DNA of 64,000 bases from NCBI RefSeq assembly GCF_029714285.1, contig NZ_CP121663.1:930001-994000 (forward strand), in the 5' to 3' direction. The position numbers were made by a program, and so were the translations under genes. Origin of the DNA: Rhizobium sp. CB3090. Lineage in GTDB: Bacteria > Pseudomonadota > Alphaproteobacteria > Rhizobiales > Rhizobiaceae. Each line of letters starts with the position of its first letter. Position 1 is the stretch's first letter. Under the pieces are notes generated by a model. It saw only the letters and a program-made list of their open reading frames with translations. It did no database searches and was not told the DNA's origin. Below are positions 1 to 64,000 of the stretch, one piece after another.

Positions 1-62
1 ACGCGTTTTTCACCATCGCGAACATGGCCGACTGCCATTGCAAGTTCCTCGCGTCTGCGCAT
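1..62 (-). CDS. Partial small protein of unknown function (N-terminus only)
   Basis: An ATG on the minus strand at 62-60 is preceded by a strong AGGAGG ribosome binding site five bases upstream. The first 20 codons read MRRREELAMAVGHVRDGEKR and then run off the left edge. The pattern HV-x-x-GE resembles the start of a family of short rhizobial proteins of unknown function, but this is from memory and only 20 residues are visible. It is charged and shows no signal peptide. The call rests mainly on the ribosome binding site and open frame, so confidence is moderate. Confidence 0.45.
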   Translation of the reverse strand, partial: MRRREELAMAVGHVRDGEKR

Positions 63-553
63 GGTCGCCTCCTCAAGGAGATTTCCATGCATCATGAACT
101 CAGTTATGGCTCAAATCCAGCAGCTTCCGCCGCATGAGTAGCAGATGCGTAATTTCCTTGGGCTCCTGGCTCAGATAATTCAATCCTCTGAGGCTCGTCG
201 CGTCTCCTTCCTAAAATGGCGTTTATTCCTTCTGGCTGCAGATCGCCTCCGCAATGATCGAAGCGTCGGCATAAGCTCCTCTATTTCGGCCTGCAATCGA
301 TAGTGTCGCGAAATACCCGTCACGATATTCTCTTTCACTAACTCACACGATTGTTCCGCCCCTCTCTCGAGGCCTCCACCTGCGAGGCATTTTTTAAACG
401 AGTTCGATCCTCGGCTTGTTCCTGCTTGACGTCAGAAATCTCACCAGCCGCAGGGGGAACTTCCAGCGCTCTCCACCGTTCAGTTTGATTATTCGAAACG
501 TGAATCACGATGCTCAATTTTGAGAGCATTGCGGCGACCGATGAGGTATCACG
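63..553. other. Intergenic stretch without a supported gene
   Basis: About 490 bases separate the partial minus-strand gene from the HD-domain gene. A short minus-strand frame near 338-529 and a 30-codon minus-strand frame near 197-289 are open, but neither looks like a protein family I know. The sequence is AT-richer than its surroundings. I see no RNA gene or clear terminator here. Confidence 0.5.
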
Positions 554-988
554 ATGTTATCGACCGACCCGGACCACGCTATGGAAATCGCGATCAGAGC
601 GCATGCGGGCCAGACCGATAAACTCGGCAATCCTTATGTCGAGCATTGTCGTCGCGTGGCGCTGGCGGTTTCGGGTGAGGACGAGAAGATCGTGGCATAT
701 CTGCATGATGTCGTGGAAAAGGGTCCAGGCTGGAGCATCGATCGCCTTCGGCAGGAAGGTTTCTCCCTTTCAGTGCTCGCAGCCGTCGATGCCCTCACCA
801 AACGGACTGACGAGGATGAGAATGCCTTTGTCCGCCGTGCGATCGCAAATGCCATCGCAAGGCCGGTAAAGAAGGCCGATCTTGAGGACAACTTATGGCA
901 GCAGCAGCAGATCGGCGGCGATACTGGCAAGTATCGGCATGGCCTCGATATTATTAGCCGGTCGCCGCCGGCAGCCGACCTTTCGTAA
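554..988 (+). CDS. HD-domain phosphohydrolase, RelA/SpoT-hydrolase-like
   Basis: This 144-residue protein resembles the metal-dependent hydrolase domain of RelA/SpoT enzymes. Near residues 14-34 it has AHAGQTDKLGNPYVEHCRRVA, matching the first helix of that domain; the HD pair lies in YLHDVVEKG, and KKADLEDN matches the later conserved segment. No synthetase or TGS domain is present, so it is a stand-alone small hydrolase. Substrate is unknown; (p)ppGpp or another nucleotide is possible from family knowledge only. The ATG follows a GAGGT ribosome binding site at about 543. The last 35 residues are less typical of the family, and a recent C-terminal change cannot be excluded. Confidence 0.7.
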   Translation: MLSTDPDHAMEIAIRAHAGQTDKLGNPYVEHCRRVALAVSGEDEKIVAYLHDVVEKGPGWSIDRLRQEGFSLSVLAAVDALTKRTDEDENAFVRRAIANAIARPVKKADLEDNLWQQQQIGGDTGKYRHGLDIISRSPPAADLS

Positions 989-1170
989 GCGTCGATGGGC
1001 TGCCGGAACATTTGTCACTCGACACGGGTTAGCCTCAGCATATGCCGACGGTCGAATGGCGCGTAGCGCATAGCGCGACGGGGAAAGACTCGGCGCGACC
1101 GGGAGAGACTCTCTGAGTGCAAGCGAAGCGGACGGCCGAATCGCATGCCATTTCACGAAGGAGACACGTC

Positions 1171-1380
1171 ATGACCACGAAGGCAGACGGCGACCCGCGC
1201 CATCACACGCAAAAGATGCAGGCGCGACTGAAGGAAACGATGGACCACTTGCGCGCGGACATTGAAAAAGTCGATGAACCGCAGCTCAAGGCGATGTTCG
1301 AGACCGCCGCGGAAGTGCTCGGAGGACTGAGAAAAGCCTTCAGCGACTATGAGAAGAAGAACGAAAGCGCGTGGCGATAG
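1171..1380 (+). CDS. Small conserved-type hypothetical protein
   Basis: A 69-residue, highly charged, probably helical cytosolic protein that starts MTTKADGD and has a heptad-like middle. The ATG at 1171 has AAGGAG seven bases upstream, which is why it is preferred over an earlier in-frame start. It contains no cysteines, signal peptide or membrane segment. I do not recognise a domain. It stands alone between the HD-domain gene and the convergent nuclease gene, a setting typical of small stress-linked rhizobial genes, but that is inference. Confidence 0.6.
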   Translation: MTTKADGDPRHHTQKMQARLKETMDHLRADIEKVDEPQLKAMFETAAEVLGGLRKAFSDYEKKNESAWR

Positions 1381-1488
1381 AGCGTCAGCGACCTAGACGC
1401 CGACGATCACGTCAATCCGGCAGGCCGCACCGATGCCAGACCGGCCGGTAAACGGCATAGGTCGGGACATGGATTCAGGCTCATGGCA

Positions 1489-2247
1489 TCACTTGCCAAG
1501 GCCGATTTCCGCAATCAACGGGAGATGGTCGGAAGCCAGGCTCGTCAGACGATTTCGAGGCACGGTCGTACCGAGAACGGCCAGATCGGCGCTGACGAAA
1601 ATATGATCCAGCCGCATCAGCGGATAACGCGAGGGAAAGGTCGGCCTCGCCGGCTGATTGCCGAAAAGCTGGACATCCTTCAATGTGCGGGTGGCGAGCC
1701 GATAGGCCGCTGAGACGGGAACGGCATTGAAATCCCCGCAGAGAATGGTTGAAACCAGATCCTTGCCGCTACCCGGCAGCCATGTTGGCCCGAGAAGCGC
1801 CGTCATTTGCTGCATGCGATCACGGCCCCGAAGGCCGAGATGGGTGTTGACGAGGTGCAACTGCCTGTTTCCAACCATGACTTCGACGGAAAGCGCCCCA
1901 CGCGGTTCGCCCAGCGAAGGCAAAGGCCCGGCCTTGATCGCCCTTGTCGGCAAATCCGTTATGAGCGCGTCTCCATATTGCTCGTCGGCTATCGTCAAAG
2001 CCGGATTGAAATGCGCCTCCATCTTCAACAAAGAGGCGATCATTCTCGCCTGATCGACACCGCCGGTTCTGTGGCGGCGAACATCGATCTCCTGCAGCGC
2101 CACGATATCCGCCTGCGCCCCCGCGATAACGGCGGCGATGCGCGCAGGGTCGATCTTGCGGTCCGTACCAATACAACTGTGTACGTTATAGGTCAGAATT
2201 CTGATCGATCTTCCGTAGGGCATGGCCTGCGAACTGGTTTTCGGCAT
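1489..2247 (-). CDS. Endonuclease/exonuclease/phosphatase family protein
   Basis: This 252-residue protein has the full set of motifs of the EEP (DNase I-like) hydrolase fold: LTYNVHSC with metal-binding Asn21, LQEID with Glu53, NTHLG near 134-138, CGDFN with Asp172 and Asn174, LDHIF near 213-217 and a final SDHLP with Asp240-His241. Family members cut phosphodiesters in nucleic acids, phosphoinositides or sphingolipids, so substrate is open. The ATG lies three bases after the stop of the phospholipase D gene, so the two are almost certainly co-transcribed. That pairing with a phospholipase D protein suggests a lipid or membrane substrate. A second in-frame ATG eight codons on is a possible alternative start. 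Confidence 0.82.
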   Translation of the reverse strand: MPKTSSQAMPYGRSIRILTYNVHSCIGTDRKIDPARIAAVIAGAQADIVALQEIDVRRHRTGGVDQARMIASLLKMEAHFNPALTIADEQYGDALITDLPTRAIKAGPLPSLGEPRGALSVEVMVGNRQLHLVNTHLGLRGRDRMQQMTALLGPTWLPGSGKDLVSTILCGDFNAVPVSAAYRLATRTLKDVQLFGNQPARPTFPSRYPLMRLDHIFVSADLAVLGTTVPRNRLTSLASDHLPLIAEIGLGK

Positions 2248-2250
2248 CGC

Positions 2251-3672
2251 TCAGCTCGAACGAAGGATGCGGCGAAGGTGACCGACAAGGTGATAAGATC
2301 CCAGTCGCCCTAACGGATGCACGGGATCGAACAGCGCAGTTCCCGCAATCGGCGTCGTCTTCTCACAGGTCGTTGCAAATGGCTTGAGGCACCGAGGCCC
2401 GACATTCAGCTCTGTGATCGCCTCGATCAACGATCCGGTCCGTTGAAAGACATTTCGAACTGCGCCGGCAGCGCAGCCGAGGTATTCCGCCACGAGCGTG
2501 TTGCGCAGCTCATCGATTGCCAAACGGTGAGTGGGCTTAAGTGCCTGAAAGAGAATATCGCATTCGGTGTCGAGCCCCTCGGATCGATGGTTGAGATTGG
2601 AGGAACCAATGCGGAGCACATCGTCGTCGGCGATCAGAAGTTTCGAGTGAACGAGCAGTTCGACCTGCTTTTCACCGTCGGGAACCACCGGGTAGAAGAC
2701 GCGCAGCCGGCCATGACGATCCGCATTCGTGAGACGCCGTATGATCCTGTCGCGATTCCTTCCCATGACAAAGTTCTCGATCAAGCCATGGGACTTGCGC
2801 GTGCAGACGATGACGACCTCCGGCCCGCTGCCTTCCTGCAGGCGAGCTGCAATGGCCTCCGCGACATTGAACGAGGCAAGATATTGCGTTTCGATATAAA
2901 GGTGACGCCTCGCCTTGGCGATCACCTCCTTTGTCACGGCAATTCCCTGGCGGAGCCCCCTCCTGAAGAAGGTCGCCGGTTCGGTTGTCGCAAGTCTGAC
3001 CGGCACATTCTCCAGCGATGCCATGAGATCGTCGGGCCAGCCAACAGCCGCCTGCGCCGGCAGGGCCCTGTATTCCTCGCCGGTGGCATCCATCCATCGT
3101 CGCCTCGCCACAGAGGCGATGAGCCTTGCCGCATCCCCCGTAACCATGGCTTGGAGGTCGTGAAGCGGCTCGTAGAATACACCTTGGGAATCGCACTTCA
3201 GCTTGTCGCGAACCCCGTGGCCGCAGGTGTCCCAGCGCCGTGACATCAGATCGATCCCACCGATGAAGGCGACGGAATCGTCGACGCAGACAAGTTTCTG
3301 ATGGTGACATCCGCGTATGGCGGGCTGGATGGCAAAGCGCAGGTCGATGCGATTGTTCTTGGGGAAACTTTTCTTGCGCAACACTTTCAAGGATTTTTCG
3401 GAATAAAGCGGTCCCAAGGCCCAGATCAAAATTCGGATTTCAAGATCGGGATTGGCATCCGCAAGAGCATGCAGGAGATCACCCAGCGTTTCCTTGGAAT
3501 TTTCAGGCTGCAGGCAGATATCGGGATTGAAGTCCCATCCGATGATCCAGACCCGCTTTCGCGCATGACGTAAAATGTGCGCCAACCGCGAGAAATAAGC
3601 ACTGCCGTTGATGAGGAAGGCCGTCCTTGCCGCAATACCTTCCAACCGCACATCTTCGGCTTTCAGCGACAT
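2251..3672 (-). CDS. Phospholipase D / cardiolipin synthase-like protein
   Basis: From the ATG at 3672 this is a 473-residue protein with two HKD (HxKxxxxD) catalytic motifs: His124-Lys126-Asp131 in GCHHQKLVCVDD, and His342-Lys344-Asp349 in VHSKLLIADD, the second followed by GSSNLN. Two HKD motifs define the phospholipase D superfamily, whose members transfer or hydrolyse phosphatidyl groups through a phosphohistidine intermediate. There is no obvious N-terminal membrane pair as in classical cardiolipin synthase, so it resembles the soluble phospholipase D proteins found in rhizobia. An upstream in-frame start at 3774 exists, but the extra residues are Arg-rich and unlike the family; AAAGGAG lies upstream of 3672, though spaced rather far. 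It leads a two-gene unit with the nuclease at 1489-2247. Confidence 0.85.
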   Translation of the reverse strand: MSLKAEDVRLEGIAARTAFLINGSAYFSRLAHILRHARKRVWIIGWDFNPDICLQPENSKETLGDLLHALADANPDLEIRILIWALGPLYSEKSLKVLRKKSFPKNNRIDLRFAIQPAIRGCHHQKLVCVDDSVAFIGGIDLMSRRWDTCGHGVRDKLKCDSQGVFYEPLHDLQAMVTGDAARLIASVARRRWMDATGEEYRALPAQAAVGWPDDLMASLENVPVRLATTEPATFFRRGLRQGIAVTKEVIAKARRHLYIETQYLASFNVAEAIAARLQEGSGPEVVIVCTRKSHGLIENFVMGRNRDRIIRRLTNADRHGRLRVFYPVVPDGEKQVELLVHSKLLIADDDVLRIGSSNLNHRSEGLDTECDILFQALKPTHRLAIDELRNTLVAEYLGCAAGAVRNVFQRTGSLIEAITELNVGPRCLKPFATTCEKTTPIAGTALFDPVHPLGRLGSYHLVGHLRRILRSS

Positions 3673-3789
3673 GGCAGAACCGTTTGCTCCTTTCTGTTTC
3701 CGACAGCCGATCGTGCTCCGACAGGTCCTTGTCGCTTTCGCCCTACCGAAACGCAAACGCCTGGATTTTGCCAAGGTTCCGCCGAAGGA

Positions 3790-4190
3790 TGTTTGATCTG
3801 GTGGTTAGTTTCGTCGGCGCGGATTTCATCGACCTGCTTCGCGAGCATGGCATCGCGCTTGTCTGCGCCGACACGGTCGAGTGGCCACTGCTGATGGATG
3901 TGACGGCCGACTTTGTCCATTGCCGCCTCCATGGCTCTGAAGAACTCTATGTCAGTGGTTAGACGACAAGGCACTGGATATCTGGGCGGACAGGATCGAT
4001 GACTGGGGCGCACGGTCGCGAGCCGGAAAATGCCAACCGCGTGCTTAAGCCGCTGAAGCAGCCCCGCGACGGTCGCGATGTCTATGTTTATTTCGACAAC
4101 GACGCGAAAGTGCGAGCCCTGCGGATGCGCAAGCGCTTGCCGCAAAGCTTGGATTGGCAAATCCCGCCACTGCCGGAAAAAGTTCAAAAT
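3790..4190 (+). pseudogene. Decayed DUF72 protein remnant
   Basis: Fragments of a DUF72 protein are readable in two forward frames. One frame gives LLREHGIALVCADTVEWP, DVTADFVHCRLHG and EELYVSG up to a TAG at 3960. Removing that stop by restoring one base (GGTTA read as GGTTAT) gives DDKALDIWADRIDDW in the next frame. Later, RDVYVYFDNDAKVRA returns in the first frame, and PADAQALAAKLGL follows after another shift. At least three frame changes are needed and the N-terminal half is absent, so this is gene debris beside the phospholipase D gene. DUF72 function is not established. Confidence 0.7.
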
Positions 4191-4232
4191 TGGCTCTGGC
4201 TTGACTTTCCGACCGCATCATTCAAAACCGAC

Positions 4233-5537
4233 TTAAAGGAACCATGTCACGACCATTCCAACAACGGATGCGGCCACGACTGCCGTCGACGCCCACCCGA
4301 GCCAGCGCAGCCAGCCGGTAACCGTAAACTTTCCCATAATCTGCTTTTTCGCAGTCATGAGCATCATGATGGTCATGACGGGTACGGCTACGATCCCGTT
4401 GATTACTGCGCTCCAATAAAGAGCGGAAATGGGATTGACCGGTGTAAACAATATGCCCATTCCGAGAATGCAGGCCGTGATCAAAGTCGCATAAAATGCT
4501 TTTGCATGCTTCGGTTTCCTTGAGAGGCCGACCGGCCATTTGAAAGCCTCGCCAATGGAGTAGGCGGCTGCGCCGGCAAGGACCGGAACTGCAAGCAACC
4601 CGGTGCCCAATATGCCGACGGCGAACACGATGAACGCGACATCGCCCGCGATGGGTCGCAATGCCTCGGCTGCCTGCGCCGAAGATGAGATCGCCGTAAC
4701 GCCGGCCGCATGGAGTGTTGCCGCAGTCGTCGCGATAATCGCGAGAGCTATGATGTTTGAAAATCCCATGCCGATCAAAGTGTCGGCGTGGATGCGCGTG
4801 AGCTCGGCCGGTGCTTCTCTCGGCGCTTCGACCAGCGGATGTTTGTGACGATCGACTTGCTCCTCCTCGACTTCCTGGGAAGCCTGCCAGAAGAACAAAT
4901 AGGGAGAAATCGTAGTACCCAAAATCGCGACGATGGTCGTGAAGAATTCAGCATTCCAGATGATCTTGGGCAGGACAAGGCCTGCCATGGCCGCGCCCCA
5001 TGATATGTTGACCGCAAACACGGCAGCAACATAAGCAAAGAGGCTGAGCGTCATCCATTTAAGCACCGCGGCGTAACGATCGTACTCGACAAAAACGCTG
5101 GCTATGGCACAAGCGCTTCCGAAGCCGACGACATAAAGCGTCTCAGGTCCACCAACAAGAAGTTTCAATGCATCAGCCATCGCGCTGAGGTCAGCTCCGA
5201 TATTGATCGTGTTTGCTATGAAAAGCAGTCCCACAATGAAATAGAGCAGCCAGGCGGGGTAGTGCCGGCACACATTTCCCGCGATGCCATGCCCGGTCGT
5301 GCGCCCGATCCGCGCGCAAATCTCCTGAATTGCCGACATCAGCGGATATGTCAGCAGCATTGTCCATCCGATGCCATACCCAAGTTGAGCCCCCGCCTGA
5401 CTGTATGTTCCTATTCCGGAGGGATCATCGTCCGAAGCACCGGTGATAAAGCCCGGGCCTAAAATTCTCAGGAACCGGCGAAAGGCTCCATTCCCCGCCT
5501 TTGACCCTTGTCGCTCCGTGGTCTCAGTCACAGACAT
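4233..5537 (-). CDS. Nramp-family divalent metal transporter
   Basis: A 434-residue inner-membrane protein with about eleven hydrophobic segments. Near residues 36-47 it has the first-helix signature DDDPSGIGTYSQ, corresponding to the metal-binding Asp-Pro-x-x motif of Nramp carriers. Nramp proteins move Mn2+, Fe2+ or related ions with protons. The sequence departs from classical MntH (DPG-N) in this motif, so metal preference should not be assumed. A GGGAG site sits immediately before the ATG. It is a single gene; no Fur- or MntR-like box was identified with confidence upstream, where an insertion sequence begins about 280 bases away. Confidence 0.82.
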   Translation of the reverse strand: MSVTETTERQGSKAGNGAFRRFLRILGPGFITGASDDDPSGIGTYSQAGAQLGYGIGWTMLLTYPLMSAIQEICARIGRTTGHGIAGNVCRHYPAWLLYFIVGLLFIANTINIGADLSAMADALKLLVGGPETLYVVGFGSACAIASVFVEYDRYAAVLKWMTLSLFAYVAAVFAVNISWGAAMAGLVLPKIIWNAEFFTTIVAILGTTISPYLFFWQASQEVEEEQVDRHKHPLVEAPREAPAELTRIHADTLIGMGFSNIIALAIIATTAATLHAAGVTAISSSAQAAEALRPIAGDVAFIVFAVGILGTGLLAVPVLAGAAAYSIGEAFKWPVGLSRKPKHAKAFYATLITACILGMGILFTPVNPISALYWSAVINGIVAVPVMTIMMLMTAKKQIMGKFTVTGWLRWLGWASTAVVAASVVGMVVTWFL

Positions 5538-5814
5538 GCTCCCGCTTCTTCAGCCAAGCGCAGAAAACATAGTGTCGGACTTTTCAACTGCCGGCGCTGG
5601 CGTGCTGAAAGAAGCTGTAAAAAGCCAAATAGTTCCAATAGGATTCTTCAGATCGGAACGATCGAGTAATTATCTGAAATTGCCATCCTTCGGCCCGACA
5701 GGGCCTGCTTCCCGCTTTGATCCCCAGAATATGAGCGCCTGCATCCTGATTGGTGATGGAAGCAGTCGTGCAGGCGGTTCGAGCCAATCCTTTCGGCTTG
5801 GCCTCTACCCATGC
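5538..5814. other. Intergenic stretch between transporter gene and insertion sequence
   Basis: No supported gene. Two minus-strand frames are open across it and into the insertion sequence, but they cross the element boundary and do not resemble any protein family I know. The region probably holds the promoter of the Nramp gene and the original upstream part of whatever the insertion displaced. Confidence 0.45.
5810..5814. repeat. Left copy of 5-bp target-site duplication
   Basis: CATGC directly precedes the left terminal inverted repeat of the insertion sequence; the matching copy is at 7036-7040. Confidence 0.7.
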
Positions 5815-7035
5815 GGGACCGTTGCATAATAGAGTGAAAGGACACGGCTTGAGGGATAGGGTCGTGTTTTGGGGTCCGCTATGTTGGTTAGCGGGCTGAT
5901 TTTGGGTGGCTGTTTTGGGTTTGAGTGGGCGGCGGACGGAGTCCGAGCCCTGGCTCAGGCGCTGAGCGTCACCCAGCGACGCATGTTGAAGGCGATTGCC
6001 GTCATCAGCACCTGGGCTTGCGCCTTGATTAGTCCCCGATAACGAATGACCGAAAGACCCATGCGGCGCTTCCATGTGGCAAAAGTCGTCTCGACGGCAG
6101 CGCGCCGGCGGGCGATCAGATCATTCAAGCGTTGCAGCTTCGGCGGCAGTGTGCGGTGATGTTTGTTGGGCCGGCGCATCAGCCGCGCCTTGATGCCTCT
6201 GGCCTTCAGCTTCTTCTCGCGGGCATGGGTATGATAAGCGCTATCGGCCAATACCGCCTGTTCGTCACCGCAGATCAGATCATCGGCGCAGACCGTGTCG
6301 TTGACATTGGCCGGGGTGGTGATCAGCCGGCGGATCAGGCCCGAGCCCTCATCGACACCGACATGGGCCTTGTAGCCGTAAGACGAGCCCTGCCGGCCCT
6401 TGCGCCGTGTGAAACGGGCATCCGGGTCGCTCAGCTTCACCAGCGGCGCCGTGTCCACGTCATCGTCATCTCCTGCTGGTTCGCCAACCTGCTGTCCGGG
6501 CAGGCGCTCCCTCGGCGGCCGAGCGGCTCCCGTCTCGATGATGGTCGCATCCAGCATCGTGCCACGCCGCAGAATCAACCCGGCTTTGTCCAATTGACTG
6601 TCGAGTTCCGCAAACAGCACCTCCAGAAGTCGCGCCTCGATCAGATGGTTGCGGAACCGGCACAAAGTCGTGTGATCGGGAACAGCTTCTCCCAAGCTTA
6701 GGCCAACAAAGCGGCGGAACGACAGCCGATCGTACAGTGCTTCCTCCAGCTCCATGTCCGATAGGCCGTACAGCGACTGCAAAAGCAGCGCCTTGAACAT
6801 GATCAGCGGCGGATAGGCCGGGCGGCCCGCAGCCACGTCATTGCGCAGCCGCTGCAGCACCTTCTCGAACCGGTACCATTTTACAAGTCCCGATAACCGA
6901 TCCAGACGCTGATTGCCACCACTCGCCGGCATCAACGCATCCGCAAAACTGAACTGACCAGTCCGTTTCATCGCCATGCTAATCGTCCCCGTTCAACAAC
7001 AGGGAATCATATCCAACCAATTTTGCAATAGTCCC
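5815..7035. mobile_element. IS5-family insertion sequence
   Basis: A 1,221-bp element with imperfect terminal inverted repeats. The left end begins GGGACCGTTGCATAATAG and the right end, read on the other strand, begins GGGACTATTGCAAAATTG; 16 of the first 22 positions match. The 5-bp sequence CATGC lies directly outside both ends (5810-5814 and 7036-7040), consistent with a target-site duplication. One uninterrupted transposase gene fills it. The intact frame and matching flanks suggest a fairly recent insertion. The exact ISfinder group was not determined. Confidence 0.85.
5955..6977 (-). CDS. IS5-family transposase
   Basis: A 340-residue DDE transposase. The N-terminal part matches the DUF772-like segment of IS5 transposases (YPPLIMFKALLLQSLYGLSD, then VPDHTTLCRFRNHL). 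The catalytic acids are readable as Asp in MLDATIIET, Asp in VLADSAYHT and Glu in AAVETTFATWKRRMG. The frame is uninterrupted, so the enzyme may be active. It mobilises the surrounding 1.2-kb element. Transcription runs away from the downstream DUF1236 gene. Confidence 0.92.
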   Translation of the reverse strand: MAMKRTGQFSFADALMPASGGNQRLDRLSGLVKWYRFEKVLQRLRNDVAAGRPAYPPLIMFKALLLQSLYGLSDMELEEALYDRLSFRRFVGLSLGEAVPDHTTLCRFRNHLIEARLLEVLFAELDSQLDKAGLILRRGTMLDATIIETGAARPPRERLPGQQVGEPAGDDDDVDTAPLVKLSDPDARFTRRKGRQGSSYGYKAHVGVDEGSGLIRRLITTPANVNDTVCADDLICGDEQAVLADSAYHTHAREKKLKARGIKARLMRRPNKHHRTLPPKLQRLNDLIARRRAAVETTFATWKRRMGLSVIRYRGLIKAQAQVLMTAIAFNMRRWVTLSA

Positions 7036-7040
7036 CATGC
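7036..7040. repeat. Right copy of 5-bp target-site duplication
   Basis: CATGC directly follows the right terminal inverted repeat and equals the sequence at 5810-5814. Confidence 0.7.
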
Positions 7041-7123
7041 GCCACAGCGCGCCCGATCCGGCTACTCAGGAACCTTCGCATCCGATGACAGTTAGGAACA
7101 CCATTGAACCAACGGAGGTTGTG

Positions 7124-7435
7124 ATGAAAAGGATTCTCGTTGCCGTGAGTGCGGCACTCTTCGCATCCGGGACAGCTTTTGCTCAAAGCAGCGTTGTCGT
7201 AACACCGGATAGTTCCGACACCGTGGCTGTCCCCGGAGACGTAAGGACGTATGTGACCGAACAAGAAGTTCCATCGGCAACCTATGACGGCGATGTTGTA
7301 GTCGGCGCCGAATTGCCGAGTTCAGTTGAAGTACACACTATTCCCAGCAATAACGACTACGCATATACGATCATCAACAAGAAGCGGGTTATCGTAAACC
7401 CTCACACGCATAAGATTATCGAAATCGTGAAATAG
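7124..7435 (+). CDS. Secreted DUF1236-type protein
   Basis: A 103-residue protein with a clear Sec signal peptide (MKRILVAVSAALFASGTAFA, cleavage predicted after AFA). The mature part matches DUF1236: VRTYVTEQEVPS, YDGDVVVGAELPSSVEVH and a C-terminal YTIINKKRVIVNPHTHKIIE. The domain is common in rhizobial periplasmic proteins and its role is unknown. GGAGG at 7114-7118 fixes the ATG at 7124. The IS5-like element ends only 88 bases upstream, so the original promoter may have been cut off. Confidence 0.85.
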   Translation: MKRILVAVSAALFASGTAFAQSSVVVTPDSSDTVAVPGDVRTYVTEQEVPSATYDGDVVVGAELPSSVEVHTIPSNNDYAYTIINKKRVIVNPHTHKIIEIVK

Positions 7436-7574
7436 CCGAGATACGAAACCAGGCACCGTGGTTGTGAAGCCTTTATGGTTCGGTCGTGGATGAACCCCGG
7501 GGTCACCGCGCATCAACAGCGCCGTCGTTGGCGCTTGTTGGCTTAGAGTCATATCCTGACTGGAAAACGGGCCG

Positions 7575-7820
7575 TCAGGCGCTAGGGGCTTTACCCGGCG
7601 CCCCATGAGCCGGACCTTCTTCCTTAACCTCACGCGGCGTCGGCGTAGTAATGGCGCCGTGGTCGGGATCCCTTACATCCTGTCCCTTCGAACCATCCGC
7701 GCCCATTGCACGCTCACGATCGCGGCTCTCGCGTCTGGCCTTTCGCAAAGCAGTTGCATCGTCGATCAGCGAGGTCAGTTCCTCGTCGGAAAAGTCGGAT
7801 AGATCAATGGTCCTGCTCAT
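7575..7820 (-). CDS. Small acidic/charged hypothetical protein
   Basis: An 81-residue protein beginning MSRTIDLSDFSDEELTSLID, followed by an Arg/Glu-rich helix and a low-complexity Pro/Gly-rich tail. AGGAGG lies just upstream of the ATG at 7820. There is no signal peptide or membrane segment. The N-terminal FSDEEL motif is typical of short rhizobial proteins of unknown role. It lies downstream of, and in the same direction as, the 89-residue gene at 7873-8142, and the pair may share a transcript. Confidence 0.65.
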   Translation of the reverse strand: MSRTIDLSDFSDEELTSLIDDATALRKARRESRDRERAMGADGSKGQDVRDPDHGAITTPTPREVKEEGPAHGAPGKAPSA

Positions 7821-7872
7821 AACGGCCTCCTGGTCTAGTTTTTCTGAGGCTATATCCTCATTCTACGCAGCA

Positions 7873-8142
7873 TTATTGAAGCCTGCCCCATGCCGGGTTC
7901 CAGCGAACCCCCTCGGACAACTCCACATAGATGGGCAAGGTTTCGTCACCCACCATCTTGTTTCGAGCGATCCGAAAGGCATCGTCCGGTTCCATTTCCT
8001 CGCCGGGAAATATGGCATCGTCCTCGCCGGGCCGCGCGACCCTCCAGATAAATCCTCTTATCTGGCCACCGGAATGATAGAACTTGATGACGACCGAGCC
8101 GGGCGGAGCGGCATCCTTGCGATATTGTCGATAGGTCTCCAT
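7873..8142 (-). CDS. Small hypothetical protein
   Basis: An 89-residue protein starting METYRQYRK with a perfect GAGGAGGT ribosome binding site upstream of 8142. The middle contains GQIRGFIWRVARPGEDDAIFPGEE and reads like a compact alpha/beta domain. I do not recognise a named family. It sits between the truncated SDR stump at 8175-8339 and the 81-residue gene, all on the minus strand, so the three may form a small operon. Confidence 0.65.
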   Translation of the reverse strand: METYRQYRKDAAPPGSVVIKFYHSGGQIRGFIWRVARPGEDDAIFPGEEMEPDDAFRIARNKMVGDETLPIYVELSEGVRWNPAWGRLQ

Positions 8143-8174
8143 TTGTACCTCCTCACTACGCCGCGGACCGGTCC

Positions 8175-8339
8175 CTACAGGATCGGTTTGCCTGCCGTCA
8201 CGGCGACGGACTTCTCGCCGGTAAGCCGGCCCGATCCCCGGCAGGACTTTTCGCCATGATCCGGCACCGGCTGGATGGCCGCGGTATGGCCGGGCAGCGG
8301 CTTTTGTGACGGCAATGACGGCGTGGGATGCGTGACCAC
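8175..8339 (-). pseudogene. Truncated N-terminal stump of an SDR oxidoreductase
   Basis: A 54-codon frame starts with GTG at 8339, five bases after AGGAGG. The product contains HTAAIQPVPDHGEKS, GSGRLTGEKS and VAVTAG. This matches, from family knowledge, the unusual N-terminal leader of the general-stress-protein-39-like SDR group (PxPDHGExSYxGSGRLxGKKAxITGG). It breaks off exactly where the nucleotide-binding glycine motif should continue, and no frame after the TAG at 8175 restores it. The strong ribosome binding site is intact, so a short peptide could still be made. Best explained as a deletion scar. Confidence 0.55.
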
Positions 8340-8537
8340 GGCGTCCTCCTTGCTATCGGTGAACTCTCTTTCTCAACCACCCGCCTCCCGCTTGGTTCCC
8401 GAAAAGGGCAAAATCAGCATGGGACAAACGAAAATGACACTACCGTTTTCCAGGAACCTTTCCCGTCCCGCTGCAGTTTTAAAACCGGGTTGCAGGCCTG
8501 TGCGGCCATTCGTCCGCTCATTCGAAAGGACATCTCA

Positions 8538-9302
8538 ATGCATCGTTTCCACGAGAAGGTTGTCATCGTCACGGGTGCGGGATCAGGCATGGGAGAGGCG
8601 ACGGCGCGCAGATTTTCCGAGGAAGGCGCGAATGTCGTTCTCGTCGACTATCATGCCGAAAACGTCAACAAGGTCGCGGCGGAGCTTCCGGCCGAGCGTA
8701 CCATGGTGCAGGTGGTCGATGTCTCCCAATCCTCTGCCGTCAACGCGATGGTTTCGATGGTGATCGCCAAGTTCGGCAAGCTCGACGTCATCGTCAACAA
8801 TGCCGGCGTGCACGAGGCCGGCGAACCGACCGAAATCTCCGATGAACGCTGGCACAAGGTCATGGACACGGATGCCGGCGGCGTCTTCTTCGGATGCCGC
8901 GCAGCCATTCCGCACCTCGAAAAGACCAAGGGCGTCATCATCAACACCGCTTCCGTTTCCGGCACCGGCGGCGACTGGGGCATGAGCCCGTATAACGCCG
9001 CCAAGGGCGCTGTCGTCAATCTGACCCGGGCTTTGGCGCTCGATCTCGGAAAAAAGGGGATTCGCGTCAATTCCGTCTGTCCGAGCCTGACACGCACCGG
9101 GATGACCGAGGAGATGCTCGGGGACGAAGCACTGATCGCCAAGTTCAAGGAGCGCATTCCGCTTGGCCGCGTCTGCGAGCCAGAAGAGGTAGCAGCCGTC
9201 ATCGCCTTTCTGGCGAGCGACGATGCCAGCTTCATAACCGGAGCCAATATCCCAGTGGACGGAGGCGTCTCCGCCTCGAACGGACAACCCGCACGTGGTT
9301 AA
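8538..9302 (+). CDS. SDR-family NAD(P)-dependent dehydrogenase
   Basis: A 254-residue classical short-chain dehydrogenase. The cofactor motif TGAGSGMG is at residues 12-19, NNAG at 87-90, and the catalytic Ser139, Tyr152 and Lys156 are in place (NTASVSG and SPYNAAKGA). An Asp37 after the second beta strand (VVLVD) suggests NAD rather than NADP preference. The C-terminal IPLGRVCEPEEVAAVIAFL and ITGANIPVDGG are typical. Similar proteins act on diols, sugars or oxoacyl chains; substrate is unknown. The ATG at 8538 follows AAAGGA. The gene is 13 bases ahead of the PPC-domain gene and probably co-transcribed with it. Confidence 0.85.
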   Translation: MHRFHEKVVIVTGAGSGMGEATARRFSEEGANVVLVDYHAENVNKVAAELPAERTMVQVVDVSQSSAVNAMVSMVIAKFGKLDVIVNNAGVHEAGEPTEISDERWHKVMDTDAGGVFFGCRAAIPHLEKTKGVIINTASVSGTGGDWGMSPYNAAKGAVVNLTRALALDLGKKGIRVNSVCPSLTRTGMTEEMLGDEALIAKFKERIPLGRVCEPEEVAAVIAFLASDDASFITGANIPVDGGVSASNGQPARG

Positions 9303-9315
9303 CGAGGTTATTGCC

Positions 9316-9753
9316 ATGAATTTCAAACAGATAAACGAGATAAGCGGTCAGCGCACCTATGTCGTCGTGCTCGATGCGAAGGAAGAAGCGTTCTCCACCC
9401 TCAGCAACTTCGCCACGACCTATGAGATGACAGCTGCATCGGTCACCGCCATCGGTGCGTTCGAAAAGGCGACCGTCGGCTGGTTCGATTTCGCCACTCG
9501 CAGGTACCGCAGTATTCCGGTCGAAGAGCAATGCGAGGTCCTGAGCCTTCTTGGCGATATAGCGACCGGCGACGACGGCAAGGCGAGCCTGCACCTTCAC
9601 GCCGTTCTGGGTTTGAAGGACGGCTCCACGCGCGGCGGGCACTTCATTGATGGCATCGTCCATCCGACATTGGAAGTCACGATCATCGAGACGCCCGCAT
9701 ACATGCACCGCCGGCATCACAAAGATCTTGGAATCGCACTCATCGAGCTATAA
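9316..9753 (+). CDS. PPC/DUF296 domain protein
   Basis: A 145-residue protein matching the bacterial PPC (DUF296) fold: TAASVTAIGAFEKATVGWFD, then LHLHAVLGLKDGSTRGGH, followed by the C-terminal HPTLEVTIIE strand. Bacterial members are trimeric and carry conserved histidines that can bind metal; the plant versions are joined to AT-hooks, absent here. Function in bacteria is not settled, and the DNA-binding label often given is not supported by any visible motif. GAGG at 9304 sets the ATG at 9316. It follows the SDR gene closely. Confidence 0.8.
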   Translation: MNFKQINEISGQRTYVVVLDAKEEAFSTLSNFATTYEMTAASVTAIGAFEKATVGWFDFATRRYRSIPVEEQCEVLSLLGDIATGDDGKASLHLHAVLGLKDGSTRGGHFIDGIVHPTLEVTIIETPAYMHRRHHKDLGIALIEL

Positions 9754-9810
9754 GCAACCGCATACCCCACAGCTCCGATTACTTGAATGCTGCGGAGGAC
9801 AGCGCCGCGG

Positions 9811-10086
9811 TCATGCAAAGGAGCGCGTAAGATAGTCGACGCAGAGAAACACCAGCAAGATCAACAGCCAGACGGCCGCGGCGAGTGCCGCCATCCGAGA
9901 CAGCGCCGTCTCCTCGTTCAGATGCATATAGCGCCAGTAGATCAGGGCGGATTTGACCAAGGCTATCGACAGGCTCACTGAAAGGCCGATCGCGCCGCTC
10001 AGCACAAGACTGGCGCCGATGGTCGTCCCCAGCAGAAGCACAAGGATCATCCAAATCAGAACGAGCGGATTAGCAAGGCGCAACAT
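9811..10086 (-). CDS. Cytochrome c oxidase subunit IV (caa3 type)
   Basis: A 91-residue hydrophobic protein with three predicted transmembrane helices, including LVKSALIYWRYMHL, the signature of prokaryotic oxidase subunit IV (COX4/CtaF type). It closes the oxidase operon, starting six bases after the subunit III stop, with AGGTGAG upstream. Subunit IV supports assembly or stability of heme-copper oxidases and has no cofactor. It is the last gene of a run that begins with actA at 21640. Confidence 0.82.
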   Translation of the reverse strand: MLRLANPLVLIWMILVLLLGTTIGASLVLSGAIGLSVSLSIALVKSALIYWRYMHLNEETALSRMAALAAAVWLLILLVFLCVDYLTRSFA

Positions 10087-10091
10087 TCCAC

Positions 10092-10727
10092 TCACCTCGC
10101 CAGATAGAAGACCGGGTAAAGGAAGACCCAGACGACATCGACCAGGTGCCAGTAGAGTCCGGCAGTGATCAGGACGATGGCTCGCTCCGGCACCGGTATC
10201 GCTCCGCGTGCCGTTTGAACTGCCAGCGTCGCTAAAAGCACGACGCCGATCGTCAGGTGCAAGGCGTGCAGAGCGGTGGCAACCAGATAGAGATCCATGA
10301 AAAGATGCTGGACGCCGGTGACGTAGCGCGATTGCACGCCCGGCACGGGCAGCAGCCCCTCGCTGAACTCCAGTCGATATTCGTAGGCCTTGACGGCGAG
10401 GAAGCAGAGGCCGAGGACAGCAGCGGCGGTGACCCAACCGGCAGCCGCATTCGCTTTGCCGCCCCTGCCCGCTTCGACACCGAGCGCCACAAACAAGCTC
10501 GACGTCAACAGCACTGCCGTATTCATGCCCCCAATGCCGAAATGCAACGCATGCGACGCCTGGATGATCTCCGGCGAATGCGCCAATCGAAGCGCGGCGG
10601 CAACGGAGAAAATACCGCCGAACAGCATGATCTCGCTACCGAGAAAGATATACATGCCCATCATCGCCGCTTCGTGCTGCTGGCGGGCATCTCGGTAGGG
10701 CTCGGTGACGGGCAAGGTCTCAGGCAT
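10092..10727 (-). CDS. Cytochrome c oxidase subunit III
   Basis: A 211-residue integral membrane protein of the heme-copper oxidase subunit III family with about five helices. Typical segments are [17 protein letters not shown] near the N-terminus and [13 protein letters not shown], then [20 protein letters not shown] at the C-terminus. It belongs to the short subunit III form found in caa3/bo-type oxidases. GGAGGG lies five bases before the ATG at 10727, which overlaps the end of the subunit I gene by eight bases, so translation is coupled. Confidence 0.9.
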
Positions 10728-12390
10728 TGTCACCCTCCATCTCCACCTCATAGTCGTAAGGCGGCCTATCGACGAGCGGTACGCTGTCGAAATTATGTTT
10801 TGGCGGCGGTGACGGTGTCGTCCATTCGAGCCCGGTCGCGCCCCATGGATTGTCGCCGGCGGGCGCTCCGTAACGCAGCGAATGAATGAAATAGATGAAG
10901 GGCATGAGGTAGGCGGCGCCGAGCAATGTAGCCCCGACGGAGGAGAAGACGTTCAGCACCTGAAATTCCGGCGGATAGACATGGTAGCGCCTCGGCATTC
11001 CAAGATAGCCAAGCAGAAACTGCGGGAAAAAGGTCAGGTTGAAGCCGAGAAAGATGAAAATGGCGGCCAGCCGCCCCCAGACGATCGAATACATCCGTCC
11101 GACGATCTTCGGCCACCAGTAATGCAGAGCGCCGAAGAAGGCCGACACCGTACCGCCGACCATGATGTAGTGGAAATGCGCGATGACAAAATAGGTATCA
11201 TGCACATGGACGTCGATGGCCAGCATCGCCAGCATCAGGCCGGTCAAGCCGCCGAACACGAAGAGACCGATGAAGGCCATGGCAAAGAGAAAGGGCGGAT
11301 CCAGCGAAATATGGCCCTTAAACAGCGTGGCAGTCCAGTTATAGACCTTGATGCCGGAGGGAATTGCCACCGCGATACTCAGGAACGAAAAGGCAGCGCT
11401 CGCATAGGCCGATTGCCCAGAGACGAACATATGATGTCCCCACACGAAGAAACCGAGAGCGGCAATCGCGACCGATGAGGCCGCGACGAACTGATAGCCG
11501 AAGATCGGCTTGCGTGCTCCGGCCGCCACCAGTTCGCTGATGACCCCGAGCGCGGGCAGCACCATGATGTAGACCGCCGGATGGCTGTAGAACCAGAAGA
11601 GGTGCTGGTAGAGCAGCGGATCGCCGCCAAGTGCCGGATTGAAGATGCCGAGGCCGAAAAGCCGCTCCAGCGAGATCAGCACGAGCGTAATGGAAAGGAC
11701 CGGCGTCGCCAGCACCAGGACCAATGAGGTGGCGTAGATCGACCAGACGAAGAGTGGCAACCGGCCCCAGGTCATGCCGGGGCAACGCAGCTTGTGCACG
11801 GTCACGATGAAATTCAGCCCGGTGAGGATCGAGGAAAAGCCGACGATGAAGACAGCGCTTGCCGCGAGGATGACATTGCCGTTGGCATACATGGTCGACA
11901 GCGGCGTATAGAAGGTCCAACCGGTATCGACACCGCCGGCGATCAGCACGAAGACGGTGAAGAGACCGGCAATCATGTAGATGTACCAGCTCAGGAGATT
12001 GAGTTTTGGGAAGGCGAGATCCCTGGCACCGATCATCAGCGGAAGGAGAAAATTGCCGAACGTATTGGGGATCGACGGGATCAGGAAGAACCAAACCATG
12101 ACGACTCCATGGATGGTGAAAGCACGGTTATAGCCGTCGTTGGTCAATAGATCGCCCGCGGGCGTCAGCAGATCGAGGCGGATCAGCGCCGCGGCAATCG
12201 CCCCGACGAAAAAGAAGAAGGTGATCGACAGCACATAGAGGATCGCGATGCGCTTATGGTCTGTCGTCAGCAGCCAGGATTTGAGACTATGGCCGGCGCG
12301 CAGATAGCTGACGCGTTCGGTTGCCGTTTCCGACAGGCCGCGGTCATCGAGATTGGCGGGGTTCGGGCGCTGTTCCCTGGTGATCGTCAC
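10720..12390 (-). CDS. ctaD: Cytochrome c oxidase subunit I, type A2 heme-copper oxidase
   Basis: A 556-residue catalytic subunit with 12 or so membrane helices. It carries heme a, heme a3 and CuB. Helix VI reads [15 protein letters not shown]: the His-Pro-x-Val-Tyr CuB ligand and crosslinked tyrosine are present, but the usual D-channel glutamate (HPEVY) is alanine and is preceded by Tyr-Ser. That YS pattern marks type A2 oxidases, such as the caa3 enzyme of Rhodothermus. The next ligands are in WGHHMFVSG, and [13 protein letters not shown] holds the heme histidines. The gene overlaps subunit II by four bases (ATGA). Confidence 0.95.
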
Positions 12391-13328
12391 TGGGTCGCCT
12401 CCCCTGGCTGCAATGACTTGATATAAGCAACGATCTTCAGGACATCCTCTTCGCTGAGCACGTTCTGGAAGGTCGGCATGATCGGCTGATACCCGGCCGC
12501 GATCTGAGACTGCGGTAGAAGAATACTGTCGCGGATATATTCATCGTCGGCGATCACGACCTCACCGGACTGTAGTGGCACCGGATTGCCATAGAGTCCC
12601 ACCAGCGAAGGTGCATGCACGGTCGACGCGGGATCATGGCAACCGCTGCAACCACGGCTGCGGAAAAGTGCCGCTCCTTCCGCCGCGAGCGTTTGATCGT
12701 TGGAGGATTGACTCAACCATTTGGCATAATCCGCCGGCTTCATAACGACGAAGCTGCCCGTCATTTCGGAATGGTTGCTGCCGCAATATTGCGAGCAGGC
12801 GATGCGGTAGGTGCCTGGCTTGTCGGCGGTGAACCAACTCGTCGTGTAGCGGCCCGGTACCACATCCTGCTTGATACGCAAGGCGGGAATGAAGAGGCTA
12901 TGGATCACGTCCTGAGAGGCCATCGTAAGCTTGACCGGCTCTCCAGCCGGCACATGAAGCTCGTTGATTTCGGCTTGGCCCTGCGGATGCTGGAATTTCC
13001 ACATCCATTGCTTGGCGACGACGTCGATCTGCAATGCATCGGCCGGAGCATGACGTAGCGTTGCGAACAATTCGGTCGACCAGACATAGAAGCCCACCAG
13101 CGCGACGAACGGAATAACGGACCAGGAGATTTCGAGCGGGATGTTCCGGTTTGGAGAATGTTTCCGGTCCGCCGGCCTGCCGCGTCGGTATTTGACCGCG
13201 AAGACGACGATCAGGATGAAGACCGGTGCCGAGAGGGCCACGATCAGTACCGTGAAAGCGATCACCAGCAGATCCACCTGATGGCTGTAATCGGAAACGC
13301 TCTGAGGCCAAAGGGGGATGAAAGTCAA
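12387..13328 (-). CDS. ctaC: Cytochrome c oxidase subunit II fused to cytochrome c
   Basis: A 313-residue subunit with two N-terminal membrane helices (about 15-45 and 66-88), a periplasmic CuA domain and a C-terminal cytochrome c domain. CuA ligands are His143, Cys178, Cys182, His186 and Met189 ([13 protein letters not shown]). The heme-binding CSGCH is at residues 227-231, with a probable Met ligand in the later MPTF. The fused heme defines a caa3-type oxidase and lets the enzyme accept electrons without a soluble cytochrome c. Its neighbours suggest the electrons come from Alternative Complex III, whose genes lie upstream in the same operon. The start overlaps the sco gene stop by four bases. 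Confidence 0.93.
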
Positions 13329-14140
13329 TTTTCCCTCCCCTTGGCCGATGCCTTCTCACGTCGTCTCTCGCACAGGAGGGCAAATCCGAACAGCCCGCCG
13401 CCGGCCAGCACCGTCACCCCACAGGCCATCTGCAGGGCCATGTGAATGAGCGAAGAGTACCGTCCGGTGGCCGGATCATAATGGTAGCAAAGCAGCAGGA
13501 GCTGATCGCCCCAACTCCCGATCTGCCCCTGCCCCGCCTCCGTCAACGCCAGCTTCAGATCATTACCCTCAGGCGAAAGCCCATAGAGCCAGCGGCTCAA
13601 TCGCCCATCCGGTGTCAGGGCGGCGACGGCTGCGTCATGCGCATATTGACCGATGTTGGGGTCCCAGGCGTAGCGATAGCCGAGTGCATCCGTCACGGCA
13701 TGGATATCGGAGGCCGTGCCTGTCAGCGCATGCACACCCCCAGCGGTCAGCGAGGGAAAGCGACCGCGCAATTGATCGAGTGAGTTTTGCGCGTCCCTGG
13801 GCCCTTCGCGGGGATCGATGCCGAAAGCGATGATGGTGAAATCACCAGGCGGCCGGAACGGCTGCTCCTTTACCGCCTCCATGAGGCCCGACAAGGTCAC
13901 CCCGCAGATGTTCGGGCAATTGTGCAGGACCGGTGCCAGCAGGATCGGCTTGTCGCCGGCAAGTCCGCGCAGCGTCACCCGATGGCCTCCCTCGTCCGTG
14001 AAAGGCCGATCGAGCGGAATTTTCGCATCCGACTTGTGTTCGATACCGGTGACGGCAAATGGATCGAAGGGTGCCGCCGCGGCCTGACCGACGGCAAAGC
14101 CCAGCAACGCGAACGCGAGTGGCAGTACATGGCGCATCAT
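13325..14140 (-). CDS. Sco1/SenC-family copper chaperone
   Basis: A 271-residue exported thioredoxin-fold protein. An N-terminal signal or anchor (HVLPLAFALLGFAVGQAAAA) is followed by the copper-binding CxxxC in HNCPNICGVT. A distal helix near the C-terminus (GVTVLAGGGLFGFALL) probably anchors it. Sco proteins insert copper into the CuA site of subunit II, and its position directly before ctaC fits this. The ATG at 14140 overlaps the stop of the preceding gene (ATGA) and has GGGGAGG upstream; a longer in-frame start at 14176 would only add residues inside the upstream gene. Confidence 0.88.
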   Translation of the reverse strand: MMRHVLPLAFALLGFAVGQAAAAPFDPFAVTGIEHKSDAKIPLDRPFTDEGGHRVTLRGLAGDKPILLAPVLHNCPNICGVTLSGLMEAVKEQPFRPPGDFTIIAFGIDPREGPRDAQNSLDQLRGRFPSLTAGGVHALTGTASDIHAVTDALGYRYAWDPNIGQYAHDAAVAALTPDGRLSRWLYGLSPEGNDLKLALTEAGQGQIGSWGDQLLLLCYHYDPATGRYSSLIHMALQMACGVTVLAGGGLFGFALLCERRREKASAKGREN

Positions 14141-14538
14141 CGCTTGACCGCCTCCCCATTGTCCTGATCCGGCCAACCGCGGGCGGCGAGAATTGCCATA
14201 GCGCGATCGATCGGAATATGTGCTGTCTGCGCCGCCCTGTCGTTCCAGCCATAACCTTGCAGCCGACTCTGGGCTTCAAGCTGCAACGCATGGCGATCGG
14301 CAGAGGGAGAAACTTCGAGACGAGGACCGTTTCGTTCCTGGGTTTGGGTGTTCGTGAGAGAGGACTGTGCCGCAGGCTCGACCCGGCGAAGAATGCCGAA
14401 GGCAATCAGGATCGATAGCCCCACACCAATGAAGAGCGCTGAAGTCCACGACAGGATGATGCGTGGCGAGACGTCGCGCGCCTCATAAGCCGGCTTTGTC
14501 TTCGTTCGTTGCCGCCGTCTGCGAAAGTTCGGGCTCAT
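14137..14538 (-). CDS. Unknown one-helix protein between actF and sco
   Basis: A 133-residue protein with an Arg/Lys-rich N-terminus (FRRRRQRTKTK), one membrane helix (about 31-50) and a periplasmic tail that ends in LQGYGWNDRAAQTAHIPIDR, then AMAILAARGWP. I recall similar GYGW-x-D...IPI-x-x-AM tails in proteins coded beside Alternative Complex III or Sco genes, but no function is assigned. It overlaps actF and sco by four bases on each side, so it is a fixed member of the operon. An assembly or supercomplex-linking role is plausible inference. It contains no cysteine or heme motif. Its frame extends upstream inside actF, but only the part from 14538 is used here. Confidence 0.75.
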   Translation of the reverse strand: MSPNFRRRRQRTKTKPAYEARDVSPRIILSWTSALFIGVGLSILIAFGILRRVEPAAQSSLTNTQTQERNGPRLEVSPSADRHALQLEAQSRLQGYGWNDRAAQTAHIPIDRAMAILAARGWPDQDNGEAVKR

Positions 14539-15596
14539 CGCGAGACCTCTGCCTGATAGCTCGACCTCAATCGCGCAAGCAGGATGGTCGAGCGGGAAAG
14601 GATCGCGAGGCCAATCTGCGTGAAACCGATCAGTGAAAGGAGATAGGCCGTGATTGCGGGCCCAAGATGCCCCGTCAACTGCGGCATCGTCAGCCAGGCA
14701 TATTCCAGCAGCGCGCCAATGAGCACAGCAAGCGACAGCGTGATCAGCCATGCCGGAGACGTGCGGACTGGCGGAAAAAACAACAGCAGCAGCGGCAGAA
14801 GGTGCAACAGCGTGAATAGATATTCGGCAACCGCCCAAATGCCGTCGCCGCGCCGCTGATACCAGGCAACTCCCTTTGGAAGATTGCCCGACCAGATGAT
14901 GAAATATTGCATGAAGGCGAGATAGACCCAGAAGAGGATCGCGGTCAGCAGCAGAGCGCCGAGCACACCAGGCCTGCCGACGGGGCCGGCCGATAGCCGG
15001 AGAATGAGCAGAAGCGACAGCGCCGTCAGCATCTGGCCCGCCAGTATATAGAGGCCGAAGCCGGAGGAATGGAACTGAGGATCGAGCGACATCAACCAGT
15101 CGACCGACAGCAACCCATGCAACAACACGAAGGCGATGAGTCCCATCGCCGCCAGCGGCAGGGAACGGCGCGGCCTCGTGACCAGCGCCCATGCGAGCCA
15201 GCAGGCGCCTGAAAGGATCGCCAGGGTGCGAATATCGAAGAAAAGCGGCGTCAGATAGACCTTCTTGAAAGCTCCAAGCGGAGCCCCTCGCGCCCATTCA
15301 TAGGTCCAGGGGAGGCCGATCATGATCGGCAGCGAGGCGAGGAGAACGAGCGGCACCAGCAGCAGCGCCGGCTCCGCGACAGTAAGAAGCTCGTCGCGCC
15401 AGATGCCGGGGATGATGCGCATCATCATCGTCAGGCAGAGGGCGCCGAGCGGCAGTGCGCTCATAAAAACAAGGGCCGCCAGCCAGCCGATCAATGCGGC
15501 TTGGGGCGAGAACAGCGTCATCGCCAGCGCCATCAGGCAAAAGACGATACCGCTTATGGCGAGCAAGTTGGTCGGCAGGGCTTCGACGCGGCTCAT
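14535..15596 (-). CDS. actF: Alternative Complex III membrane subunit ActF
   Basis: A 353-residue polytopic protein with about ten helices and no cofactor motifs. The sequence resembles the ActF/ActC-like membrane subunits: LLHGLLSVDWLMSLDPQFHS and ILFWVYLAFMQYFIIWSGNL with GVAWYQRR, which are typical of the quinol:cytochrome c oxidoreductase membrane subunit. It would sit in the inner membrane beside ActC. Overlaps of four bases join it to actE and the unknown one-helix gene. Confidence 0.88.
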   Translation of the reverse strand: MSRVEALPTNLLAISGIVFCLMALAMTLFSPQAALIGWLAALVFMSALPLGALCLTMMMRIIPGIWRDELLTVAEPALLLVPLVLLASLPIMIGLPWTYEWARGAPLGAFKKVYLTPLFFDIRTLAILSGACWLAWALVTRPRRSLPLAAMGLIAFVLLHGLLSVDWLMSLDPQFHSSGFGLYILAGQMLTALSLLLILRLSAGPVGRPGVLGALLLTAILFWVYLAFMQYFIIWSGNLPKGVAWYQRRGDGIWAVAEYLFTLLHLLPLLLLFFPPVRTSPAWLITLSLAVLIGALLEYAWLTMPQLTGHLGPAITAYLLSLIGFTQIGLAILSRSTILLARLRSSYQAEVSR

Positions 15597-16126
15597 GATC
15601 CCGTCCCTTCCAACCGCGCTCGATCTTCCGGTGGGAGAGTGGCAACAGGGGCATTTCGGCTAAGCTGCAGCGCACGGATATAGGCTGCGATCGCCCAGCG
15701 GTCAGCCGGAGAAACCCTGTCGGCATAGGAATACATCACACCATGGCCGTTGGTCATGACATCGACGAAATAGCGCGAGGGCGCATTGCGCAGCCGGTCG
15801 ATATGGAAACTCGGCGGATGCGGAAAGCCACGCGCCGGCACTGTCCCATTGCCATCGCCATCGGTGTCGTGGCAGGGGGTGCAATAGATGCCGAAGCGCT
15901 CCTGCCCACGCTGCAGCAATTCGGTCGTAATCATCGGACGATTTGCAAGGGCAGCGTCCTCTCGGGCATCGTCGCGCGCGACCGTCCCCTGTGGCGGTGC
16001 TTGCAGCGCCTTGCCATCGGCAAAGAGCGAACTCTTTTCATAGGAATCGTAGCGCGGCTGATGGTTCATGTTGTCGCAGCCTGCGAGCAATAGAACGGGC
16101 ACGAGATAGAGCGGCGCGCTTCTCAT
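15593..16126 (-). CDS. actE: Alternative Complex III monoheme cytochrome c ActE
   Basis: A 177-residue lipoprotein cytochrome. The signal peptide ends in LLLAGC, so Cys17 is the likely lipidated residue. The heme motif CTPCH is at residues 82-86, with Met131 in GVMYSYADR as probable axial ligand, followed by WAIAAYIRALQLS, the usual C-terminal helix. ActE shuttles electrons from the complex to the acceptor, here most likely the caa3 oxidase. It overlaps actD and actF by four bases each. Confidence 0.9.
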   Translation of the reverse strand: MRSAPLYLVPVLLLAGCDNMNHQPRYDSYEKSSLFADGKALQAPPQGTVARDDAREDAALANRPMITTELLQRGQERFGIYCTPCHDTDGDGNGTVPARGFPHPPSFHIDRLRNAPSRYFVDVMTNGHGVMYSYADRVSPADRWAIAAYIRALQLSRNAPVATLPPEDRARLEGTGS

Positions 16127-16683
16127 TCCGGTTGCTCCGTATGTTCTACGGCTTCGACGCGCACCGGATCGAGGCCGTCCAGAAAAGCCCTCGTGCGTTT
16201 CAGATGGAACCGCGCATCGTTGCTGAAAAGGACGAGAAAGAACTTGTCCGAGCTCGCCAGATGAAAGGCCTCGACATCGAACAGCGGATGGTGAAGGCGT
16301 GGCAGCCGGTTCAGCAGAAGCATGCCGAAAACCGTAAACAGCACCGAGAAGAGCACGGTCAGCTCGAAGGTGATCAGCATGAAGGACTGCCAGGCATAGA
16401 GCGGGCGTCCGCCGATATCGATCTGATAGGCATGATTAGTGTAGACCTGAAGGCCATAGCCGATGGCGGCGCCGACTATTCCCCCAGCAAGGGTCAGCCA
16501 GGGCACGATATTTTCGTTAATAGCCAGCACTTCGGTCAGTTCCTGCACCGGATAGGGCGAATAGGCGTCCAAGGCACGAAAGCCGGCCTTGCGTGCGCGC
16601 TTCACGCCCTCCACCAACCGCTCTGGCCTGTCGAACTCGGCGAGCAGACCGAACACCGCACTTTCCGGACTCGGTTCACGCAT
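16123..16683 (-). CDS. actD: Alternative Complex III subunit ActD (DUF3341)
   Basis: A 186-residue protein with a cytosolic N-terminal part (VFGLLAEFDRPERLVEG, then RALDAYSPYPVQEL) and two central membrane helices, matching DUF3341. In solved Alternative Complex III structures ActD is a two-helix subunit next to ActC. The N-terminal half may sense or gate; this is not established. It overlaps actC by eight bases and actE by four. Confidence 0.9.
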   Translation of the reverse strand: MREPSPESAVFGLLAEFDRPERLVEGVKRARKAGFRALDAYSPYPVQELTEVLAINENIVPWLTLAGGIVGAAIGYGLQVYTNHAYQIDIGGRPLYAWQSFMLITFELTVLFSVLFTVFGMLLLNRLPRLHHPLFDVEAFHLASSDKFFLVLFSNDARFHLKRTRAFLDGLDPVRVEAVEHTEQPE

Positions 16684-18013
16684 GGCTCAAATCCCCCGTT
16701 TCCCTGAGCGCCTCTTTGACTTCGAAGGCCGAGATGACCGGCAGGAAGCGCACGAACAACAGGAAGGGCGTGAAGAAAACGCCGAGCATGCCGGCAAAAA
16801 GACCCCACTCCCAGATGCTTGGATGGTAGACGCCCCAGGAGGAGACGAGATAATCGCGATAGAGCGACGTCGTCAGCAGCATATAGCGCTCGAACCACAT
16901 GCCGACGGTAACCGAAAGGCCGATCAGGAACAGAATGACCGGCTGACGGCGAACGGTGCCGAACCATAAAAGCTGCAGCGGCACGAAATTGAGGATGACG
17001 GCGCCCCAGTAGCTGAAGGCATAGGCGCCGGTCAGCCGATCCATCATCGTGCCGACGTCCTGCAGATCGCCGCCATAAAGGCTGTCGAAGACTTCCGCCA
17101 CATAGCCGTAGGCCGTCATCAATCCCGTCGCCAGCATAAAGCATCCGAGAAGATCGAGATGGCGGCTGGTGACGAGATCGCCAAGTCCCAATGCATGGCG
17201 CAGCGTGACGGCAATCATCGCCACGACGGCAAAACCGGAAAAGGCGGCACCAAGCACGAAATATGGCGGGAAGACCGTCGATGTCCAACCGGGTATCGGC
17301 CCGGCCGCAAAAAGCAGCGAAACCTCGGAGTGGACCGAAACCACCAGAGGCACCGCAATGGCGGCGGTCAGTCGATAGGACTGGTTCCAGCGTGCCCAAT
17401 GCCTGGCCGAACCGCGCCAGCCAAGTGCTGCGAGGCCGTAGAATACCTGCTGCCAGCGTTTTTTTGCCCGGTCTCGGACGGTGGCGAGATCGGGGACGAT
17501 TCCAATATACCAGAAGAGAATCGAAACGGTGAGATAGGTGAGCACGGCGAAGAAATCCCAGCTCAAAGGGCTTTTGAATTGTGGCGAAATCGTCATGGTG
17601 TTCGGATAGGGCGCGATCCAATAGAAGAACCAGGGACGCCCGAGATGCAGGATCGGATAGAGACCCGCGCAGATGACGGCAAAAAGGGTCATCGCCTCGG
17701 CGAAGCGATTCAGCGAGTTGCGCCAATGGGCACTGAGAAGCAGAAGCAACGCCGAGATCAGCGTGCCCGCATGTCCGATGCCGAGAAACCAGATGTAGTT
17801 GGCAATCGCCAATCCCCAATTGACGGGAATATTGTTTCCCCAGACGCCGACGCCATAGGTGAGCAGGACGGCTGCCGAAACGACGAAGCTTGCAAGCAGC
17901 AGTAGAGACATCAAAAAGCAGACCCACCATGCCCTCGGGGCTGGATATTTTAGTGGAATCCGGGTGATCTTCGCCGTGGCCGCGGCGTTGCGACCTGCCG
18001 TTGCATCGCTCAT
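16676..18013 (-). CDS. actC: Alternative Complex III quinol-binding subunit ActC (NrfD family)
   Basis: A 445-residue membrane protein of the NrfD/PsrC family with about ten helices. Recognisable segments include FLGIGHAGTLISALLLLL, LGRPWFFYWIAPYPN and SVHSEVSLLFAAGPIPGW. The subunit binds quinol at the periplasmic side and passes electrons to the iron-sulfur domain of ActB. Its start codon overlaps the actB stop (ATGA). An open frame on the same strand in another phase spans this gene and is only a shadow. Confidence 0.93.
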   Translation of the reverse strand: MSDATAGRNAAATAKITRIPLKYPAPRAWWVCFLMSLLLLASFVVSAAVLLTYGVGVWGNNIPVNWGLAIANYIWFLGIGHAGTLISALLLLLSAHWRNSLNRFAEAMTLFAVICAGLYPILHLGRPWFFYWIAPYPNTMTISPQFKSPLSWDFFAVLTYLTVSILFWYIGIVPDLATVRDRAKKRWQQVFYGLAALGWRGSARHWARWNQSYRLTAAIAVPLVVSVHSEVSLLFAAGPIPGWTSTVFPPYFVLGAAFSGFAVVAMIAVTLRHALGLGDLVTSRHLDLLGCFMLATGLMTAYGYVAEVFDSLYGGDLQDVGTMMDRLTGAYAFSYWGAVILNFVPLQLLWFGTVRRQPVILFLIGLSVTVGMWFERYMLLTTSLYRDYLVSSWGVYHPSIWEWGLFAGMLGVFFTPFLLFVRFLPVISAFEVKEALRETGDLSHA

Positions 18014-20967
18014 CCCGTGGCCTCCTTCGGGAGGATGCTCTTGTCCTCGATGCGGGCAAGATAGGTGGTCCGGGGTCGGGTATTGACCTCCTCAAGCAAC
18101 GTATAATCGCGCGATCCGGCCTTGCGGCGGCTGACGGCGGAATTGGGATCGGCGACATTGCCGAACACGATCGCCTGAGTTGGACAGGCTTGCTGGCAGG
18201 CGGTGACGATCTCGCCGTCGCGGATCGGCCGACCCTCCTTATCGGCAGTAATGCGGGCTTCGGCGATGCGCTGTACGCAGTATGTGCATTTCTCCATGAC
18301 ACCGCGGCTTCGGACGGTCACATCCGGATTGCGCATGGCCTTCACGGATTCCGCATCGTTTCCGGTGTAGTCGAACCAGTTGAAACGGCGGACTTTGTAG
18401 GGGCAATAGGACGAGCAGGTGCGTGTGCCGATGCACCGGTTATAAACTTGGAGGTTCAGCCCGTCGATGCTGTGGACGGCGGCGTTGACAGGGCAGCCCA
18501 TTTCACAAGGGGCCTGCTCACAATGCATGCAAGGAACTGGCTCGAAATAGGATTTCGGCTCCGTGACATCGCCTTCATAGTAATGATCGATGCGAATCCA
18601 ATGCATTTGCCGGCCTTCGGCGATCAATTCCTTGCCGACGACCGGAATATTGTTTTCGGCCTGACAGGCGGTCACACAGGCATTGCAGCCGATGCAGAGA
18701 TCAAGGTCGATCGACATTCCCCAGGAAGGGTCGGATTTCGGCTTGTCCGGATAGAATGAGGGCTGTTCCTTCTTGTCGTGCTTTCGCGATTGCGGGTCGA
18801 GCTGGCTGACATCCACGCTGCGGACGAAATCGAAGCCATCCATCGCCTGGTTCACTTGCGTCGTCGCGACTGTCAGCGTCTTACCTGTCGGCTCGATCCC
18901 GACATTGCTCCGGTGCCAAAGCTCGTTCGCTTGCTGCAGCGGGTAAGCATCGTAACCGAGATTCGCGGCGATCGAGTCCTTCAATTTTCGGCCATAACCC
19001 AGCGTGACCGTGAGCGTATGCGCTTCCTGACCAGGCATGATCCACACCGGACCGGTCATCGAAACGGCGTCTACCGCCAGCCGAACCTCGTCACCATTCT
19101 TCAGCCCTCTTTCAGCCGCAACCTGTGGGCTGATGAGAATAACATTGCCCCAGGTGATCTTGGTCAGCGGCCGGGGCGTCTCCTGTGCCCAGGCGTTCTC
19201 CGAAAGCGTGCCGTCCCAGACGCCGGCGTCGGGGCGGATGACAAGCGTCAGAGCATCGGCAGCATCGGCAGCATCGGCAGAGGCGGGAATTTTTCGGTCT
19301 GTGATCGGCGGCGCGATGAGCGGCGGCGCGCTGGCCTCCACGAAGCCCCGGTTGAGACTGCCGCGCCAGCGACTGTCGAAATCGGCTCCCCATGCAGTCT
19401 TCCAGGTCTGTTGCACGACATCCCGATCCAACGACGAGCGTCCCATCAAGTTTTCCAGCACCACATGCGCCGAACGCACGTCGTAGAACGGCCGGACGAG
19501 CGGTTGAACGAGGCTGATCGCGCCGTCGACCGCGCGTGCATCACTCCAGCTTTCGAGATCGTGCTGAAGCGGGACATGCCATTGGCAGAAGGAGGCAGTC
19601 TCTTCGACATGCAGTCCCGCATGGATGCAGAGCCTCACCTTTCCCAAAGCCTTGCGGAAATCGAGATCAGCCGGCGCCATATAGGCGGGATCGGTGCCGA
19701 TGATCGCAAGCGTCGAGACTTTGCCCGCCTGCATATCCGCGGCCAAAACCTCGAGCGATTGTGCACCGTCCGGCGGCATCGCAATGAGAGGGTCGGAGAA
19801 GCGCAGTGTGGTGCCGAGGCTTCCGAGCTTTTCATTCAGCAGCAGTCCAAGCGCCTGGATATTCTGATCGTAGTGTGCGCCGACGAGAAGCAATGCATTA
19901 TGCGGTGAGGCTTTGAGCGCATCCGAGGCGGCATCGATCCATCGACGTTCCCTTTCAGAGAGATCGACGTCGCCGAGACCTTCCACTCCGATCCGCCTCC
20001 CGAGCGCCCGCAGCAGGCGATCCATCATCGAGACGGATGCGACGAGCCGCATGTCCGCAACGGAGCCGGTCGTCGAGGGAGTGGGTTCCGCGACGAAGAG
20101 GCGGGATTGCCCCTGTCGGGCCTGACGCAATCGGCGGCGATCGGCAAAGAGGCGCGCGTTGACCGTCTGCCTTGGACCAGGGCCGAGAAAGTCGTCATCG
20201 AGGCTGACGATCGTCTCGGCGGTATCGAAGGCCGGATGCATGACCAAGGGCCGGCCGAACACTTGGGCGGTCGCTGCGAGCCGAAGCGCGTCCGAGACCG
20301 GATCGCAGACGTGCCAGCGCGCCTGCGGCCAGCGCTGCATCATCACATCTATCTGCCGAAGCATGGTTGGCGAGCTGACGGGACCTGTCAGCAGACGGAA
20401 GCCTTCCCCATGCACCTTGTCCAACCTGTTCGCATTCGCGACCATCTCCACATCGAAGGTGCTCCAGTCCACCGGTTTGCCGAAATGAAGCGGGGTTTGC
20501 GAACGGCCCGGATCGTAGAGGCTGAGAAGAGCTGCCTGGGTGAAAGCATCCGTTGTCCCCTTCGATGCGGTATGATCCGGATTGCCTTCCAATTTGACAG
20601 GGCGGCCGGTAAACGTCTTGCCGAGAACCGGCTGCGCATAGCCGGCAAAGGTAACGGATGTCGCATACCATTTCGCCACGCCGACCGTGACCCCCTCGGG
20701 AGCCTCGACATAAGGAAACGCCGTTTCGTCCGCCTCGCCCTTGCAGGCCGATAGGCCTGCAAGGGCGAGCGATGCGCCCATGACCTTCAGCAGTGAACGG
20801 CGATCGAGGCTAATTGGGCGGCTATGAAGCGCCGGAAACTCTTCCCTTGCGAACCGTTTGAAAGCCTCCGTTTCGGAGAGCTCTTCCAAAACCGACTGGA
20901 AATGCCGCCCCGCCTTGCCGGCGAGCCGCTTGCGGATTGCCTCCCTGGAGGATGGGCGGTTGGCCAT
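18010..20967 (-). CDS. actB: Alternative Complex III fused molybdopterin-like/iron-sulfur subunit ActB
   Basis: A 985-residue protein. An N-terminal helix region is followed by a twin-arginine-type segment (RRSLLKVMGASLALAGLSAC, near 56-75). The large middle domain resembles molybdopterin oxidoreductases, though ActB proteins are reported to lack the cofactor. The C-terminal ferredoxin-like domain has four cysteine clusters: CIGCNACVTAC, CMHCEQAPCEMGCP, CIGTRTCSSYCP and CTYCVQRI with a later CQQACP. The start at 20967 (MANRPSS) follows AGGTGA; an earlier in-frame start at 21015 lies within actA. A threefold 9-bp tandem repeat codes an Ala/Asp linker between the two domains (19252-19278). Confidence 0.93.
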   Translation of the reverse strand: MANRPSSREAIRKRLAGKAGRHFQSVLEELSETEAFKRFAREEFPALHSRPISLDRRSLLKVMGASLALAGLSACKGEADETAFPYVEAPEGVTVGVAKWYATSVTFAGYAQPVLGKTFTGRPVKLEGNPDHTASKGTTDAFTQAALLSLYDPGRSQTPLHFGKPVDWSTFDVEMVANANRLDKVHGEGFRLLTGPVSSPTMLRQIDVMMQRWPQARWHVCDPVSDALRLAATAQVFGRPLVMHPAFDTAETIVSLDDDFLGPGPRQTVNARLFADRRRLRQARQGQSRLFVAEPTPSTTGSVADMRLVASVSMMDRLLRALGRRIGVEGLGDVDLSERERRWIDAASDALKASPHNALLLVGAHYDQNIQALGLLLNEKLGSLGTTLRFSDPLIAMPPDGAQSLEVLAADMQAGKVSTLAIIGTDPAYMAPADLDFRKALGKVRLCIHAGLHVEETASFCQWHVPLQHDLESWSDARAVDGAISLVQPLVRPFYDVRSAHVVLENLMGRSSLDRDVVQQTWKTAWGADFDSRWRGSLNRGFVEASAPPLIAPPITDRKIPASADAADAADALTLVIRPDAGVWDGTLSENAWAQETPRPLTKITWGNVILISPQVAAERGLKNGDEVRLAVDAVSMTGPVWIMPGQEAHTLTVTLGYGRKLKDSIAANLGYDAYPLQQANELWHRSNVGIEPTGKTLTVATTQVNQAMDGFDFVRSVDVSQLDPQSRKHDKKEQPSFYPDKPKSDPSWGMSIDLDLCIGCNACVTACQAENNIPVVGKELIAEGRQMHWIRIDHYYEGDVTEPKSYFEPVPCMHCEQAPCEMGCPVNAAVHSIDGLNLQVYNRCIGTRTCSSYCPYKVRRFNWFDYTGNDAESVKAMRNPDVTVRSRGVMEKCTYCVQRIAEARITADKEGRPIRDGEIVTACQQACPTQAIVFGNVADPNSAVSRRKAGSRDYTLLEEVNTRPRTTYLARIEDKSILPKEATG
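19252..19278. repeat. Three tandem 9-bp units inside actB
   Basis: The unit AGCATCGGC is repeated three times without a gap. On the coding strand it gives an in-frame Ala-Asp-Ala run between the molybdopterin-like and iron-sulfur domains of ActB. Such repeats can vary in number by slippage without breaking the frame. Confidence 0.8.
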
Positions 20968-20971
20968 CAAA

Positions 20972-21640
20972 TCACCTGTGACAGATGTTGCATTGGACAA
21001 GCTTGGCCGGCTCAATGCCGTAGGCTTTCACCACGAGCGCGCCAAAATCCTTGTGTTGTTCGGGATGAGCGTCCCAGTCGGACCAGTCCATGCGCGTCAC
21101 CTCATCAGGCGGGCGGAGGTTCGGCGCGGGGTTTCGATGACAGCCCAAACACCACTGCATCTGAAAGGGTTGTGCACGCGACATCAGCGGCATCTGATCG
21201 ACGCGGCCATGGCAGGTGACGCAAGGAACGCCACGGGCAACATGGATCGAATGATTGAAATAGACATAGTCCGGCAGCCGCGACACACGATTCCATTGCA
21301 GCGGCACATTCGCCGTCAGACTGTACCTGACGGCCGCCAGCATGGGCGCGCCGGTCCATATCTGCGAATGACAGCTCATGCAGATATGCGTTGCCGGCAA
21401 ACCGGCACGTGCGCTCGTTTCGACCGACGTGTGGCAATAACGACAGTCGATGCCGAGTCCGGCGACGTGATGCTCGTGGCTGAAGGGAATGGGCTGATCC
21501 TGGACCCAGCCGATCAGAGTTCCATAGCTGGAACTCGCATAGCCGCCCACAAAGAGCACCAGAAGAAATATCAGAATGGCGGCGGCGAGCAGGAAGGCGC
21601 GCAGTCTGGTATCAGCAGAAGCCGTGAAAATCTGCGCCAC
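20972..21640 (-). CDS. actA: Alternative Complex III pentaheme cytochrome c ActA
   Basis: From a GTG at 21640 the protein has 222 residues: a short cytosolic end (AQIFTASADTRLRAF), one membrane anchor (about 14-33) and a periplasmic domain with five CxxCH heme motifs: CRYCH, CMSCH, CVTCH, CLGCH and CNICH, the last at the extreme C-terminus. ActA proteins usually start with an AQIF-like sequence, and AGGGG lies upstream of this GTG, so it is preferred to the open frame reaching 21739. It is the first gene of the operon, and the stop is four bases before the actB start. Confidence 0.88.
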   Translation of the reverse strand: MAQIFTASADTRLRAFLLAAAILIFLLVLFVGGYASSSYGTLIGWVQDQPIPFSHEHHVAGLGIDCRYCHTSVETSARAGLPATHICMSCHSQIWTGAPMLAAVRYSLTANVPLQWNRVSRLPDYVYFNHSIHVARGVPCVTCHGRVDQMPLMSRAQPFQMQWCLGCHRNPAPNLRPPDEVTRMDWSDWDAHPEQHKDFGALVVKAYGIEPAKLVQCNICHR

Positions 21641-21872
21641 CGAATTCCCCTGAGTTGTCTGTATAACGGGGTCAAACGCGGAGTCAGAACGAAAGTTCCC
21701 GCCCCGCCGCCGGCGGTTTTGATCCGCAACCACCCGCACGTTCCCGCCTTCGTCGACCGATGGAACAATCTATTCGGGCCATGGGTTACATTCACCAAGT
21801 CGGGATCATGGAGCGCTGCTCACCCGACGGTGGGATCGGCGAAACGCCGTCATGTTCGAGAGGAGATCAGCG

Positions 21873-22076
21873 ATGAAGCATCAGCAACCACGTAGCGGCG
21901 CGCCGGGAACGACCGACCAGTCTCCGAGATGGGAAGGCCCGGCCGGTTCCAAGCCCGCCGGCTATCTTCCTGCCAAGGATGGCGGGGAAGCAGCGCGAGA
22001 CGCCAATGACGAGAACATCAATCATCCGCGCAAGCGGAAGGTTTCCGACGCACTGAAGCAAAAGGGCGATGACTGA
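21873..22076 (+). CDS. Small hypothetical protein upstream of topoisomerase IB
   Basis: A 67-residue hydrophilic protein (MKHQQPRSG) rich in Gly, Pro, Asp and Lys, probably disordered. AGGAG at 21861-21865 supports the ATG. The last bases overlap the topoisomerase gene start by eight bases, so the two are translationally coupled. No domain is recognised. Similar short charged proteins accompany DNA-related stress genes in rhizobia, but a role cannot be read from the sequence. Confidence 0.6.
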   Translation: MKHQQPRSGAPGTTDQSPRWEGPAGSKPAGYLPAKDGGEAARDANDENINHPRKRKVSDALKQKGDD

Positions 22077-23238
22077 GAGCGGACTGCAATTAGAACCGGA
22101 ACCAAGCAACGGTGGCAGCGATACCGACACGGCATGCACGGGAACCAAGCTCGCACAAGGACGGTCGCCGGTTGCCGCCGGCCAGATCCAGTCAAAGACA
22201 GCCAGTTCAAAATCTTCGCCAGCCATCCGGCCGGGAATCGTTTACCTTGCCGCATTAGACAGCGGTATTACCCGCAGGAAAGGCCGGAGAGGCTTCCTCT
22301 ACTACGACCAGCAGGGAAACCGGATCACCGATGAGACGGAACTCGACCGCTTTTCCGCGCTCGCTATTCCCCCTGCCTATACTGACGTCATCATTTCGCC
22401 AGATCCGAGATCGCATCTGCAGGCGGTCGGCCGCGATGCTAGGGGCCGGAAACAGTATCGCTACCATCCGGATTGGATCGCCGAGCGCGATCGGGAAAAA
22501 TTCGCGCAGCTTGTGGAGTTCGCTCGCGCACTGCCAGATATCCGCAAGCAGATCGATATCGATCTTCGCCGCAGGAAGCCCGGATTGGCAAAGGCGCTCG
22601 CCACTGTCGTCTGGCTGATGGACAAGCTTTTCATCCGCATCGGCAACGAGGCCTATGCGATAGAAAACGGCTCCTATGGCCTGACGACCTTGCGCAGCAA
22701 GCATGTCAAGCTAGTTGGATCGCGCCTCCAATTTCGCTTCAAGGGAAAATCCGGCAAGGAATGGCGATTGAGCTATACCGACCGCCGGATCATACGCGCC
22801 ATACGAATGCTGCAGGAGCTGCCCGGCCAGCATCTGTTCCAATATCTCGACGAGAACGGCGTTCTCCACCCGATCCGCTCGCAAGACGTCAATGCCTATA
22901 TTCGCGAGGCCGCAAGAGGTGACTTCAGCTCACGGCAATTCCGGATCTGGGGAGCCACGCGGATGGCAGCTTCGGCGCTGGCTGCGATACCGCCGGCCGC
23001 CACTGCTGCAGGGCGGACAAGGCAGATAAACGAAATCATCGATACGGTGGCTGCGAAACTGGTGAATACGCGGGCCGTCTGCCGAGGGTCCTACATACAT
23101 CCAGGCGTGTTCGCAAGTTTCGAAGAGGGCAGCCTGGCGAGGATCGCCAAGATGAAGGTGAGGAAAAGGTCCAGCATACTAAGGTGGCTGGATGAAGACG
23201 AGGCAGCAGTGCTGCACTGGCTGGAAAAACTGAAGTAG
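22069..23238 (+). CDS. DNA topoisomerase IB
   Basis: A 389-residue poxvirus-type topoisomerase. It relaxes supercoils through a 3'-phosphotyrosine bond. The N-terminal domain has FSALAIPPAYTDVIISPD and GRDARGRKQYRYHPDW; the catalytic domain has RIGNEAYAIENGSYGLTTL with the first active Arg, FKGKSGKEW with the Lys, and SYIHP near the C-terminus with the nucleophilic Tyr. The second Arg lies in FRIWGATRMAA; most bacterial members read FRTW-x-GT here, so this stretch is unusual. The first 55 residues are a low-complexity extension. Length is normal for bacterial members. It is coupled to the small upstream gene. Confidence 0.9.
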   Translation: MTESGLQLEPEPSNGGSDTDTACTGTKLAQGRSPVAAGQIQSKTASSKSSPAIRPGIVYLAALDSGITRRKGRRGFLYYDQQGNRITDETELDRFSALAIPPAYTDVIISPDPRSHLQAVGRDARGRKQYRYHPDWIAERDREKFAQLVEFARALPDIRKQIDIDLRRRKPGLAKALATVVWLMDKLFIRIGNEAYAIENGSYGLTTLRSKHVKLVGSRLQFRFKGKSGKEWRLSYTDRRIIRAIRMLQELPGQHLFQYLDENGVLHPIRSQDVNAYIREAARGDFSSRQFRIWGATRMAASALAAIPPAATAAGRTRQINEIIDTVAAKLVNTRAVCRGSYIHPGVFASFEEGSLARIAKMKVRKRSSILRWLDEDEAAVLHWLEKLK

Positions 23239-23599
23239 CCGTCGATCGGACCTATGGCGGACATTGCAGGTATACGCGAGCGATCGAAGGTACCGCGACA
23301 TTTGTGACATCACGGGCAGACGCGTCATCACTTCATGGCGGCACCCATCAGTGAGCAGTTTGTCGCTCTTGCGAACCGATGAAGGCTTCGTCAGGGCGTC
23401 CTTGAGGCGTTGTCCGGCTCAGGACTCGAGGCATGTTCCGGCTTTCCCTTACGCTTGGTGGATGATTGACTGCCCCTCTCCTTTGAATGCTGCGCTTTGC
23501 CTCTGTCAGAAAGCACGACATCTTTCCAACACGAGAATCGTCAGGCATCGATTACAGGCATCTCCTTTGCCCGGGACACCGCGCCCGATGTGTTTCTGC
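23239..23599. other. Intergenic stretch with a possible decayed small gene
   Basis: Apart from the frameshifted short gene described at 23391-23516, nothing is recognised here. A 124-codon forward frame is open, but its composition (many Cys, Trp, Arg, Ser) is that of a non-coding frame. Confidence 0.4.
23391..23516 (-). pseudogene. Possible frameshifted small hydrophilic gene
   Basis: A GTG at 23516, preceded by GGAAAG, opens 41 codons that read KRKGKPEHASSPEPDNA and then end in an unrelated SRTP. If one C is restored in GCCTCAAGG, the frame continues as LKDALTKPSSVRKSDK. The PEPDxALKDALTKP pattern resembles a short rhizobial family as I remember it. This suggests a one-base deletion in a small gene. 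Evidence is limited to the fit of the two frames. Confidence 0.3.
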
Positions 23600-23770
23600 T
23601 CACCCGGCAAATCGCAACAGCAAGATCACGAGGACTAATGCAACCAGACCGCCGATGAAAACCAGCCGCTGCCAGCGGCGCTTCAGGATGATCTCGCCCT
23701 GACGGACATCCTGAGCCGCAAATGTCGGAGGTTCCGCGCGCTTCTGGTCGCTCTTCTTCTCGTCATTCAT
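23600..23770 (-). CDS. Small single-helix membrane protein
   Basis: A 56-residue protein with a charged N-terminal half (MNDEKKSDQKR) and a C-terminal transmembrane helix (LVFIGGLVALVLVILLLRF). AGGTGA precedes the ATG at 23770. It is 35 bases downstream of the cysteine-rich copper-protein gene and on the same strand, so it is probably co-transcribed. No family is recognised; a tail-anchored partner of the copper protein is possible but unproven. Confidence 0.55.
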   Translation of the reverse strand: MNDEKKSDQKRAEPPTFAAQDVRQGEIILKRRWQRLVFIGGLVALVLVILLLRFAG

Positions 23771-23805
23771 TTCCGCGTCACCTATGCTCCGGCGAAGCCG
23801 CGATC

Positions 23806-24138
23806 TTACGCGGCCGCCATCTGCCGGCAGGTCTCGGCGCACTTGCGGCATGCATCGACACACTCCGCCATATCGCCGATCCGCTCGCAATCGGCAGCAC
23901 ATTCGCTGCAGATTTCCGAGCATTCCCGGCAGACATGCGGATGGTGACGCGAACCGATCAGCATGAAATGTGCTGACGTGCGGCATATCTCCGCACACGC
24001 CATCATCAGCCTGAAATGCTGCGGTTTGGTATGTTCGCCGCCGACTTCCAGGCAGTGGTTCATCGCCGTGGACAGACAAACGCTGTAGCAGCGCAGACAG
24101 TTCTCGACACATTGCTGTGCCCCGCTATCCAAATGCAT
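23806..24138 (-). CDS. Four-helix-bundle copper-binding protein (Csp-like)
   Basis: A 110-residue protein with 16 cysteines, arranged as repeated CxxxC pairs along helices (QQCVENCLRCYSVC, CAEICRT, HVCRECSEICSECAADC, CVDACRKCAETC). This is the pattern of Csp/DUF326 copper-storage proteins, which bind many Cu(I) ions inside a four-helix bundle. No signal peptide is present, so it resembles the cytosolic Csp3 type. The ATG at 24138 is set by AAGGAG. Oxidase genes that need copper lie about 2 kb away, but no direct link is shown. Confidence 0.85.
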   Translation of the reverse strand: MHLDSGAQQCVENCLRCYSVCLSTAMNHCLEVGGEHTKPQHFRLMMACAEICRTSAHFMLIGSRHHPHVCRECSEICSECAADCERIGDMAECVDACRKCAETCRQMAAA

Positions 24139-24154
24139 TGTCGTCTCCTTTTGG

Positions 24155-24619
24155 CTATTGCGTCTGGTACGTGCCTGTGACGCTCGCTTCCGCGAGCACA
24201 TGCTTCTTCGCCTCTGTCCACATCGCGCTTATGCCGGCAGCATCCGGGATCGAAAGCCTTGGAACGTCCAGAGCGGCAAGGCGGAAAATGTAGTGATGAG
24301 GACGATCGCCGCGTGGCGGCTGCGGGCCGTCATAGCGCGCATTGCCGAAATCGTTCTTGTAGAACCGCGGCGCTCGATCGGGCGCGGTATCGGCGCTTTC
24401 GGCAAGATCGGTCCACTGCGCCGGGATGTTGGCAATACCGCAGTGGCGAAAGGTGCCGCTTGGAGCGTCTGGGTCCTCGACAACCAGAGCAAAGCTCCTG
24501 GTTCCATCGGGAGCGCCGCTCCAGGCAAGCGGCGGAAAGAGGTTCTCGCCCGCTCGCGCATATTTCCTAGGGATCGGCTGATCTTGCGCAAAGGCCTTGC
24601 TGATCAATGTCAAAGCCAT
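24155..24619 (-). CDS. PEBP / Raf-kinase-inhibitor-like protein (YbhB/YbcL family)
   Basis: A 154-residue phosphatidylethanolamine-binding-family protein. Signature segments are PPLAWSGAPDGTRSFALVVEDPDAPSG without a signal peptide, then YDGPQPPRGDRPHHYIFRLAAL. The DPDAP and GP-x-PP-x-G-x-HHY elements form the anion pocket. The bacterial role is unknown. It lies 16 bases upstream of the copper-protein gene and may head that operon. Confidence 0.88.
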   Translation of the reverse strand: MALTLISKAFAQDQPIPRKYARAGENLFPPLAWSGAPDGTRSFALVVEDPDAPSGTFRHCGIANIPAQWTDLAESADTAPDRAPRFYKNDFGNARYDGPQPPRGDRPHHYIFRLAALDVPRLSIPDAAGISAMWTEAKKHVLAEASVTGTYQTQ

Positions 24620-24785
24620 GACGTTCTCCTTTTGCTATTAGGGATTACCGTGGCCCTTTCCATGCCGCTTTACTAAATTGAGCCCGGACCATAGGTTCCG
24701 ATCCTGCTCCCGGTACCGGGAGCGGTTTTCATATCCCCGCCTTCCATAGCTTCCCTCTCCTGCGCGATCCGCGCAGATCTTGCAT

Positions 24786-25049
24786 TTAGTGGCGGCTGAC
24801 GAATTTTGTGAACCAGCTGGTATCGCCGCTTTCGGTCCTATCCTGGTAGAGAAAGGCGAGCTCGTTCTCGTCGAATATCCGGAAAAACTCCTCCCAGGAA
24901 ATCTCTTCGAGCGATTCTTCCGGCTTGCCGAAATCAATCCGCAAAATGCCGCCCTTCTTCGCCCCTTTGACCCGGGCTGGATGACCGTTCCTGGCCTGGA
25001 CCCAATTGCGGATTTTGTCGTGTTCCGTCGTCGTTTGAGATGTGCTCAT
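24786..25049 (-). CDS. Small hypothetical protein, conserved in rhizobia
   Basis: An 87-residue cytosolic protein. It contains KIRNWVQARNGHPARVKG and GILRIDFGKPEESLEEISWE, then FFRIFDENELAFLYQD. I recognise this pattern as a common short alphaproteobacterial protein that is sometimes labelled glucan branching enzyme without good reason. No catalytic motif is visible. It has GAGGAGG-like sequence upstream of the ATG at 25049. Confidence 0.7.
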   Translation of the reverse strand: MSTSQTTTEHDKIRNWVQARNGHPARVKGAKKGGILRIDFGKPEESLEEISWEEFFRIFDENELAFLYQDRTESGDTSWFTKFVSRH

Positions 25050-25606
25050 CTCAGCCTCCTCTTTGTAATGACTACTCGTCTAAGCCGACAGGCCCGCCAT
25101 TGTTCCCGCTCCTCGACATTTTGACGGCGATCCATGCAACCAAAGTCGCCGGATCCGCGCTTGTCATGTCCATAAGCGACAAAGGCTCTCCCTGAGAGGC
25201 GTAATGTGATCGCGATCGGCCATATCGAAACGGCGGGAGGCCGGCGCGAGGCCGCCATTTGATAGCCGCGATGGAATATACCGAAACGTTTCCGTTGAGC
25301 GTGGCGAGTTTTGAAAGGAAAGGTGGACCGCGCAGACGGCGATGGGCATTAGCAGAAGGGATAAATTCCACGCGATCCGGCTTTCGAACCCACAGCCGCA
25401 TTGAAGGTTCCCAAGCGAAATGAGAAAATCGGTCAGTCGCCAGAGCCCATCGCATCGACCTGGAGATCGCGCGATTGCTGAGGGAGCCCCGATGCCTGAC
25501 GGCAACTGATGGGGTGGGCTGTCGGGAGACGGTGAGATTTGCTATGACTATCTCGGCAGGTGGATGGGATGGGTCCATTGCGACCTATGCTTTCCGGGAG
25601 ATGACG
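25050..25606. other. Intergenic stretch without a supported gene
   Basis: A long minus-strand frame (25072-25578) is open, but its product is Arg/Ser-rich and unlike any family I know. The right end should hold the promoter of the sensor kinase gene. No terminator or RNA gene was recognised. Confidence 0.4.
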
Positions 25607-26734
25607 ATGGGGAAAGTAAAAGCAATGGCCGCTGACCAAACGGACTCTTTAGCCTCCGCATCTGCATCAGATTCCGAGGGGGCAGCGAACGAAGAAGAAC
25701 CCACTCAGAGTAGAAGCTTGAGCGAAAATCTTACCCAGCAATTTGGACTGCATGCGCCTTCGGCAGACGCCTGGCTGGCCGCCATTGTCGAAAATTCCGA
25801 TGACGCGATCATCAGCAAGACCCTTGACGGCATCATCACAAGCTGGAACAGGGGCGCCGAACGCCTCTTCGGATTTACGGCGGCGGAAACGATGGGCCAA
25901 CCGATCACCATTCTGATCCCGGATGAGCGGCTTCACGAGGAAATAACGATCATCGGACAAATCCGTCGTGGCGAACGGATCGATCACTATGAGACGGTGC
26001 GCCGGCGCAAGGATGGAAGCCTTGTCGATGTCTCCCTCACCGTATCGCCGATCCGTAACGAGGACGGATCGATTATCGGAGCGTCGAAGATCGCGCGCGA
26101 CATTTCCGAGCGCAAACGTGAGCGCGAACGCCAGACACTGCTCCTGCGGGAGATGAATCATCGCATCAAGAACGTGTTCGCAATCACCAATGCGCTGATC
26201 ACGATGAGCCTGCGATCGGCTACGAGCGCCCAAGATCTTGCCGACAATCTGCGCAGACGGATCGTCTCTTTGGCTCGCGCTCATGATCTGACATTGCCGG
26301 ATCTTTCGGGAGATGTCACCGCCCGACCGTCGACGACTCTCTTTTCCCTCTTTGATGCGGTTCTTGCCGTTCATCGGGAGGATGACCGGCAGCGGATACA
26401 GATTCATGGCTCGGATGCCCCGGTTGGAGGCTCCGCACTGACATCGCTGGCATTGCTATTACATGAATTCGCCACCAACGCGATCAAATACGGGGCGCTT
26501 TCCCTCCCGCAGGGGCAGATCAGAATCGACGTGACGATGAACGACGAACTCAGCCTGATCTGGACGGAAACCGGCGGCCCTGCTGTTACAGCGCCAGGGG
26601 AAAGCACCGGCTTCGGATCGCAGCTTGAGCGGGTGACCGTCGAAGGCTCGCTCAGCGGATCAATCACTCGGGAATGGAGACCCGAAGGGCTGCGAATTCA
26701 TTTGCAGGTTCCGATTGAGAACCTGACACGTTGA
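25607..26734 (+). CDS. PAS-domain sensor histidine kinase, HWE family
   Basis: A 375-residue protein without membrane helices, so a cytosolic sensor. One PAS domain (about residues 55-165) includes ENSDDAIISKTLDGIITSWN, FGFTAAETMGQPI and the PAC end RNEDGSIIGASKIARDISE. The histidine box is LREMNHRIKN, the N box HEFATNAIKYGAL, and WTETGGP supplies the W-x-E of the HWE kinases. These kinases usually act in general-stress or light-type responses in Rhizobiales. No LOV-type cysteine (NCRFL) is present, so it is not a light sensor of that class. GGGAG six bases ahead of the ATG at 25607 decides the start. No response regulator gene is adjacent. Confidence 0.88.
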   Translation: MGKVKAMAADQTDSLASASASDSEGAANEEEPTQSRSLSENLTQQFGLHAPSADAWLAAIVENSDDAIISKTLDGIITSWNRGAERLFGFTAAETMGQPITILIPDERLHEEITIIGQIRRGERIDHYETVRRRKDGSLVDVSLTVSPIRNEDGSIIGASKIARDISERKRERERQTLLLREMNHRIKNVFAITNALITMSLRSATSAQDLADNLRRRIVSLARAHDLTLPDLSGDVTARPSTTLFSLFDAVLAVHREDDRQRIQIHGSDAPVGGSALTSLALLLHEFATNAIKYGALSLPQGQIRIDVTMNDELSLIWTETGGPAVTAPGESTGFGSQLERVTVEGSLSGSITREWRPEGLRIHLQVPIENLTR

Positions 26735-26754
26735 TATCGCCGTGGCAGGAAGCG

Positions 26755-26778
26755 GCGGCATTCGACTTCGAATGCCGC
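26755..26778. terminator. Hairpin between convergent kinase and beta-galactosidase genes
   Basis: GCGGCATTC and GAATGCCGC form a perfect 9-bp stem with a 6-base loop, between two convergent genes. No run of T follows, so it may be a bidirectional terminator or an RNA-end stabiliser. Confidence 0.55.
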
Positions 26779-26826
26779 GCAGTGACCCCACGTGTCCTTT
26801 CCGATAATCCGCGCGCGTAAACCGGA

Positions 26827-28992
26827 TCAGCGCTCCAACTCGATGACTGCGCAGCCATAGCCATCGAGCTTGAGCCCGCCGGCAACGGCCTTTCCATTGT
26901 CGAGAAGGTTATTGCCTGGCGGCACGGCGGCGAGGCTCGCCGGCTGATCGGTGTAGTTCTGGATGAACAGCAGCCTGCGGTCGTCATTCATGCGCATTGT
27001 GACCTCGACGCCAGCCGGAAGGTCGTCCACTAACGGCTGCACACCTGCCGTTGGGAACAGCCGTTCGGACAGTGCAGCCGTCAGTTCGGGCGTAAGATAG
27101 GTGCCGACATAGACGACCTGACCCTTGCCGACCTTGCGCGAGGTCGCCATCGGCTGACCGTCCGCATAACGATTGGACCAGGCGGCAACGATCTCCGTAT
27201 CCGCGTCGACCGAAAGATTTTCGTAGAAGTGTCCGGCAGTCAGTTCCTGGTTGCCGATCTTGAAACGGCGCGTCCTGCGCTGCGATTCCGCCGGCCTGTT
27301 TGGTGGCACCACCAGGCCACCTGACCGCTCCATCACGTCGAACAATCCGCTTGCGCCGGGTGCTGCGAGACGGCCGAAGTCCTCGACGCGCACGCCTGCG
27401 AGCTTGGAAAGGGAGGTGCCGGGGGCCGTCTGCCTGATGACGTGATTGTTCTCATCCCGCGTGCCCGTACGAGCACCGATAACGACCGTGCCGCCCTGCT
27501 CCGCGAAGGCTTCAAGTTCTTCAGTCCATTCATCCTTCCACATCACCCAATGCGGAACGTAGAACAGCTTCAGCTTCGAAAGATCGTCCTCGGGATGAAT
27601 GAAGCCGCAGGCGATGCCGCGATCGTAACAATATTGGTGCAGGAGAACCGCGTCATCCTGGGGGCTTGGCAGTCCAATCGAATAGGTCTTATGGGCTTCC
27701 TGGTTGTCAAAATCCGAACCGGCGATACCCACATCCATGCGCACATAGGTACCGAGAATCTTATCCTTCAGCGCCATCATTTCAGTGGCGAACTGCTTGG
27801 CCTCGTCATAGCGATGACGACCGACATCGTCGTGGTCGATGATGCCCATCCAGTAGATCTCGGCACCGAAATGGGCTGGACGCCAGCGGAAGAACATCAG
27901 TCCGTCAGCACCATGCGCGACCGATGACATGGCCATACGCCGAAGTTCGCCCGGCTCCGGTGTCAACGTGCAGAAACCCGGCTGACTGCCAAAGCCGGAT
28001 TGCTGTTCCGGCACGATGTAGTTACCCGAAAAGCCACGGCATATATCAAGGTGCAGGGCCTGAACCTTTGCGTGATTTCCGATGCGCTGAAACTCGTCAT
28101 AGAGCATCGGATAGATATCGTAGCCGACGAAATCGAGATCCTTGGTGAACTGACCGCGAAAATCGATATCCCGCAGGCCGCCGAGATTGTGGAAGACGAA
28201 CCATGACGGGTTCGCTGCCCGCAGGATCTCGACCTGATCGTGCTGAAACCGTGCCGTCGCAAATGCGAGGAAGCGGTGGTAATCCTGCACATGGCCGGGA
28301 CTGGGGAAGGTCGGACCGAATTCGATCGGAAGTACGACCTGGTCGAAATTGTCATAGGCAGTCGCCCAGAAATCGCCGCCCCATGCAGCGTTCAGCTTGC
28401 CGATGGTGCCGTATTTCTCGGCGAGAAAAATCTGAAATTCGCTCAATGTCGCCTTCGAGTAGCTCTCCGGCATGCTCGTATTCAGTTCATTGTCGGTCTG
28501 CCAGCCGACAACATGCCGATTGTCTCGATAATGTTCGGCCATGGCCTTAGTGATGCGGCGGCTGTGTTCGCGGAATACGGGACTTGCCGTATCGCAGTGT
28601 TGACGCGATCCATGGCTCATCGGACGGCCCTTGCCGTCAACGCGCAGGATCTCGGGGTGGGCAACGGTCAGCCAGCGTGGCGGAGTGGCCGTCGGCGTGC
28701 ACATGATCGTATCGATCCCGTAGCGCCCGAGCATGGCTATGGCGCGGTCGAACAGATCGAAATTGAAGGTGCCAAGCCTGGGCTCGAGAATGTGCCAGGC
28801 GAATTCCGCCATTCGCACGACATTGAAGCCCGCCTTCGCCATGCGCTCGGCATCGCGCTCCCAATAGCTCTCGTCGACATGCTCGGGATAATGGGGAGCG
28901 CCGACCAGAAAGCGGTCGGTCTTGACGGTATTCCAAACAGATGGGATCGCAGCAATATTCTTGTCAGACACGGTCTTATTTCCCGAATTCAT
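26827..28992 (-). CDS. Glycoside hydrolase family 42 beta-galactosidase
   Basis: A 721-residue cytosolic enzyme of the family 42 type. The catalytic barrel begins with FLVGAPHYPEHVD and continues VVRMAEFAWHILEPRLGTF, and the acid/base is Glu169 in GWQTDNELN. The likely nucleophile is Glu329 in IVPEQQSG. A glutamine-amidotransferase-like middle domain and a small C-terminal beta domain (GYGCAVIELER) follow. It splits terminal beta-galactosides. The gene overlaps the ATPase gene by four bases and is the last gene of the sugar operon that begins at 33273, so the imported sugar is probably a beta-galactoside or galacto-oligosaccharide. Confidence 0.9.
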   Translation of the reverse strand: MNSGNKTVSDKNIAAIPSVWNTVKTDRFLVGAPHYPEHVDESYWERDAERMAKAGFNVVRMAEFAWHILEPRLGTFNFDLFDRAIAMLGRYGIDTIMCTPTATPPRWLTVAHPEILRVDGKGRPMSHGSRQHCDTASPVFREHSRRITKAMAEHYRDNRHVVGWQTDNELNTSMPESYSKATLSEFQIFLAEKYGTIGKLNAAWGGDFWATAYDNFDQVVLPIEFGPTFPSPGHVQDYHRFLAFATARFQHDQVEILRAANPSWFVFHNLGGLRDIDFRGQFTKDLDFVGYDIYPMLYDEFQRIGNHAKVQALHLDICRGFSGNYIVPEQQSGFGSQPGFCTLTPEPGELRRMAMSSVAHGADGLMFFRWRPAHFGAEIYWMGIIDHDDVGRHRYDEAKQFATEMMALKDKILGTYVRMDVGIAGSDFDNQEAHKTYSIGLPSPQDDAVLLHQYCYDRGIACGFIHPEDDLSKLKLFYVPHWVMWKDEWTEELEAFAEQGGTVVIGARTGTRDENNHVIRQTAPGTSLSKLAGVRVEDFGRLAAPGASGLFDVMERSGGLVVPPNRPAESQRRTRRFKIGNQELTAGHFYENLSVDADTEIVAAWSNRYADGQPMATSRKVGKGQVVYVGTYLTPELTAALSERLFPTAGVQPLVDDLPAGVEVTMRMNDDRRLLFIQNYTDQPASLAAVPPGNNLLDNGKAVAGGLKLDGYGCAVIELER

Positions 28993-30197
28993 TTGTCGAT
29001 GATCGTCTTGCGGGCGCTGATCGTGCGTCCGCCATTGGGTGAGAAGAGATAAAGCTCCCTGGCGTCGAGCTTCAAAGCCACGGATTGGCCGGATGTGAAC
29101 GGAGCGACATAGCTGAGCTGCACCGTGATATTTCCGGTGCCGCTTTCCGAGGCGATGGTACGCAGGCTGCCAGCGTCGACGTAGAGGATGGTTTCACGGC
29201 CGAGGTGCTCAACCAGTTGCACCTGCCCTTCGATCGCGCCGCCGTGGGCTACATCGGTGACGATCGATATGTTTTCCGGCCGGACACCCAGCGTCAGATC
29301 GGCGCCCTTTTGCAGCGTCACGCCATCGGACAATTCGACCGTCAACGGCACGATGCCGGGAGCAGAGACCCGAACGTCCCGGCCCGAGACCTCGTCCACG
29401 GTTACGGCAAGGAAGTTCATTCTCGGGGCTCCAAGGAAGCCCGCAACGAAGAGATTTTCGGGATTTCTATAGAGCTCCAGGGGCGAGCCCACCTGTTCGA
29501 TCACGCCTTGGTTCAACACCACGATGCGGCTCGCCATGGTCATGGCTTCCACCTGATCGTGGGTCACGTAGACCATGGTTGCACCGAGTTCCGCGTGCAG
29601 GCTGCTGAGCTCGACGCGCATCTGCGTTCGGAGCGCCGCATCGAGATTCGAAAGCGGTTCATCGAAGAGGAACACATCCGGAGAGCGGGTAATGGCACGG
29701 CCGATGGCAACGCGCTGCCGTTGACCGCCGGAGAGTTGCTTCGGCCGCTTTTCAAGCTGATCGGTGATGCGCAGGATCTTGGCGGCGCGTGCAACGGCGG
29801 CATCGATTTCGGCCTTGGGTCGTTTGGCCATACGCAGGCCAAACCCCATGTTCTCCGCCACCGTCATATGCGGGTAAAGCGCATAGGACTGGAAGACCAT
29901 GGCGATGCCGCGATCCCCCGGCTCTTCCTTGCTGACGTCGCGGCCATTGATCAGGATCTGGCCGGACGAAATCCCTTCCAGGCCGGCGATCGTCTTGAGC
30001 AAGGTCGACTTGCCGCAGCCGGAAGGCCCGACCATGACGATGAACTCACCCTGCTCGACGGTAAGGTCGATCCCGCGCAAAGCATGGTATCCGCCGTAAT
30101 TCTTGTTGATCTGTCGCAGTTCGAGACTGGTCATGCTTCCTGGCTCTCTGCTGTTGGACTCTTGAGTTTTGGGAAAGGAAATGCCCGTTTCGCTCAT
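28989..30197 (-). CDS. Sugar ABC transporter ATPase (MalK/UgpC type)
   Basis: An ABC ATPase of the CUT1 sugar class: Walker A GPSGCGKST, Q-loop in MVFQSYALYPHMTV, signature LSGGQRQRVAIGRA, Walker B DVFLFDEPLSNLDA and the H-loop in THDQ. The C-terminal part has the TOBE/MalK regulatory domain (LGVRPENISIV). The start is uncertain. The ATG at 30197 overlaps the permease stop (ATGA) and gives 402 residues; the ATG at 30134 (MTSLELRQINK) is closer to the family start and would remove 21 residues. It energises the two permeases upstream in the operon. Confidence 0.92.
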   Translation of the reverse strand: MSETGISFPKTQESNSREPGSMTSLELRQINKNYGGYHALRGIDLTVEQGEFIVMVGPSGCGKSTLLKTIAGLEGISSGQILINGRDVSKEEPGDRGIAMVFQSYALYPHMTVAENMGFGLRMAKRPKAEIDAAVARAAKILRITDQLEKRPKQLSGGQRQRVAIGRAITRSPDVFLFDEPLSNLDAALRTQMRVELSSLHAELGATMVYVTHDQVEAMTMASRIVVLNQGVIEQVGSPLELYRNPENLFVAGFLGAPRMNFLAVTVDEVSGRDVRVSAPGIVPLTVELSDGVTLQKGADLTLGVRPENISIVTDVAHGGAIEGQVQLVEHLGRETILYVDAGSLRTIASESGTGNITVQLSYVAPFTSGQSVALKLDARELYLFSPNGGRTISARKTIIDK

Positions 30198-31045
30198 CCT
30201 TTGACCGCCCCCATAGTGAGACCGGCGATGAAATGCCGTTGCATGAGGAAGAACATGATGACGGGCGGTACGGCGACGACGATCGTGCCTGCCGAGATGA
30301 GGTTCCATGCCGAAACCCATTCTCCGCGCAGATTGGCAAGACCGGCAGTCACAGGCTTCACCGAGTCGCTGACCGTCAGCACCACCGCCCAGAAATAATC
30401 GTTCCAGATGAAGGTGAAGATCAGAATGGCCAACGCAGCGAGAGCTGGCCGGACCAGCGGCACGGCAACGTGGATCAGTGTCTGGAAAGGCGTTGCGCCT
30501 TCGGCGCGCGCGGCCTGAAAGAGTTCATCGGGCAAGGCAGCGATGAAGTTCCGCATGAAGAGCGTTGCAAATCCCGTCTGGAAAGCAACATGGAAGATGA
30601 TCAGCGCCGCGGTCGTATCGATCAGATTGAGCCGTACCATAAGATCGCGCACAGGGATCATCATGATCTGATGCGGCAGGAAATTGCCGCCAACGAAGAG
30701 GGCAAAGATCAGCATATTGCCCGGAAAGCGGTAGCGGGAGAGAACGAAGCCCGCGAGCGTGCTCAGGACAAGGACGCCGATTACCGAGGGAATAGTGATC
30801 GTCAGGCTGTTCAGGAAATACTGGGCCATCGGGGTCTGGGTGAAGACCGCCGTGTAGTTGTCGACCACGCCGATTTCGGTCGGCCATCCCCACAGATTGC
30901 CGCTCATGACATCGGTCGTTGAACGGAACGACGTCAGGATGATCGCAAACAGAGGGCAGAGCCAGAGCAGGAGAACAAGTAGCACCGCCAGGACATAAAA
31001 CCGTCGCTGCCAGATGGCCGTTTCCGGAATAGGACGAGGATACAT
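30194..31045 (-). CDS. Sugar ABC transporter permease (MalG type)
   Basis: A 283-residue inner-membrane permease with six helices. The EAA loop that docks the ATPase reads EGATPFQTLIHVAVPLVRPA. The N-terminal helix and the C-terminal QRHFIAGLTMGAVKG are typical of the second CUT1 permease. Its ATG shares a base with the stop of the first permease (TGATG), and its stop overlaps the ATPase gene. Confidence 0.92.
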   Translation of the reverse strand: MYPRPIPETAIWQRRFYVLAVLLVLLLWLCPLFAIILTSFRSTTDVMSGNLWGWPTEIGVVDNYTAVFTQTPMAQYFLNSLTITIPSVIGVLVLSTLAGFVLSRYRFPGNMLIFALFVGGNFLPHQIMMIPVRDLMVRLNLIDTTAALIIFHVAFQTGFATLFMRNFIAALPDELFQAARAEGATPFQTLIHVAVPLVRPALAALAILIFTFIWNDYFWAVVLTVSDSVKPVTAGLANLRGEWVSAWNLISAGTIVVAVPPVIMFFLMQRHFIAGLTMGAVKG

Positions 31046-31929
31046 CAGCCACCTCTCTCTTCTGTGCGAATGATGCGTGACAGGTACCAGGTGATGAAGA
31101 CGGCCATGATCACGAAAAGAACGGATGCGATCGCCGCTCCGTAGCCGAAGCGGTAAGAGAAGATCGACTGCTCGTACATCTGATAGGCAAGCACCGAAGA
31201 CGAGCCGAACGGGCCGCCGGCCGTCATGACCGAGATCATGTCAAAGGATCGAAGCGCACCGACGACCGTCACCGCTATGGCGATGAAGGTTACTTGCGTC
31301 AGTTGCGGCAGGACGATGTGCCACAACATGTTCCATCCCCTCGCCCCGTCCACGCGGCCGGCACCTATAAGTTCCTCGCTCAGATTGTTCAGCCCGGCGA
31401 GATAGAGAACCATGCAGAAAGTGACCTGCGGCCAAAGCGCTGCGATGACGATCGCAAATGTCACGAAATGCTCGTCAGAAAGAACGGCCGGTGCGGTTGC
31501 GCCGAATGCCTTGAAGATCAGGGCGAGCAGTCCGAACTCCGGCGTGTAGACCCATGTGAACACGACCCCCACCGTGACCGAAGCCAGGACCAGCGGGATG
31601 AAGAACAGGGACTTCAGGAAGCGCATGCCCCTTATCTTCTGATTGACCAGCAATGCTATGGCTAACCCGAGCGGCGGTGAGGCCATGAACATGATCAGCC
31701 AGATCAGATTGTTCTTCAGCGAAATGTAAAATTGCGGGTCGTTGAAAAGCTCGATGTAATTTCCAAAACCGATCCAGTTCATCGGTCCGAAGCCGTCCCA
31801 CTCGTGAAAACTGATCCAGACGCTCCGCACGGCTGACAGCAGGATGACCGTGAAAAAGAGTATGATCGCCGGTGCAATAAGCAAAGTAGGGGTGAGCCAC
31901 CAACGTTGGCGGCGCCAAATCATCAACAT
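31045..31929 (-). CDS. Sugar ABC transporter permease (MalF type)
   Basis: A 294-residue inner-membrane permease with six helices. It has the EAA-like loop GAGRVDGARGWNMLWHIVLP and the CUT1 segment VTFCMVLYLAGLNNL. It pairs with the next permease to form the channel. A 28-bp palindrome separates it from the binding-protein gene, probably allowing unequal expression. Confidence 0.92.
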   Translation of the reverse strand: MLMIWRRQRWWLTPTLLIAPAIILFFTVILLSAVRSVWISFHEWDGFGPMNWIGFGNYIELFNDPQFYISLKNNLIWLIMFMASPPLGLAIALLVNQKIRGMRFLKSLFFIPLVLASVTVGVVFTWVYTPEFGLLALIFKAFGATAPAVLSDEHFVTFAIVIAALWPQVTFCMVLYLAGLNNLSEELIGAGRVDGARGWNMLWHIVLPQLTQVTFIAIAVTVVGALRSFDMISVMTAGGPFGSSSVLAYQMYEQSIFSYRFGYGAAIASVLFVIMAVFITWYLSRIIRTEERGG

Positions 31930-31953
31930 ATCCAGAGCCTCATTGGAGTTATG

Positions 31954-31981
31954 AGGGAGCGGAAGCGCGCTTCCGCTCCCT
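31954..31981 (-). terminator. Strong palindrome between binding-protein and permease genes
   Basis: AGGGAGCGGAAG and CTTCCGCTCCCT form a perfect 12-bp stem around CGCG. It starts 17 bases after the binding-protein stop codon on the minus-strand transcript. In binding-protein operons such structures often protect or terminate the upstream message so that more binding protein than permease is made. No T-run follows. Confidence 0.7.
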
Positions 31982-31998
31982 AGCCACCGGGAGGAGAA

Positions 31999-33273
31999 CT
32001 AGAGTTTGTAGATGCGCTTGCGGGTGCCCTCGAGGCGCTGAAGAATGGCGTCGCGCCGATCTGGCTTCGCCATGAATTCCTGGAAGCCGACGAGACCGGC
32101 CTGGGCCATATCGGGGTCGCTGTCGCGATCGTAATATTGTGAAGCTCCCTGCAGCTTCTTCAACGTCTCGACCGCCACGTTGACGAGCGGATCCTTGCTC
32201 GGCGGAAGATCGTTGCGCGGCGGCACGTTTCCGCCTGGCTCCAAATAGGACGCGAGATTTTCCGGCTTGTAGAAGTAGGCGAGGAATTCGCGAGCGCCCT
32301 GCTTGTTCTTCGCGTTGGCAGGAATGTGGATCGAATTGACCGAGAACTCTTCGAAGTGACCGACCTTCGGGTCCAGAACCGGGAAGGTGGCATAAGACAG
32401 TTGCGGCAGGTCCTCGGCGGTGAAGGCGGACTTCAGGAAGGCGCCCAGATTCATCATGCCGGCCTTTTTCTGGGCAAGCAGTGCTGCGGCCTCCTGCCAG
32501 CCGAACGACGTATGGTTGGCGGTGAAGAACTCCTTCTTGATCATCCCTTCCCATTGATCGAAAACCGGCTTTAAGGATGGATCAAGATAGCTCATCTCGC
32601 CGTTCATCAGCGCCATGTGCTTGTCGAGGCCATTGATACGCAGGTTCATCTGATCGAACCAACCGGCAGCCGGCCAAAGCTCCTTGGTGCCCATGGCGAT
32701 CGGAGTGAGACCGGCGGCTTTGCACTTGTCACCGTAAGCCACAAATTCCTCTGCCGTCGTCGGCACCGTCAGGCCATGCTGATCGAATACATCCTTACGA
32801 TAGAACATCCCCCAAAGGGTGCCGCCCGTCGGCAGGCCATATTGCTTGCCGTCGACGGTGACCGTTCCCGCCGTCGCACCGAGCACATCCTTGTATTTTT
32901 CCTTTTCGAACAGATCGGAAATATCGTCGAAGAGGCCGCGCTTTACGAAAGCACGCATGCGATTGCCCGAAAACCACGTGCAAATGTCGGGCGCGCCGGC
33001 GACAAGGTAGTTGCGAATGGCCGTCTTGTGGGCCTCGTGATCCATGTTGTTGATGACGACGCTGACCCCCGCTTCCTTCCCGAAGTTCTCGGCGATCGTC
33101 TTCAGCGCCGCAAGCGCCTCGGCATTGTTTTCCGCCGAGATCACCGTGACTTTCTGCGCCTGAGCAATTGCTGGCGCGGATAGGCCGCCTGCCAGAGCTG
33201 CCGCCGATGCGGCACCTGCGCCTTTCAGGAAGTTACGGCGAGTGGCCGGAAAGATTTGCTTAAAATGCACCAT
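31999..33273 (-). CDS. Sugar ABC transporter substrate-binding protein
   Basis: A 424-residue periplasmic binding protein of the family 1 (CUT1) type. The leader has a twin-arginine motif (TRRNFLKGAGAAS) and ends near APAIAQA, so it may be exported folded by Tat. The mature part contains the usual VRNYLVAGAPDI-like lobe and ARE FLAYFY-type hinge. It captures the sugar for the adjacent permeases; the GH42 enzyme in the operon suggests beta-galactosides. AGGAGG precedes the ATG at 33273, which is preferred to an in-frame start at 33315. Confidence 0.9.
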   Translation of the reverse strand: MVHFKQIFPATRRNFLKGAGAASAAALAGGLSAPAIAQAQKVTVISAENNAEALAALKTIAENFGKEAGVSVVINNMDHEAHKTAIRNYLVAGAPDICTWFSGNRMRAFVKRGLFDDISDLFEKEKYKDVLGATAGTVTVDGKQYGLPTGGTLWGMFYRKDVFDQHGLTVPTTAEEFVAYGDKCKAAGLTPIAMGTKELWPAAGWFDQMNLRINGLDKHMALMNGEMSYLDPSLKPVFDQWEGMIKKEFFTANHTSFGWQEAAALLAQKKAGMMNLGAFLKSAFTAEDLPQLSYATFPVLDPKVGHFEEFSVNSIHIPANAKNKQGAREFLAYFYKPENLASYLEPGGNVPPRNDLPPSKDPLVNVAVETLKKLQGASQYYDRDSDPDMAQAGLVGFQEFMAKPDRRDAILQRLEGTRKRIYKL

Positions 33274-33441
33274 GGAGTTCCTCCTCCCAGTTGATCGATC
33301 AACACGGCCCGGCAAGCCCTCCCCTCGAGATGCATGTCAGGCATTCAACGCGCCGATTTGTCGCTTATTCTCAGGACGGAAACCGCATCCGGAGTTGATC
33401 GGCGGGTGGAGTTATGCATAGATCGATAGAGCCTGCAATAA

Positions 33442-33458
33442 TTAATTTACAAAATTAA
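33442..33458. promoter_or_regulatory. AT-rich inverted repeat, likely ROK-regulator operator
   Basis: TTAATTT-ACA-AAATTAA is a perfect 7-bp inverted repeat that ends ten bases before the GTG of the ROK gene and lies in the divergent region between that gene and the sugar operon. ROK repressors such as NagC and Mlc bind AT-rich inverted repeats with TTT/AAA arms, so self-regulation is plausible. Confidence 0.5.
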
Positions 33459-33468
33459 GGAACTAAAA

Positions 33469-34680
33469 GTGAAGCTGAAGGGCGACCAGAGCACGGCAAG
33501 GGCGCTAAATCGACGCCTGATCCTTAATCTTTTGCGCAGAGAGGGGCCGAGAAGTCGCGCCGATATTGCAACAATTACAGGGCTAAGCCCCGCAGCCGTG
33601 ACCTTCGTTGTCAGCGATCTGTGTGAGGAAGGCATCGTTGTGGAAGGCCAGGCCGTGACCGGCCTCACCGGCAGACGCCCGATCCCGGTGCAGATCAACT
33701 ATGAGCATGGGCTCGCTGTCGGGTTCAAGCTGATGACGGATTCGGTCGAATGCGTTGCAACGGACCTTGCGACAAATCCCGTGGCGGCCATGCGGATACC
33801 CCTTGCCGGTCGCGAGCCCGACTATGTCGCCGACCTCTTGGCCAACACCGTTCCCGAAATGGTCAAGCTCGCCGGACGCCCGCATGCCAAGCTTGCGGGT
33901 ATCGGTATCTCCATGCCCGGCGTCATCAATGATGAGCAGACCGCGTGTGTCCGCAGTCATCGCTTCAAGTGGGACAATGTTCCCCTCGCCTCGCTAGTGG
34001 CAACGCGCGCAAACGTCCCGGCCTGGCTGGAAGACGACTCCAACGCCTATGCCATTGCTCAGCAGCTTTTTGGATTGGGAAGACAACATCACAATATGGC
34101 CGTCCTCGCGGTGGGTGTCGGCATAAGCTGCGCGCTCGTCATCGAGGGAAAGCTCTACCGCGGCGCAAATGGTGCGGCCGGCAAGTTCGGTCATACGCTT
34201 TATGAAGAAAATGGTCGCGTATGCGAATGCGGCAAGCGTGGCTGTCTCATGGCATATCATTCCGAAGTGTCGATCTTGAGACGGTGGCGCGAGGCAACCG
34301 GGTATGGCGAGGATAAAGGCCCTGCCGAACTCCGCGGTGCGTTGGCTGCAGGCGACCCGGCGGCAGTCGCGCTTGTCCAACACTCCGGTAAAAGCATAGG
34401 AACAGCGCTCGCCAATCTCGTCAACATCACCGATCCGGAAGTCATCGTTGCTGGCGGCGAAGCTGTCTCGCTCGGCGACCATTTTCTCGGACCCCTACGA
34501 GATGCCCTGGCCGCAAGGACTTTCAGAACAGCACCTCCCCTACTTCCGGATTGGGAAGACAATTCCTGGGCCCGCGGCGCAGCCGCGCTGGTCACCCAAA
34601 AAATGTTCGATTTCGAATCGTCGAGCGGCTTTACCGACATTGGGCGGACTTATACCGGCACGCAGAAATCCGCCGGGTAG
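33469..34680 (+). CDS. ROK-family transcriptional regulator
   Basis: A 403-residue NagC/XylR-type regulator. The N-terminal winged helix is ILNLLRREGPRSRADIATIT, followed by LSPAAVTFVVSDL. The ROK domain carries VGVGISCALVIEGKLYRGANG, the GKFGHT segment and the zinc motif CECGKRGCL. ROK repressors release DNA when a sugar binds. It is read away from the galactoside operon and is its probable regulator. The start is GTG, preceded by TAAGG at a proper distance; an AT-rich palindrome lies just upstream. Confidence 0.88.
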   Translation: MKLKGDQSTARALNRRLILNLLRREGPRSRADIATITGLSPAAVTFVVSDLCEEGIVVEGQAVTGLTGRRPIPVQINYEHGLAVGFKLMTDSVECVATDLATNPVAAMRIPLAGREPDYVADLLANTVPEMVKLAGRPHAKLAGIGISMPGVINDEQTACVRSHRFKWDNVPLASLVATRANVPAWLEDDSNAYAIAQQLFGLGRQHHNMAVLAVGVGISCALVIEGKLYRGANGAAGKFGHTLYEENGRVCECGKRGCLMAYHSEVSILRRWREATGYGEDKGPAELRGALAAGDPAAVALVQHSGKSIGTALANLVNITDPEVIVAGGEAVSLGDHFLGPLRDALAARTFRTAPPLLPDWEDNSWARGAAALVTQKMFDFESSSGFTDIGRTYTGTQKSAG

Positions 34681-34920
34681 TCCGCCTGTTGCAGAAGGGC
34701 TCGCGACGTGGCAGTTGCAAGCTTGCTCCTCAGCAAGCGGGCCGTTTTGATCAAGAAAAAGCCGCTCTCGCGGCCGCCAGTGACCGTGCGCAATAACAGC
34801 CGTAGAATAACCAAGGAAAAGCTTCACGCAGGCAATAGTGTTGTAAGCACGATAATCGACGTTATGACTATGTGGGAGGGCTGAAGGGGCGCAGCTCGGA
34901 AATCGGAGGGGAACAAATAA

Positions 34921-35532
34921 ATGAGACGTACAAAGGAGGAAGCCGCTGAAACCAGACGCGAGATATTGCGCGCGGCGGAAGCGTTGTTTCTCGACAACGG
35001 CTATGAAAATGTCACGCTGGACGAAATAGCAACGACAGCCGGGGTTACGCGCGGAGCAGTCCATTGGCACTTCAAGAACAAGCAAGGCCTGTTGTTTGCG
35101 ATCCGCGACAAGGCGCAGCAGCCGTTTAAGGAACTTGCGGAGCGAATTGCAGAAGGACACGCGCCCAATCCACTGGAACTGCTGGCGGAGACGATTTCGG
35201 CGACGTTCGCAGAGCTTCAGCACGAGCCGCGTAAACGCGGGTTACTGAAAGTCATCATGTATCTCGACATGGCATTTTGTGAGGAGGTCGGAAGCAGTGC
35301 GGATTCTTTCAGGCATGACATGCGGGAGCATTTCGTAAGAATTTTTCATTCCATGGATGCCGTTAAGCCGTTGCCTCCCCCCTGGACGGCAGATACTGCG
35401 GCGAACGCTTTGACCGCGATCATTGGAGGGTTGGTCGGAGAATGGGCTCTCGATAGAGGCGATTTTCAATTGGTTCCCTGCGGCCAAGCTCTGATCAAAA
35501 TGATCCTCGCCGCCTGGTTTCCGACGCATTGA
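34921..35532 (+). CDS. TetR-family regulator (AcrR/TtgR-like)
   Basis: A 203-residue regulator. The N-terminal HTH reads ETRREILRAAEALFLDNGYE, then VTLDEIATTAGVTRGAVHWHF, which is the AcrR/TtgR signature, and the ligand domain begins KNKQGLLFAIRD. Members usually repress a multidrug efflux (RND) operon next door, but none is in this window. GGAGGGG lies upstream of the ATG. It converges on the porin gene, with three hairpins between them. Confidence 0.87.
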   Translation: MRRTKEEAAETRREILRAAEALFLDNGYENVTLDEIATTAGVTRGAVHWHFKNKQGLLFAIRDKAQQPFKELAERIAEGHAPNPLELLAETISATFAELQHEPRKRGLLKVIMYLDMAFCEEVGSSADSFRHDMREHFVRIFHSMDAVKPLPPPWTADTAANALTAIIGGLVGEWALDRGDFQLVPCGQALIKMILAAWFPTH

Positions 35533-35574
35533 GAATGCGATGAGCATAGTCGAGGCTACATGAATGCATAGTTA

Positions 35575-35607
35575 GAAAGGGTTCGGTAGGGAAAACCGAA
35601 CCCTTTC
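35575..35607. terminator. 12-bp hairpin downstream of the TetR gene
   Basis: GAAAGGGTTCGG and CCGAACCCTTTC pair perfectly around a 9-base loop, 42 bases after the TetR stop codon and about 95 bases from the porin stop. A likely bidirectional terminator; the forward side is followed by CCTATTTG rather than a long T-run. Confidence 0.7.
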
Positions 35608-35638
35608 CCTATTTGATCGGAGGTCAACCGATCAGTGT

Positions 35639-35673
35639 GAGAAGCCCGAGGGATTGGAAACCCCAGGCTTCTC
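35639..35673. terminator. Second hairpin downstream of the porin gene
   Basis: GAGAAGCC and GGCTTCTC form an 8-bp stem enclosing 19 bases. It lies between the other two hairpins. Confidence 0.45.
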
Positions 35674-35674
35674 C

Positions 35675-35694
35675 TATCCGGCACGAGCCGGATA
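35675..35694 (-). terminator. Hairpin directly after the porin stop codon
   Basis: TATCCGGC and GCCGGATA pair perfectly around a 4-base loop, starting eight bases after the porin stop on its transcript. It may stabilise the 3' end of this probably abundant mRNA. Confidence 0.6.
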
Positions 35695-35702
35695 ACTTTA
35701 AA

Positions 35703-36794
35703 TTAGAAACTACGCTGGAAGCGCAGGATACCGGCCCACTGGTCTTGATCGACCGAATCCCAATCGGTGTAGGAGATTTCAGGTTCGATCAGCAGGTTCT
35801 TGACCGGGTTCCACTTGACGTTCGTCGTAGCGGCGAAGATCTTGGAGTCGGTATAGGCGAGCTGCAGGTTCCACTTGAGCTTGTCGTTGATCGGAACGCC
35901 AACGCCGCCCCAAACGGCCCAATCGCCCCAGCCGCAAAGATCAGGACGGCCTGCCGGGCAAGCGGAACGATCCAGGTTCGTACCGGCATACTTGTTCAGC
36001 TTGTCGCCGTCCGTGTTCCAGCCGCCCATCAAGAAGGCCGAGAAGGCACCGAAGTCGGCGTCGACGCGGGCCTTGATAGCACCTTCTTCGACAATCGAGT
36101 CATAGCCACCGACGACCTTGACACCCCAGATGCCGGACTTGAAGCCAGCACCGGCGACGACGTCAGGAGCGTAGTGATCTGCCTTGTCATCGCTCCACCA
36201 GCTTGCGCCGTAAGATGCGTCCGAGCCACTGGAGTTGGAATCTTCGAGCGAGATCACAGCCGTGAAGCCGTTGCCGGCATCGTAGTTGTAGGTGATCTGG
36301 TTGAGTTCGTATGGGCCGTCATAGACCACGTCGTCGTTGATGACGTCGCCGGCATAACCTGCGTAGAGGTTATACTGCGAATCGAGCTTGCCGACCGTGA
36401 AGCCGCCGAGGCTGATATTGGCAAACAGCAGCTTGGTGCTCGTCGAATTGCCTTCGCTCCAGTCCCAACGCAGAACCATATTGGTCTTCAGGGGGCCGTA
36501 TTCGGTATCCGTTGCGGTGTCGAGATTGAGCTCGGCGCGGGTGTGCCACAAAGTACCGGTCTTGTTCGTCGGGCTATAGGCATCATACCATTCGCCTTCG
36601 GTACGAACCTGGCCGCCGATCTTCAAGCAAGTTTCGGTACCCGGAATAAAGAAATATCCCGTGCCATAGGCGTCGCAAATGCGAACATACTGAAGAGGCT
36701 CCGGTTCGGCGGCGACGATAGCATCCGCGGAATGCGCGCCGGAAACTGCGGCAAGCGATGCAGCAGAACTGATCAGAAGGCTTTTCAAATTCAT
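35703..36794 (-). CDS. Alphaproteobacterial outer-membrane porin
   Basis: A 363-residue outer-membrane beta-barrel of the Omp2/RopA type. A Sec signal peptide (MNLKSLLISSAASLAAVSG with AHSA cleavage) is followed by the typical plug CDAYGTGYFFIPGTETCLKI with its two cysteines, then GGQVRTEGEWYD. The C-terminus ends in Phe (LRFQRSF), as required for Bam insertion. It forms a general diffusion pore for small solutes. The gene is monocistronic, with a long upstream region and a hairpin array downstream, as expected of a highly expressed porin. Confidence 0.92.
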   Translation of the reverse strand: MNLKSLLISSAASLAAVSGAHSADAIVAAEPEPLQYVRICDAYGTGYFFIPGTETCLKIGGQVRTEGEWYDAYSPTNKTGTLWHTRAELNLDTATDTEYGPLKTNMVLRWDWSEGNSTSTKLLFANISLGGFTVGKLDSQYNLYAGYAGDVINDDVVYDGPYELNQITYNYDAGNGFTAVISLEDSNSSGSDASYGASWWSDDKADHYAPDVVAGAGFKSGIWGVKVVGGYDSIVEEGAIKARVDADFGAFSAFLMGGWNTDGDKLNKYAGTNLDRSACPAGRPDLCGWGDWAVWGGVGVPINDKLKWNLQLAYTDSKIFAATTNVKWNPVKNLLIEPEISYTDWDSVDQDQWAGILRFQRSF

Positions 36795-37035
36795 CTTAAA
36801 CTCCTGGTTGTAATATGCATTTCAAAGATTCCGCACGCATGGAGGTTTATCCACCAACCCCATGCAGAATGACCTCGCATCAACGCGATCGAACAGATCT
36901 GCGATTGCCCTGCTTGATACTGACTTGAGCTCCCTCTCGTTCCGCCCAATCAGCCCCGCGACACGGCCCTGAAACGCCCTACCGATACGGCCGATGCTTC
37001 GACCGCAAGACATGTTCATGTCCTGAGCTTTATTT

Positions 37036-37056
37036 ACAAACCAACCGTATGTTTGT
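37036..37056. promoter_or_regulatory. TetR-type inverted repeat
   Basis: ACAAAC and GTTTGT are separated by nine bases (CAACCGTAT). The ACAAAC...GTTTGT layout is like operators of AcrR/TtgR-type repressors, one of which is coded about 1.5 kb away. It lies about 240 bases upstream of the porin start. No efflux gene is nearby, so the target is unclear. Confidence 0.35.
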
Positions 37057-37242
37057 CAATTATGTGAAGGTACCCTTCTCACAAGCTTCGCCCGCTGTGG
37101 CCAATATGCAACTGTCAGCTTCATCGCCGTCAGAGCACTCCGCGAAATGCGGCGGGTTGCGCATTTTACTCAACAGAATTTGGTGTCAGCGCTTACGAAT
37201 TTCAAATCGTCATAAAACGATCCAGACGCGCGATTCGGCGTC

Positions 37243-37310
37243 TAATGCATGTCGCGCAAAAGTTTGCGCCGGTTTTTGTGAGAATGACATGCAAAAACAA
37301 GGAGCTATAG
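37243..37310. repeat. Rhizobial intergenic repeat, copy 1
   Basis: It begins TAATGCATGTCGCGCAAAAG and ends ACAAGGAGCTATAGC. It matches copy 2 at 44078-44143 over most of about 65 positions. The ends GCATGTC (37247) and GACATGC (37286) are inverted repeats, so the element can fold. I recall the same sequence as a frequent intergenic repeat in Rhizobium genomes. Confidence 0.75.
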
Positions 37311-37332
37311 CATCCAGCCTTCATCATTGTGA

Positions 37333-37452
37333 AAGACAATCGCCGCGCGGCTGATCGGCGAAATCAAGCAGCTCGAGACATTTCCCGAGCAGGAGCTTTG
37401 GAAAGCCGAACTGATCGTGCGTGCCTCGACCGGCGTGGCGCCGGCCGAGTAA
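37333..37452 (+). pseudogene. C-terminal remnant of a LacI-family regulator
   Basis: An open stretch with no start codon runs to TAA at 37450. It codes TIAARLIGEIKQLETFPEQE, then LWKAELIVRASTGVAPAE. The ELIVRASTG ending and the preceding helix resemble the C-terminus of LacI/PurR-type regulators. A TGA lies just upstream in frame, and the rest of the gene is missing. It directly follows intergenic repeat copy 1, suggesting that a deletion or repeat-mediated event removed the gene. Confidence 0.5.
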
Positions 37453-37519
37453 GATGGTTTGATTGGCACAACCTGTTTGAAAGCCGCTTGATCGGTTTCG
37501 GAATTATGCGCCGACGGCT

Positions 37520-38419
37520 TCAGAATTTCGGCGGCGTCTGGCCGGCGGCACGATGGGCGGCAATGGCGGTATTGGCCATCAGCATGGCAATGGTCATCGG
37601 TCCGACGCCGCCCGGAACCGGGGTGATGGCGGCGGCAACTTCCGATGCTTCGGCAAAGGCGACATCGCCGACCAGGCGGCTCCTGCCCTCGCCGCGTTCC
37701 GGTGCGGCGATGCGGTTGATGCCGACATCGATCACCGTCGCACCCGGTTTCACCCAATCCGCCTTCACCATTTCCGGCCGGCCGACGGCCGCCACCAGAA
37801 TATCGGCGCCGCGGGCCACCGTGGCCAAGTCCTTCGTCCGCGAATGCGCCGTCGTTACCGTCGCATTGGCAGCAAGCAGCAGTTGCGCCATCGGCTTGCC
37901 GAACAGGTTGGAACGGCCGATGACGACGGCATTCAATCCCGACAGGTCCTTGCCATGGATGCGGCGCACCAAAAGCATGGCGCCGGCCGGCGTGCAGGAG
38001 ATCAGCCCGGTGGCGAAATCGCCGGTCGCCAGCTTGCCGGCATTGACGACATGCAGGCCATCGACATCCTTGTCCGGCCGGATCGACTGGATGATCGCTT
38101 CGGCATTCAGATGCTTCGGCAAAGGCAGTTGCACCAGGATGCCGTGGATGGACGCATCCTCGTTGAGGGACTGAACCAGCTTTGCGAGCTCACCTTGAGT
38201 CGTCTCGGCCGGCAGCGTGTGCTGGATGGAGGTAAAGCCGCATTCCTTGGCCATGCGGCCCTTGGCGCCGACATAGGTGTGGCTCGCCGGATCATCACCG
38301 ACGATGACAACCGCAAGGCCGGTCTTCACACCCGTGTTCTTTTCCAATACTGCGGTCGCCGTCTTCACCGCATCAATTACCGAAGCAGCCACCTGCTTGC
38401 CATCGATGATCTCAACCAT
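37520..38419 (-). CDS. folD: Methylenetetrahydrofolate dehydrogenase/cyclohydrolase FolD
   Basis: A 299-residue bifunctional enzyme converting 5,10-methylene-THF to 10-formyl-THF. Family motifs are present: [14 protein letters not shown] with the catalytic Lys, [39 protein letters not shown] for NADP binding and the C-terminal [14 protein letters not shown]. It lies three bases after purU and is the last gene of an operon led by the desaturase gene at 42895. There it would process one-carbon units released by demethylation. It may be a second, pathway-specific copy besides a chromosomal folD. Confidence 0.95.
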
Positions 38420-38422
38420 CGC

Positions 38423-39307
38423 CTACCCCATCCTCTCCGAGGCATAGCTTCCCGGGCTTGCCGGGAAGACGATGGTGCGGTTGCCGTTGAGGAAGGTGCG
38501 GTAATGGATATGGGCATGGATGGCCCGCGCCAGCACCTGGCTTTCGACATCGCGGCCGATCGACACATAGTCTTCCGCCGACTGCGCATGCGTGATGCGG
38601 GCCGTGTCCTGCTCGATGATCGGACCTTCGTCGAGATCGCCGGTGACGTAATGCGCCGTCGCGCCGATCAGCTTGACGCCGCGCTCATAGGCCTGCTTGT
38701 AGGGATTGGCGCCCTTGAAGCTCGGCAGGAAGGAATGGTGGATGTTGATGATCTTGCCCGACATCTTCTTGCACAGCGCATCCGACAGCACCTGCATGTA
38801 GCGGGCAAGCACGATCAGCTCCGTGCCGGTCTGCTCGACCAGCTCCATCAACTGGGCTTCGGCCTGCGGCTTGTTGTCCTTCGTCACCTTGATGTGGTGG
38901 AAGGGGATGTCGTGGTTGACCACCACCTTCTGGTAATCGAAATGGTTGGAGACGACGCCGACGATGTCGATCGGCAGTGCGCCGATCTTCCAGCGATAGA
39001 GCAGGTCGTTGAGGCAATGGCCGAAGCGCGACACCATCAACAGCACCTTCATGCGCTTCTGGGCATCATAGATCTCGGCATCCATCTCGAATTTCTCGGC
39101 GACCGGCTTGAAGCCTTCGACCAGCTTCTGCTGGTTGACGCCTTCCTCGGAGATGAAGGAGACGCGCATGAAGAACTTGCCGGTATCGAGATCGTCGAAC
39201 TGGCTGGAGTCGAGCAGCGTGCAGCCTTGATCGGCCAGATAATTCGCTATCGCCGCAACGATCCCACGCGTCGATTTGCAGGATACCCGTAGAACATATT
39301 GTTTCAT
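38423..39307 (-). CDS. purU: Formyltetrahydrofolate deformylase PurU
   Basis: A 294-residue enzyme that hydrolyses 10-formyl-THF to formate and THF. An N-terminal ACT domain (YVLRVSCKSTRGIVAAIANY) precedes the formyltransferase fold, with IINIHHSFLPSFKGANPYKQ and the later VTGDLDEGPIIEQD holding the catalytic Asn/His/Asp set. With folD it forms a route from methylene-THF to formate that regenerates free THF, as seen next to several demethylation systems. It lies between the panB-like gene and folD on the same strand. Confidence 0.95.
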   Translation of the reverse strand: MKQYVLRVSCKSTRGIVAAIANYLADQGCTLLDSSQFDDLDTGKFFMRVSFISEEGVNQQKLVEGFKPVAEKFEMDAEIYDAQKRMKVLLMVSRFGHCLNDLLYRWKIGALPIDIVGVVSNHFDYQKVVVNHDIPFHHIKVTKDNKPQAEAQLMELVEQTGTELIVLARYMQVLSDALCKKMSGKIINIHHSFLPSFKGANPYKQAYERGVKLIGATAHYVTGDLDEGPIIEQDTARITHAQSAEDYVSIGRDVESQVLARAIHAHIHYRTFLNGNRTIVFPASPGSYASERMG

Positions 39308-39352
39308 CTTATGTGGTCCGATTGAAAATCATGAAACGCCGCGGTTTGCCGG

Positions 39353-40162
39353 CTATCGGCCATCACCTTCGGCAAGCAGCCGGAGAAACGTCTGCAGTTC
39401 CCCTTCGTCGATTGCGACGAGATGCCCCTTTGCCGGATAGGCGCCCGAGCGAACGTCCTCGGCAAATTCCTTGAATGCGGCGGTGCGTTCATTCTGCAGC
39501 CGATCATATTCGGCGGCAAAATCGCGGTACACCTTGGCATGACGCGGCCGGTGCCCGCGATTGCTGCCAAGCACGTCGTCGGCAAATAGGTACTGAGCAT
39601 CGCATCCGCTTCCAGCGCCCATGGAAATCATCAGCATCGACGTTGCCCTGCTGATCGCGGCGGCGACATCGCCAGGCACCACCTCGATCTCGGCGGCAAA
39701 GGCGCCGGCCTCTTCCAGCGCCTTGGTCTGGCGCCAGATCTCGAAGGCGCTTGCAGCGGTCTTGCCGACAGCGCGAAAGCCACCCGTCCAGGTCGCCTTG
39801 GATGGAATAAGGCCGAGATGGCCGCAGACCGGAATGCCTTCGTCCCGCATCCGCCGGATCGTTTGCAGCCCGGCGGCGCAATAAACGGCATCGCCGCCGG
39901 CCTTCAATGCCTTAAATGCCTCGCGCATGTACTCTTCCGCCGAGACGTAATCGCCATATTCGAGCCCAGGAATGGCAAAGGGGCTCGGGGCAGCTTCGCG
40001 GAATGCCGGACCCAGCAGCGCCGGCGGCACTGACAGCATGTCGATACCGGCCTTTTCCGCTGCTTCGGCTTCCTCCAGCGAGGTGACGCGCAACATGGTG
40101 AGCTGCCGCTGTCCTTTGAGCGCCAGGAGATCGGCGACCGTTGCACGATTATGTTTCTTCAT
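39353..40162 (-). CDS. PanB-fold protein lacking ketopantoate-synthase residues
   Basis: A 269-residue protein of the ketopantoate hydroxymethyltransferase fold; GIPVCGHLGLIPSKATWTGG, followed by FRAVGKTA, and IEVVPGDVAAAIS align with PanB. Yet the residues that make PanB work look changed. The Mg-binding VGDSLG segment reads LSVPPALLG, the second Mg Asp segment (LADLPF) has no clear counterpart, and VKIEGG, with the catalytic Lys and Glu, reads AVYCAAG. Only the later Glu (IEVVP) remains. It is therefore unlikely to make ketopantoate. It sits inside an oxygenase and THF operon, so a one-carbon or aldolase-type reaction is plausible. The ATG at 40162 follows CGGAG. Confidence 0.8.
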   Translation of the reverse strand: MKKHNRATVADLLALKGQRQLTMLRVTSLEEAEAAEKAGIDMLSVPPALLGPAFREAAPSPFAIPGLEYGDYVSAEEYMREAFKALKAGGDAVYCAAGLQTIRRMRDEGIPVCGHLGLIPSKATWTGGFRAVGKTAASAFEIWRQTKALEEAGAFAAEIEVVPGDVAAAISRATSMLMISMGAGSGCDAQYLFADDVLGSNRGHRPRHAKVYRDFAAEYDRLQNERTAAFKEFAEDVRSGAYPAKGHLVAIDEGELQTFLRLLAEGDGR

Positions 40163-40187
40163 TGAAAACTCCGTAGGTATGGGCCTA

Positions 40188-41411
40188 TCACGCAGCGAGA
40201 AGCGATTTGAGTTTGACATGGCTCGCCGTCAGCGCTTCCGGATCGGGATGAGCACGCGCTGCGATCAGCATTTCGGCGAGACGGATATCGCGGGCAACGG
40301 CATTGCCGCGACCGATGCCGCTGGCTGCAAGCAACCGGCCAGCCTCATCGAGATGGAAAAGAATGAATGCGTCCTCGCCAAGGTCACGCCTCAGCATCGT
40401 CGTCGCGCCATCGGCAAGGCCGGCAATCTGCAGCGTCAGATCATATTGATCGGACCAGAACCACGGCACGGCCGAGATGCTGTTGCCTTCGCTAAGCAAG
40501 TTGGCCGCGGCCAACGTCCCCTGCTCCTGCGCGTTGCGCCAGGATTCCAGGCGAACCCGTCGCCCGCCATAAAGTGCCAGCGGAAAGGAGCAGCAATCGC
40601 CGGCGGCGTAGATATCGGCTGCAGAAGTTTCTAGCCGCTCGTTGACGGCGATGCCGTTCTCGATCGCAAGGCCCGCTTTCTCGGCAAGCGCGACGTTCGG
40701 CTGCGCCCCAATGCCGATGAGCACGAGATCGGCGGAGAGTTCCTCACCACCCGCCAGGCGGACAATCGCATTGGCTGCGCCGTCTTCGATTGACGCAATG
40801 GTCTCGCCGCAGCGGATGTCGACACCTTCGTCCCGATGGCGTTGCGCTATCACCTCGGCAACCGCCTCCGGCACACCCCGCTTCAGGACGCGCGGCAGCC
40901 CCTCGATCACGGTGACATCGGCACCGAGCTTGCGCGCCGTCGCCGCCAACTCGAGACCGATAAAGCCGCCACCGATGACAGCGATGTGCCGGCCGGGGAG
41001 AAGCGCTGGCCGCAGAGCGAGGGCATCGGCATGGGTTCGGAGCATGCGAATGCGCTCTCCCCCCGCGATGCCGGGAAAGCTGCGCGCAGATGCACCGGTC
41101 GCCAGCAACAGTTTGTCATAGCTGAGCGTCTGCCCGTCCGAGAGTGTGGCGACCTTGCCGATCGGATCAATGTCGGTTGCATGCGTGGCGAGCCGAAGGT
41201 CGATGCGCTGGTCGGCATAACGTTCCAAGACGGCCACGAACTTCGGCTCATGCGCTAGGATAAGGCCTTCTTTTGAAAGCGGCGGACGTTCATAAGGCGC
41301 AACCGGCTCGGCTCCGATCAGCGTGATGTCGCCGTCAAAGCCCTTCTCCCTGAGCGCAAAGGCGGCGCGGGCGCCGCACTCTCCTGCCCCGATAATGACG
41401 AAATGCAGCAT
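40188..41411 (-). CDS. FAD-dependent ferredoxin reductase (MocF-like)
   Basis: A 407-residue NAD(P)H:ferredoxin reductase of the rubredoxin/putidaredoxin reductase type. The FAD motif is IIGAGECGARAAFALREKG at the N-terminus, the NAD motif VIGGGFIGLELAATARKLGA near residue 150, and YAAGDCCSFPLALYGG binds FAD further on. It should pass electrons from NAD(P)H to the Rieske protein coded next to it. AGGGG precedes the ATG at 41411. Together with the Rieske and desaturase genes it matches the three-part MocD/E/F rhizopine demethylase set known from Rhizobium leguminosarum. Confidence 0.88.
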   Translation of the reverse strand: MLHFVIIGAGECGARAAFALREKGFDGDITLIGAEPVAPYERPPLSKEGLILAHEPKFVAVLERYADQRIDLRLATHATDIDPIGKVATLSDGQTLSYDKLLLATGASARSFPGIAGGERIRMLRTHADALALRPALLPGRHIAVIGGGFIGLELAATARKLGADVTVIEGLPRVLKRGVPEAVAEVIAQRHRDEGVDIRCGETIASIEDGAANAIVRLAGGEELSADLVLIGIGAQPNVALAEKAGLAIENGIAVNERLETSAADIYAAGDCCSFPLALYGGRRVRLESWRNAQEQGTLAAANLLSEGNSISAVPWFWSDQYDLTLQIAGLADGATTMLRRDLGEDAFILFHLDEAGRLLAASGIGRGNAVARDIRLAEMLIAARAHPDPEALTASHVKLKSLLAA

Positions 41412-41421
41412 GGCTTTCCCC

Positions 41422-41736
41422 TCAGACCGCAATGAAGACGGTGCCGTCTTCGACCTTGACTGGATAGGTTTTGAGATTGACGCAGACCGGGGCGCCCTTG
41501 GCTTCGCCGGTGCGATAGTCGAAGCGGCCGTTGTGCTTCGGACATTCGATGATATTGTCCATCACCAGCCCGTCGGCGAGATGGACCTGCTCGTGCGTGC
41601 AAAGACCGTCGGTGGCAAAATAGTCGTCTTCCGGGCTGCGATAGACGGCGAAGGTTCTGCCGCCATGGTCGAAGCGCAGGACGTCCTCCTCGTCGATCGC
41701 ATCCGCCGCACAGACCCTGATCCAGTTGCCGCTCAT
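41422..41736 (-). CDS. Rieske [2Fe-2S] ferredoxin (MocE-like)
   Basis: A 104-residue soluble Rieske protein. The cluster ligands are Cys46 and His48 in LCTHEQVHLADG and Cys65 and His68 in CPKHNGRFDYRTGEA. It belongs to the small electron carriers of oxygenase systems. It should carry electrons from the FAD reductase (10 bases downstream) to the desaturase-like oxygenase (about 70 bases upstream). Confidence 0.93.
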   Translation of the reverse strand: MSGNWIRVCAADAIDEEDVLRFDHGGRTFAVYRSPEDDYFATDGLCTHEQVHLADGLVMDNIIECPKHNGRFDYRTGEAKGAPVCVNLKTYPVKVEDGTVFIAV

Positions 41737-41809
41737 TCCTGCCTCCCTGTATATGCCGTTGTATGTGCCGTTCCTGGCTGTTGTTATCGTTTGCTGTTCT
41801 TGCCTGTCG

Positions 41810-42895
41810 TTATTGCGCTGCTTCGGCCAGCGTATTGTGGAATTCCTCGCGATAGGGCCGCGCCGTCGGCGGCAATTCCCGCTTCAGGAAATAATCTTCA
41901 TTGCGCAACTGCCGCAGGAAGGCCGGGATCATTTCGCGGTAGCCCGACCAGATCGAGGGATTGGGCTTCGGCAGATCGTGTTTGATCATCGCATGCAGCT
42001 TCGGCAGCGCATGATAAGGCACCATCGGGAACATGTGGTGTTCGACATGGTAGTTCATGTTCCAATAGATGAAGCGGCTGATCGGGTTCATCAGCACCGT
42101 GCGGCTGTTCAGCCGGTGGTCGGTGACATTGTCGGCCAAGCCGCCATGCTGCAGCAGGCCGGTCAAGACATGATGCCAGGCGCCATAAAGCCGTGGCAGG
42201 CCGATCAGCACCAGCGGCAGGAGCGAACCCATATAAAAAGCGGCGGCGATGGTGGCGACATAGATCGCCAGCCAGATGCGGGCGATGCGGATCGCCTTCG
42301 GCTGCTCCTGTTCGGGAATGAAGGTCTTCTCAGCGGCGCTGACGATGCCGAAGGCATTGCGGATCATGTCGAGCATCGCATGGAAGACATCGACGATGCC
42401 GAAGAAGTTCAGGACGAGCCGCAATAGATCCGGCGGCCGCATGACGGCGATCTCCGGATCGCGGCCGACGATGACGGTGTCGGTGTGGTGGCGGGTATGG
42501 CTCCAGCGCCAGGTCACCGGATTGCGCATGATCATGAAGCAGGCGATCTGATAGACCGCATCGTTCATCCAGCGGGTCTTGAACGCCGTGCCGTGGCCGC
42601 ATTCATGCCAGCGGCTGTCGGAGGCCGAACCGTAAAGCACGCCATACGCCAGGAAGAAGGGGATGGATAGCCAGGAGCCCCAGAAAGCGATGCCGAGGCC
42701 GGCCAAGACCGCCATGCTGCCGAGCCAGACGATCGTGTCGCGGATGGCGGCCTTGTCGGAGCGCTGCATCAGCGCCTTCATCTCCTTGCGGGCAATGTCG
42801 GTATGATACCACTCGGCCGCCGCCAGCCCGGTTTCGACCGCCTGCCGGCTGCTCGGGCCGAGCAGGCTGTAATCGCGCTTGATGATCTCGGTCAT
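41810..42895 (-). CDS. Fatty-acid-desaturase-like di-iron oxygenase (MocD-like)
   Basis: A 361-residue integral membrane di-iron enzyme. Its three histidine boxes are HECGHG, SHTRHHTD and YHVEHHMFP, with membrane helices between them (about 55-90 and 205-240). Although the fold is that of fatty-acid desaturases and alkane hydroxylases, this arrangement with a Rieske ferredoxin and reductase is that of MocD, reported to act in demethylation of 3-O-methyl-scyllo-inosamine. The folD and purU genes downstream fit release of a one-carbon unit. Substrate cannot be read from sequence. GGAGG lies upstream of the ATG. It is read away from the LacI regulator across a palindromic operator. Confidence 0.87.
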   Translation of the reverse strand: MTEIIKRDYSLLGPSSRQAVETGLAAAEWYHTDIARKEMKALMQRSDKAAIRDTIVWLGSMAVLAGLGIAFWGSWLSIPFFLAYGVLYGSASDSRWHECGHGTAFKTRWMNDAVYQIACFMIMRNPVTWRWSHTRHHTDTVIVGRDPEIAVMRPPDLLRLVLNFFGIVDVFHAMLDMIRNAFGIVSAAEKTFIPEQEQPKAIRIARIWLAIYVATIAAAFYMGSLLPLVLIGLPRLYGAWHHVLTGLLQHGGLADNVTDHRLNSRTVLMNPISRFIYWNMNYHVEHHMFPMVPYHALPKLHAMIKHDLPKPNPSIWSGYREMIPAFLRQLRNEDYFLKRELPPTARPYREEFHNTLAEAAQ

Positions 42896-42985
42896 TGCTG
42901 TTCCTGCCTCCCGCGATGCGCAAGTGCCGCACCGCCTCAGATGTCAGCAGGATAGGTCGAGTTTTCGCTTGCCTCAATGCGGCAA

Positions 42986-43010
42986 TGATGGAATCTATCA
43001 TATTCCATCA
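42986..43010. promoter_or_regulatory. Palindromic operator in the divergent region
   Basis: TGATGGAAT and ATTCCATCA form a perfect 9-bp inverted repeat with seven bases between. It lies between the desaturase operon and the LacI gene. The same half-site recurs at 43028, 44179 and 45233, making it a strong candidate for the binding site of the LacI protein coded at 43052. Confidence 0.7.
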
Positions 43011-43027
43011 ATCCTCCATCTCATTCA

Positions 43028-43036
43028 TGATGGAAT
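43028..43036. promoter_or_regulatory. Additional operator half-site
   Basis: TGATGGAAT, 16 bases before the LacI start codon; an extra copy of the half-site in the palindrome at 42986-43010. Confidence 0.55.
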
Positions 43037-43051
43037 ACCTCAGGACCAACC

Positions 43052-44080
43052 ATGCGCCGACCAACCATTTCCGATCTCGCAAAAGCATCCGGCGTCAGCG
43101 TTGCAACCATCGATCGCGTACTGAACGGGCGGCATCGCGTACGCGAAGAGACGGCCAGGCGTGTCTACGAGGCAGCGCAATCGATCGGCTACCATGCGGT
43201 TGGCTTGCTGCGACAGCGCGTTTTTGAGGATCTGCCGCAATACCGATTGGGCTTCCTGCTGCAGAAACCATTCCAACCCTTCTATCAGTCTTTTGCCAAG
43301 GAGATCGGCGCGGCTTCACAGACAGTCGCAACCGCGCGCGTCCATACGCAGATCGATTTCGTCACCGCGTCGACACCGACGGCAATCGTCGAAAAGCTGA
43401 AAGCCATGGCGGCGCGGAACCAGGCGATCGCCCTAGTCGCCCCCGATTATCCCGCGGTGACAACGGCGGTGGAGGAGCTGAAGGATAAAGGCATTCCGGT
43501 CTTTTCGCTGCTGTCCGATTTCGCGGCAAATGTGCGCGAAACCTATGTCGGCGTCGATAACCGCAAGGTCGGGCGCACCGCTGCCTGGACGATCGCGAGA
43601 TCCGCCCATCGTCGAGGCAAGGTCGCCTGCTTCGTCGGAAGCCATCGCTTTCATGGCCATGAACTGCGCGAGATCGGCTTTCGCTCCTATTTTCGCGAGA
43701 ATGCTCCCGATTTCGAGGTGCTGGATACGCTGATCAATCTGGACACTGCGGAAATCACCCATGAGGCGACGCTCAACCTTTTACAGAAACATCCCGATCT
43801 CATTGGCTTTTATGTCTGCGGCGGCGGCATGGAAGGCGCGATTTCCGCCATTCGCGAAGAAGGGCTTGCCGGCAAACTGACCGTCGTCGTCAATGAACTG
43901 ACACCGGAATCGAAGGCCGCACTCGCCGACGATGTCGTCACCATGGTCATCGGCACCCCTCTTCCTTCGCTCTGCAAGGAGCTGTTCGGCTTGATGATCG
44001 ATGCCATCGAACGCGGCGAGGCGGCAATGCCGGGACAATCCTTCCTGCCCTTCGACATTTTCGTCTCGGAGAACATTTAA
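43052..44080 (+). CDS. LacI-family transcriptional regulator of the demethylation locus
   Basis: A 342-residue LacI-type regulator. The HTH reads TISDLAKASGVSVATIDRVL, with the hinge NGRHRVREETARRV following. The effector domain is of the periplasmic-binding type (LGFLLQKPFQPFYQSFAKE and YVGVDNRKVGRTAAW). It is divergent from the desaturase operon and 260 bases ahead of the isomerase gene. Repeated TGATGGAAT sites in both control regions suggest that it governs both. An inositol-like ligand would fit the neighbours. The intergenic repeat copy 2 begins at its stop codon. Confidence 0.9.
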   Translation: MRRPTISDLAKASGVSVATIDRVLNGRHRVREETARRVYEAAQSIGYHAVGLLRQRVFEDLPQYRLGFLLQKPFQPFYQSFAKEIGAASQTVATARVHTQIDFVTASTPTAIVEKLKAMAARNQAIALVAPDYPAVTTAVEELKDKGIPVFSLLSDFAANVRETYVGVDNRKVGRTAAWTIARSAHRRGKVACFVGSHRFHGHELREIGFRSYFRENAPDFEVLDTLINLDTAEITHEATLNLLQKHPDLIGFYVCGGGMEGAISAIREEGLAGKLTVVVNELTPESKAALADDVVTMVIGTPLPSLCKELFGLMIDAIERGEAAMPGQSFLPFDIFVSENI

Positions 44081-44143
44081 TGCATGTCGCGCAAAAGTGT
44101 GCAGCGGTTTTGTGAAAACGACATGCACAAACAAGGAGCGTGG
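44078..44143. repeat. Rhizobial intergenic repeat, copy 2
   Basis: It starts at the TAA stop of the LacI gene (TAATGCATGTCGCGCAAAAG) and ends near ACAAGGAGCGTGGGAGC. TGCATGTCG (44081-44089) and CGACATGCA (44119-44127) form a perfect 9-bp inverted repeat. It closely matches copy 1 at 37243-37310. It may act as a 3' hairpin for the LacI message. Confidence 0.75.
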
Positions 44144-44175
44144 GAGCGAATCTGAAAGATCGCGACGAGCTTTAG

Positions 44176-44197
44176 CGGTGATGGAATCACATCACCG
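44176..44197. promoter_or_regulatory. Operator upstream of the isomerase gene
   Basis: CGGTGATG and CATCACCG are a perfect 8-bp inverted repeat with a 6-base spacer. It includes a copy of TGATGGAAT (44179-44187), the same half-site found in front of the desaturase operon. Confidence 0.6.
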
Positions 44198-44340
44198 TGG
44201 GCGATATTTCTATCATGGATGATGGAAGAGGCCGGCGCTTGCCTGTGGATCGGCAGCCTAATTCTCGCTAGTCATTCGCAAATGTGCACAGCCGATCAAC
44301 ATCCCGTTGGGCCGGCCGCTAAGAGGAGGAATGCCCCGCG

Positions 44341-45153
44341 ATGAGTTCCATTCGTTTCGCGCTCAATCACATGTGTACCCCGGCCCTGAGCCTGGAATCA
44401 TTCTTCGCCGCAGCTAAAAGTCTCGGCATCGACAGCGTCGAAATCCGCAATGATTTGGCCGGCAATGCGATCCTGGACGGCACGCCGGCGGCAGCGGTCA
44501 AGGAGCTCGCAGCGCGTTATGGGCTGACGATCATTTCGATCAACGCACTGCAGCGTTTCAACGAGTGGAATGAAGCGCGCGCCAAGGAGGCGGCGGAACT
44601 CATCGGTTACGCGCGGGATTGCGGTGCAAAGGCGCTGGTGCTCGTTCCCGTCAATGACGGTAGCGGCCGCGAGCCGGAGGTGCGCAAGCAGAACCTCGTA
44701 ACGGCGTTGACGGCGCTGAAGCCGATGCTGGATGCCGCCGGGATCATTGGCCTCGTGGAACCGCTTGGCTTCGAGATCTGCTCGTTGCGCTCGAAGACCG
44801 AAGCCGCCGCTGCGATCGAAAAGCTCGGCGCGCAATCGACCTTCCGCCTTGTTCACGACACCTTCCATCATCATCTCGCCGGCGAGGCAGCGACTTTCCC
44901 TGATCTCACGGGCTTGGTCCACATCTCCGGTGTCAGCGATGCCGCCGTGTCCGTTTCCGATATGCGCGATCCGCATCGCGTTCTGGTCGACGCCAACGAC
45001 CGCCTCGACAATGCCGGACAGATGCGGGCGCTGCTGTCAGCCGGCTATACCGGCCCCTTCTCCTTTGAGCCCTTTGCGCCGGAGGTGCATGCGCTGAAGG
45101 AGCCCATTGAGGCGCTGAAGGAAAGCATGGCATACCTGACTGCGCATGTTTGA
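44341..45153 (+). CDS. TIM-barrel sugar isomerase, 2-keto-myo-inositol isomerase-like
   Basis: A 270-residue xylose-isomerase-like TIM barrel. The segments SVEIRNDLAG, IISINALQRFNEWN and AKALVLVPVNDG, with RLVHDTFHHHLAGE and FSFEPFAPEVH, follow the pattern of IolI, which isomerises 2-keto-myo-inositol. Metal ligands are likely Glu142 (LVEPLGFE region), Asp and His in HDTFHHH, and the late Glu. It supports an inositol-type substrate for the locus. GAGGAGG lies upstream of the ATG. A palindrome with the locus-specific half-site precedes it, and a very strong hairpin follows. Confidence 0.82.
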   Translation: MSSIRFALNHMCTPALSLESFFAAAKSLGIDSVEIRNDLAGNAILDGTPAAAVKELAARYGLTIISINALQRFNEWNEARAKEAAELIGYARDCGAKALVLVPVNDGSGREPEVRKQNLVTALTALKPMLDAAGIIGLVEPLGFEICSLRSKTEAAAAIEKLGAQSTFRLVHDTFHHHLAGEAATFPDLTGLVHISGVSDAAVSVSDMRDPHRVLVDANDRLDNAGQMRALLSAGYTGPFSFEPFAPEVHALKEPIEALKESMAYLTAHV

Positions 45154-45158
45154 CAAAT

Positions 45159-45196
45159 GATTGACCAACGAGACCACCAAGTCTCGTTGGTCAATC
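45159..45196. terminator. 16-bp hairpin between isomerase and cobM genes
   Basis: GATTGACCAACGAGAC and GTCTCGTTGGTCAATC pair perfectly around CACCAA. It lies five bases after the isomerase stop and between convergent genes, so it likely terminates from both sides. Confidence 0.8.
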
Positions 45197-45232
45197 GTGC
45201 AAGTACTGCTGATGACTATGCCAGCCGCGCTC

Positions 45233-45241
45233 TGATGGAAT
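45233..45241. promoter_or_regulatory. TGATGGAAT motif downstream of the isomerase gene
   Basis: The fifth copy of the locus half-site, between the isomerase terminator and the cobM stop. No start codon is nearby, so its role is unclear; it may be an auxiliary operator for looping. Confidence 0.35.
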
Positions 45242-45255
45242 GATAGCGCCGCCCA

Positions 45256-46014
45256 TTATTCTCTGCCCCGGAAGCGACGCTGGTAGGCGGGATCGTAGAG
45301 CGAGCTTTCGCGGAAATCGCTGGCGGCAAGCGACGGGCCGACGAAGATCAGTGCTGTGCGCTCGATCGGCTCGGCCGCCACCTTTGCCTCGACCGTGCCG
45401 AGCGTAGCCTGGAGAATGCGCTCATCCGGCCAGGAGGCCTTTACGACGATCGCGACCGGGCAATCCGCACCGTAAAGCGGTGTCAACTCCTCGACCGCTT
45501 GCCCGAGCGCATGGATCGCCAAGTGAATGGCGAGTGTCGCGCCCGTGGCGCCGAACTTTTCCAGGCTTTCATTGTTCGGCATCGGCGAGGCGCGGCCGGA
45601 GACGCGGGTGAGCACAAGGCTTTGCGCGACTGCTGGTATGGTCAGCTCACGCCCGAGGGCGGATGCGGCTGCTGCAAAGGACGGAACACCCGGGGTCAAG
45701 GTATAGGCAATTCCGTGTTTTTCCAGACGGCGGATCTGCTCGGCAACGGCGCTCCAGACAGAGAGGTCTCCGGAATGCAGGCGGGCGACATCCTCGCCGG
45801 ATGCGGCGGCTTTCAGATATTCGGCCTCGATCTCATCCAGCGACATCGGCGCGGTATCAATGATACGGGCGCCGGGCGGGCAATATTGCAGGAGTTCCGG
45901 CGAGACGATCGAGCCTGCATAGAGGCACACCTGGCATTTGCCGATCAGGTCTCTGCCGCGCACGGTGATCAAATCCGCAGCCCCCGGCCCTGCCCCGATG
46001 AAATGAACCGTCAT
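45256..46014 (-). CDS. cobM: Precorrin-4 C11-methyltransferase CobM
   Basis: A 252-residue SAM-dependent methyltransferase that methylates C-11 of precorrin-4. Signature segments are [20 protein letters not shown] at the start, [32 protein letters not shown] and [20 protein letters not shown]. It is the last gene of the minus-strand cob run, 16 bases after cobL. Confidence 0.95.
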
Positions 46015-46030
46015 TCCGCTACCTCGTTTT

Positions 46031-47263
46031 TCATTCTGATGGTTTGACCCAGGACCATTGTGTCACCGGCATCGCAGGTCGCCAGCCGGTCATCGTGCCG
46101 ACGGGTGCCGCGCGGACAATATCGATACGGATCAGCGAGCCGCCACCCCGCGCGTGTTCTGCAAGCAAAACAGCTTCCATTTCGGTCGTCACCGCATTGG
46201 CAACAAGCCGCCCGCCTGCCTTCAATCCGGCAATGGCCGCCTCCATGACGCCCGCATCGCTGCCGCCGCCACCAATGAAGATCGCGTCCGGTGCCGGCAG
46301 ACCGGCAACAGCATGGGGCGCCTGTCCTTCGACGACGCTGAGCCCTGGAACACCGAAACTTGCGGCATTGCGGCGGATGCGGGCCACACGCTCGCTGGAG
46401 GATTCGATGGCGATGGCCCGCATCGAAGGATGAGCCAGCATCCATTCGATGCCGATGGAGCCGGAACCGGCGCCGATATCCCACAGCAATTCACCCTGAC
46501 GCGGCGCCAGCGCCGACAGCGTCAAGGCGCGGATTTCGCGTTTGGTGATCTGGCCGTCATGCTCGAACAGGCTATCGTCCAGCCCGGCGCTGAGCGGCAG
46601 GATGCGAGCACCTTCACTTGCCGCCACTTCGATGCCGCAAACATTCAGATCATTGATGCCGGAGAGTGCGAACTCGGCTGCCCGCTGCGTCGAAACACGT
46701 TCATATGGCCCGCCGAGGGCTTCGAGAACGGTCAGCGTCGATTGACCGAACCCCGTCTTCTGCAACAGGCGCGCCAGATCGGCGGGACCTTGGTCATCCG
46801 AAGTCAGGGCCAAAATTTTTCGGCCCGGATGAAGATGCGGGCGGATGAGGTCCAGCGGCCGGCCATGCAGGGAAAGAACGGTTACGTCCTGCAGCGGCCA
46901 GCCGAGGCGCGATGCGGCAAGGCTGAAGGAAGAAGGAGCCGGAATGACGGCCATTTCGGATGCAGGAACATGCCGCGAGAGCGTTGCGCCGACCCCGTAG
47001 TAAAAGGGATCGCCGGACGCGAGGACGACGGTCGGCATTCCGCGCCGGGCCAGCACGGCTTCGATGGATTTCTCGAAAGGGCTCAGCCAGCTATGCGCCT
47101 CGCCCTCGACCAGAGTGTGTACCAGTTCGATATGACGCGTCCCGCCGAAGACGACAGGCGCCGCAGCAATCAGCCGTTTGGCATCGTCGCCAAGCCCGGC
47201 TGGACCGTCTTCGCCGATGCCGATAAGAGTGAGCCAGCGATGAGGGGAAGGTATTTCAGACAT
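46031..47263 (-). CDS. cobL: Precorrin-6Y C5,15-methyltransferase (decarboxylating) CobL
   Basis: A 410-residue two-domain enzyme. The N-terminal half is a tetrapyrrole methylase ([36 protein letters not shown]). The C-terminal half is a SAM-binding decarboxylating methyltransferase ([31 protein letters not shown]). It adds methyl groups at C-5 and C-15 and removes the acetate carboxyl at C-12. The likely ATG at 47263 overlaps the divergent cobK start by two bases; a GTG at 47296 is an alternative. A frame on the opposite strand is long but spurious. Confidence 0.94.
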
Positions 47264-48032
47264 GGGCAAGACCCGCATTCTGATCTTGGGCGGCACGGCG
47301 GATTCCCGTCAATTGGCAGAGGCACTGGCGCCGCGCGCCGATCTCGACGTCGTGCTGTCGCTGGCGGGCAGAACCGCCGATCCGGCCACGCAGCCGGTTC
47401 CCGTTCGCAGCGGTGGATTCGGCGGCCCAGAGGGTCTTACACGCTATTTGAGAGACGAGGCAATCGATCTGCTGATCGACGCGACCCATCCCTTCGCCGC
47501 CCGCATTTCCGCCAATGCCGCGGAAGCCGCTGCCTTGAGCGGTATCCCCGCCTTTGCACTTCGCCGGCGAGCTTGGCTGCCTGCCGAAGGCGATCGTTGG
47601 CGCTCGGTGCAAAGTGTTTCGAAGGCAATTGCGGCGCTCGGGGCCTCGCCTCGCCACGTTTTTCTGGCGATCGGCCGGCAGGAGGCGCATCAGGCCAATG
47701 CGGAGCCTATCCATCACTATTGGGTGCGCAGCGTCGACCCAGTCGAGCCGCCGCTGACGGTGCCCAACGTTACCTATATCCATGCGAAGGGTCCGTTCCG
47801 CCTGGAAGACGAACTGGCCATGCTGCGGCAATATCGTATCGACATGATCGTGACGAAGAACAGTGGCGGCAGTGCGACCTACGCGAAGATCGAGGCGGCG
47901 CGGCAACTTGGCATCGAAGTGATCATGATCGAGCGCGCACCCGCCGTCGATATGCCGGCGGTCGAGACTGTCGAGGATGCACTCCATCGGATCGATCATC
48001 TTGCCGCGTCCTTGATGAAGCGTGGCGTATAG
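47262..48032 (+). CDS. cobK: Precorrin-6A reductase CobK
   Basis: A 256-residue NADPH-dependent reductase converting precorrin-6A to precorrin-6B. Family segments include ILILGGTADSRQLAEAL, GGFGGPEGLTRYL, IDLLIDATHPFAARIS and DMIVTKNSGGSATYAKIEAA. It is the only cob gene here on the plus strand, an arrangement also known for the P. denitrificans cobFGHIJKLM cluster. AGGGGAAGG precedes the ATG. The start lies inside the first bases of cobL, and the end overlaps the end of cobJ by 37 bases. Confidence 0.95.
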   Translation: MGKTRILILGGTADSRQLAEALAPRADLDVVLSLAGRTADPATQPVPVRSGGFGGPEGLTRYLRDEAIDLLIDATHPFAARISANAAEAAALSGIPAFALRRRAWLPAEGDRWRSVQSVSKAIAALGASPRHVFLAIGRQEAHQANAEPIHHYWVRSVDPVEPPLTVPNVTYIHAKGPFRLEDELAMLRQYRIDMIVTKNSGGSATYAKIEAARQLGIEVIMIERAPAVDMPAVETVEDALHRIDHLAASLMKRGV

Positions 48033-48760
48033 ACCAGATCGGGTTTTGTTTCCCGGGCAATGACGCGGGTCTCAGCCGAACCGATGATGACGCAGGTCGC
48101 CATATCGGCGCTCGATGCTTCCGCATCCGCGAGCCTTGCAACTGTCATGCGCTCATCCGGCCGGCCCGCAGCACGGCCGAAAATGACGGGGACCTCGGCA
48201 GGTAGAACGTCGCGCAGGATTTCGAAAGCCTTGCCGAGCTGCCAGGGGCGAGCCTTGCTGATGGGATTATAGAGGGCGATCACAAGCCCCGCTTCCGCGA
48301 CCAACCGCAGCCTGTTTTCTATGATATCCCAAGGCTTCAGATTGTCCGACAGCGAGATGGCACAGAAATCGTGCCCCAGAGGCGCACCGATGCGAGCCGC
48401 GACGGCAAGCATGGCGGTGATACCCGGCGCAACGACGAGATCGACATTTCGCCATTCGCTCGGTCCATTGTCGATCGCCTCGCACACCGCTGCCGCCATT
48501 GCAAAAACGCCGGGATCGCCGCCGGAGACGACGCAGACATTGGCGCCGGCGACCGCACGCTCCAGCGCCGCCTTGGCGCGATCCAGCTCCTCGCGGTTGT
48601 CGGAGGCTTGGCGGATCTGATCCGGCCGCAGCGACAGGCGATCGAGATAGGGGCCATAGCCGAAAAATTCGGTCGCGTCGGCCACGGCAGCCAGCGCTTC
48701 CGGGGTCATCTGCGCCGGGTTTCCGGGGCCGGTGCCGATGACATAGAGACGACCACTCAT
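47996..48760 (-). CDS. cobJ: Precorrin-3B C17-methyltransferase CobJ
   Basis: A 254-residue enzyme that contracts the ring and methylates C-17 of precorrin-3B. Segments include LYVIGTGPGNPAQMTPEALA, FGYGPYLDRL, VSGGDPGVFAMAAAV, VVAPGITAMLAVAARIGAPL and ALYNPISKARPWQLGKAFEI. The ATG overlaps the cobI stop (ATGA). Confidence 0.95.
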   Translation of the reverse strand: MSGRLYVIGTGPGNPAQMTPEALAAVADATEFFGYGPYLDRLSLRPDQIRQASDNREELDRAKAALERAVAGANVCVVSGGDPGVFAMAAAVCEAIDNGPSEWRNVDLVVAPGITAMLAVAARIGAPLGHDFCAISLSDNLKPWDIIENRLRLVAEAGLVIALYNPISKARPWQLGKAFEILRDVLPAEVPVIFGRAAGRPDERMTVARLADAEASSADMATCVIIGSAETRVIARETKPDLVYTPRFIKDAAR

Positions 48761-49494
48761 GGCTTGTCTTTCCAACCGGGAACAAGGATCAGAGAGAAAT
48801 AGGGCGCTTCGGCGTCCCCCCTCTCCGCGAGTGGCGTCATTCCGCCGTTCGCCATCGTTCCGCGCTCGACATAGATCGCCTCGTCAAGGCGTCCTGCAGC
48901 TTCCAGGGCGCGGCGAATTTTCGGCAAGTTGCGGCCGACCTTCATGATGACGGCCGCTTGTGTGTCGCCGAGACGACGGGCAAGTTCGGCTTCCGCCATA
49001 GTGCCCGGGAGCACGGAAAGAACATCGTCGCCCTGCACGATCGGCACGCCGGCCAAAGACCAGCAGCCGGACATTGCCGTTACGCCAGGAATGACTTCCG
49101 TCTGATAGCGATCAGCAAGCCGCACATGCAGATGCATATAGGAACCGTAGAACAGCGGATCGCCTTCGCTGAGTACGGCTACGGTCTTGCCATCCTTCAA
49201 ATAGGCGGCGACCATCGCGGCGGAAGCATCATAGAAATCGGTAATCTGGCTCTTGTAGCCGGTCTCGTTCTTGTCGATTTCCGTCGTCACGGGATAGTAG
49301 AGCGGCAACAACGTCACGTCGGTTCTGAGCACATCCCCAACGACACCGCGACCATTGCCGTTTTTCCCCTGCTTGGCGAAATAGGCGACAACTTCGGCCT
49401 TCTCCAGGGCTTTGACGGCCTTGATGGTCAACAGTTCCGGATCACCGGGGCCGGTGCCGACGCCGATCAGCCGGCCAGTAGAATGCGCGCTCAT
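48757..49494 (-). CDS. cobI: Precorrin-2 C20-methyltransferase CobI
   Basis: A 245-residue methyltransferase acting on C-20 of precorrin-2, the first committed step toward the corrin ring. Segments include LIGVGTGPGDPELLTIKAVK, VAVLSEGDPLFYGSYMHL, VIPGVTAMSGCWSLAGVPI and ERGTMANGGMTPL. It overlaps cobH and cobJ by four bases each. Confidence 0.95.
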   Translation of the reverse strand: MSAHSTGRLIGVGTGPGDPELLTIKAVKALEKAEVVAYFAKQGKNGNGRGVVGDVLRTDVTLLPLYYPVTTEIDKNETGYKSQITDFYDASAAMVAAYLKDGKTVAVLSEGDPLFYGSYMHLHVRLADRYQTEVIPGVTAMSGCWSLAGVPIVQGDDVLSVLPGTMAEAELARRLGDTQAAVIMKVGRNLPKIRRALEAAGRLDEAIYVERGTMANGGMTPLAERGDAEAPYFSLILVPGWKDKP

Positions 49495-50123
49495 AGGCCA
49501 GGCCTCGCCAATGCGTTGATTGCGGCGGCGGTGATGGCGCTGCCGCCAAGACGGCCACGAACGATGGCGTAGGGAACGCCATAGGAATGTTCCGCCAGCG
49601 CGTCCTTTGATTCCGCGGCGCCAACAAATCCGACAGGCATGCCGATGATGGCGGCAGGCTTCGGCGCGCCGTCGCGCAGCATTTCGAGGAAATGGAACAG
49701 TGCCGTCGGCGCGTTGCCGATAGCGACGACTGCACCCGCCAGACGATCTTTCCAGAGATGCATCGCCGCTGCCGAGCGGGTGTTGCCGATTGTCTTCGCC
49801 AGTTCCACTGTCCGGGAATCATGCAGCGTGCAAATCACCTCATTGCCCGCCGGCAGGCGTGCGCGCGTAACACCGTGGGCGACCATTTCTGCATCGCAGA
49901 AGATCGGCGCGCCGTTGGTGAGCGCCGTGCGGGCAGCCGTGACGAAATCTGAAGAGAAGACGAAATGCTCCGATGCTTCGACGAGGCCGCAGGCATGGAT
50001 CATGCGTACGGCTACATCGGCCTCGGCATCCGAAAAGCGCGACAGATCGGCCTCGCTGCGGATGATTGCGAAGGATCGCTCGTAGATCGCGTTCCCCTCG
50101 CGGATATAATCATAGTCAGGCAT
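49491..50123 (-). CDS. cobH: Precorrin-8X methylmutase CobH
   Basis: A 210-residue enzyme that moves the C-11 methyl to C-12, giving hydrogenobyrinic acid. Segments include DYIREGNAIYERSFAIIRSE, DVAVRMIHACGL with the catalytic His, GAPIFCDAEMVAHGVTR and IIGMPVGFVGAAESKDAL. The ATG at 50123, preceded by AGGGGTAGG, is two bases after the cobG stop; a longer open frame reaches into cobG and is not used. Confidence 0.95.
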   Translation of the reverse strand: MPDYDYIREGNAIYERSFAIIRSEADLSRFSDAEADVAVRMIHACGLVEASEHFVFSSDFVTAARTALTNGAPIFCDAEMVAHGVTRARLPAGNEVICTLHDSRTVELAKTIGNTRSAAAMHLWKDRLAGAVVAIGNAPTALFHFLEMLRDGAPKPAAIIGMPVGFVGAAESKDALAEHSYGVPYAIVRGRLGGSAITAAAINALARPGL

Positions 50124-50125
50124 TC

Positions 50126-51538
50126 CTACCCCTGTCGTAGCGCTGTCACGATCGCGTCGGTGCCGAGCCGTGTAAGACACTCTTTCGTCGATTCGCCAGC
50201 AACTTTGTTGTTCCGCACCAGCCTGTTCATCTCTGCCAGGGCGGATTTTAGCTCTTCTTTTCCGATGTAGGCCACTGGCTCGCTCGATGCGGACCCATTT
50301 ACGACAACCCCATAGCCCATTGGCGCACCGACGATAGTGACAGCACTGTTGCCCGGGTGGGCACAGCCTTTGCGACAGCCGGACAAGTGGACCGTGAGCG
50401 AGCCGTCGAGCAGCGCGGGGGCCAGATCGAGAAGATCAGCGGCTGCGGATTTCGTTGCGTAGAAGGCGGAAGCGCAAGCCCCTGCCCCGGCGCAGACGTC
50501 CACATGATTTGACGGATCATCGGCGCGCGTTCGAAAACCGCGATCGGCTGCAGCCAACTGAACGGTCCCCGCCGCCTGGACATCGAGACCCAGCACCAAA
50601 ATGGCGTGCTCCGGCGCGGTGCGGATTTCGCTTGCTCCGGCATCTTCGGCGATGGCGAGGAAACTGAGAAGGGCTTTCGCGTGGATTTGCCCGAAAGACG
50701 GGCTCAGGCCGAGCGCAAGATGATCGCTGCCCAGGGGATGAATGCCGATCGGCGAAACATGCCGGCCGGCAATGCCGAGCACGCTGACATCCGGCGAACG
50801 ATACGCCATTCGCAGGCTGCCCACATCGAGATCACGGCCGCGCGCGTGCGGCCCGATAAGAGCGAGGGTTTTCAGCAGCTCGATGATCGCCGGTATGGAT
50901 TGTTCGGGAGATAAAGATGCGAGAGGCCTCGACGTCTGTGCCGTACCGCCGATTGCAAGAACCCATACGGTCGAATTATCAGCGGTTCTTGCCGCTCTCA
51001 ACCGGATATCCGCGGAGATCGCATCAAGGTTCAGCCTCCCGCCGGCGTCAATGATGATGGTCAGCTTGGGTGCCAGCGCCGGCTGGGGATCGAGCGCGGC
51101 GATCTGCTGGCGAAGCAGAGTAGCCAACTTGCGGGCATCGGCGATCTCCAGCGGGTCCAATCCGCTGAGCGGCAGGGTTTCGATCGTGACGCCTGTTTCA
51201 GGGATGATCCCGGCATGAGTGATATCCGCTGCGAGGCCGGGCATGTTTTCCGCCGTCATGCCGCGCAGCTGAAGATTGCCGCGTGCCGTGATTTCGATCA
51301 GTCCGTTGCCATGTCTCTCGGCCGCTTGGGCCAGCGCTCGGAATTGACCGATCGTCAAGCCCGGCGTCGTCGGACGCAGCCGTACGAGCAGTCCGTCACC
51401 GGTGATCATTGGGGCGCTGAGCGACGGGCAGGCGCCGCGTGCCATCGATGGTGCGTCCGTAACGCAGGCAATAGCGTCGATATTCTCGCCCGAGGGAATA
51501 TCATGCCCTGCCATCATCTGCCTCTCGGTCACTGTCAT
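50126..51538 (-). CDS. cobG: Precorrin-3B synthase CobG
   Basis: A 470-residue iron-sulfur monooxygenase of the sulfite/nitrite reductase fold, which hydroxylates precorrin-3A using O2. Its presence marks the aerobic cobalamin route. Two ferredoxin-like repeats are visible (GLLVRLRPTTPGLTIGQFRA, then IGIHPLGSDHLALGLSPSFG). The [4Fe-4S] cysteines lie in VCAGAGACASAFYATK and HLSGCRKGCAHPGN. AAGGA stands before the ATG at 51538; an earlier in-frame start at 51592 would add 18 residues. Confidence 0.92.
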   Translation of the reverse strand: MTVTERQMMAGHDIPSGENIDAIACVTDAPSMARGACPSLSAPMITGDGLLVRLRPTTPGLTIGQFRALAQAAERHGNGLIEITARGNLQLRGMTAENMPGLAADITHAGIIPETGVTIETLPLSGLDPLEIADARKLATLLRQQIAALDPQPALAPKLTIIIDAGGRLNLDAISADIRLRAARTADNSTVWVLAIGGTAQTSRPLASLSPEQSIPAIIELLKTLALIGPHARGRDLDVGSLRMAYRSPDVSVLGIAGRHVSPIGIHPLGSDHLALGLSPSFGQIHAKALLSFLAIAEDAGASEIRTAPEHAILVLGLDVQAAGTVQLAAADRGFRTRADDPSNHVDVCAGAGACASAFYATKSAAADLLDLAPALLDGSLTVHLSGCRKGCAHPGNSAVTIVGAPMGYGVVVNGSASSEPVAYIGKEELKSALAEMNRLVRNNKVAGESTKECLTRLGTDAIVTALRQG

Positions 51539-51616
51539 GAGACCATCCTTCCCGAAGGAGATGTCCTTTACATAATCCTCATCGGTGGGCAAACAATTTG
51601 GCCGCGGCAGAGTAGC

Positions 51617-52393
51617 TCATGCCTGATCGTCGAAATCTGATCCTTTGCGCAGCAGATAGATATCCATGATCCAGCCATGCCTCGCCCGCGCCTCCGCCCG
51701 AGTCGCCATGATACGGTCAGATACATCGGCAAGCCTGCCGGCGATGGTGATTTCATCCTCGGTGCCGAGGTAAGCGCCCCAATAGATATAGGCATCGGGA
51801 TCATCGATCTTGCTGAAAGCCTGCTCGCCGTCGAGCATGACGACGGCTGTCTCGACCATACCCGGGAAGCTCTCGGCCAGTCGGCGGCCGGTGGTGATCT
51901 GCACCGGTTTTCCGACTAGATTGAGCGGGATGCGGTGGCTCGCCGTCAAAGCCTGAATGCTGGTGATTCCCGGTGTGACGCTATAATCGAGGGCAACGCG
52001 GTCTCGTGCCTTGACCCGCTCGATGATGCGGATGGTGCTGTCGTAAAGACTGGGATCGCCCCAGACGAGGAAGGCGGCGCTTCCTTGTTCCGAGATATGG
52101 TCCTGGAACAGCCGTTCGTAGGTTGACGAAATCGCGGCATGCCAATCGTCGACGCTTTGGACGTAGCTGCGATCCCCGGTCTGGCGTACCGGCACAGCAT
52201 AATCGACAAAGCGGACAGCCTTGTTCGTAACGTATCGCTGGCAGATGTCTCTCCGTACATCCGCAAGCTCCGCCTTGGCCACACCTTTGCTCGGAATGAA
52301 AATGACGTCCGCTTTGTTCAGCGTATTGATTGCCTGCACAGTCAGGTGCTCGGGATTACCCGTCCCGATGCCGACAAGATAGATGTGTCTCAT
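51617..52393 (-). CDS. cobF: Precorrin-6A synthase (deacetylating) CobF
   Basis: A 258-residue tetrapyrrole methylase acting at C-1 of precorrin-5 with loss of the acetyl group. Segments are IYLVGIGTGNPEHLTVQAIN, DVIFIPSKG and AAFLVWGDPSLYDSTIRIIE. It is the first gene of the minus-strand cob unit. The 99 bases upstream hold a short hairpin, but I find no recognisable cobalamin riboswitch there. Confidence 0.94.
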   Translation of the reverse strand: MRHIYLVGIGTGNPEHLTVQAINTLNKADVIFIPSKGVAKAELADVRRDICQRYVTNKAVRFVDYAVPVRQTGDRSYVQSVDDWHAAISSTYERLFQDHISEQGSAAFLVWGDPSLYDSTIRIIERVKARDRVALDYSVTPGITSIQALTASHRIPLNLVGKPVQITTGRRLAESFPGMVETAVVMLDGEQAFSKIDDPDAYIYWGAYLGTEDEITIAGRLADVSDRIMATRAEARARHGWIMDIYLLRKGSDFDDQA

Positions 52394-52408
52394 TTCCTCG
52401 CCCTCGTT

Positions 52409-52429
52409 CTTCCGGCTGTTTGCCGGAAG
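52409..52429. terminator. Hairpin between sugar importer and cobF
   Basis: CTTCCGGC and GCCGGAAG pair perfectly around TGTTT. It lies 64 bases after the permease stop and 16 bases before cobF on the same strand. It may end the importer transcript or weaken read-through into the cob genes. No T-run is present. Confidence 0.45.
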
Positions 52430-52492
52430 CCGAAGGGCATTTCAAGTGTGGTGGCAATCAAGCTGGCCGCGGCAGGCTATAACCATGCATTC

Positions 52493-53476
52493 CTAACTCA
52501 GCTTTTGTCGCCCATAGAGCAGCAGCATGCAGATGATAACGACGCCATAGACGAGCTGCCGTCCGGCTTCTTCGATCTGCATGACCGAGAGGATGGACTG
52601 AAGAAGGGTGATCAGGATGACGCCGGCGACGGTTCCGAGATACGATCCCTTGCCGCCCAGCACATGCGTACCCCCGAGGACGACAGCCGCAATCGACGGC
52701 AAGAGATAGGCGTCTCCCATCGATTGCGATGCTTTGGAGGCATAGCCAGCCAGAAGTACGCCGCCCAGAGCACCGAGCCCGCCAGAAATGACGAATGCCA
52801 GCAGAGTGATGCGGCGCGTGTCGATCCCCGACATGTAGGCGGCTCTCTCCCTGTTTCCGATCGCATATAGCGAACGGCCGAATGTGGTTCTCACAAGCAG
52901 GAAAACGGCGAGAAGGCCGACGACCAGCCAGACGAGCACACCGTTCGGAATCGGGGGTATGACATAACCGGTCGCGAGAAAACGCATCGCCGGTGACGCC
53001 GCATCCTGAGGCGCAAACCCGCCGGTATAGACGACCATCAGCCCTTGCACGACCGCATTCGTCGCAAGCGTGATGATCATCGACGGGATGCGCAGATAGG
53101 CAACCGCAAGGCCGTTGACCCCGCCGATCACCGCGCCGCACAAGATCCCAAACGGGATGGCAAAAAAAGATCCGACACTACCATAGGCAGTTGCCGCGCA
53201 AGCCATCATCGCTCCGGCAGCAACGACCCAGGGAACCGAGAGGTCGATCTGCCCGATGAGAATGACCATCATCATGCCGGTCGCTATGACACCGAGAAAG
53301 GAAGCGACCTTCAATTGCTGCAGCAGATAGTCCGGCGACAGGAAATTCGACGAGTAGATGGAGCCGCCGAGAAGCAGCAGAAGGATGCAGCCGAAGGCGA
53401 TTGCCACGGCCGGATCGACGCGACGCAAGTGCGCAGGTATGCCGGATCGCTGCATGAGGGATGCATCCTCGCTCAT
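52493..53476 (-). CDS. Sugar ABC transporter permease (RbsC type)
   Basis: A 327-residue inner-membrane permease of the ribose-type (CUT2) class with eight to ten helices. Typical stretches are MVILIGQIDLSVPWVVAAGA, YAIGNRERAAYMSGIDTRRI and LGGTHVLGGKGSYLGTVAGV. The ATG at 53476 overlaps the stop of the other permease (ATGA) and has GGAG upstream; the open frame reaching 53572 is not used. It is the last gene of the importer operon. Confidence 0.9.
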   Translation of the reverse strand: MSEDASLMQRSGIPAHLRRVDPAVAIAFGCILLLLLGGSIYSSNFLSPDYLLQQLKVASFLGVIATGMMMVILIGQIDLSVPWVVAAGAMMACAATAYGSVGSFFAIPFGILCGAVIGGVNGLAVAYLRIPSMIITLATNAVVQGLMVVYTGGFAPQDAASPAMRFLATGYVIPPIPNGVLVWLVVGLLAVFLLVRTTFGRSLYAIGNRERAAYMSGIDTRRITLLAFVISGGLGALGGVLLAGYASKASQSMGDAYLLPSIAAVVLGGTHVLGGKGSYLGTVAGVILITLLQSILSVMQIEEAGRQLVYGVVIICMLLLYGRQKLS

Positions 53477-54468
53477 TGAAACCACTCCAGACGGTTGCGA
53501 ACCCGCGCAAGACCCATGCAGCCGATGCTGATCGCCAGCATCAGCACCACGCCCTGGAACAGGGGCTGCCAAAGGGGGTCGAGATCGAAGACGAACAGCA
53601 GGTCGCCGATCGTGCGGAAAGCCAATGCGCCGAAGACCGCCCCGACCGCGCCACCTTTTCCACCCGCCAGCGAAACGCCGCCGAGCACTACAGCGGCGAT
53701 CGAATAAAGCGTGTAGGCATTGCCGCTCGCGAAGGCCGCTTCACCCGTATAGGAAAAGAAGGTCAGATAAAGCCCGCCGATCGCCGACATCAATCCGGCC
53801 AGGGCATAGGCTGCGAACTTCGCACGCTTGATCGGCATGCCGGACATGTACGCAGCGTTTTCGGCGGACCCTGCTGCATAGGCGGCGCGGCCCAAAATCG
53901 ACCGGCTGAACGGTATCCAGCAGACCAGGAGGGTGGCAGCAAGCACGACCAGACTTGCGGGAAAGACACCGAAAAGCTTGGAGGTAAAGGCATCCGCCAG
54001 CGTCTCGTTCACCGCACCGCCGGGTGTCGGACGCAATACCAGGGCCAATCCAAAGAAGATTGCGCTTGTCGCGATCGTGGTCACGATCGGCTGCAGCCGC
54101 CCGAAGATGATGATCAACCCGTTCAGCGTGCCGCAGGCGAGCCCCGTCAAAAGAACGGCGACAACACCCAAGGCGGTCTCAAACGGCGTTCCGACGACAA
54201 GCCAGGAGGCGAGGCAATTGCAGAGAATGAGGATCATGCCGACGGAAAGATCGATGCCGGCTGTAATCACCACAAAACATTGTGCCATCGCGACGAAAGC
54301 CAGCAATGCAGCCTTGTTCGATGCGGTCTGCACGACATTGGGAGTAAATCCCGCAGGGTGGTTCGAGACATAAATCACGAACATGACGGCAAAGAGCGCC
54401 GCGGCCAGCAGCGTCCCCTTGTGTTGCGCATACCAGAAGCGCCATTCGCCGTGTGGTATCTCTTTCAT
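53473..54468 (-). CDS. Sugar ABC transporter permease (RbsC type)
   Basis: A 331-residue CUT2 permease, a paralogue of its downstream neighbour. Typical stretches are FVVITAGIDLSVGMILILCN, AAYAAGSAENAAYMSGMPIK and VLGGVSLAGGKGGAVGAVFG. The two probably form a heterodimeric channel. Four-base overlaps link it to the ATPase and the second permease. Confidence 0.92.
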   Translation of the reverse strand: MKEIPHGEWRFWYAQHKGTLLAAALFAVMFVIYVSNHPAGFTPNVVQTASNKAALLAFVAMAQCFVVITAGIDLSVGMILILCNCLASWLVVGTPFETALGVVAVLLTGLACGTLNGLIIIFGRLQPIVTTIATSAIFFGLALVLRPTPGGAVNETLADAFTSKLFGVFPASLVVLAATLLVCWIPFSRSILGRAAYAAGSAENAAYMSGMPIKRAKFAAYALAGLMSAIGGLYLTFFSYTGEAAFASGNAYTLYSIAAVVLGGVSLAGGKGGAVGAVFGALAFRTIGDLLFVFDLDPLWQPLFQGVVLMLAISIGCMGLARVRNRLEWFQ

Positions 54469-56003
54469 TGGCCGACCTTCTGTTCCGTCAGGTGTGCACC
54501 GATGTTGAGCGCACTGCCAATCAATTCGCGTTCATTGATATCAGAGCCCTCCAGCACCCGGACGATGCTGCCGTCGTACATCACCAGTACCCGATCGCAG
54601 CAACCGATCAGCTCGTCATAATCGGTCGAATAGAAGATGAGCGCGACGCCGGCTTCCGCAAGCTTGCGGAGCAAGACGTAGATTTCCTGCTTGGTACCGA
54701 CATCGATGCCTCTGGTCGGATCATTCAGCAAAACGATCTTCGGCCGGTTCATCAGCCACTTGGCAATGACGACCTTTTGCTGATTGCCGCCGGAGAGCGC
54801 TCCGACCGGCATATCGATCGTCGCGGCCTTGATCGCCAGCAACTTGAGGAGTTCGTCGATCCTGTCGGCTTCCGCGGCGCGGTCGATCACGCCCCTGCTC
54901 GACACGCTGTCGAGTGCCGCAATCGACAGGTTTTCGCGCACGGTCATGGGCAGCATGAGCCCTTCGGTTTTTCGGTCCTCCGGGATCAGCGCAATCGACG
55001 TATCGCCGGATTTTGCCTGTTTCGGGCTTTTCATCGAGACACTTCGGCCTGCAATCTGCACATCGCCCCTGACGTCGCGCAGCACACCGAACAGGGCCAG
55101 CAGCAGCTCCCGCTGCCCCTGCCCGTCCAATCCGCCGAGGCCGACGATCTCGCCGGGCTTGACATCGAAGCTTATGGCAGAAAGCCGGTCGCCCCAGGAA
55201 AGATCCCGGCACGAGAGGATCGGCGCAAGTCCATTCCCGACCGTGTGTTTCGGGGGAAAGACGCTGGTATATTCGCGTCCGATCATCAGCTCGATCACCT
55301 GATGATCGGTCTTCGTACCGGCCGGATAGGATTCGATGCTGCGCCCGTTGCGAAAGACGGTGCACTCATCCGCCAGTTGCGCAATTTCGTGCATACGATG
55401 CGAAATGTAGATGAGCGCCATGCCCTCGGAGCGCAGCCGCTTCAGCACGCTGAACACTTTTTCGACATCAGGTTGGGTCAACGCCGACGTTGCTTCATCG
55501 AGGATCATGATCCGCGGTTTACGGGCAAGCGCCTTGGCAATCTCGACCATCTGGCGGCGGGAGAGCGGCAGATCTTTGACGAGAGAGGACGGGTGGATAT
55601 CGGAAGCGCCGGCACGCGCGAGGGCCTCTTCAGCAATCTGCCTCTGCCTGCGACGATCAATCATGCCGAACCGCAATGGCGGATTGCTGATGACGACATT
55701 GTCGGCGACTGACAGATCAGGGATCAGCGATAATTCCTGGAAGACGCAGACGATACCCGCGTTATTGGCGGCTGCAGGCGTGGCGAAAGATACCTCTTTG
55801 CCGTCGAACACCATGCGACCCTCGTCCGCCGCAACGACCCCTGCCATGATCTTGATGAGAGTCGATTTGCCTGCGCCATTCTCACCGAGAACGGCGTGTA
55901 TGGCTCCCGGCCGAATGGCGATGTTGGCCTCTTTCAGCGCGACGACACCGCCATAGCGCTTGGATATGCCTTCCATCCGGAAAAACGGTTCGGATAAACT
56001 CAC
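54465..56003 (-). CDS. Sugar ABC transporter ATPase (RbsA type, two domains)
   Basis: A 512-residue protein with two ABC domains as in RbsA/MglA. The first has Walker A GENGAGKSTLIKIMAG, signature LSRRQMVEIAKAL and Walker B IMILDEATSAL. The second has a degenerate Walker A (GLGGLDGQGQRELLLALFG) and signature LSGGNQQKVVIAKWL with DPTRGIDVGTK. Usually only the intact site hydrolyses ATP. The GTG at 56003 is chosen because GGGAGG lies seven bases ahead; the in-frame ATGs upstream precede that site. Confidence 0.93.
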   Translation of the reverse strand: MSLSEPFFRMEGISKRYGGVVALKEANIAIRPGAIHAVLGENGAGKSTLIKIMAGVVAADEGRMVFDGKEVSFATPAAANNAGIVCVFQELSLIPDLSVADNVVISNPPLRFGMIDRRRQRQIAEEALARAGASDIHPSSLVKDLPLSRRQMVEIAKALARKPRIMILDEATSALTQPDVEKVFSVLKRLRSEGMALIYISHRMHEIAQLADECTVFRNGRSIESYPAGTKTDHQVIELMIGREYTSVFPPKHTVGNGLAPILSCRDLSWGDRLSAISFDVKPGEIVGLGGLDGQGQRELLLALFGVLRDVRGDVQIAGRSVSMKSPKQAKSGDTSIALIPEDRKTEGLMLPMTVRENLSIAALDSVSSRGVIDRAAEADRIDELLKLLAIKAATIDMPVGALSGGNQQKVVIAKWLMNRPKIVLLNDPTRGIDVGTKQEIYVLLRKLAEAGVALIFYSTDYDELIGCCDRVLVMYDGSIVRVLEGSDINERELIGSALNIGAHLTEQKVGQ

Positions 56004-56036
56004 GCCCCAACCTCCCATCGGGTGCCGCAAGAACGA

Positions 56037-56062
56037 GACTGCGGACGCGACGGTCCGCAGTC
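56037..56062 (-). terminator. Hairpin between binding-protein and ATPase genes
   Basis: GACTGCGGAC and GTCCGCAGTC form a perfect 10-bp stem with a 6-base loop, 21 bases after the binding-protein stop. It is probably an RNA processing or attenuation point that raises binding-protein output. Confidence 0.65.
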
Positions 56063-56083
56063 AAGCGTCGGAATCAAAGGTAA

Positions 56084-57223
56084 TTATTGGTTTTCCTTTG
56101 TCTGGCCCATGATCTCCTGAGCCGTGAAATTGATGCCACAGGTGGGGAAGGAATTGCCGACGAAGAAATTATCTGACTGCTTGGGATAATAATCCTGGCC
56201 TTCCTTGAAGTTCGGATCTTCGACAAGAGCTGTCGGGAGCTTTACGGCCTGGGGTACGACCTGACCTTCCAGAGCGGCGATCGCTGTCTTGATAGCAACC
56301 GCGACCTGAGCCGGTCCGGTGCCCGCGGACGCACATTTGAGGCCATCGGCCGAATGCGCCGCGCAAAGCTTGCGGAAGCCATTTTCCGTCTCGCCACCGA
56401 AGGGCACGAAGGGATGCTTGGCATCCATCATCGCCTGTACGACACCGGTATCGCCACCCTGCGCCGTGATACCGTCAAAGGGACCGTTGGTCGCGATGGC
56501 GTCAGCTGTCGCCTTCTGCGCAACGCCGTCGTCCCATTTGCCGACAACTTCCGTCACATTGAACTTCTTGCCGGACGCATCCAGCGTCTCCTTGATGCCG
56601 TTGTGCCGATCGGTATCGACGGAGGTGCCGGCAACGCCTCTCACTTCGAGGACCTTGCCGCCGTTGGGCATATGCTTCACGAGCCAATCGGCCCAAATGA
56701 CACCCAGACCTTTTTGATCGACGTTGACGTTGATGGCGTCCTTGGTATCGAGCGTATTGTCGAAAGCAACCAGGATGACACCGGCCTGCTTGGCGCGCTT
56801 GATGACAGGGCCGAAGGCGGTCGGGTTCTGTGCATCTACCACGATTGCATCGTAACCTGCGTCAATGAAATTGTTGATTGCCGATATCTGGGCAGGAACA
56901 TCTTCCCCCGTCGACACGACCTTGAACTCCTTCAGCTTGGCTGCAACATCGGGTTGCGCCGCATAAGCCTTGGCCGTCTGCACCATCTGAATGCGCCAGG
57001 TATTGGCGATATAGCCGTTGGCAAGTGCGATCCGGTAGGGACCTTCTTTTTTCGGGAATTGCAGAAATTGCGTATCGGCTGCCCAGGGCGTCATGCATTT
57101 CGGGTCGCCCGCGGGACCGGATACGACTTTTGGTTCCGCATAGGCAACACCACTCAGCAATGCAATGAATGGTATGGAAAACACGGCGATCCGAGCGGAT
57201 CTTACTTTGATAGCTTTCAGCAT
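56084..57223 (-). CDS. Sugar ABC transporter periplasmic binding protein
   Basis: A 379-residue exported protein of the ribose-binding (family 2) type. The signal peptide ends near GVAYA. The mature part has the usual paired lobes: RIALANGYIANTWRIQMVQT, YDAIVVDAQNPTAFGPVIKR, GVILVAFDNTLDTKD and FDGITAQGGDTGVVQAMMD. The sugar is not evident from sequence. GAGGAGGAGG lies upstream of the ATG, fitting high expression. It heads the importer operon, next to two LacI-type operators. Confidence 0.9.
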   Translation of the reverse strand: MLKAIKVRSARIAVFSIPFIALLSGVAYAEPKVVSGPAGDPKCMTPWAADTQFLQFPKKEGPYRIALANGYIANTWRIQMVQTAKAYAAQPDVAAKLKEFKVVSTGEDVPAQISAINNFIDAGYDAIVVDAQNPTAFGPVIKRAKQAGVILVAFDNTLDTKDAINVNVDQKGLGVIWADWLVKHMPNGGKVLEVRGVAGTSVDTDRHNGIKETLDASGKKFNVTEVVGKWDDGVAQKATADAIATNGPFDGITAQGGDTGVVQAMMDAKHPFVPFGGETENGFRKLCAAHSADGLKCASAGTGPAQVAVAIKTAIAALEGQVVPQAVKLPTALVEDPNFKEGQDYYPKQSDNFFVGNSFPTCGINFTAQEIMGQTKENQ

Positions 57224-57335
57224 AGAAGTCCTCCTCCTCGGGCGAATTGCATCGCCCCTTCTTTTTTGATCGGCATGATTGAATCCGGAAAAGGCTCCAT
57301 CCCATCCCTTCCGAATTTCTGGGAGCGTAACATGG

Positions 57336-57351
57336 TTGACAGCGCTGTCAA
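57336..57351. promoter_or_regulatory. Perfect 16-bp LacI-type operator
   Basis: TTGACAGCGCTGTCAA is a perfect palindrome with the central GC typical of LacI-family sites. It lies between the divergent binding-protein and LacI genes. Confidence 0.75.
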
Positions 57352-57358
57352 ATTCTAA

Positions 57359-57374
57359 TTGCTAGCGCTGTCAA
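57359..57374. promoter_or_regulatory. Second LacI-type operator, imperfect
   Basis: TTGCTAGCGCTGTCAA keeps one perfect arm and differs from the upstream palindrome at two positions in the other. The two centres are 23 bases apart, about two helical turns. Confidence 0.65.
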
Positions 57375-57441
57375 CTATGAAGTATTTATAGATATTCTTA
57401 TTTCGCTGAATTCGAATTCAACAACATGTGAACGATACTTG

Positions 57442-58446
57442 ATGCGCCGAATAACCTTGGACGATGTGGCAAACCTAGCTGGCGTCAGCCCCATTACCGT
57501 ATCCCGCGTTCTGAGGAAGCCCGGGGCGGTGTCGGAGGGATTGCGCCTGCGCGTCCATGCTGCGGTCAACGAACTCGGTTATGTTCCGAATGTTGCAGCG
57601 AGCAGGCTTGCCTCGTCGCGAACCCACACGATCGGCGTGATCGTGCCGACCCTCTATAACGTGATCTTCGCCGAATACCTTTTTGCTCTGCATGAAGTTC
57701 TGATCGACGCCGGTTTCCAGGTACTGGTCGTCAACAGCCGCTATTCCGAAATCGAAGAAGAAAACGCGATCAAAGCGCTGCTGGGACAAAGGGTCGAAGC
57801 GATCATCATAGCCGGCATTCACCACACGGCGCTTTCGAGGCAGCTTCTCACGCAAGCAAACCTGCCGGTCGTCGAAACCTTTGAACTTTCCGACGACCCG
57901 ATAAATCTCAACATCGGCATGTCGCAGGAACATGCCGGCTACACGGCGACCCGCCATCTCATCGAACGCGGCTTTCATCGGATCGCGTTTCTCACCGGAA
58001 ACCTTGATCATCGTGCCCAGTCGCGCTTCGATGGGTATCACAAGGCCATGCGAGATGCCGACGTGCCAAGTGCGGAAATCATCGCCCCGAAGCCGCGGCA
58101 CAGTTCGGTGGCGCTGGGATCGGAACTCTTTGCCATGGCGCATGAACGCGGCAAAGTGCCCGAAGCCATATTCTGCACCGATGACAGTCTCGCTCTTGGC
58201 GCGATGCAGGAATGCCGCAAGCGGGGCCTCCGGGTACCGGATGACATATCGATCATCGGTTTTCACGATCTCGAATTCGCAGCCTGTGTTTCCCCGTCAC
58301 TCTCCTCCATCGCGACACGCCGCTATGAAACCGGAAAGCTTGCGGCGGAGAAAGTTCTTACGGCGCTAGAAACGGGAGCCAAGCCCGATATGGAACAGAC
58401 GGACCTCGGATTTGCACTGTTGCCCCGCGAGAGCACCAGCGGCTGA
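57442..58446 (+). CDS. LacI-family transcriptional regulator of the sugar importer
   Basis: A 334-residue LacI/GntR-type repressor. The HTH reads ITLDDVANLAGVSPITVSRV with the hinge helix in VAASRLASSRTHTIGVIVP. The effector domain has FHRIAFLTGNLDHRAQSRFD and AIFCTDDSLALGAMQECRKR. It is divergent from the importer operon, and two LacI-type palindromes lie between. An ATG at 57442 is used; a TTG codon just before it is also in frame. No strong ribosome binding site is seen, which fits low expression. Confidence 0.9.
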   Translation: MRRITLDDVANLAGVSPITVSRVLRKPGAVSEGLRLRVHAAVNELGYVPNVAASRLASSRTHTIGVIVPTLYNVIFAEYLFALHEVLIDAGFQVLVVNSRYSEIEEENAIKALLGQRVEAIIIAGIHHTALSRQLLTQANLPVVETFELSDDPINLNIGMSQEHAGYTATRHLIERGFHRIAFLTGNLDHRAQSRFDGYHKAMRDADVPSAEIIAPKPRHSSVALGSELFAMAHERGKVPEAIFCTDDSLALGAMQECRKRGLRVPDDISIIGFHDLEFAACVSPSLSSIATRRYETGKLAAEKVLTALETGAKPDMEQTDLGFALLPRESTSG

Positions 58447-58649
58447 AGTCATCTCGCCCCCCGCTAACACACTGACACTGCCACCGCGGAAGCTACGCCA
58501 TTGAAGGCCGGCGCCGCTTACCGCGAATGAGAACGATGCCCCGAAAGTTCTCGGCGCAGCCCGCTTGTTGTCAGCATCACTCGGAACAGCGAATTCATCC
58601 CAAGGGATGACGAAGCCGAAGACCTCTCACTACCGATCGGAAACGTTAT

Positions 58650-58678
58650 TTGACAGATATCCTACAAGTGGATATGTA
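58650..58678 (+). promoter_or_regulatory. Candidate promoter overlapping an inverted repeat
   Basis: TTGACA (58650-58655) is 17 bases from TATGTA (58673-58678), good sigma-70-like spacing. ATATCC (58657-58662) and GGATAT (58670-58675) form an inverted repeat within it, so a repressor bound there would block the promoter. It lies 37 bases before the GntR gene. Confidence 0.5.
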
Positions 58679-58714
58679 AACTTTATCTCAATCACTCCCT
58701 GGAAGACACCGAAG

Positions 58715-59458
58715 ATGGCCTTGAAATCGATGAAACCCTTGACGCGAGCACCTCTGCTGCACGTTTCGGTCCAGGAGAGTCTGCGCGCCTACATCGATGA
58801 AAACGGTTTGGCGCCCGGCACGCTTCTACCGGCTGAAGGAGAGCTCGCGACGCAGCTCGGCGTCAGCCGGAATTCCTTACGCGAGGGAATCAAGGCGCTG
58901 GAATCGCTCGGCGTGCTGGAGACGCGGCGGGGAGTCGGCATCTTCGTGAAGGCTTTTTCCTTCGAGCCGCTGCTCGACAATCTTGCCTATGGGCTCGGCG
59001 GCGCACTGCGGCAAATCGAGGAAGTCCTCGAAATCCGCCGTACGCTGGAAGTCGGATTGATCGGCAAGACGATCGAGATGATCGGCGAGGAGGACATCGC
59101 CGAACTGCGCAGCACGGTCGACCGGATGCGCGTCCATGCTGAGCGCGGAGAGACCTTCGCCGAAGACGATCAGCTCTTTCACCGGCTGCTCTTCCGTTGC
59201 CAGCACAATGAAACGCTCGTGCGGCTGATCGATGTCTTCTGGCTCGCTTTCTACAAGGCGTCCGATTTCGTCAACTTGGAGAACATCGACCCGATGGCGA
59301 CGTGGCGGGATCACGCCGCGATCGTGGATGCAGTGGAAGCAAAAGATCTGGAGGAGGCGCGCAGGCGTCTGGATCGCCACTACGAGGGCATTGCCCGGGT
59401 GATTGCCAGCAACAAGACAAGTTCAAATGTGGGAGGAACACATGAGAGGACCGTTTAG
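58715..59458 (+). CDS. GntR-family regulator, FadR subfamily
   Basis: A 247-residue regulator. The winged helix has LAPGTLLPAEGELATQLGVS and RNSLREGIKALESLGVLETR with RRGVGIFVK. The all-helical FadR-type C-terminal domain carries the metal/ligand residues in FAEDDQLFHRLLFRCQHN and WRDHAAIVDAVEAKD. Such regulators bind small acids. The last 17 bases overlap the binding-protein gene, so it is part of the peptide-type importer operon and its likely regulator. The ATG at 58715 is preferred; an earlier open frame to 58565 lies across the promoter region. Confidence 0.87.
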   Translation: MALKSMKPLTRAPLLHVSVQESLRAYIDENGLAPGTLLPAEGELATQLGVSRNSLREGIKALESLGVLETRRGVGIFVKAFSFEPLLDNLAYGLGGALRQIEEVLEIRRTLEVGLIGKTIEMIGEEDIAELRSTVDRMRVHAERGETFAEDDQLFHRLLFRCQHNETLVRLIDVFWLAFYKASDFVNLENIDPMATWRDHAAIVDAVEAKDLEEARRRLDRHYEGIARVIASNKTSSNVGGTHERTV

Positions 59459-61025
59459 ATTATCCGTCATTGCGCTTGCAGCCATGCTGTCGACAACCGC
59501 AATTCCGGCCCTTGCTGGCGAGGCGCAGGCAGCGACCCTTTCCGGTGGCTTCGATGTCGGCCCGGGCGGCTTCCAGGGCAACTTCAATCCGCTTGCCGCA
59601 ACCGCCGGCTTCACCTGGCTCAGCATCTATTACGAACCGCTCGTCACCTATGACGAGAAGCTGCAAAAAGTCGTCGGCGAGCTCGCGAGTTCCTATGAGG
59701 TGAGCCCGGATCAGAAGAGCTACACGTTCAAACTGGCGGACGCCAAATGGCATGACGGCCAGCCATTCACGGCCGAGGATGCCAAATTCACCATCGGCCT
59801 CGCAAAGGACGCCAAGACCGGTTCGGTGCTTGCCGCCAGGCTGCAGAGCATCTCATCCGTTGAAACACCGGACGAGCACACGGTCGTCATCAAGCTGAGC
59901 GCACCGACCGGCAGTTTTCTCGACACCATGACCAAGGTCATGATGCTGCCGGAGCATGCCCTGTCCTCGATACCGGCCGATCAGTTGGCGAAGAGTACAT
60001 GGTGGTCCACGACGCCGATCGGCACCGGACCTTTCAAGTTCACGAAGTACGTATCCGATCAATATGTCGAGCTCGCCGCCAACACCGACTACCGCGGCGG
60101 CAAACCGGCGCTCGAACGCATCATCAATCGCTATTTTGCTAATCCGGCTGCGGCGATCGCTGCTCTGAGGTCCGGTGAAATCCAGTTCACCTACGTCGAT
60201 TCCAACGACGTGCCGACTTTCAAGGACGACAAGAATTTTAGAGTCATCGAAGGCGATTCCTTCGTCGTCAACTATCTCGGCTTCAACCAGGAATCCCCGA
60301 TCTGGAAGGATGCGCGCGTCCGCAAGGCGGTGATGTACGCGATCAATCGCGATGCCATCATCAAGAACCTTTATGGCGGCGCGGCCAAGCCTGCCAATTG
60401 CGCCTATGTGGCCGAGCAACTGGCACCGAAAGGCATTGACGACTATGCCTACGACCCGGCAAAGGCCAAGCAATTGCTGACGGAAGCGGGATGGGATCAG
60501 ATCAACGGCAGCAAGCAGATTACACTGCTGACCTATTACACGACGCCGCTCGCGACCAATGTTCTGGCTGCAGTTCAAGCCATGCTCGCGCAGGTCGGCA
60601 TTAATGTCGTACCGCGTGCAGTCGATGCGCCGACCTATAACAGCATCGTGCTCAATCCAAAACCCGATGTCGCACAGTTCCAGATGGTCTATGCCGGACT
60701 TCAGAACGGCCCGGATGCCGGAAGCATCAATGTCGGGCTGAACGAAAGCCAGATTCCACCGGCCGGAGCGAATGTCGTTCGGGCGCGCATGCCGGATCTG
60801 AGCGCGGCGCTCAATGCCGCACTTGCCGAGACCGACAGCTCGAAGCGCGACGGTCGCTACCAGGACGTCTGCAAGGTCATGAATACGGAACTGCCCTGGG
60901 CAACGCTCTGGGTGGCAAAGCGCTACGGGATCGTTTCGTCCAAGGTGAAGGATTTCGTCTGGACGCCGGCGCCGGGCGGCGGCCCTTATCAGGCCGATCC
61001 GCAGAAATGGTCGATCGCCGAATAA
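59442..61025 (+). CDS. Peptide/opine-type ABC transporter binding protein
   Basis: A 527-residue family 5 periplasmic binding protein. A Sec signal (LSVIALAAMLSTTAIPALAG) precedes FNPLAATAGFTWLSIYYEPL and the hallmark LASSYEVSPDQKSYTFKLAD, with KWHDGQPFTAEDAKFTIGLA. Members bind peptides, opines, nickel or oligosaccharides, so the ligand is open; the DapA-type lyase gene downstream suggests a keto-acid sugar or amino-acid derivative. GGGAGG precedes the ATG at 59442, within the end of the GntR gene. Confidence 0.9.
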   Translation: MRGPFRLSVIALAAMLSTTAIPALAGEAQAATLSGGFDVGPGGFQGNFNPLAATAGFTWLSIYYEPLVTYDEKLQKVVGELASSYEVSPDQKSYTFKLADAKWHDGQPFTAEDAKFTIGLAKDAKTGSVLAARLQSISSVETPDEHTVVIKLSAPTGSFLDTMTKVMMLPEHALSSIPADQLAKSTWWSTTPIGTGPFKFTKYVSDQYVELAANTDYRGGKPALERIINRYFANPAAAIAALRSGEIQFTYVDSNDVPTFKDDKNFRVIEGDSFVVNYLGFNQESPIWKDARVRKAVMYAINRDAIIKNLYGGAAKPANCAYVAEQLAPKGIDDYAYDPAKAKQLLTEAGWDQINGSKQITLLTYYTTPLATNVLAAVQAMLAQVGINVVPRAVDAPTYNSIVLNPKPDVAQFQMVYAGLQNGPDAGSINVGLNESQIPPAGANVVRARMPDLSAALNAALAETDSSKRDGRYQDVCKVMNTELPWATLWVAKRYGIVSSKVKDFVWTPAPGGGPYQADPQKWSIAE

Positions 61026-61048
61026 GGCGCTCGCTTCCAAAAGCCCTG

Positions 61049-61069
61049 AGGGTGGCCCTCGGCCACCCT
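61049..61069 (+). terminator. Hairpin between binding-protein and permease genes
   Basis: AGGGTGGCC and GGCCACCCT pair perfectly around CTC, 23 bases after the binding-protein stop and 17 before the permease ATG. It is probably an RNA stabiliser or partial terminator. Confidence 0.65.
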
Positions 61070-61086
61070 AAGAAGACGGATTTACA

Positions 61087-62046
61087 ATGCTTCGATACAG
61101 CCTTCGGCGCCTGATGATAGGGATAGGCATGCTCATCGCCCTGAGCATGCTGATCTTCCTGCTGTTGCGTCTGACGCCGGGCGATCCGATCGACGCCTAT
61201 ATCGATCCGAACGTCCCGATGTCGCCGACCGACCTTGCCAATCTGCGCAGGAGCCTGGGCCTCGACCAGCCCCTGCCGCTGCAATATCTCGCATGGCTGC
61301 AGAACGCTCTGACGGGCAATCTCGGCTATTCGATCAAGCGTCTCGACCAGCCGGTTCTGGGTCTCGTGTTGTCTCGGATCGGACCGACGGTGCTCCTCAT
61401 GGGATCGGCATTGGTGATCGCCATTATTGCCGGCATAGCTGTCGGCGTTTTCAGCGCCGTTCGCCGCAATTCGTTCGCCGATCTGTCCTTCTCGGTGTTC
61501 GCGCTTACCGGAATTTCTAGTCCCGCATTCCTCAGCGCCCTTGTCGGCCTCTATATCTTTTCCGTCCGCCTGCATTGGATGCCCTCCGGCGGCATGCTGA
61601 CGCCAGGCGAGGAATTCTCGGTCGGCGATCTCCTACATCACCTGATTCTGCCCGCCGCGCTGCTCTCCATCGCCCAGGCGGCATTGATCACGCGTTATAT
61701 GCGCGCTTCGCTGCTCGAAGTTCTCAATCAGGACTATGTGCGCACAGCCCGCGCCAAGGGTGTTAAGGAGTTCTGGGTCATCACCAAGCATGCGCTGCGC
61801 AACGCCCTCCTTCCCATCGTAACCCTCATCGGTTCCACCATTGGGCTTGCAATCGGCGGCGCCATCTTCATCGAAAGCGTCTTCAACTGGCCGGGCATGG
61901 GTCTGCTTCTCGTCAATGCCGTGGAGACGCGCGACTATCCGGTGATCATGGGCGCGACGCTCATCATCGGCATCTGCGTCATCGTCGTCAATCTGCTGAC
62001 CGACGTCACCTATGCGGTCGTCGATCCCCGCATCAAGGTGGGCTGA
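61087..62046 (+). CDS. ABC transporter permease (DppB type)
   Basis: A 319-residue inner-membrane permease with six helices. The family N-terminus ([20 protein letters not shown]) and the coupling loop ([20 protein letters not shown]) are clear. It pairs with the next gene product. The gap to the next gene is only two bases. Confidence 0.93.
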
Positions 62047-62048
62047 CG

Positions 62049-62927
62049 ATGTTTGCTCGCTCGACATTCCGCCGCAGCCCTGGGCCACTTGCCCGAGCAT
62101 TCGAGCGCTTTCTGCTCAACCGCGCCGCCGTCGCCGGCATTTGCGTCGCCATTCCGATGCTGTTGCTGATCCTGTCCTATCCGGTGTGGTGGACGTTCCA
62201 GCCGAACGATATCGATCTGCTCGCCATGAATAGCGGCCCGACGGCTACGCACTGGTTCGGAACCGACGGCGTCGGCCGCGATGTCTTCGCGCGTGTTCTG
62301 GAAGGCGGACGGATTTCGCTACTTGTCGCCGCCGCATCAACTGTCCTCTCGGCGATCATCGGCTTCCTTTTTGGCGCCATTTCCGCGCTGGCAGGCCGGT
62401 GGGCCGACGCGGTCTCGATGCGCTTCGTCGATCTGGTAATGACTCTGCCGCCCGTCATCTTCCTGCTGGTGCTCGCATCGATCGCCGGAACCGGCATCTG
62501 GCCGACGGTGCTCGTCATCTCGCTGCTCTCCTGGCCGCTTCTTGCGCGCATGGTCCGCTCGCGGCTTCTGGAACTGCGCGAGCGCGATTTCGTCATGGCA
62601 TCGCGCGGCATGGGCGCCGGCATTGGGCAGCTGCTGTTTCGCCACGGCCTGCCGAACGCGATCGACATTCTCGTGGTCTACGCGACGCTGCAGATCGCCA
62701 ATGCCATCCTGCTGGAGGCCGGCCTTTCCTTCCTTGGTCTCGGCATCGCCCCGCCTGTCGCAAGCTGGGGCAATATGCTCAATGCCGCCCGCTCGACCGC
62801 CGTTCTCGAACAATATCCCTGGCAATGGCTCTTTCCCGGCGGAGCGCTGATCCTTGCCGTGCTTGCAATCAACTTCATCGGCGATGGCCTCAGAGATGCC
62901 TTCGACCCTCGTGCCGAACTGAACTGA
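62049..62927 (+). CDS. ABC transporter permease (DppC type)
   Basis: A 292-residue inner-membrane permease. It has the DppC-type segments [20 protein letters not shown] and [20 protein letters not shown], and the C-terminal [14 protein letters not shown]. Together with the preceding permease it forms the channel. Confidence 0.93.
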
Positions 62928-62946
62928 CAATCGAAAGAAAGCGAAA

Positions 62947-63864
62947 ATGACCAAATTGAAGGGCGTCGTTCCCCCCGTCGTAACCCCGCTCAATCAGGAT
63001 TTCACCGTCGACTATCCGTCGTACACCCGTGTTCTCGAACATCTGATCGATGCCGGCTGCCATGGCGTGTTCGTGCTCGGCTCGACGAGCGAAGTTATCT
63101 TTCACGATGAAAAGACGCGGCGCGAGATCATCGAACATTCGGCAAAGGTGGTGAATGGCCGCGTGCCGCTCATCGTCGGCGTCATCGATCCGACGACCGA
63201 TCGGGTGATCGCGCATTCGAAGGTCGCAAAGGCCTCGGGCGCCGATGCAGTGGTGGTCACCGCACCTTTCTATACGGTCACAAGTCAGTCCGAGATCCTC
63301 GATCATTTCCGCTATATCAGGGATGCGGTAGACGTCCCGGTGGTTGCCTACGACATTCCGGTCTGCGTTCATGTGAAGCTGCAGCGGCAAACCGTCGTGA
63401 CGCTCGCCAAGGAAGGCACCATCATCGGCCTCAAGGATTCCAGCGGTGATGACGGTAATTTCCGCTATGCGCTGCTCGATCTCGCCGAACACAAGGACAT
63501 CTTCCTGATGACCGGCTCCGAGATAGTCGTCGACAATGCCCTGCTGATGGGCGCGCATGGCGTCGTTCCCGGCATCGCCAACGTCGATCCGCATGGCTAC
63601 GTGCGCCTCTGGGATGCCGCCCAGCGCGGCGATTGGGCGGCGGCGAAAAAGGAGCAGGAGCGCCTCTGCCGCCTCTTCGAAATCGTTTGGGTCGCCCAAG
63701 GCCGCGTCAGCGGCGGCGCATCGGGCATCGGCGCGTTCAAGGCCGCCATGCGCAGTCTGGGGATCATCGATACCGCCGTCATGCCGCGGCCGCGCGCTGC
63801 GCTGAACGAGGCTGAAACGGCCCGGATCGACGACATCCTGCGTGCAACCGGCCTTCTGAACTGA
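62947..63864 (+). CDS. DapA-family lyase/aldolase
   Basis: A 305-residue TIM barrel of the dihydrodipicolinate synthase/N-acetylneuraminate lyase family. The Schiff-base Lys163 is in IIGLKDSSGD, the catalytic Tyr135 in VVAYDIPV, and the substrate loop GSTSE at 45-49 replaces the GTTGE of true DapA. It forms or cleaves a C-C bond next to pyruvate. Its place inside an importer operon argues for catabolism of the imported compound, not lysine synthesis. It lies 20 bases after the permease gene and nine before the next ATPase gene. Confidence 0.87.
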   Translation: MTKLKGVVPPVVTPLNQDFTVDYPSYTRVLEHLIDAGCHGVFVLGSTSEVIFHDEKTRREIIEHSAKVVNGRVPLIVGVIDPTTDRVIAHSKVAKASGADAVVVTAPFYTVTSQSEILDHFRYIRDAVDVPVVAYDIPVCVHVKLQRQTVVTLAKEGTIIGLKDSSGDDGNFRYALLDLAEHKDIFLMTGSEIVVDNALLMGAHGVVPGIANVDPHGYVRLWDAAQRGDWAAAKKEQERLCRLFEIVWVAQGRVSGGASGIGAFKAAMRSLGIIDTAVMPRPRAALNEAETARIDDILRATGLLN

Positions 63865-63872
63865 GGCGCATA

Positions 63873-64000
63873 ATGGAGCCGACCGCCGATCCCGTTCTCG
63901 ATATCAAGGGGCTGCGAACGATCTTCCGCGTCCACGGCAGCGAGATCACGGCCGTCCACGATATCGACCTGACAGTTGCCGCCGGAGAAACCCTGGCGCT
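63873..64000 (+). CDS. ABC transporter ATPase, N-terminal part (DppD type)
   Basis: The first 42 codons of an ABC ATPase: VLDIKGLRTIFRVHGSEITA, then VHDIDLTVAAGETLA, the strand pair that precedes Walker A in peptide-importer ATPases. The gene runs off the right edge before Walker A. Its position after the two permeases and the lyase supports the DppD assignment. Confidence 0.8.
   Translation, partial: MEPTADPVLDIKGLRTIFRVHGSEITAVHDIDLTVAAGETLA

Follow-up and report, generated by a model that had tools for sequence, protein, structure and literature searches.

A run of six genes and their two divergently transcribed neighbors in Rhizobium sp. CB3090 probably constitute, to judge from gene content and relatives, a LacI-controlled module for the oxidative O-demethylation of a methylated cyclitol, with recovery of the one-carbon unit via folate. 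The best guess for the substrate is D-pinitol (3-O-methyl-D-chiro-inositol), or otherwise ononitol or a relative. We infer both the identity of the substrate and the direction of flow. The locus lies in the 64,000-nucleotide stretch of DNA that was analyzed as a whole, referred to here as the window.

Such a module matters because legumes are rich in methylated inositols; a passage in PMC8730688 describes pinitol and ononitol as abundant in legumes and nodules. A literature search that covered few subscription journals found no paper on how rhizobia demethylate pinitol or ononitol. The module is also present in R. johnstonii 3841 (RL_RS32880 to RL_RS32905, with panBL as RL_RS32880 and the mocD-like gene as RL_RS32895) and in S. 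meliloti 1021, whose genes SM_b20817-20820 are named in a passage of PMC11387232. If the interpretation is correct, it would tell where rhizopine catabolism got its demethylase.

Gene content and organization of the locus

The oxygenase, ferredoxin, FAD reductase, PanB-type, purU, folD, divergent LacI, and TIM-barrel genes of the original prediction were all found where it had placed them (Table 1). The six genes on the minus strand are separated by gaps that, from the coordinates, range from 3 to 73 bp (mocD-73 bp-mocE-10 bp-mocF-25 bp-panBL-45 bp-purU-3 bp-folD). The starts of PanBL and the mocF-like reductase were refined to 40162 and 41411, and a profile search identified the domains of the reductase as Pyr_redox_2 and Reductase_C. 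No RNA families were found in 36800-46100.

Table 1. Genes and operator-like repeats of the candidate demethylation locus (positions within the window)
Feature	Position	Strand	Evidence
mocD-like membrane di-iron oxygenase	41810..42895	-	PF00487 139.9 bits; His boxes HECGH, HTRHH, HVEHH
mocE-like Rieske-type 2Fe-2S ferredoxin	41422..41736	-	TIGR02377 184.9 bits, cut-off 136.15
mocF-like FAD ferredoxin reductase	40188..41411	-	PF07992 238.8 bits, PF14759 75.6 bits
PanBL, PanB relative without canonical catalytic residues	39353..40162	-	PF02548 151.8 bits
purU, 10-formyl-THF deformylase	38423..39307	-	TIGR00655 332.8 bits, cut-off 285.95
folD, methylene-THF dehydrogenase/cyclohydrolase	37520..38419	-	NF010785 492.3 bits, cut-off 396
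Operator-like inverted repeats, mocD-lacI gap	42986..43037	.	TGATGGAAT-N7-ATTCCATCA and TATTCCATCA-N17-TGATGGAATA
LacI-family regulator, divergent	43052..44080	+	PF00356 46.9 bits, PF13407 (Peripla_BP_4) 125.2 bits
Three more operator-like half-sites, upstream of TIM-barrel gene	44179..44227	.	Motif matches
TIM-barrel sugar/inosose isomerase-like protein	44341..45153	+	PF01261 (AP_endonuc_2) 103.5 bits

In the proposed pathway, electrons from NAD(P)H would reach the MocD-like oxygenase by way of the MocF-like reductase and then the MocE-like ferredoxin, and the oxygenase would hydroxylate the O-methyl group. The resulting hydroxymethyl ether would give free inositol and a one-carbon unit at the level of formaldehyde. 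PanBL would transfer this unit onto tetrahydrofolate (THF), FolD would convert methylene-THF to 10-formyl-THF, and PurU would release formate and THF from 10-formyl-THF. The TIM-barrel protein would then feed the inositol into the iol pathway together with IolG and IolE, both of which the genome encodes away from the operon.

The locus was compared with three sets of related loci, which are not independent samples. Set A consists of 39 loci (L054-L092), drawn from 42 places after removal of G009 and the two in the CB3090 genome itself. For set B (L103-L182), which leans to Rhizobiaceae, at least 436 relatives were ranked by closeness of PanBL and the best 80 taken. Set C consists of 33 loci (L232-L264), of which 23 represent 24 of 35 places and 10 are places not beside a known MocD.

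The oxygenase system

The succession of oxygenase, ferredoxin, and FAD reductase is that of MocDEF oxygenase systems. Assignment of the three proteins to this type, as originally predicted, is borne out by the score of the ferredoxin against the MocE-family model and by the comparison of gene order. The box histidines of MocD are invariant across 24 aligned homologues. Near PanBL, mocD, mocE, and mocF were each present in 76 of the best 80 of at least 436 relatives, and all three together in 75, which indicates that the gene arrangement is not due to chance. The same genome has a second mocDE copy. In the MocD tree the enzymes of three MocR-type loci form a single clade that excludes the window MocD (support 100). 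This clade sits among LacI types, of which the window MocD is one, and joins the group of the window MocD with a support of 86.

PanBL and the one-carbon genes

PanBL covers just positions 71-258 of the PF02548 profile and falls below the threshold of the PanB equivalog model (112.5 bits against TIGR00222, cut-off 207.55). The genome has its own canonical panB elsewhere (G000 C1:1918234). Residues D45, D84, K112, and E114, which are catalytic in PanB, were kept in all 21 canonical PanBs in the alignment, namely that of CB3090 and, from each of 20 genomes, the PanB hit with the lower score. Across 118 near PanBL rows, D84, K112, and E114 were each found in none and D45 in 2, the alignment near D45 being uncertain. 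These rows comprise 105 of at least 240 residues (sets A and B, L041-L044, and the window), all more than 50% identical to the window PanBL except L090 (40%), and 13 from set C that are at least 45% identical. Eighteen more distant PanBLs from set C were less uniform (D45 in 4 of 18, D84 in 1, K112 in 3). PanBL retains the residues aligned to H136 and E181 of PanB, and has invariant residues of its own (W125, E158, H208, and R226).

PanBL also occurs beside a second oxygenase family, FA_hydroxylase. Because the four catalytic residues are gone, a separate panB is present, and a second oxygenase family serves as partner, PanBL is not a ketopantoate hydroxymethyltransferase, and we ruled out a canonical PanB identity from the residues and the separate panB. 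Public records give PanBL a pantothenate-enzyme annotation, so part of the large PanB family may be misnamed; 5347 of 8000 scored candidates matched at E 1e-10, with canonical PanB and PanBL lumped.

Pairing of PanBL with MocD is not universal. PanBL was missing in 12 of 32 genomes having MocD, and 18 of the 33 class-wide PanBL loci, mostly with more distant PanBLs, lacked MocD, FA_hydroxylase, and MocE, a share raised by the choice of 10 places away from known MocD. At two of the best 80 of at least 436 relatives (L118 and L168), PanBL adjoins purU and mocDEF is absent. A putative role for PanBL would be the transfer of a one-carbon unit to THF.

PanBL, to which the original prediction gave no role, is a more constant part of the system than purU and folD, which were found in 25 and 7, respectively, of the best 80 of at least 436 relatives; some folD copies were in pieces or at contig ends. 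Because both are optional, a built-in one-carbon recovery is no constant of the system. The genome has four other PurU copies, three of which lie in a stretch that also has a Rieske oxygenase and a DAO-GCV_T fusion, a GCV_T protein, or glutamine-synthetase- and glutamate-synthase-like genes.

Regulator, operator-like repeats, and TIM-barrel gene

The operator-like repeats are of the TGATGGAA/TTCCATCA type and are candidate LacI sites. Half-sites were present in the lacI-mocD gap of 62 of 88 LacI-type loci, compared with 1.0 of 88 in shuffles, an enrichment that is partly by construction because the motif was derived from these same gaps. The gap between lacI and the TIM-barrel gene and upstream controls provide the fairer test. 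Half-sites were found in this gap at 36 of 58 loci, compared with 0.55 of 58 after shuffling, and upstream of the binding-protein genes of relatives in 1 of 34 cases. In a genome scan, the 25-base operator pattern occurred with zero mismatches only at this locus and the second mocDE copy; allowing 2 or 3 mismatches added six further places, candidates for a wider regulon, and the reversed control gave none. The repeats at both promoters around lacI suggest that the LacI protein may control the operon.

The TIM-barrel gene was originally described as an IolI-like isomerase. The IolI label is loose: the closest solved relatives are 2q02 and 4hgx (159.3 bits each), compared with 31.3 bits for B. 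subtilis IolI (1i60). The rhizopine gene mocC belongs to the same broad Pfam family.

Links to inositol genes

An association with inositol genes in other genomes, the lack of which had been named as one of two outcomes refuting the original prediction, is present: iolG was found in 12 of the 152 loci of sets A, B, and C, in several lineages. IolG proteins encoded beside the module scored 425 bits (L056), 409 bits (L166), and 433 bits (L260) against a cut-off of 355. Among the best 80 of at least 436 relatives, iolG lies directly behind panBL at L166, L172, L179, and L180. At L234, IolC, IolD, and IolB passed their cut-offs, in the company of mocE, PanBL, and purU. It counts against the preferred reading that only these 12 loci have iolG, that none adjoins the module in the window, and that the sugar transporter lies away from the operon, the nearest MocB-like protein being at C1:3373598.

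Alternative interpretations

One alternative is a catabolic locus proper for rhizopine (3-O-methyl-scyllo-inosamine) that has become separated from the mocABC genes. The window MocD shares 80% identity with MocD from the MocR-type locus of R. leguminosarum pRLa11, C1:3373598, the best MocB-like match in the genome, shares 75% with its counterpart at L169, another MocR-type locus, and homologues have been read in this way. In a passage of PMC5789663, R. mesoamericanum is reported to respond to Mimosa root exudate with a rise of mocDEF homologues, of iol genes, and of a transporter that has a mocB homologue. Pinitol was the most concentrated component of that exudate, which favors the pinitol reading, but the authors interpreted the 1.5-2.1 fold rise of mocDEF as rhizopine catabolism. 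However, the regulator beside mocD is LacI-family rather than MocR-type, and R. leguminosarum Vaf-46 carries both types (L113 and L169). LacI matches were found in 71 and MocR-like matches in 2 of the best 80 of at least 436 relatives, chosen for nearness to the window PanBL. An IolG/MocA-type model gave 28 hits in the genome, none of them in the window, and a MocB-like protein search gave 14, of which one is in the window (56.2 kb, 24% identical). With its LacI gene, its separate MocD clade, and no mocA- or mocB-like neighbor, the locus is very unlikely to be a rhizopine locus proper, and we rejected this interpretation. The original suggestion of a distinct system is upheld, in that the locus is a sister type of the classical one.

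It is unlikely, but less remote, that a methylated sugar or sugar acid, and not an inositol, is what the module demethylates. Farther MocD relatives keep company with sugar ABC transporters and with genes for L-arabinonate dehydratase, DHDPS-like, DUF4432, or other Gfo/Idh proteins, and such neighbors suggest that inositols are not the only substrates of the family. Against this stand the nearer relatives with iolG directly behind panBL and the joining of the MocR-type clade to the window group. It is hardly credible that MocD is a lipid desaturase or hydroxylase served by MocEF, with unrelated neighbors. Membership in PF00487 and public records labeling MocD a fatty acid desaturase would fit, but the steady company of PanBL, LacI, and TIM-barrel genes, and of sugar transporters at part of the loci, would not. 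MocD scored well below the cut-offs of 500 for the curated desaturase models DesB (39.7 bits) and DesA (19.4 bits), which disfavors a lipid desaturase in what is a weak test of the other outcome named as refuting the original prediction, a MocD placed among lipid desaturases. The arginine hydroxylase model GntB gave 32.2 bits (cut-off 380), and among solved structures MocD had no match at E 10 except two unrelated rows.

PanBL could possibly act on the cyclitol product, for instance as an aldolase or isomerase, with PurU and FolD handling formaldehyde that had bound to folate by itself. Loss of the D45, D84, K112, and E114 equivalents and the invariant residues peculiar to PanBL would be consistent with this. 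However, partnership with two oxygenase Pfam families and with purU away from mocDEF is more in keeping with one-carbon handling than with action on the carbon backbone. A bolder proposal, which we offer as speculation, is that PanBL is a THF-dependent enzyme of a new kind, to which the oxygenase product hands over its hydroxymethyl group directly, with no release of formaldehyde. It would be an adaptor shared by MocD-type and FA_hydroxylase-type membrane di-iron oxygenases, and the LacI-type pinitol/ononitol module would be the source of the demethylase recruited by rhizopine catabolism.

Comparison with known systems

The preferred reading, demethylation of a methylated cyclitol, can be set beside several known systems. 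The MocDEF rhizopine systems of R. leguminosarum and S. meliloti L5-30 likewise comprise an operon for an oxygenase, a MocE-family ferredoxin, and an FAD reductase. Plasmid pRLa11, which we infer to be a rhizopine plasmid (its top hit with the curated rhizopine binding-protein model has 138 bits, cut-off 420), has the same six-gene order, including the panBL-purU-folD tail, behind a MocR-like gene and with folD in pieces. Unlike these systems, the window has LacI in place of MocR, no adjoining mocA- or mocB-like gene, a MocD in a separate clade, and a TIM-barrel gene preceded by operator-like repeats of the kind found before mocD. Rieske and P450 O-demethylases for vanillate, guaiacol, and 6-O-methylgalactose also hydroxylate an O-methyl group that is lost as formaldehyde, but they belong to other oxygenase families than the membrane His-box di-iron protein here. 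Canonical PanB shares PF02548 and the H136- and E181-aligned residues with PanBL, and differs in having the four residues absent from the window protein, which matches only part of the profile. The known demethylation operon purU-mabO-folD, described in a passage of PMC3891541, ties demethylation to FolD and PurU as proposed here. Its demethylase is an N-methyl oxidase, whereas the window encodes a putative O-demethylating di-iron oxygenase, and that passage names no PanB relative, whereas the window has PanBL.

Gene content and distribution of the locus

The host genome, that of Rhizobium sp. CB3090, comprises 6.49 Mb on four contigs, C1 and C2 among them, with the window at C2:930001-994000. 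Family profile searches bore out the gene families that the original prediction had assigned at this locus, from a desaturase-like oxygenase to an isomerase-like protein, here a TIM barrel of the AP_endonuc_2 family, and the MocE-like ferredoxin scored above the curated MocE-family cut-off. The gaps separating mocD, mocE, the FAD reductase gene (mocF), panBL, purU, and folD are 73, 10, 25, 45, and 3 bp. We read the locus as a sister of the module for rhizopine demethylation, under probable LacI control, whose substrates are most likely methylated inositols. Its most interesting part is the PanB relative, PanBL.

Genes and putative operator sites of the locus (window positions)
Feature	Position	Strand or orientation
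folD	37520-38419	minus
purU	38423-39307	minus
PanB relative (PanBL)	39353-40162	minus
FAD reductase	40188-41411	minus
mocE-like	41422-41736	minus
mocD-like	41810-42895	minus
Inverted repeat, lacI-mocD gap	42986-43010	
Inverted repeat, lacI-mocD gap	43001-43037	
LacI gene	43052-44080	divergent from operon
TIM-barrel gene	44341-45153	divergent from operon
Half-sites	44179, 44208, 44220	
Single half-sites	43280, 44863, 45233	

Searching GTDB genomes with an alignment of PanBL gave at least 436 relatives. Among the best 80 of these, mocD, mocE, and mocF were each found at 76 loci and all three together at 75; LacI matches were found at 71, TIM-barrel matches at 61, purU at 25 (divergent at one, and downstream in the same orientation at the other 24), and folD at 7. 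Within the same 80, mocD and mocE were absent from L117, L118, L168, and L180, and mocF from L118, L168, L172, and L180, the last of which starts at a contig end. L118 retained panBL-purU-folD without mocDEF, and in L168, a beta-proteobacterial MAG with the divergent purU, panBL adjoins purU. Across the order, 32 of 199 genomes had MocD at an E value of 1e-40 or better, of which 20 also had a PanBL-level match somewhere in the genome (1e-45 or better) and 12 lacked one.

Two small genomes (1.4 Mb; stretch GC of 0.30 and 0.32; L235 and L236) carry a mocD-like and panBL pair, with no mocE recognized in either stretch; from size and GC, our guess is that they are SAR11-like. At another locus (L090), mocE is separated from a distant PanBL by a creatinase/M24-peptidase-like gene (10995-12290), a hint that the substrate there is a different one, possibly with a nitrogen-bound methyl group.

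PanBL and the one-carbon tail

The genome also encodes a canonical, full-length PanB (C1:1918234), which scored 352.6 bits over profile positions 1 to 258, and in the same search PanBL scored 142.9 bits over positions 71 to 258 only. We take the catalytic PanB residues, in E. coli numbering, to be D45, D84, K112, and E114. The corresponding alignment columns held D, D, K, and E in all 21 canonical rows. Among 118 near PanBL rows, D was found at the D45 column in two, the D84, K112, and E114 residues were found in none, and Y occupied the K112 column in every one. Residues aligned to H136 and E181 were kept in both groups, and W125, E158, H208, and R226 were invariant in all 118 PanBL rows.

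In the class-wide set of 33 loci, PanBL was accompanied by the MocD type of oxygenase at seven, by the FA_hydroxylase type (PF04116) at seven (L240 having both), and by MocE with neither oxygenase at two (L234 and L255). At 18, mostly with distant PanBL, none of the three was found beside it, and among the rows with at least 45% identity 11 of 13 had one of them. Because PanBL is a partner common to two oxygenase families, these associations suggest that it may work on their common product, the C1 unit. The equilibrium between methylene-THF and THF plus formaldehyde is spontaneous (PMC4814558), and therefore the role of PanBL would be to accelerate or channel the reaction.

Five PurU proteins above the cut-off are encoded in the genome. 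Of the four outside the window, one adjoins a DAO-GCV_T fusion and has a Rieske oxygenase in its stretch; another shares its stretch with a GCV_T protein; a third adjoins glutamine-synthetase-like and glutamate-synthase-like genes; and the fourth (L048) had no such neighbor among the genes examined. At the DNA level, the window purU (over 38425-39322) shares 98% identity with a copy at C2:311920 and 97% with one at C1:3758955, and folD (over 37342-38407) shares 97% with one at C1:262429. The likeness stops at about the gene ends, a pattern suggestive of gene conversion or a recent copying event.

Regulation and related copies in the same genome

Half-sites of the form TTCYATCA/TGATRGAA were found in the lacI-mocD gap at 62 of 88 loci versus 1.0 of 88 after shuffling, the motif having been derived from these same gaps. 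Their density was 5.9 per kb in these gaps versus 0.18 per kb across whole loci. They also occurred in the lacI-TIM gap at 36 of 58 loci (0.55 when shuffled) and in only 2 of 412 200-bp stretches upstream of mocE, mocF, panBL, purU, cobK, cobM, and nadA. Genome-wide, the 25-base pattern was mismatch-free only in the window and at a second mocDE copy, and six more places matched with two or three mismatches.

This second mocDE copy, promoter included (C2:548026-549679; 10203-11676 of L045), is 99% identical to window positions 41419-43072 over 1,654 bp. An FMN-reductase-like gene is next in line, and no mocF or panBL was found in the surrounding 20-kb stretch. The genome also holds a parallel system (C2:455-462 kb; L046, 9655-15834), in which the oxygenase-type component is of the FA_hydroxylase family and is encoded together with MocE, MocF, LacI, a sugar-binding protein, and a TIM-barrel-like protein that scores below the Pfam cut-off. 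Between lacI and the TIM-barrel gene, at about 44076-44176, lies a repeat of about 100 bp with no Rfam match; it recurs at 79 to 97% identity in at least 28 further genomic places, two of them partial, a lower bound from 40 scored of 277 candidates.

Association with inositol genes and possible substrates

IolG proteins above the profile cut-off of 355 bits were encoded beside the module in L056 (425), L166 (409), and L260 (433). A tblastn search requiring at least 55% identity placed iolG at 6 of the 39 loci in a first set, at 4 of the best 80 PanBL loci, at 2 of the 33 class-wide loci, and in none of eight other stretches of the CB3090 genome. By our own estimate, at one to two copies per 5-Mb genome, at most one copy would be expected by chance in about 2.5 Mb (152 loci), related loci not being independent. 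The gene directly follows panBL in L166, L172, L179, and L180, and L232 has mocD, mocE, panBL, iolG, and iolB together. The L234 stretch combines mocE, panBL, and purU with IolC (719 bits; cut-off, 600), IolD (909; 715), and IolB (331; 205), and no oxygenase was recognized in it. In CB3090 itself, IolG (C1:2291819, 421 bits) and IolE (C1:719399, 371 bits; cut-off, 290) are encoded on C1, as is a MocB-like binding protein with ATPase and permease (C1:3373598), 75% identical to that of R. leguminosarum Vaf-46 locus L169.

In Mimosa pudica root exudate, R. mesoamericanum STM3625 upregulated mocDEF homologues 1.5- to 2.1-fold, a transporter with a mocB homologue 4- to 4.7-fold, and iol genes (PMC5789663). 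Its authors interpreted this response as rhizopine catabolism. Pinitol is the most concentrated component of that exudate, at 145 uM (PMC5789663), and the response may hint at pinitol. Legume nodules are rich in pinitol and ononitol (PMC8730688). A literature search reaching few subscription journals found no paper describing bacterial pinitol demethylation.

Comparison with known demethylation systems

Plasmid pRLa11 of R. leguminosarum A1 carries, in order, a PLP-aminotransferase-family gene, here taken as mocR, then mocD, mocE, mocF, panBL, purU, and folD-like pieces. Nearby are iolE, two Gfo/Idh/MocA genes, sugar-transport genes, nif genes, and DegT aminotransferase and MFS transporter genes that are presumably mosB and mosC. 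This gene content suggests a rhizopine locus. The better of two pRLa11 binding proteins tested scored 138 bits against the curated rhizopine binding-protein model (cut-off, 420), and the MocB-like protein adjoining mocR did not match that model at an E value of 1e-10. The same set, again with folD in short pieces, is present in R. leguminosarum Vaf-46 (L169) and R. bangladeshense (L170). The rhizopine catabolic set is described as mocRABCDEF, with about 93-fold induction of the mocD promoter by rhizopine; the portions of that paper available make no mention of genes downstream of mocF (PMC10107442).

In a MocD tree of 117 rows, built by a quick method and rooted at the midpoint, with 35 of 114 inner branches left open, the nearest relative of the window MocD besides its own second copy was that of Rhizobium leucaenae USDA 9039. 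The window MocD falls within a 36-row, mostly LacI-type group (support, 96). The three MocR-type rows form a single clade (support, 100) that joins this group (support, 86, unstarred), and thus MocD of the rhizopine type appears to be an offshoot of the LacI type, the commoner of the two. The one-carbon tail also has a published precedent, in the purU-mabO-folD genes of nicotine breakdown (PMC3891541).
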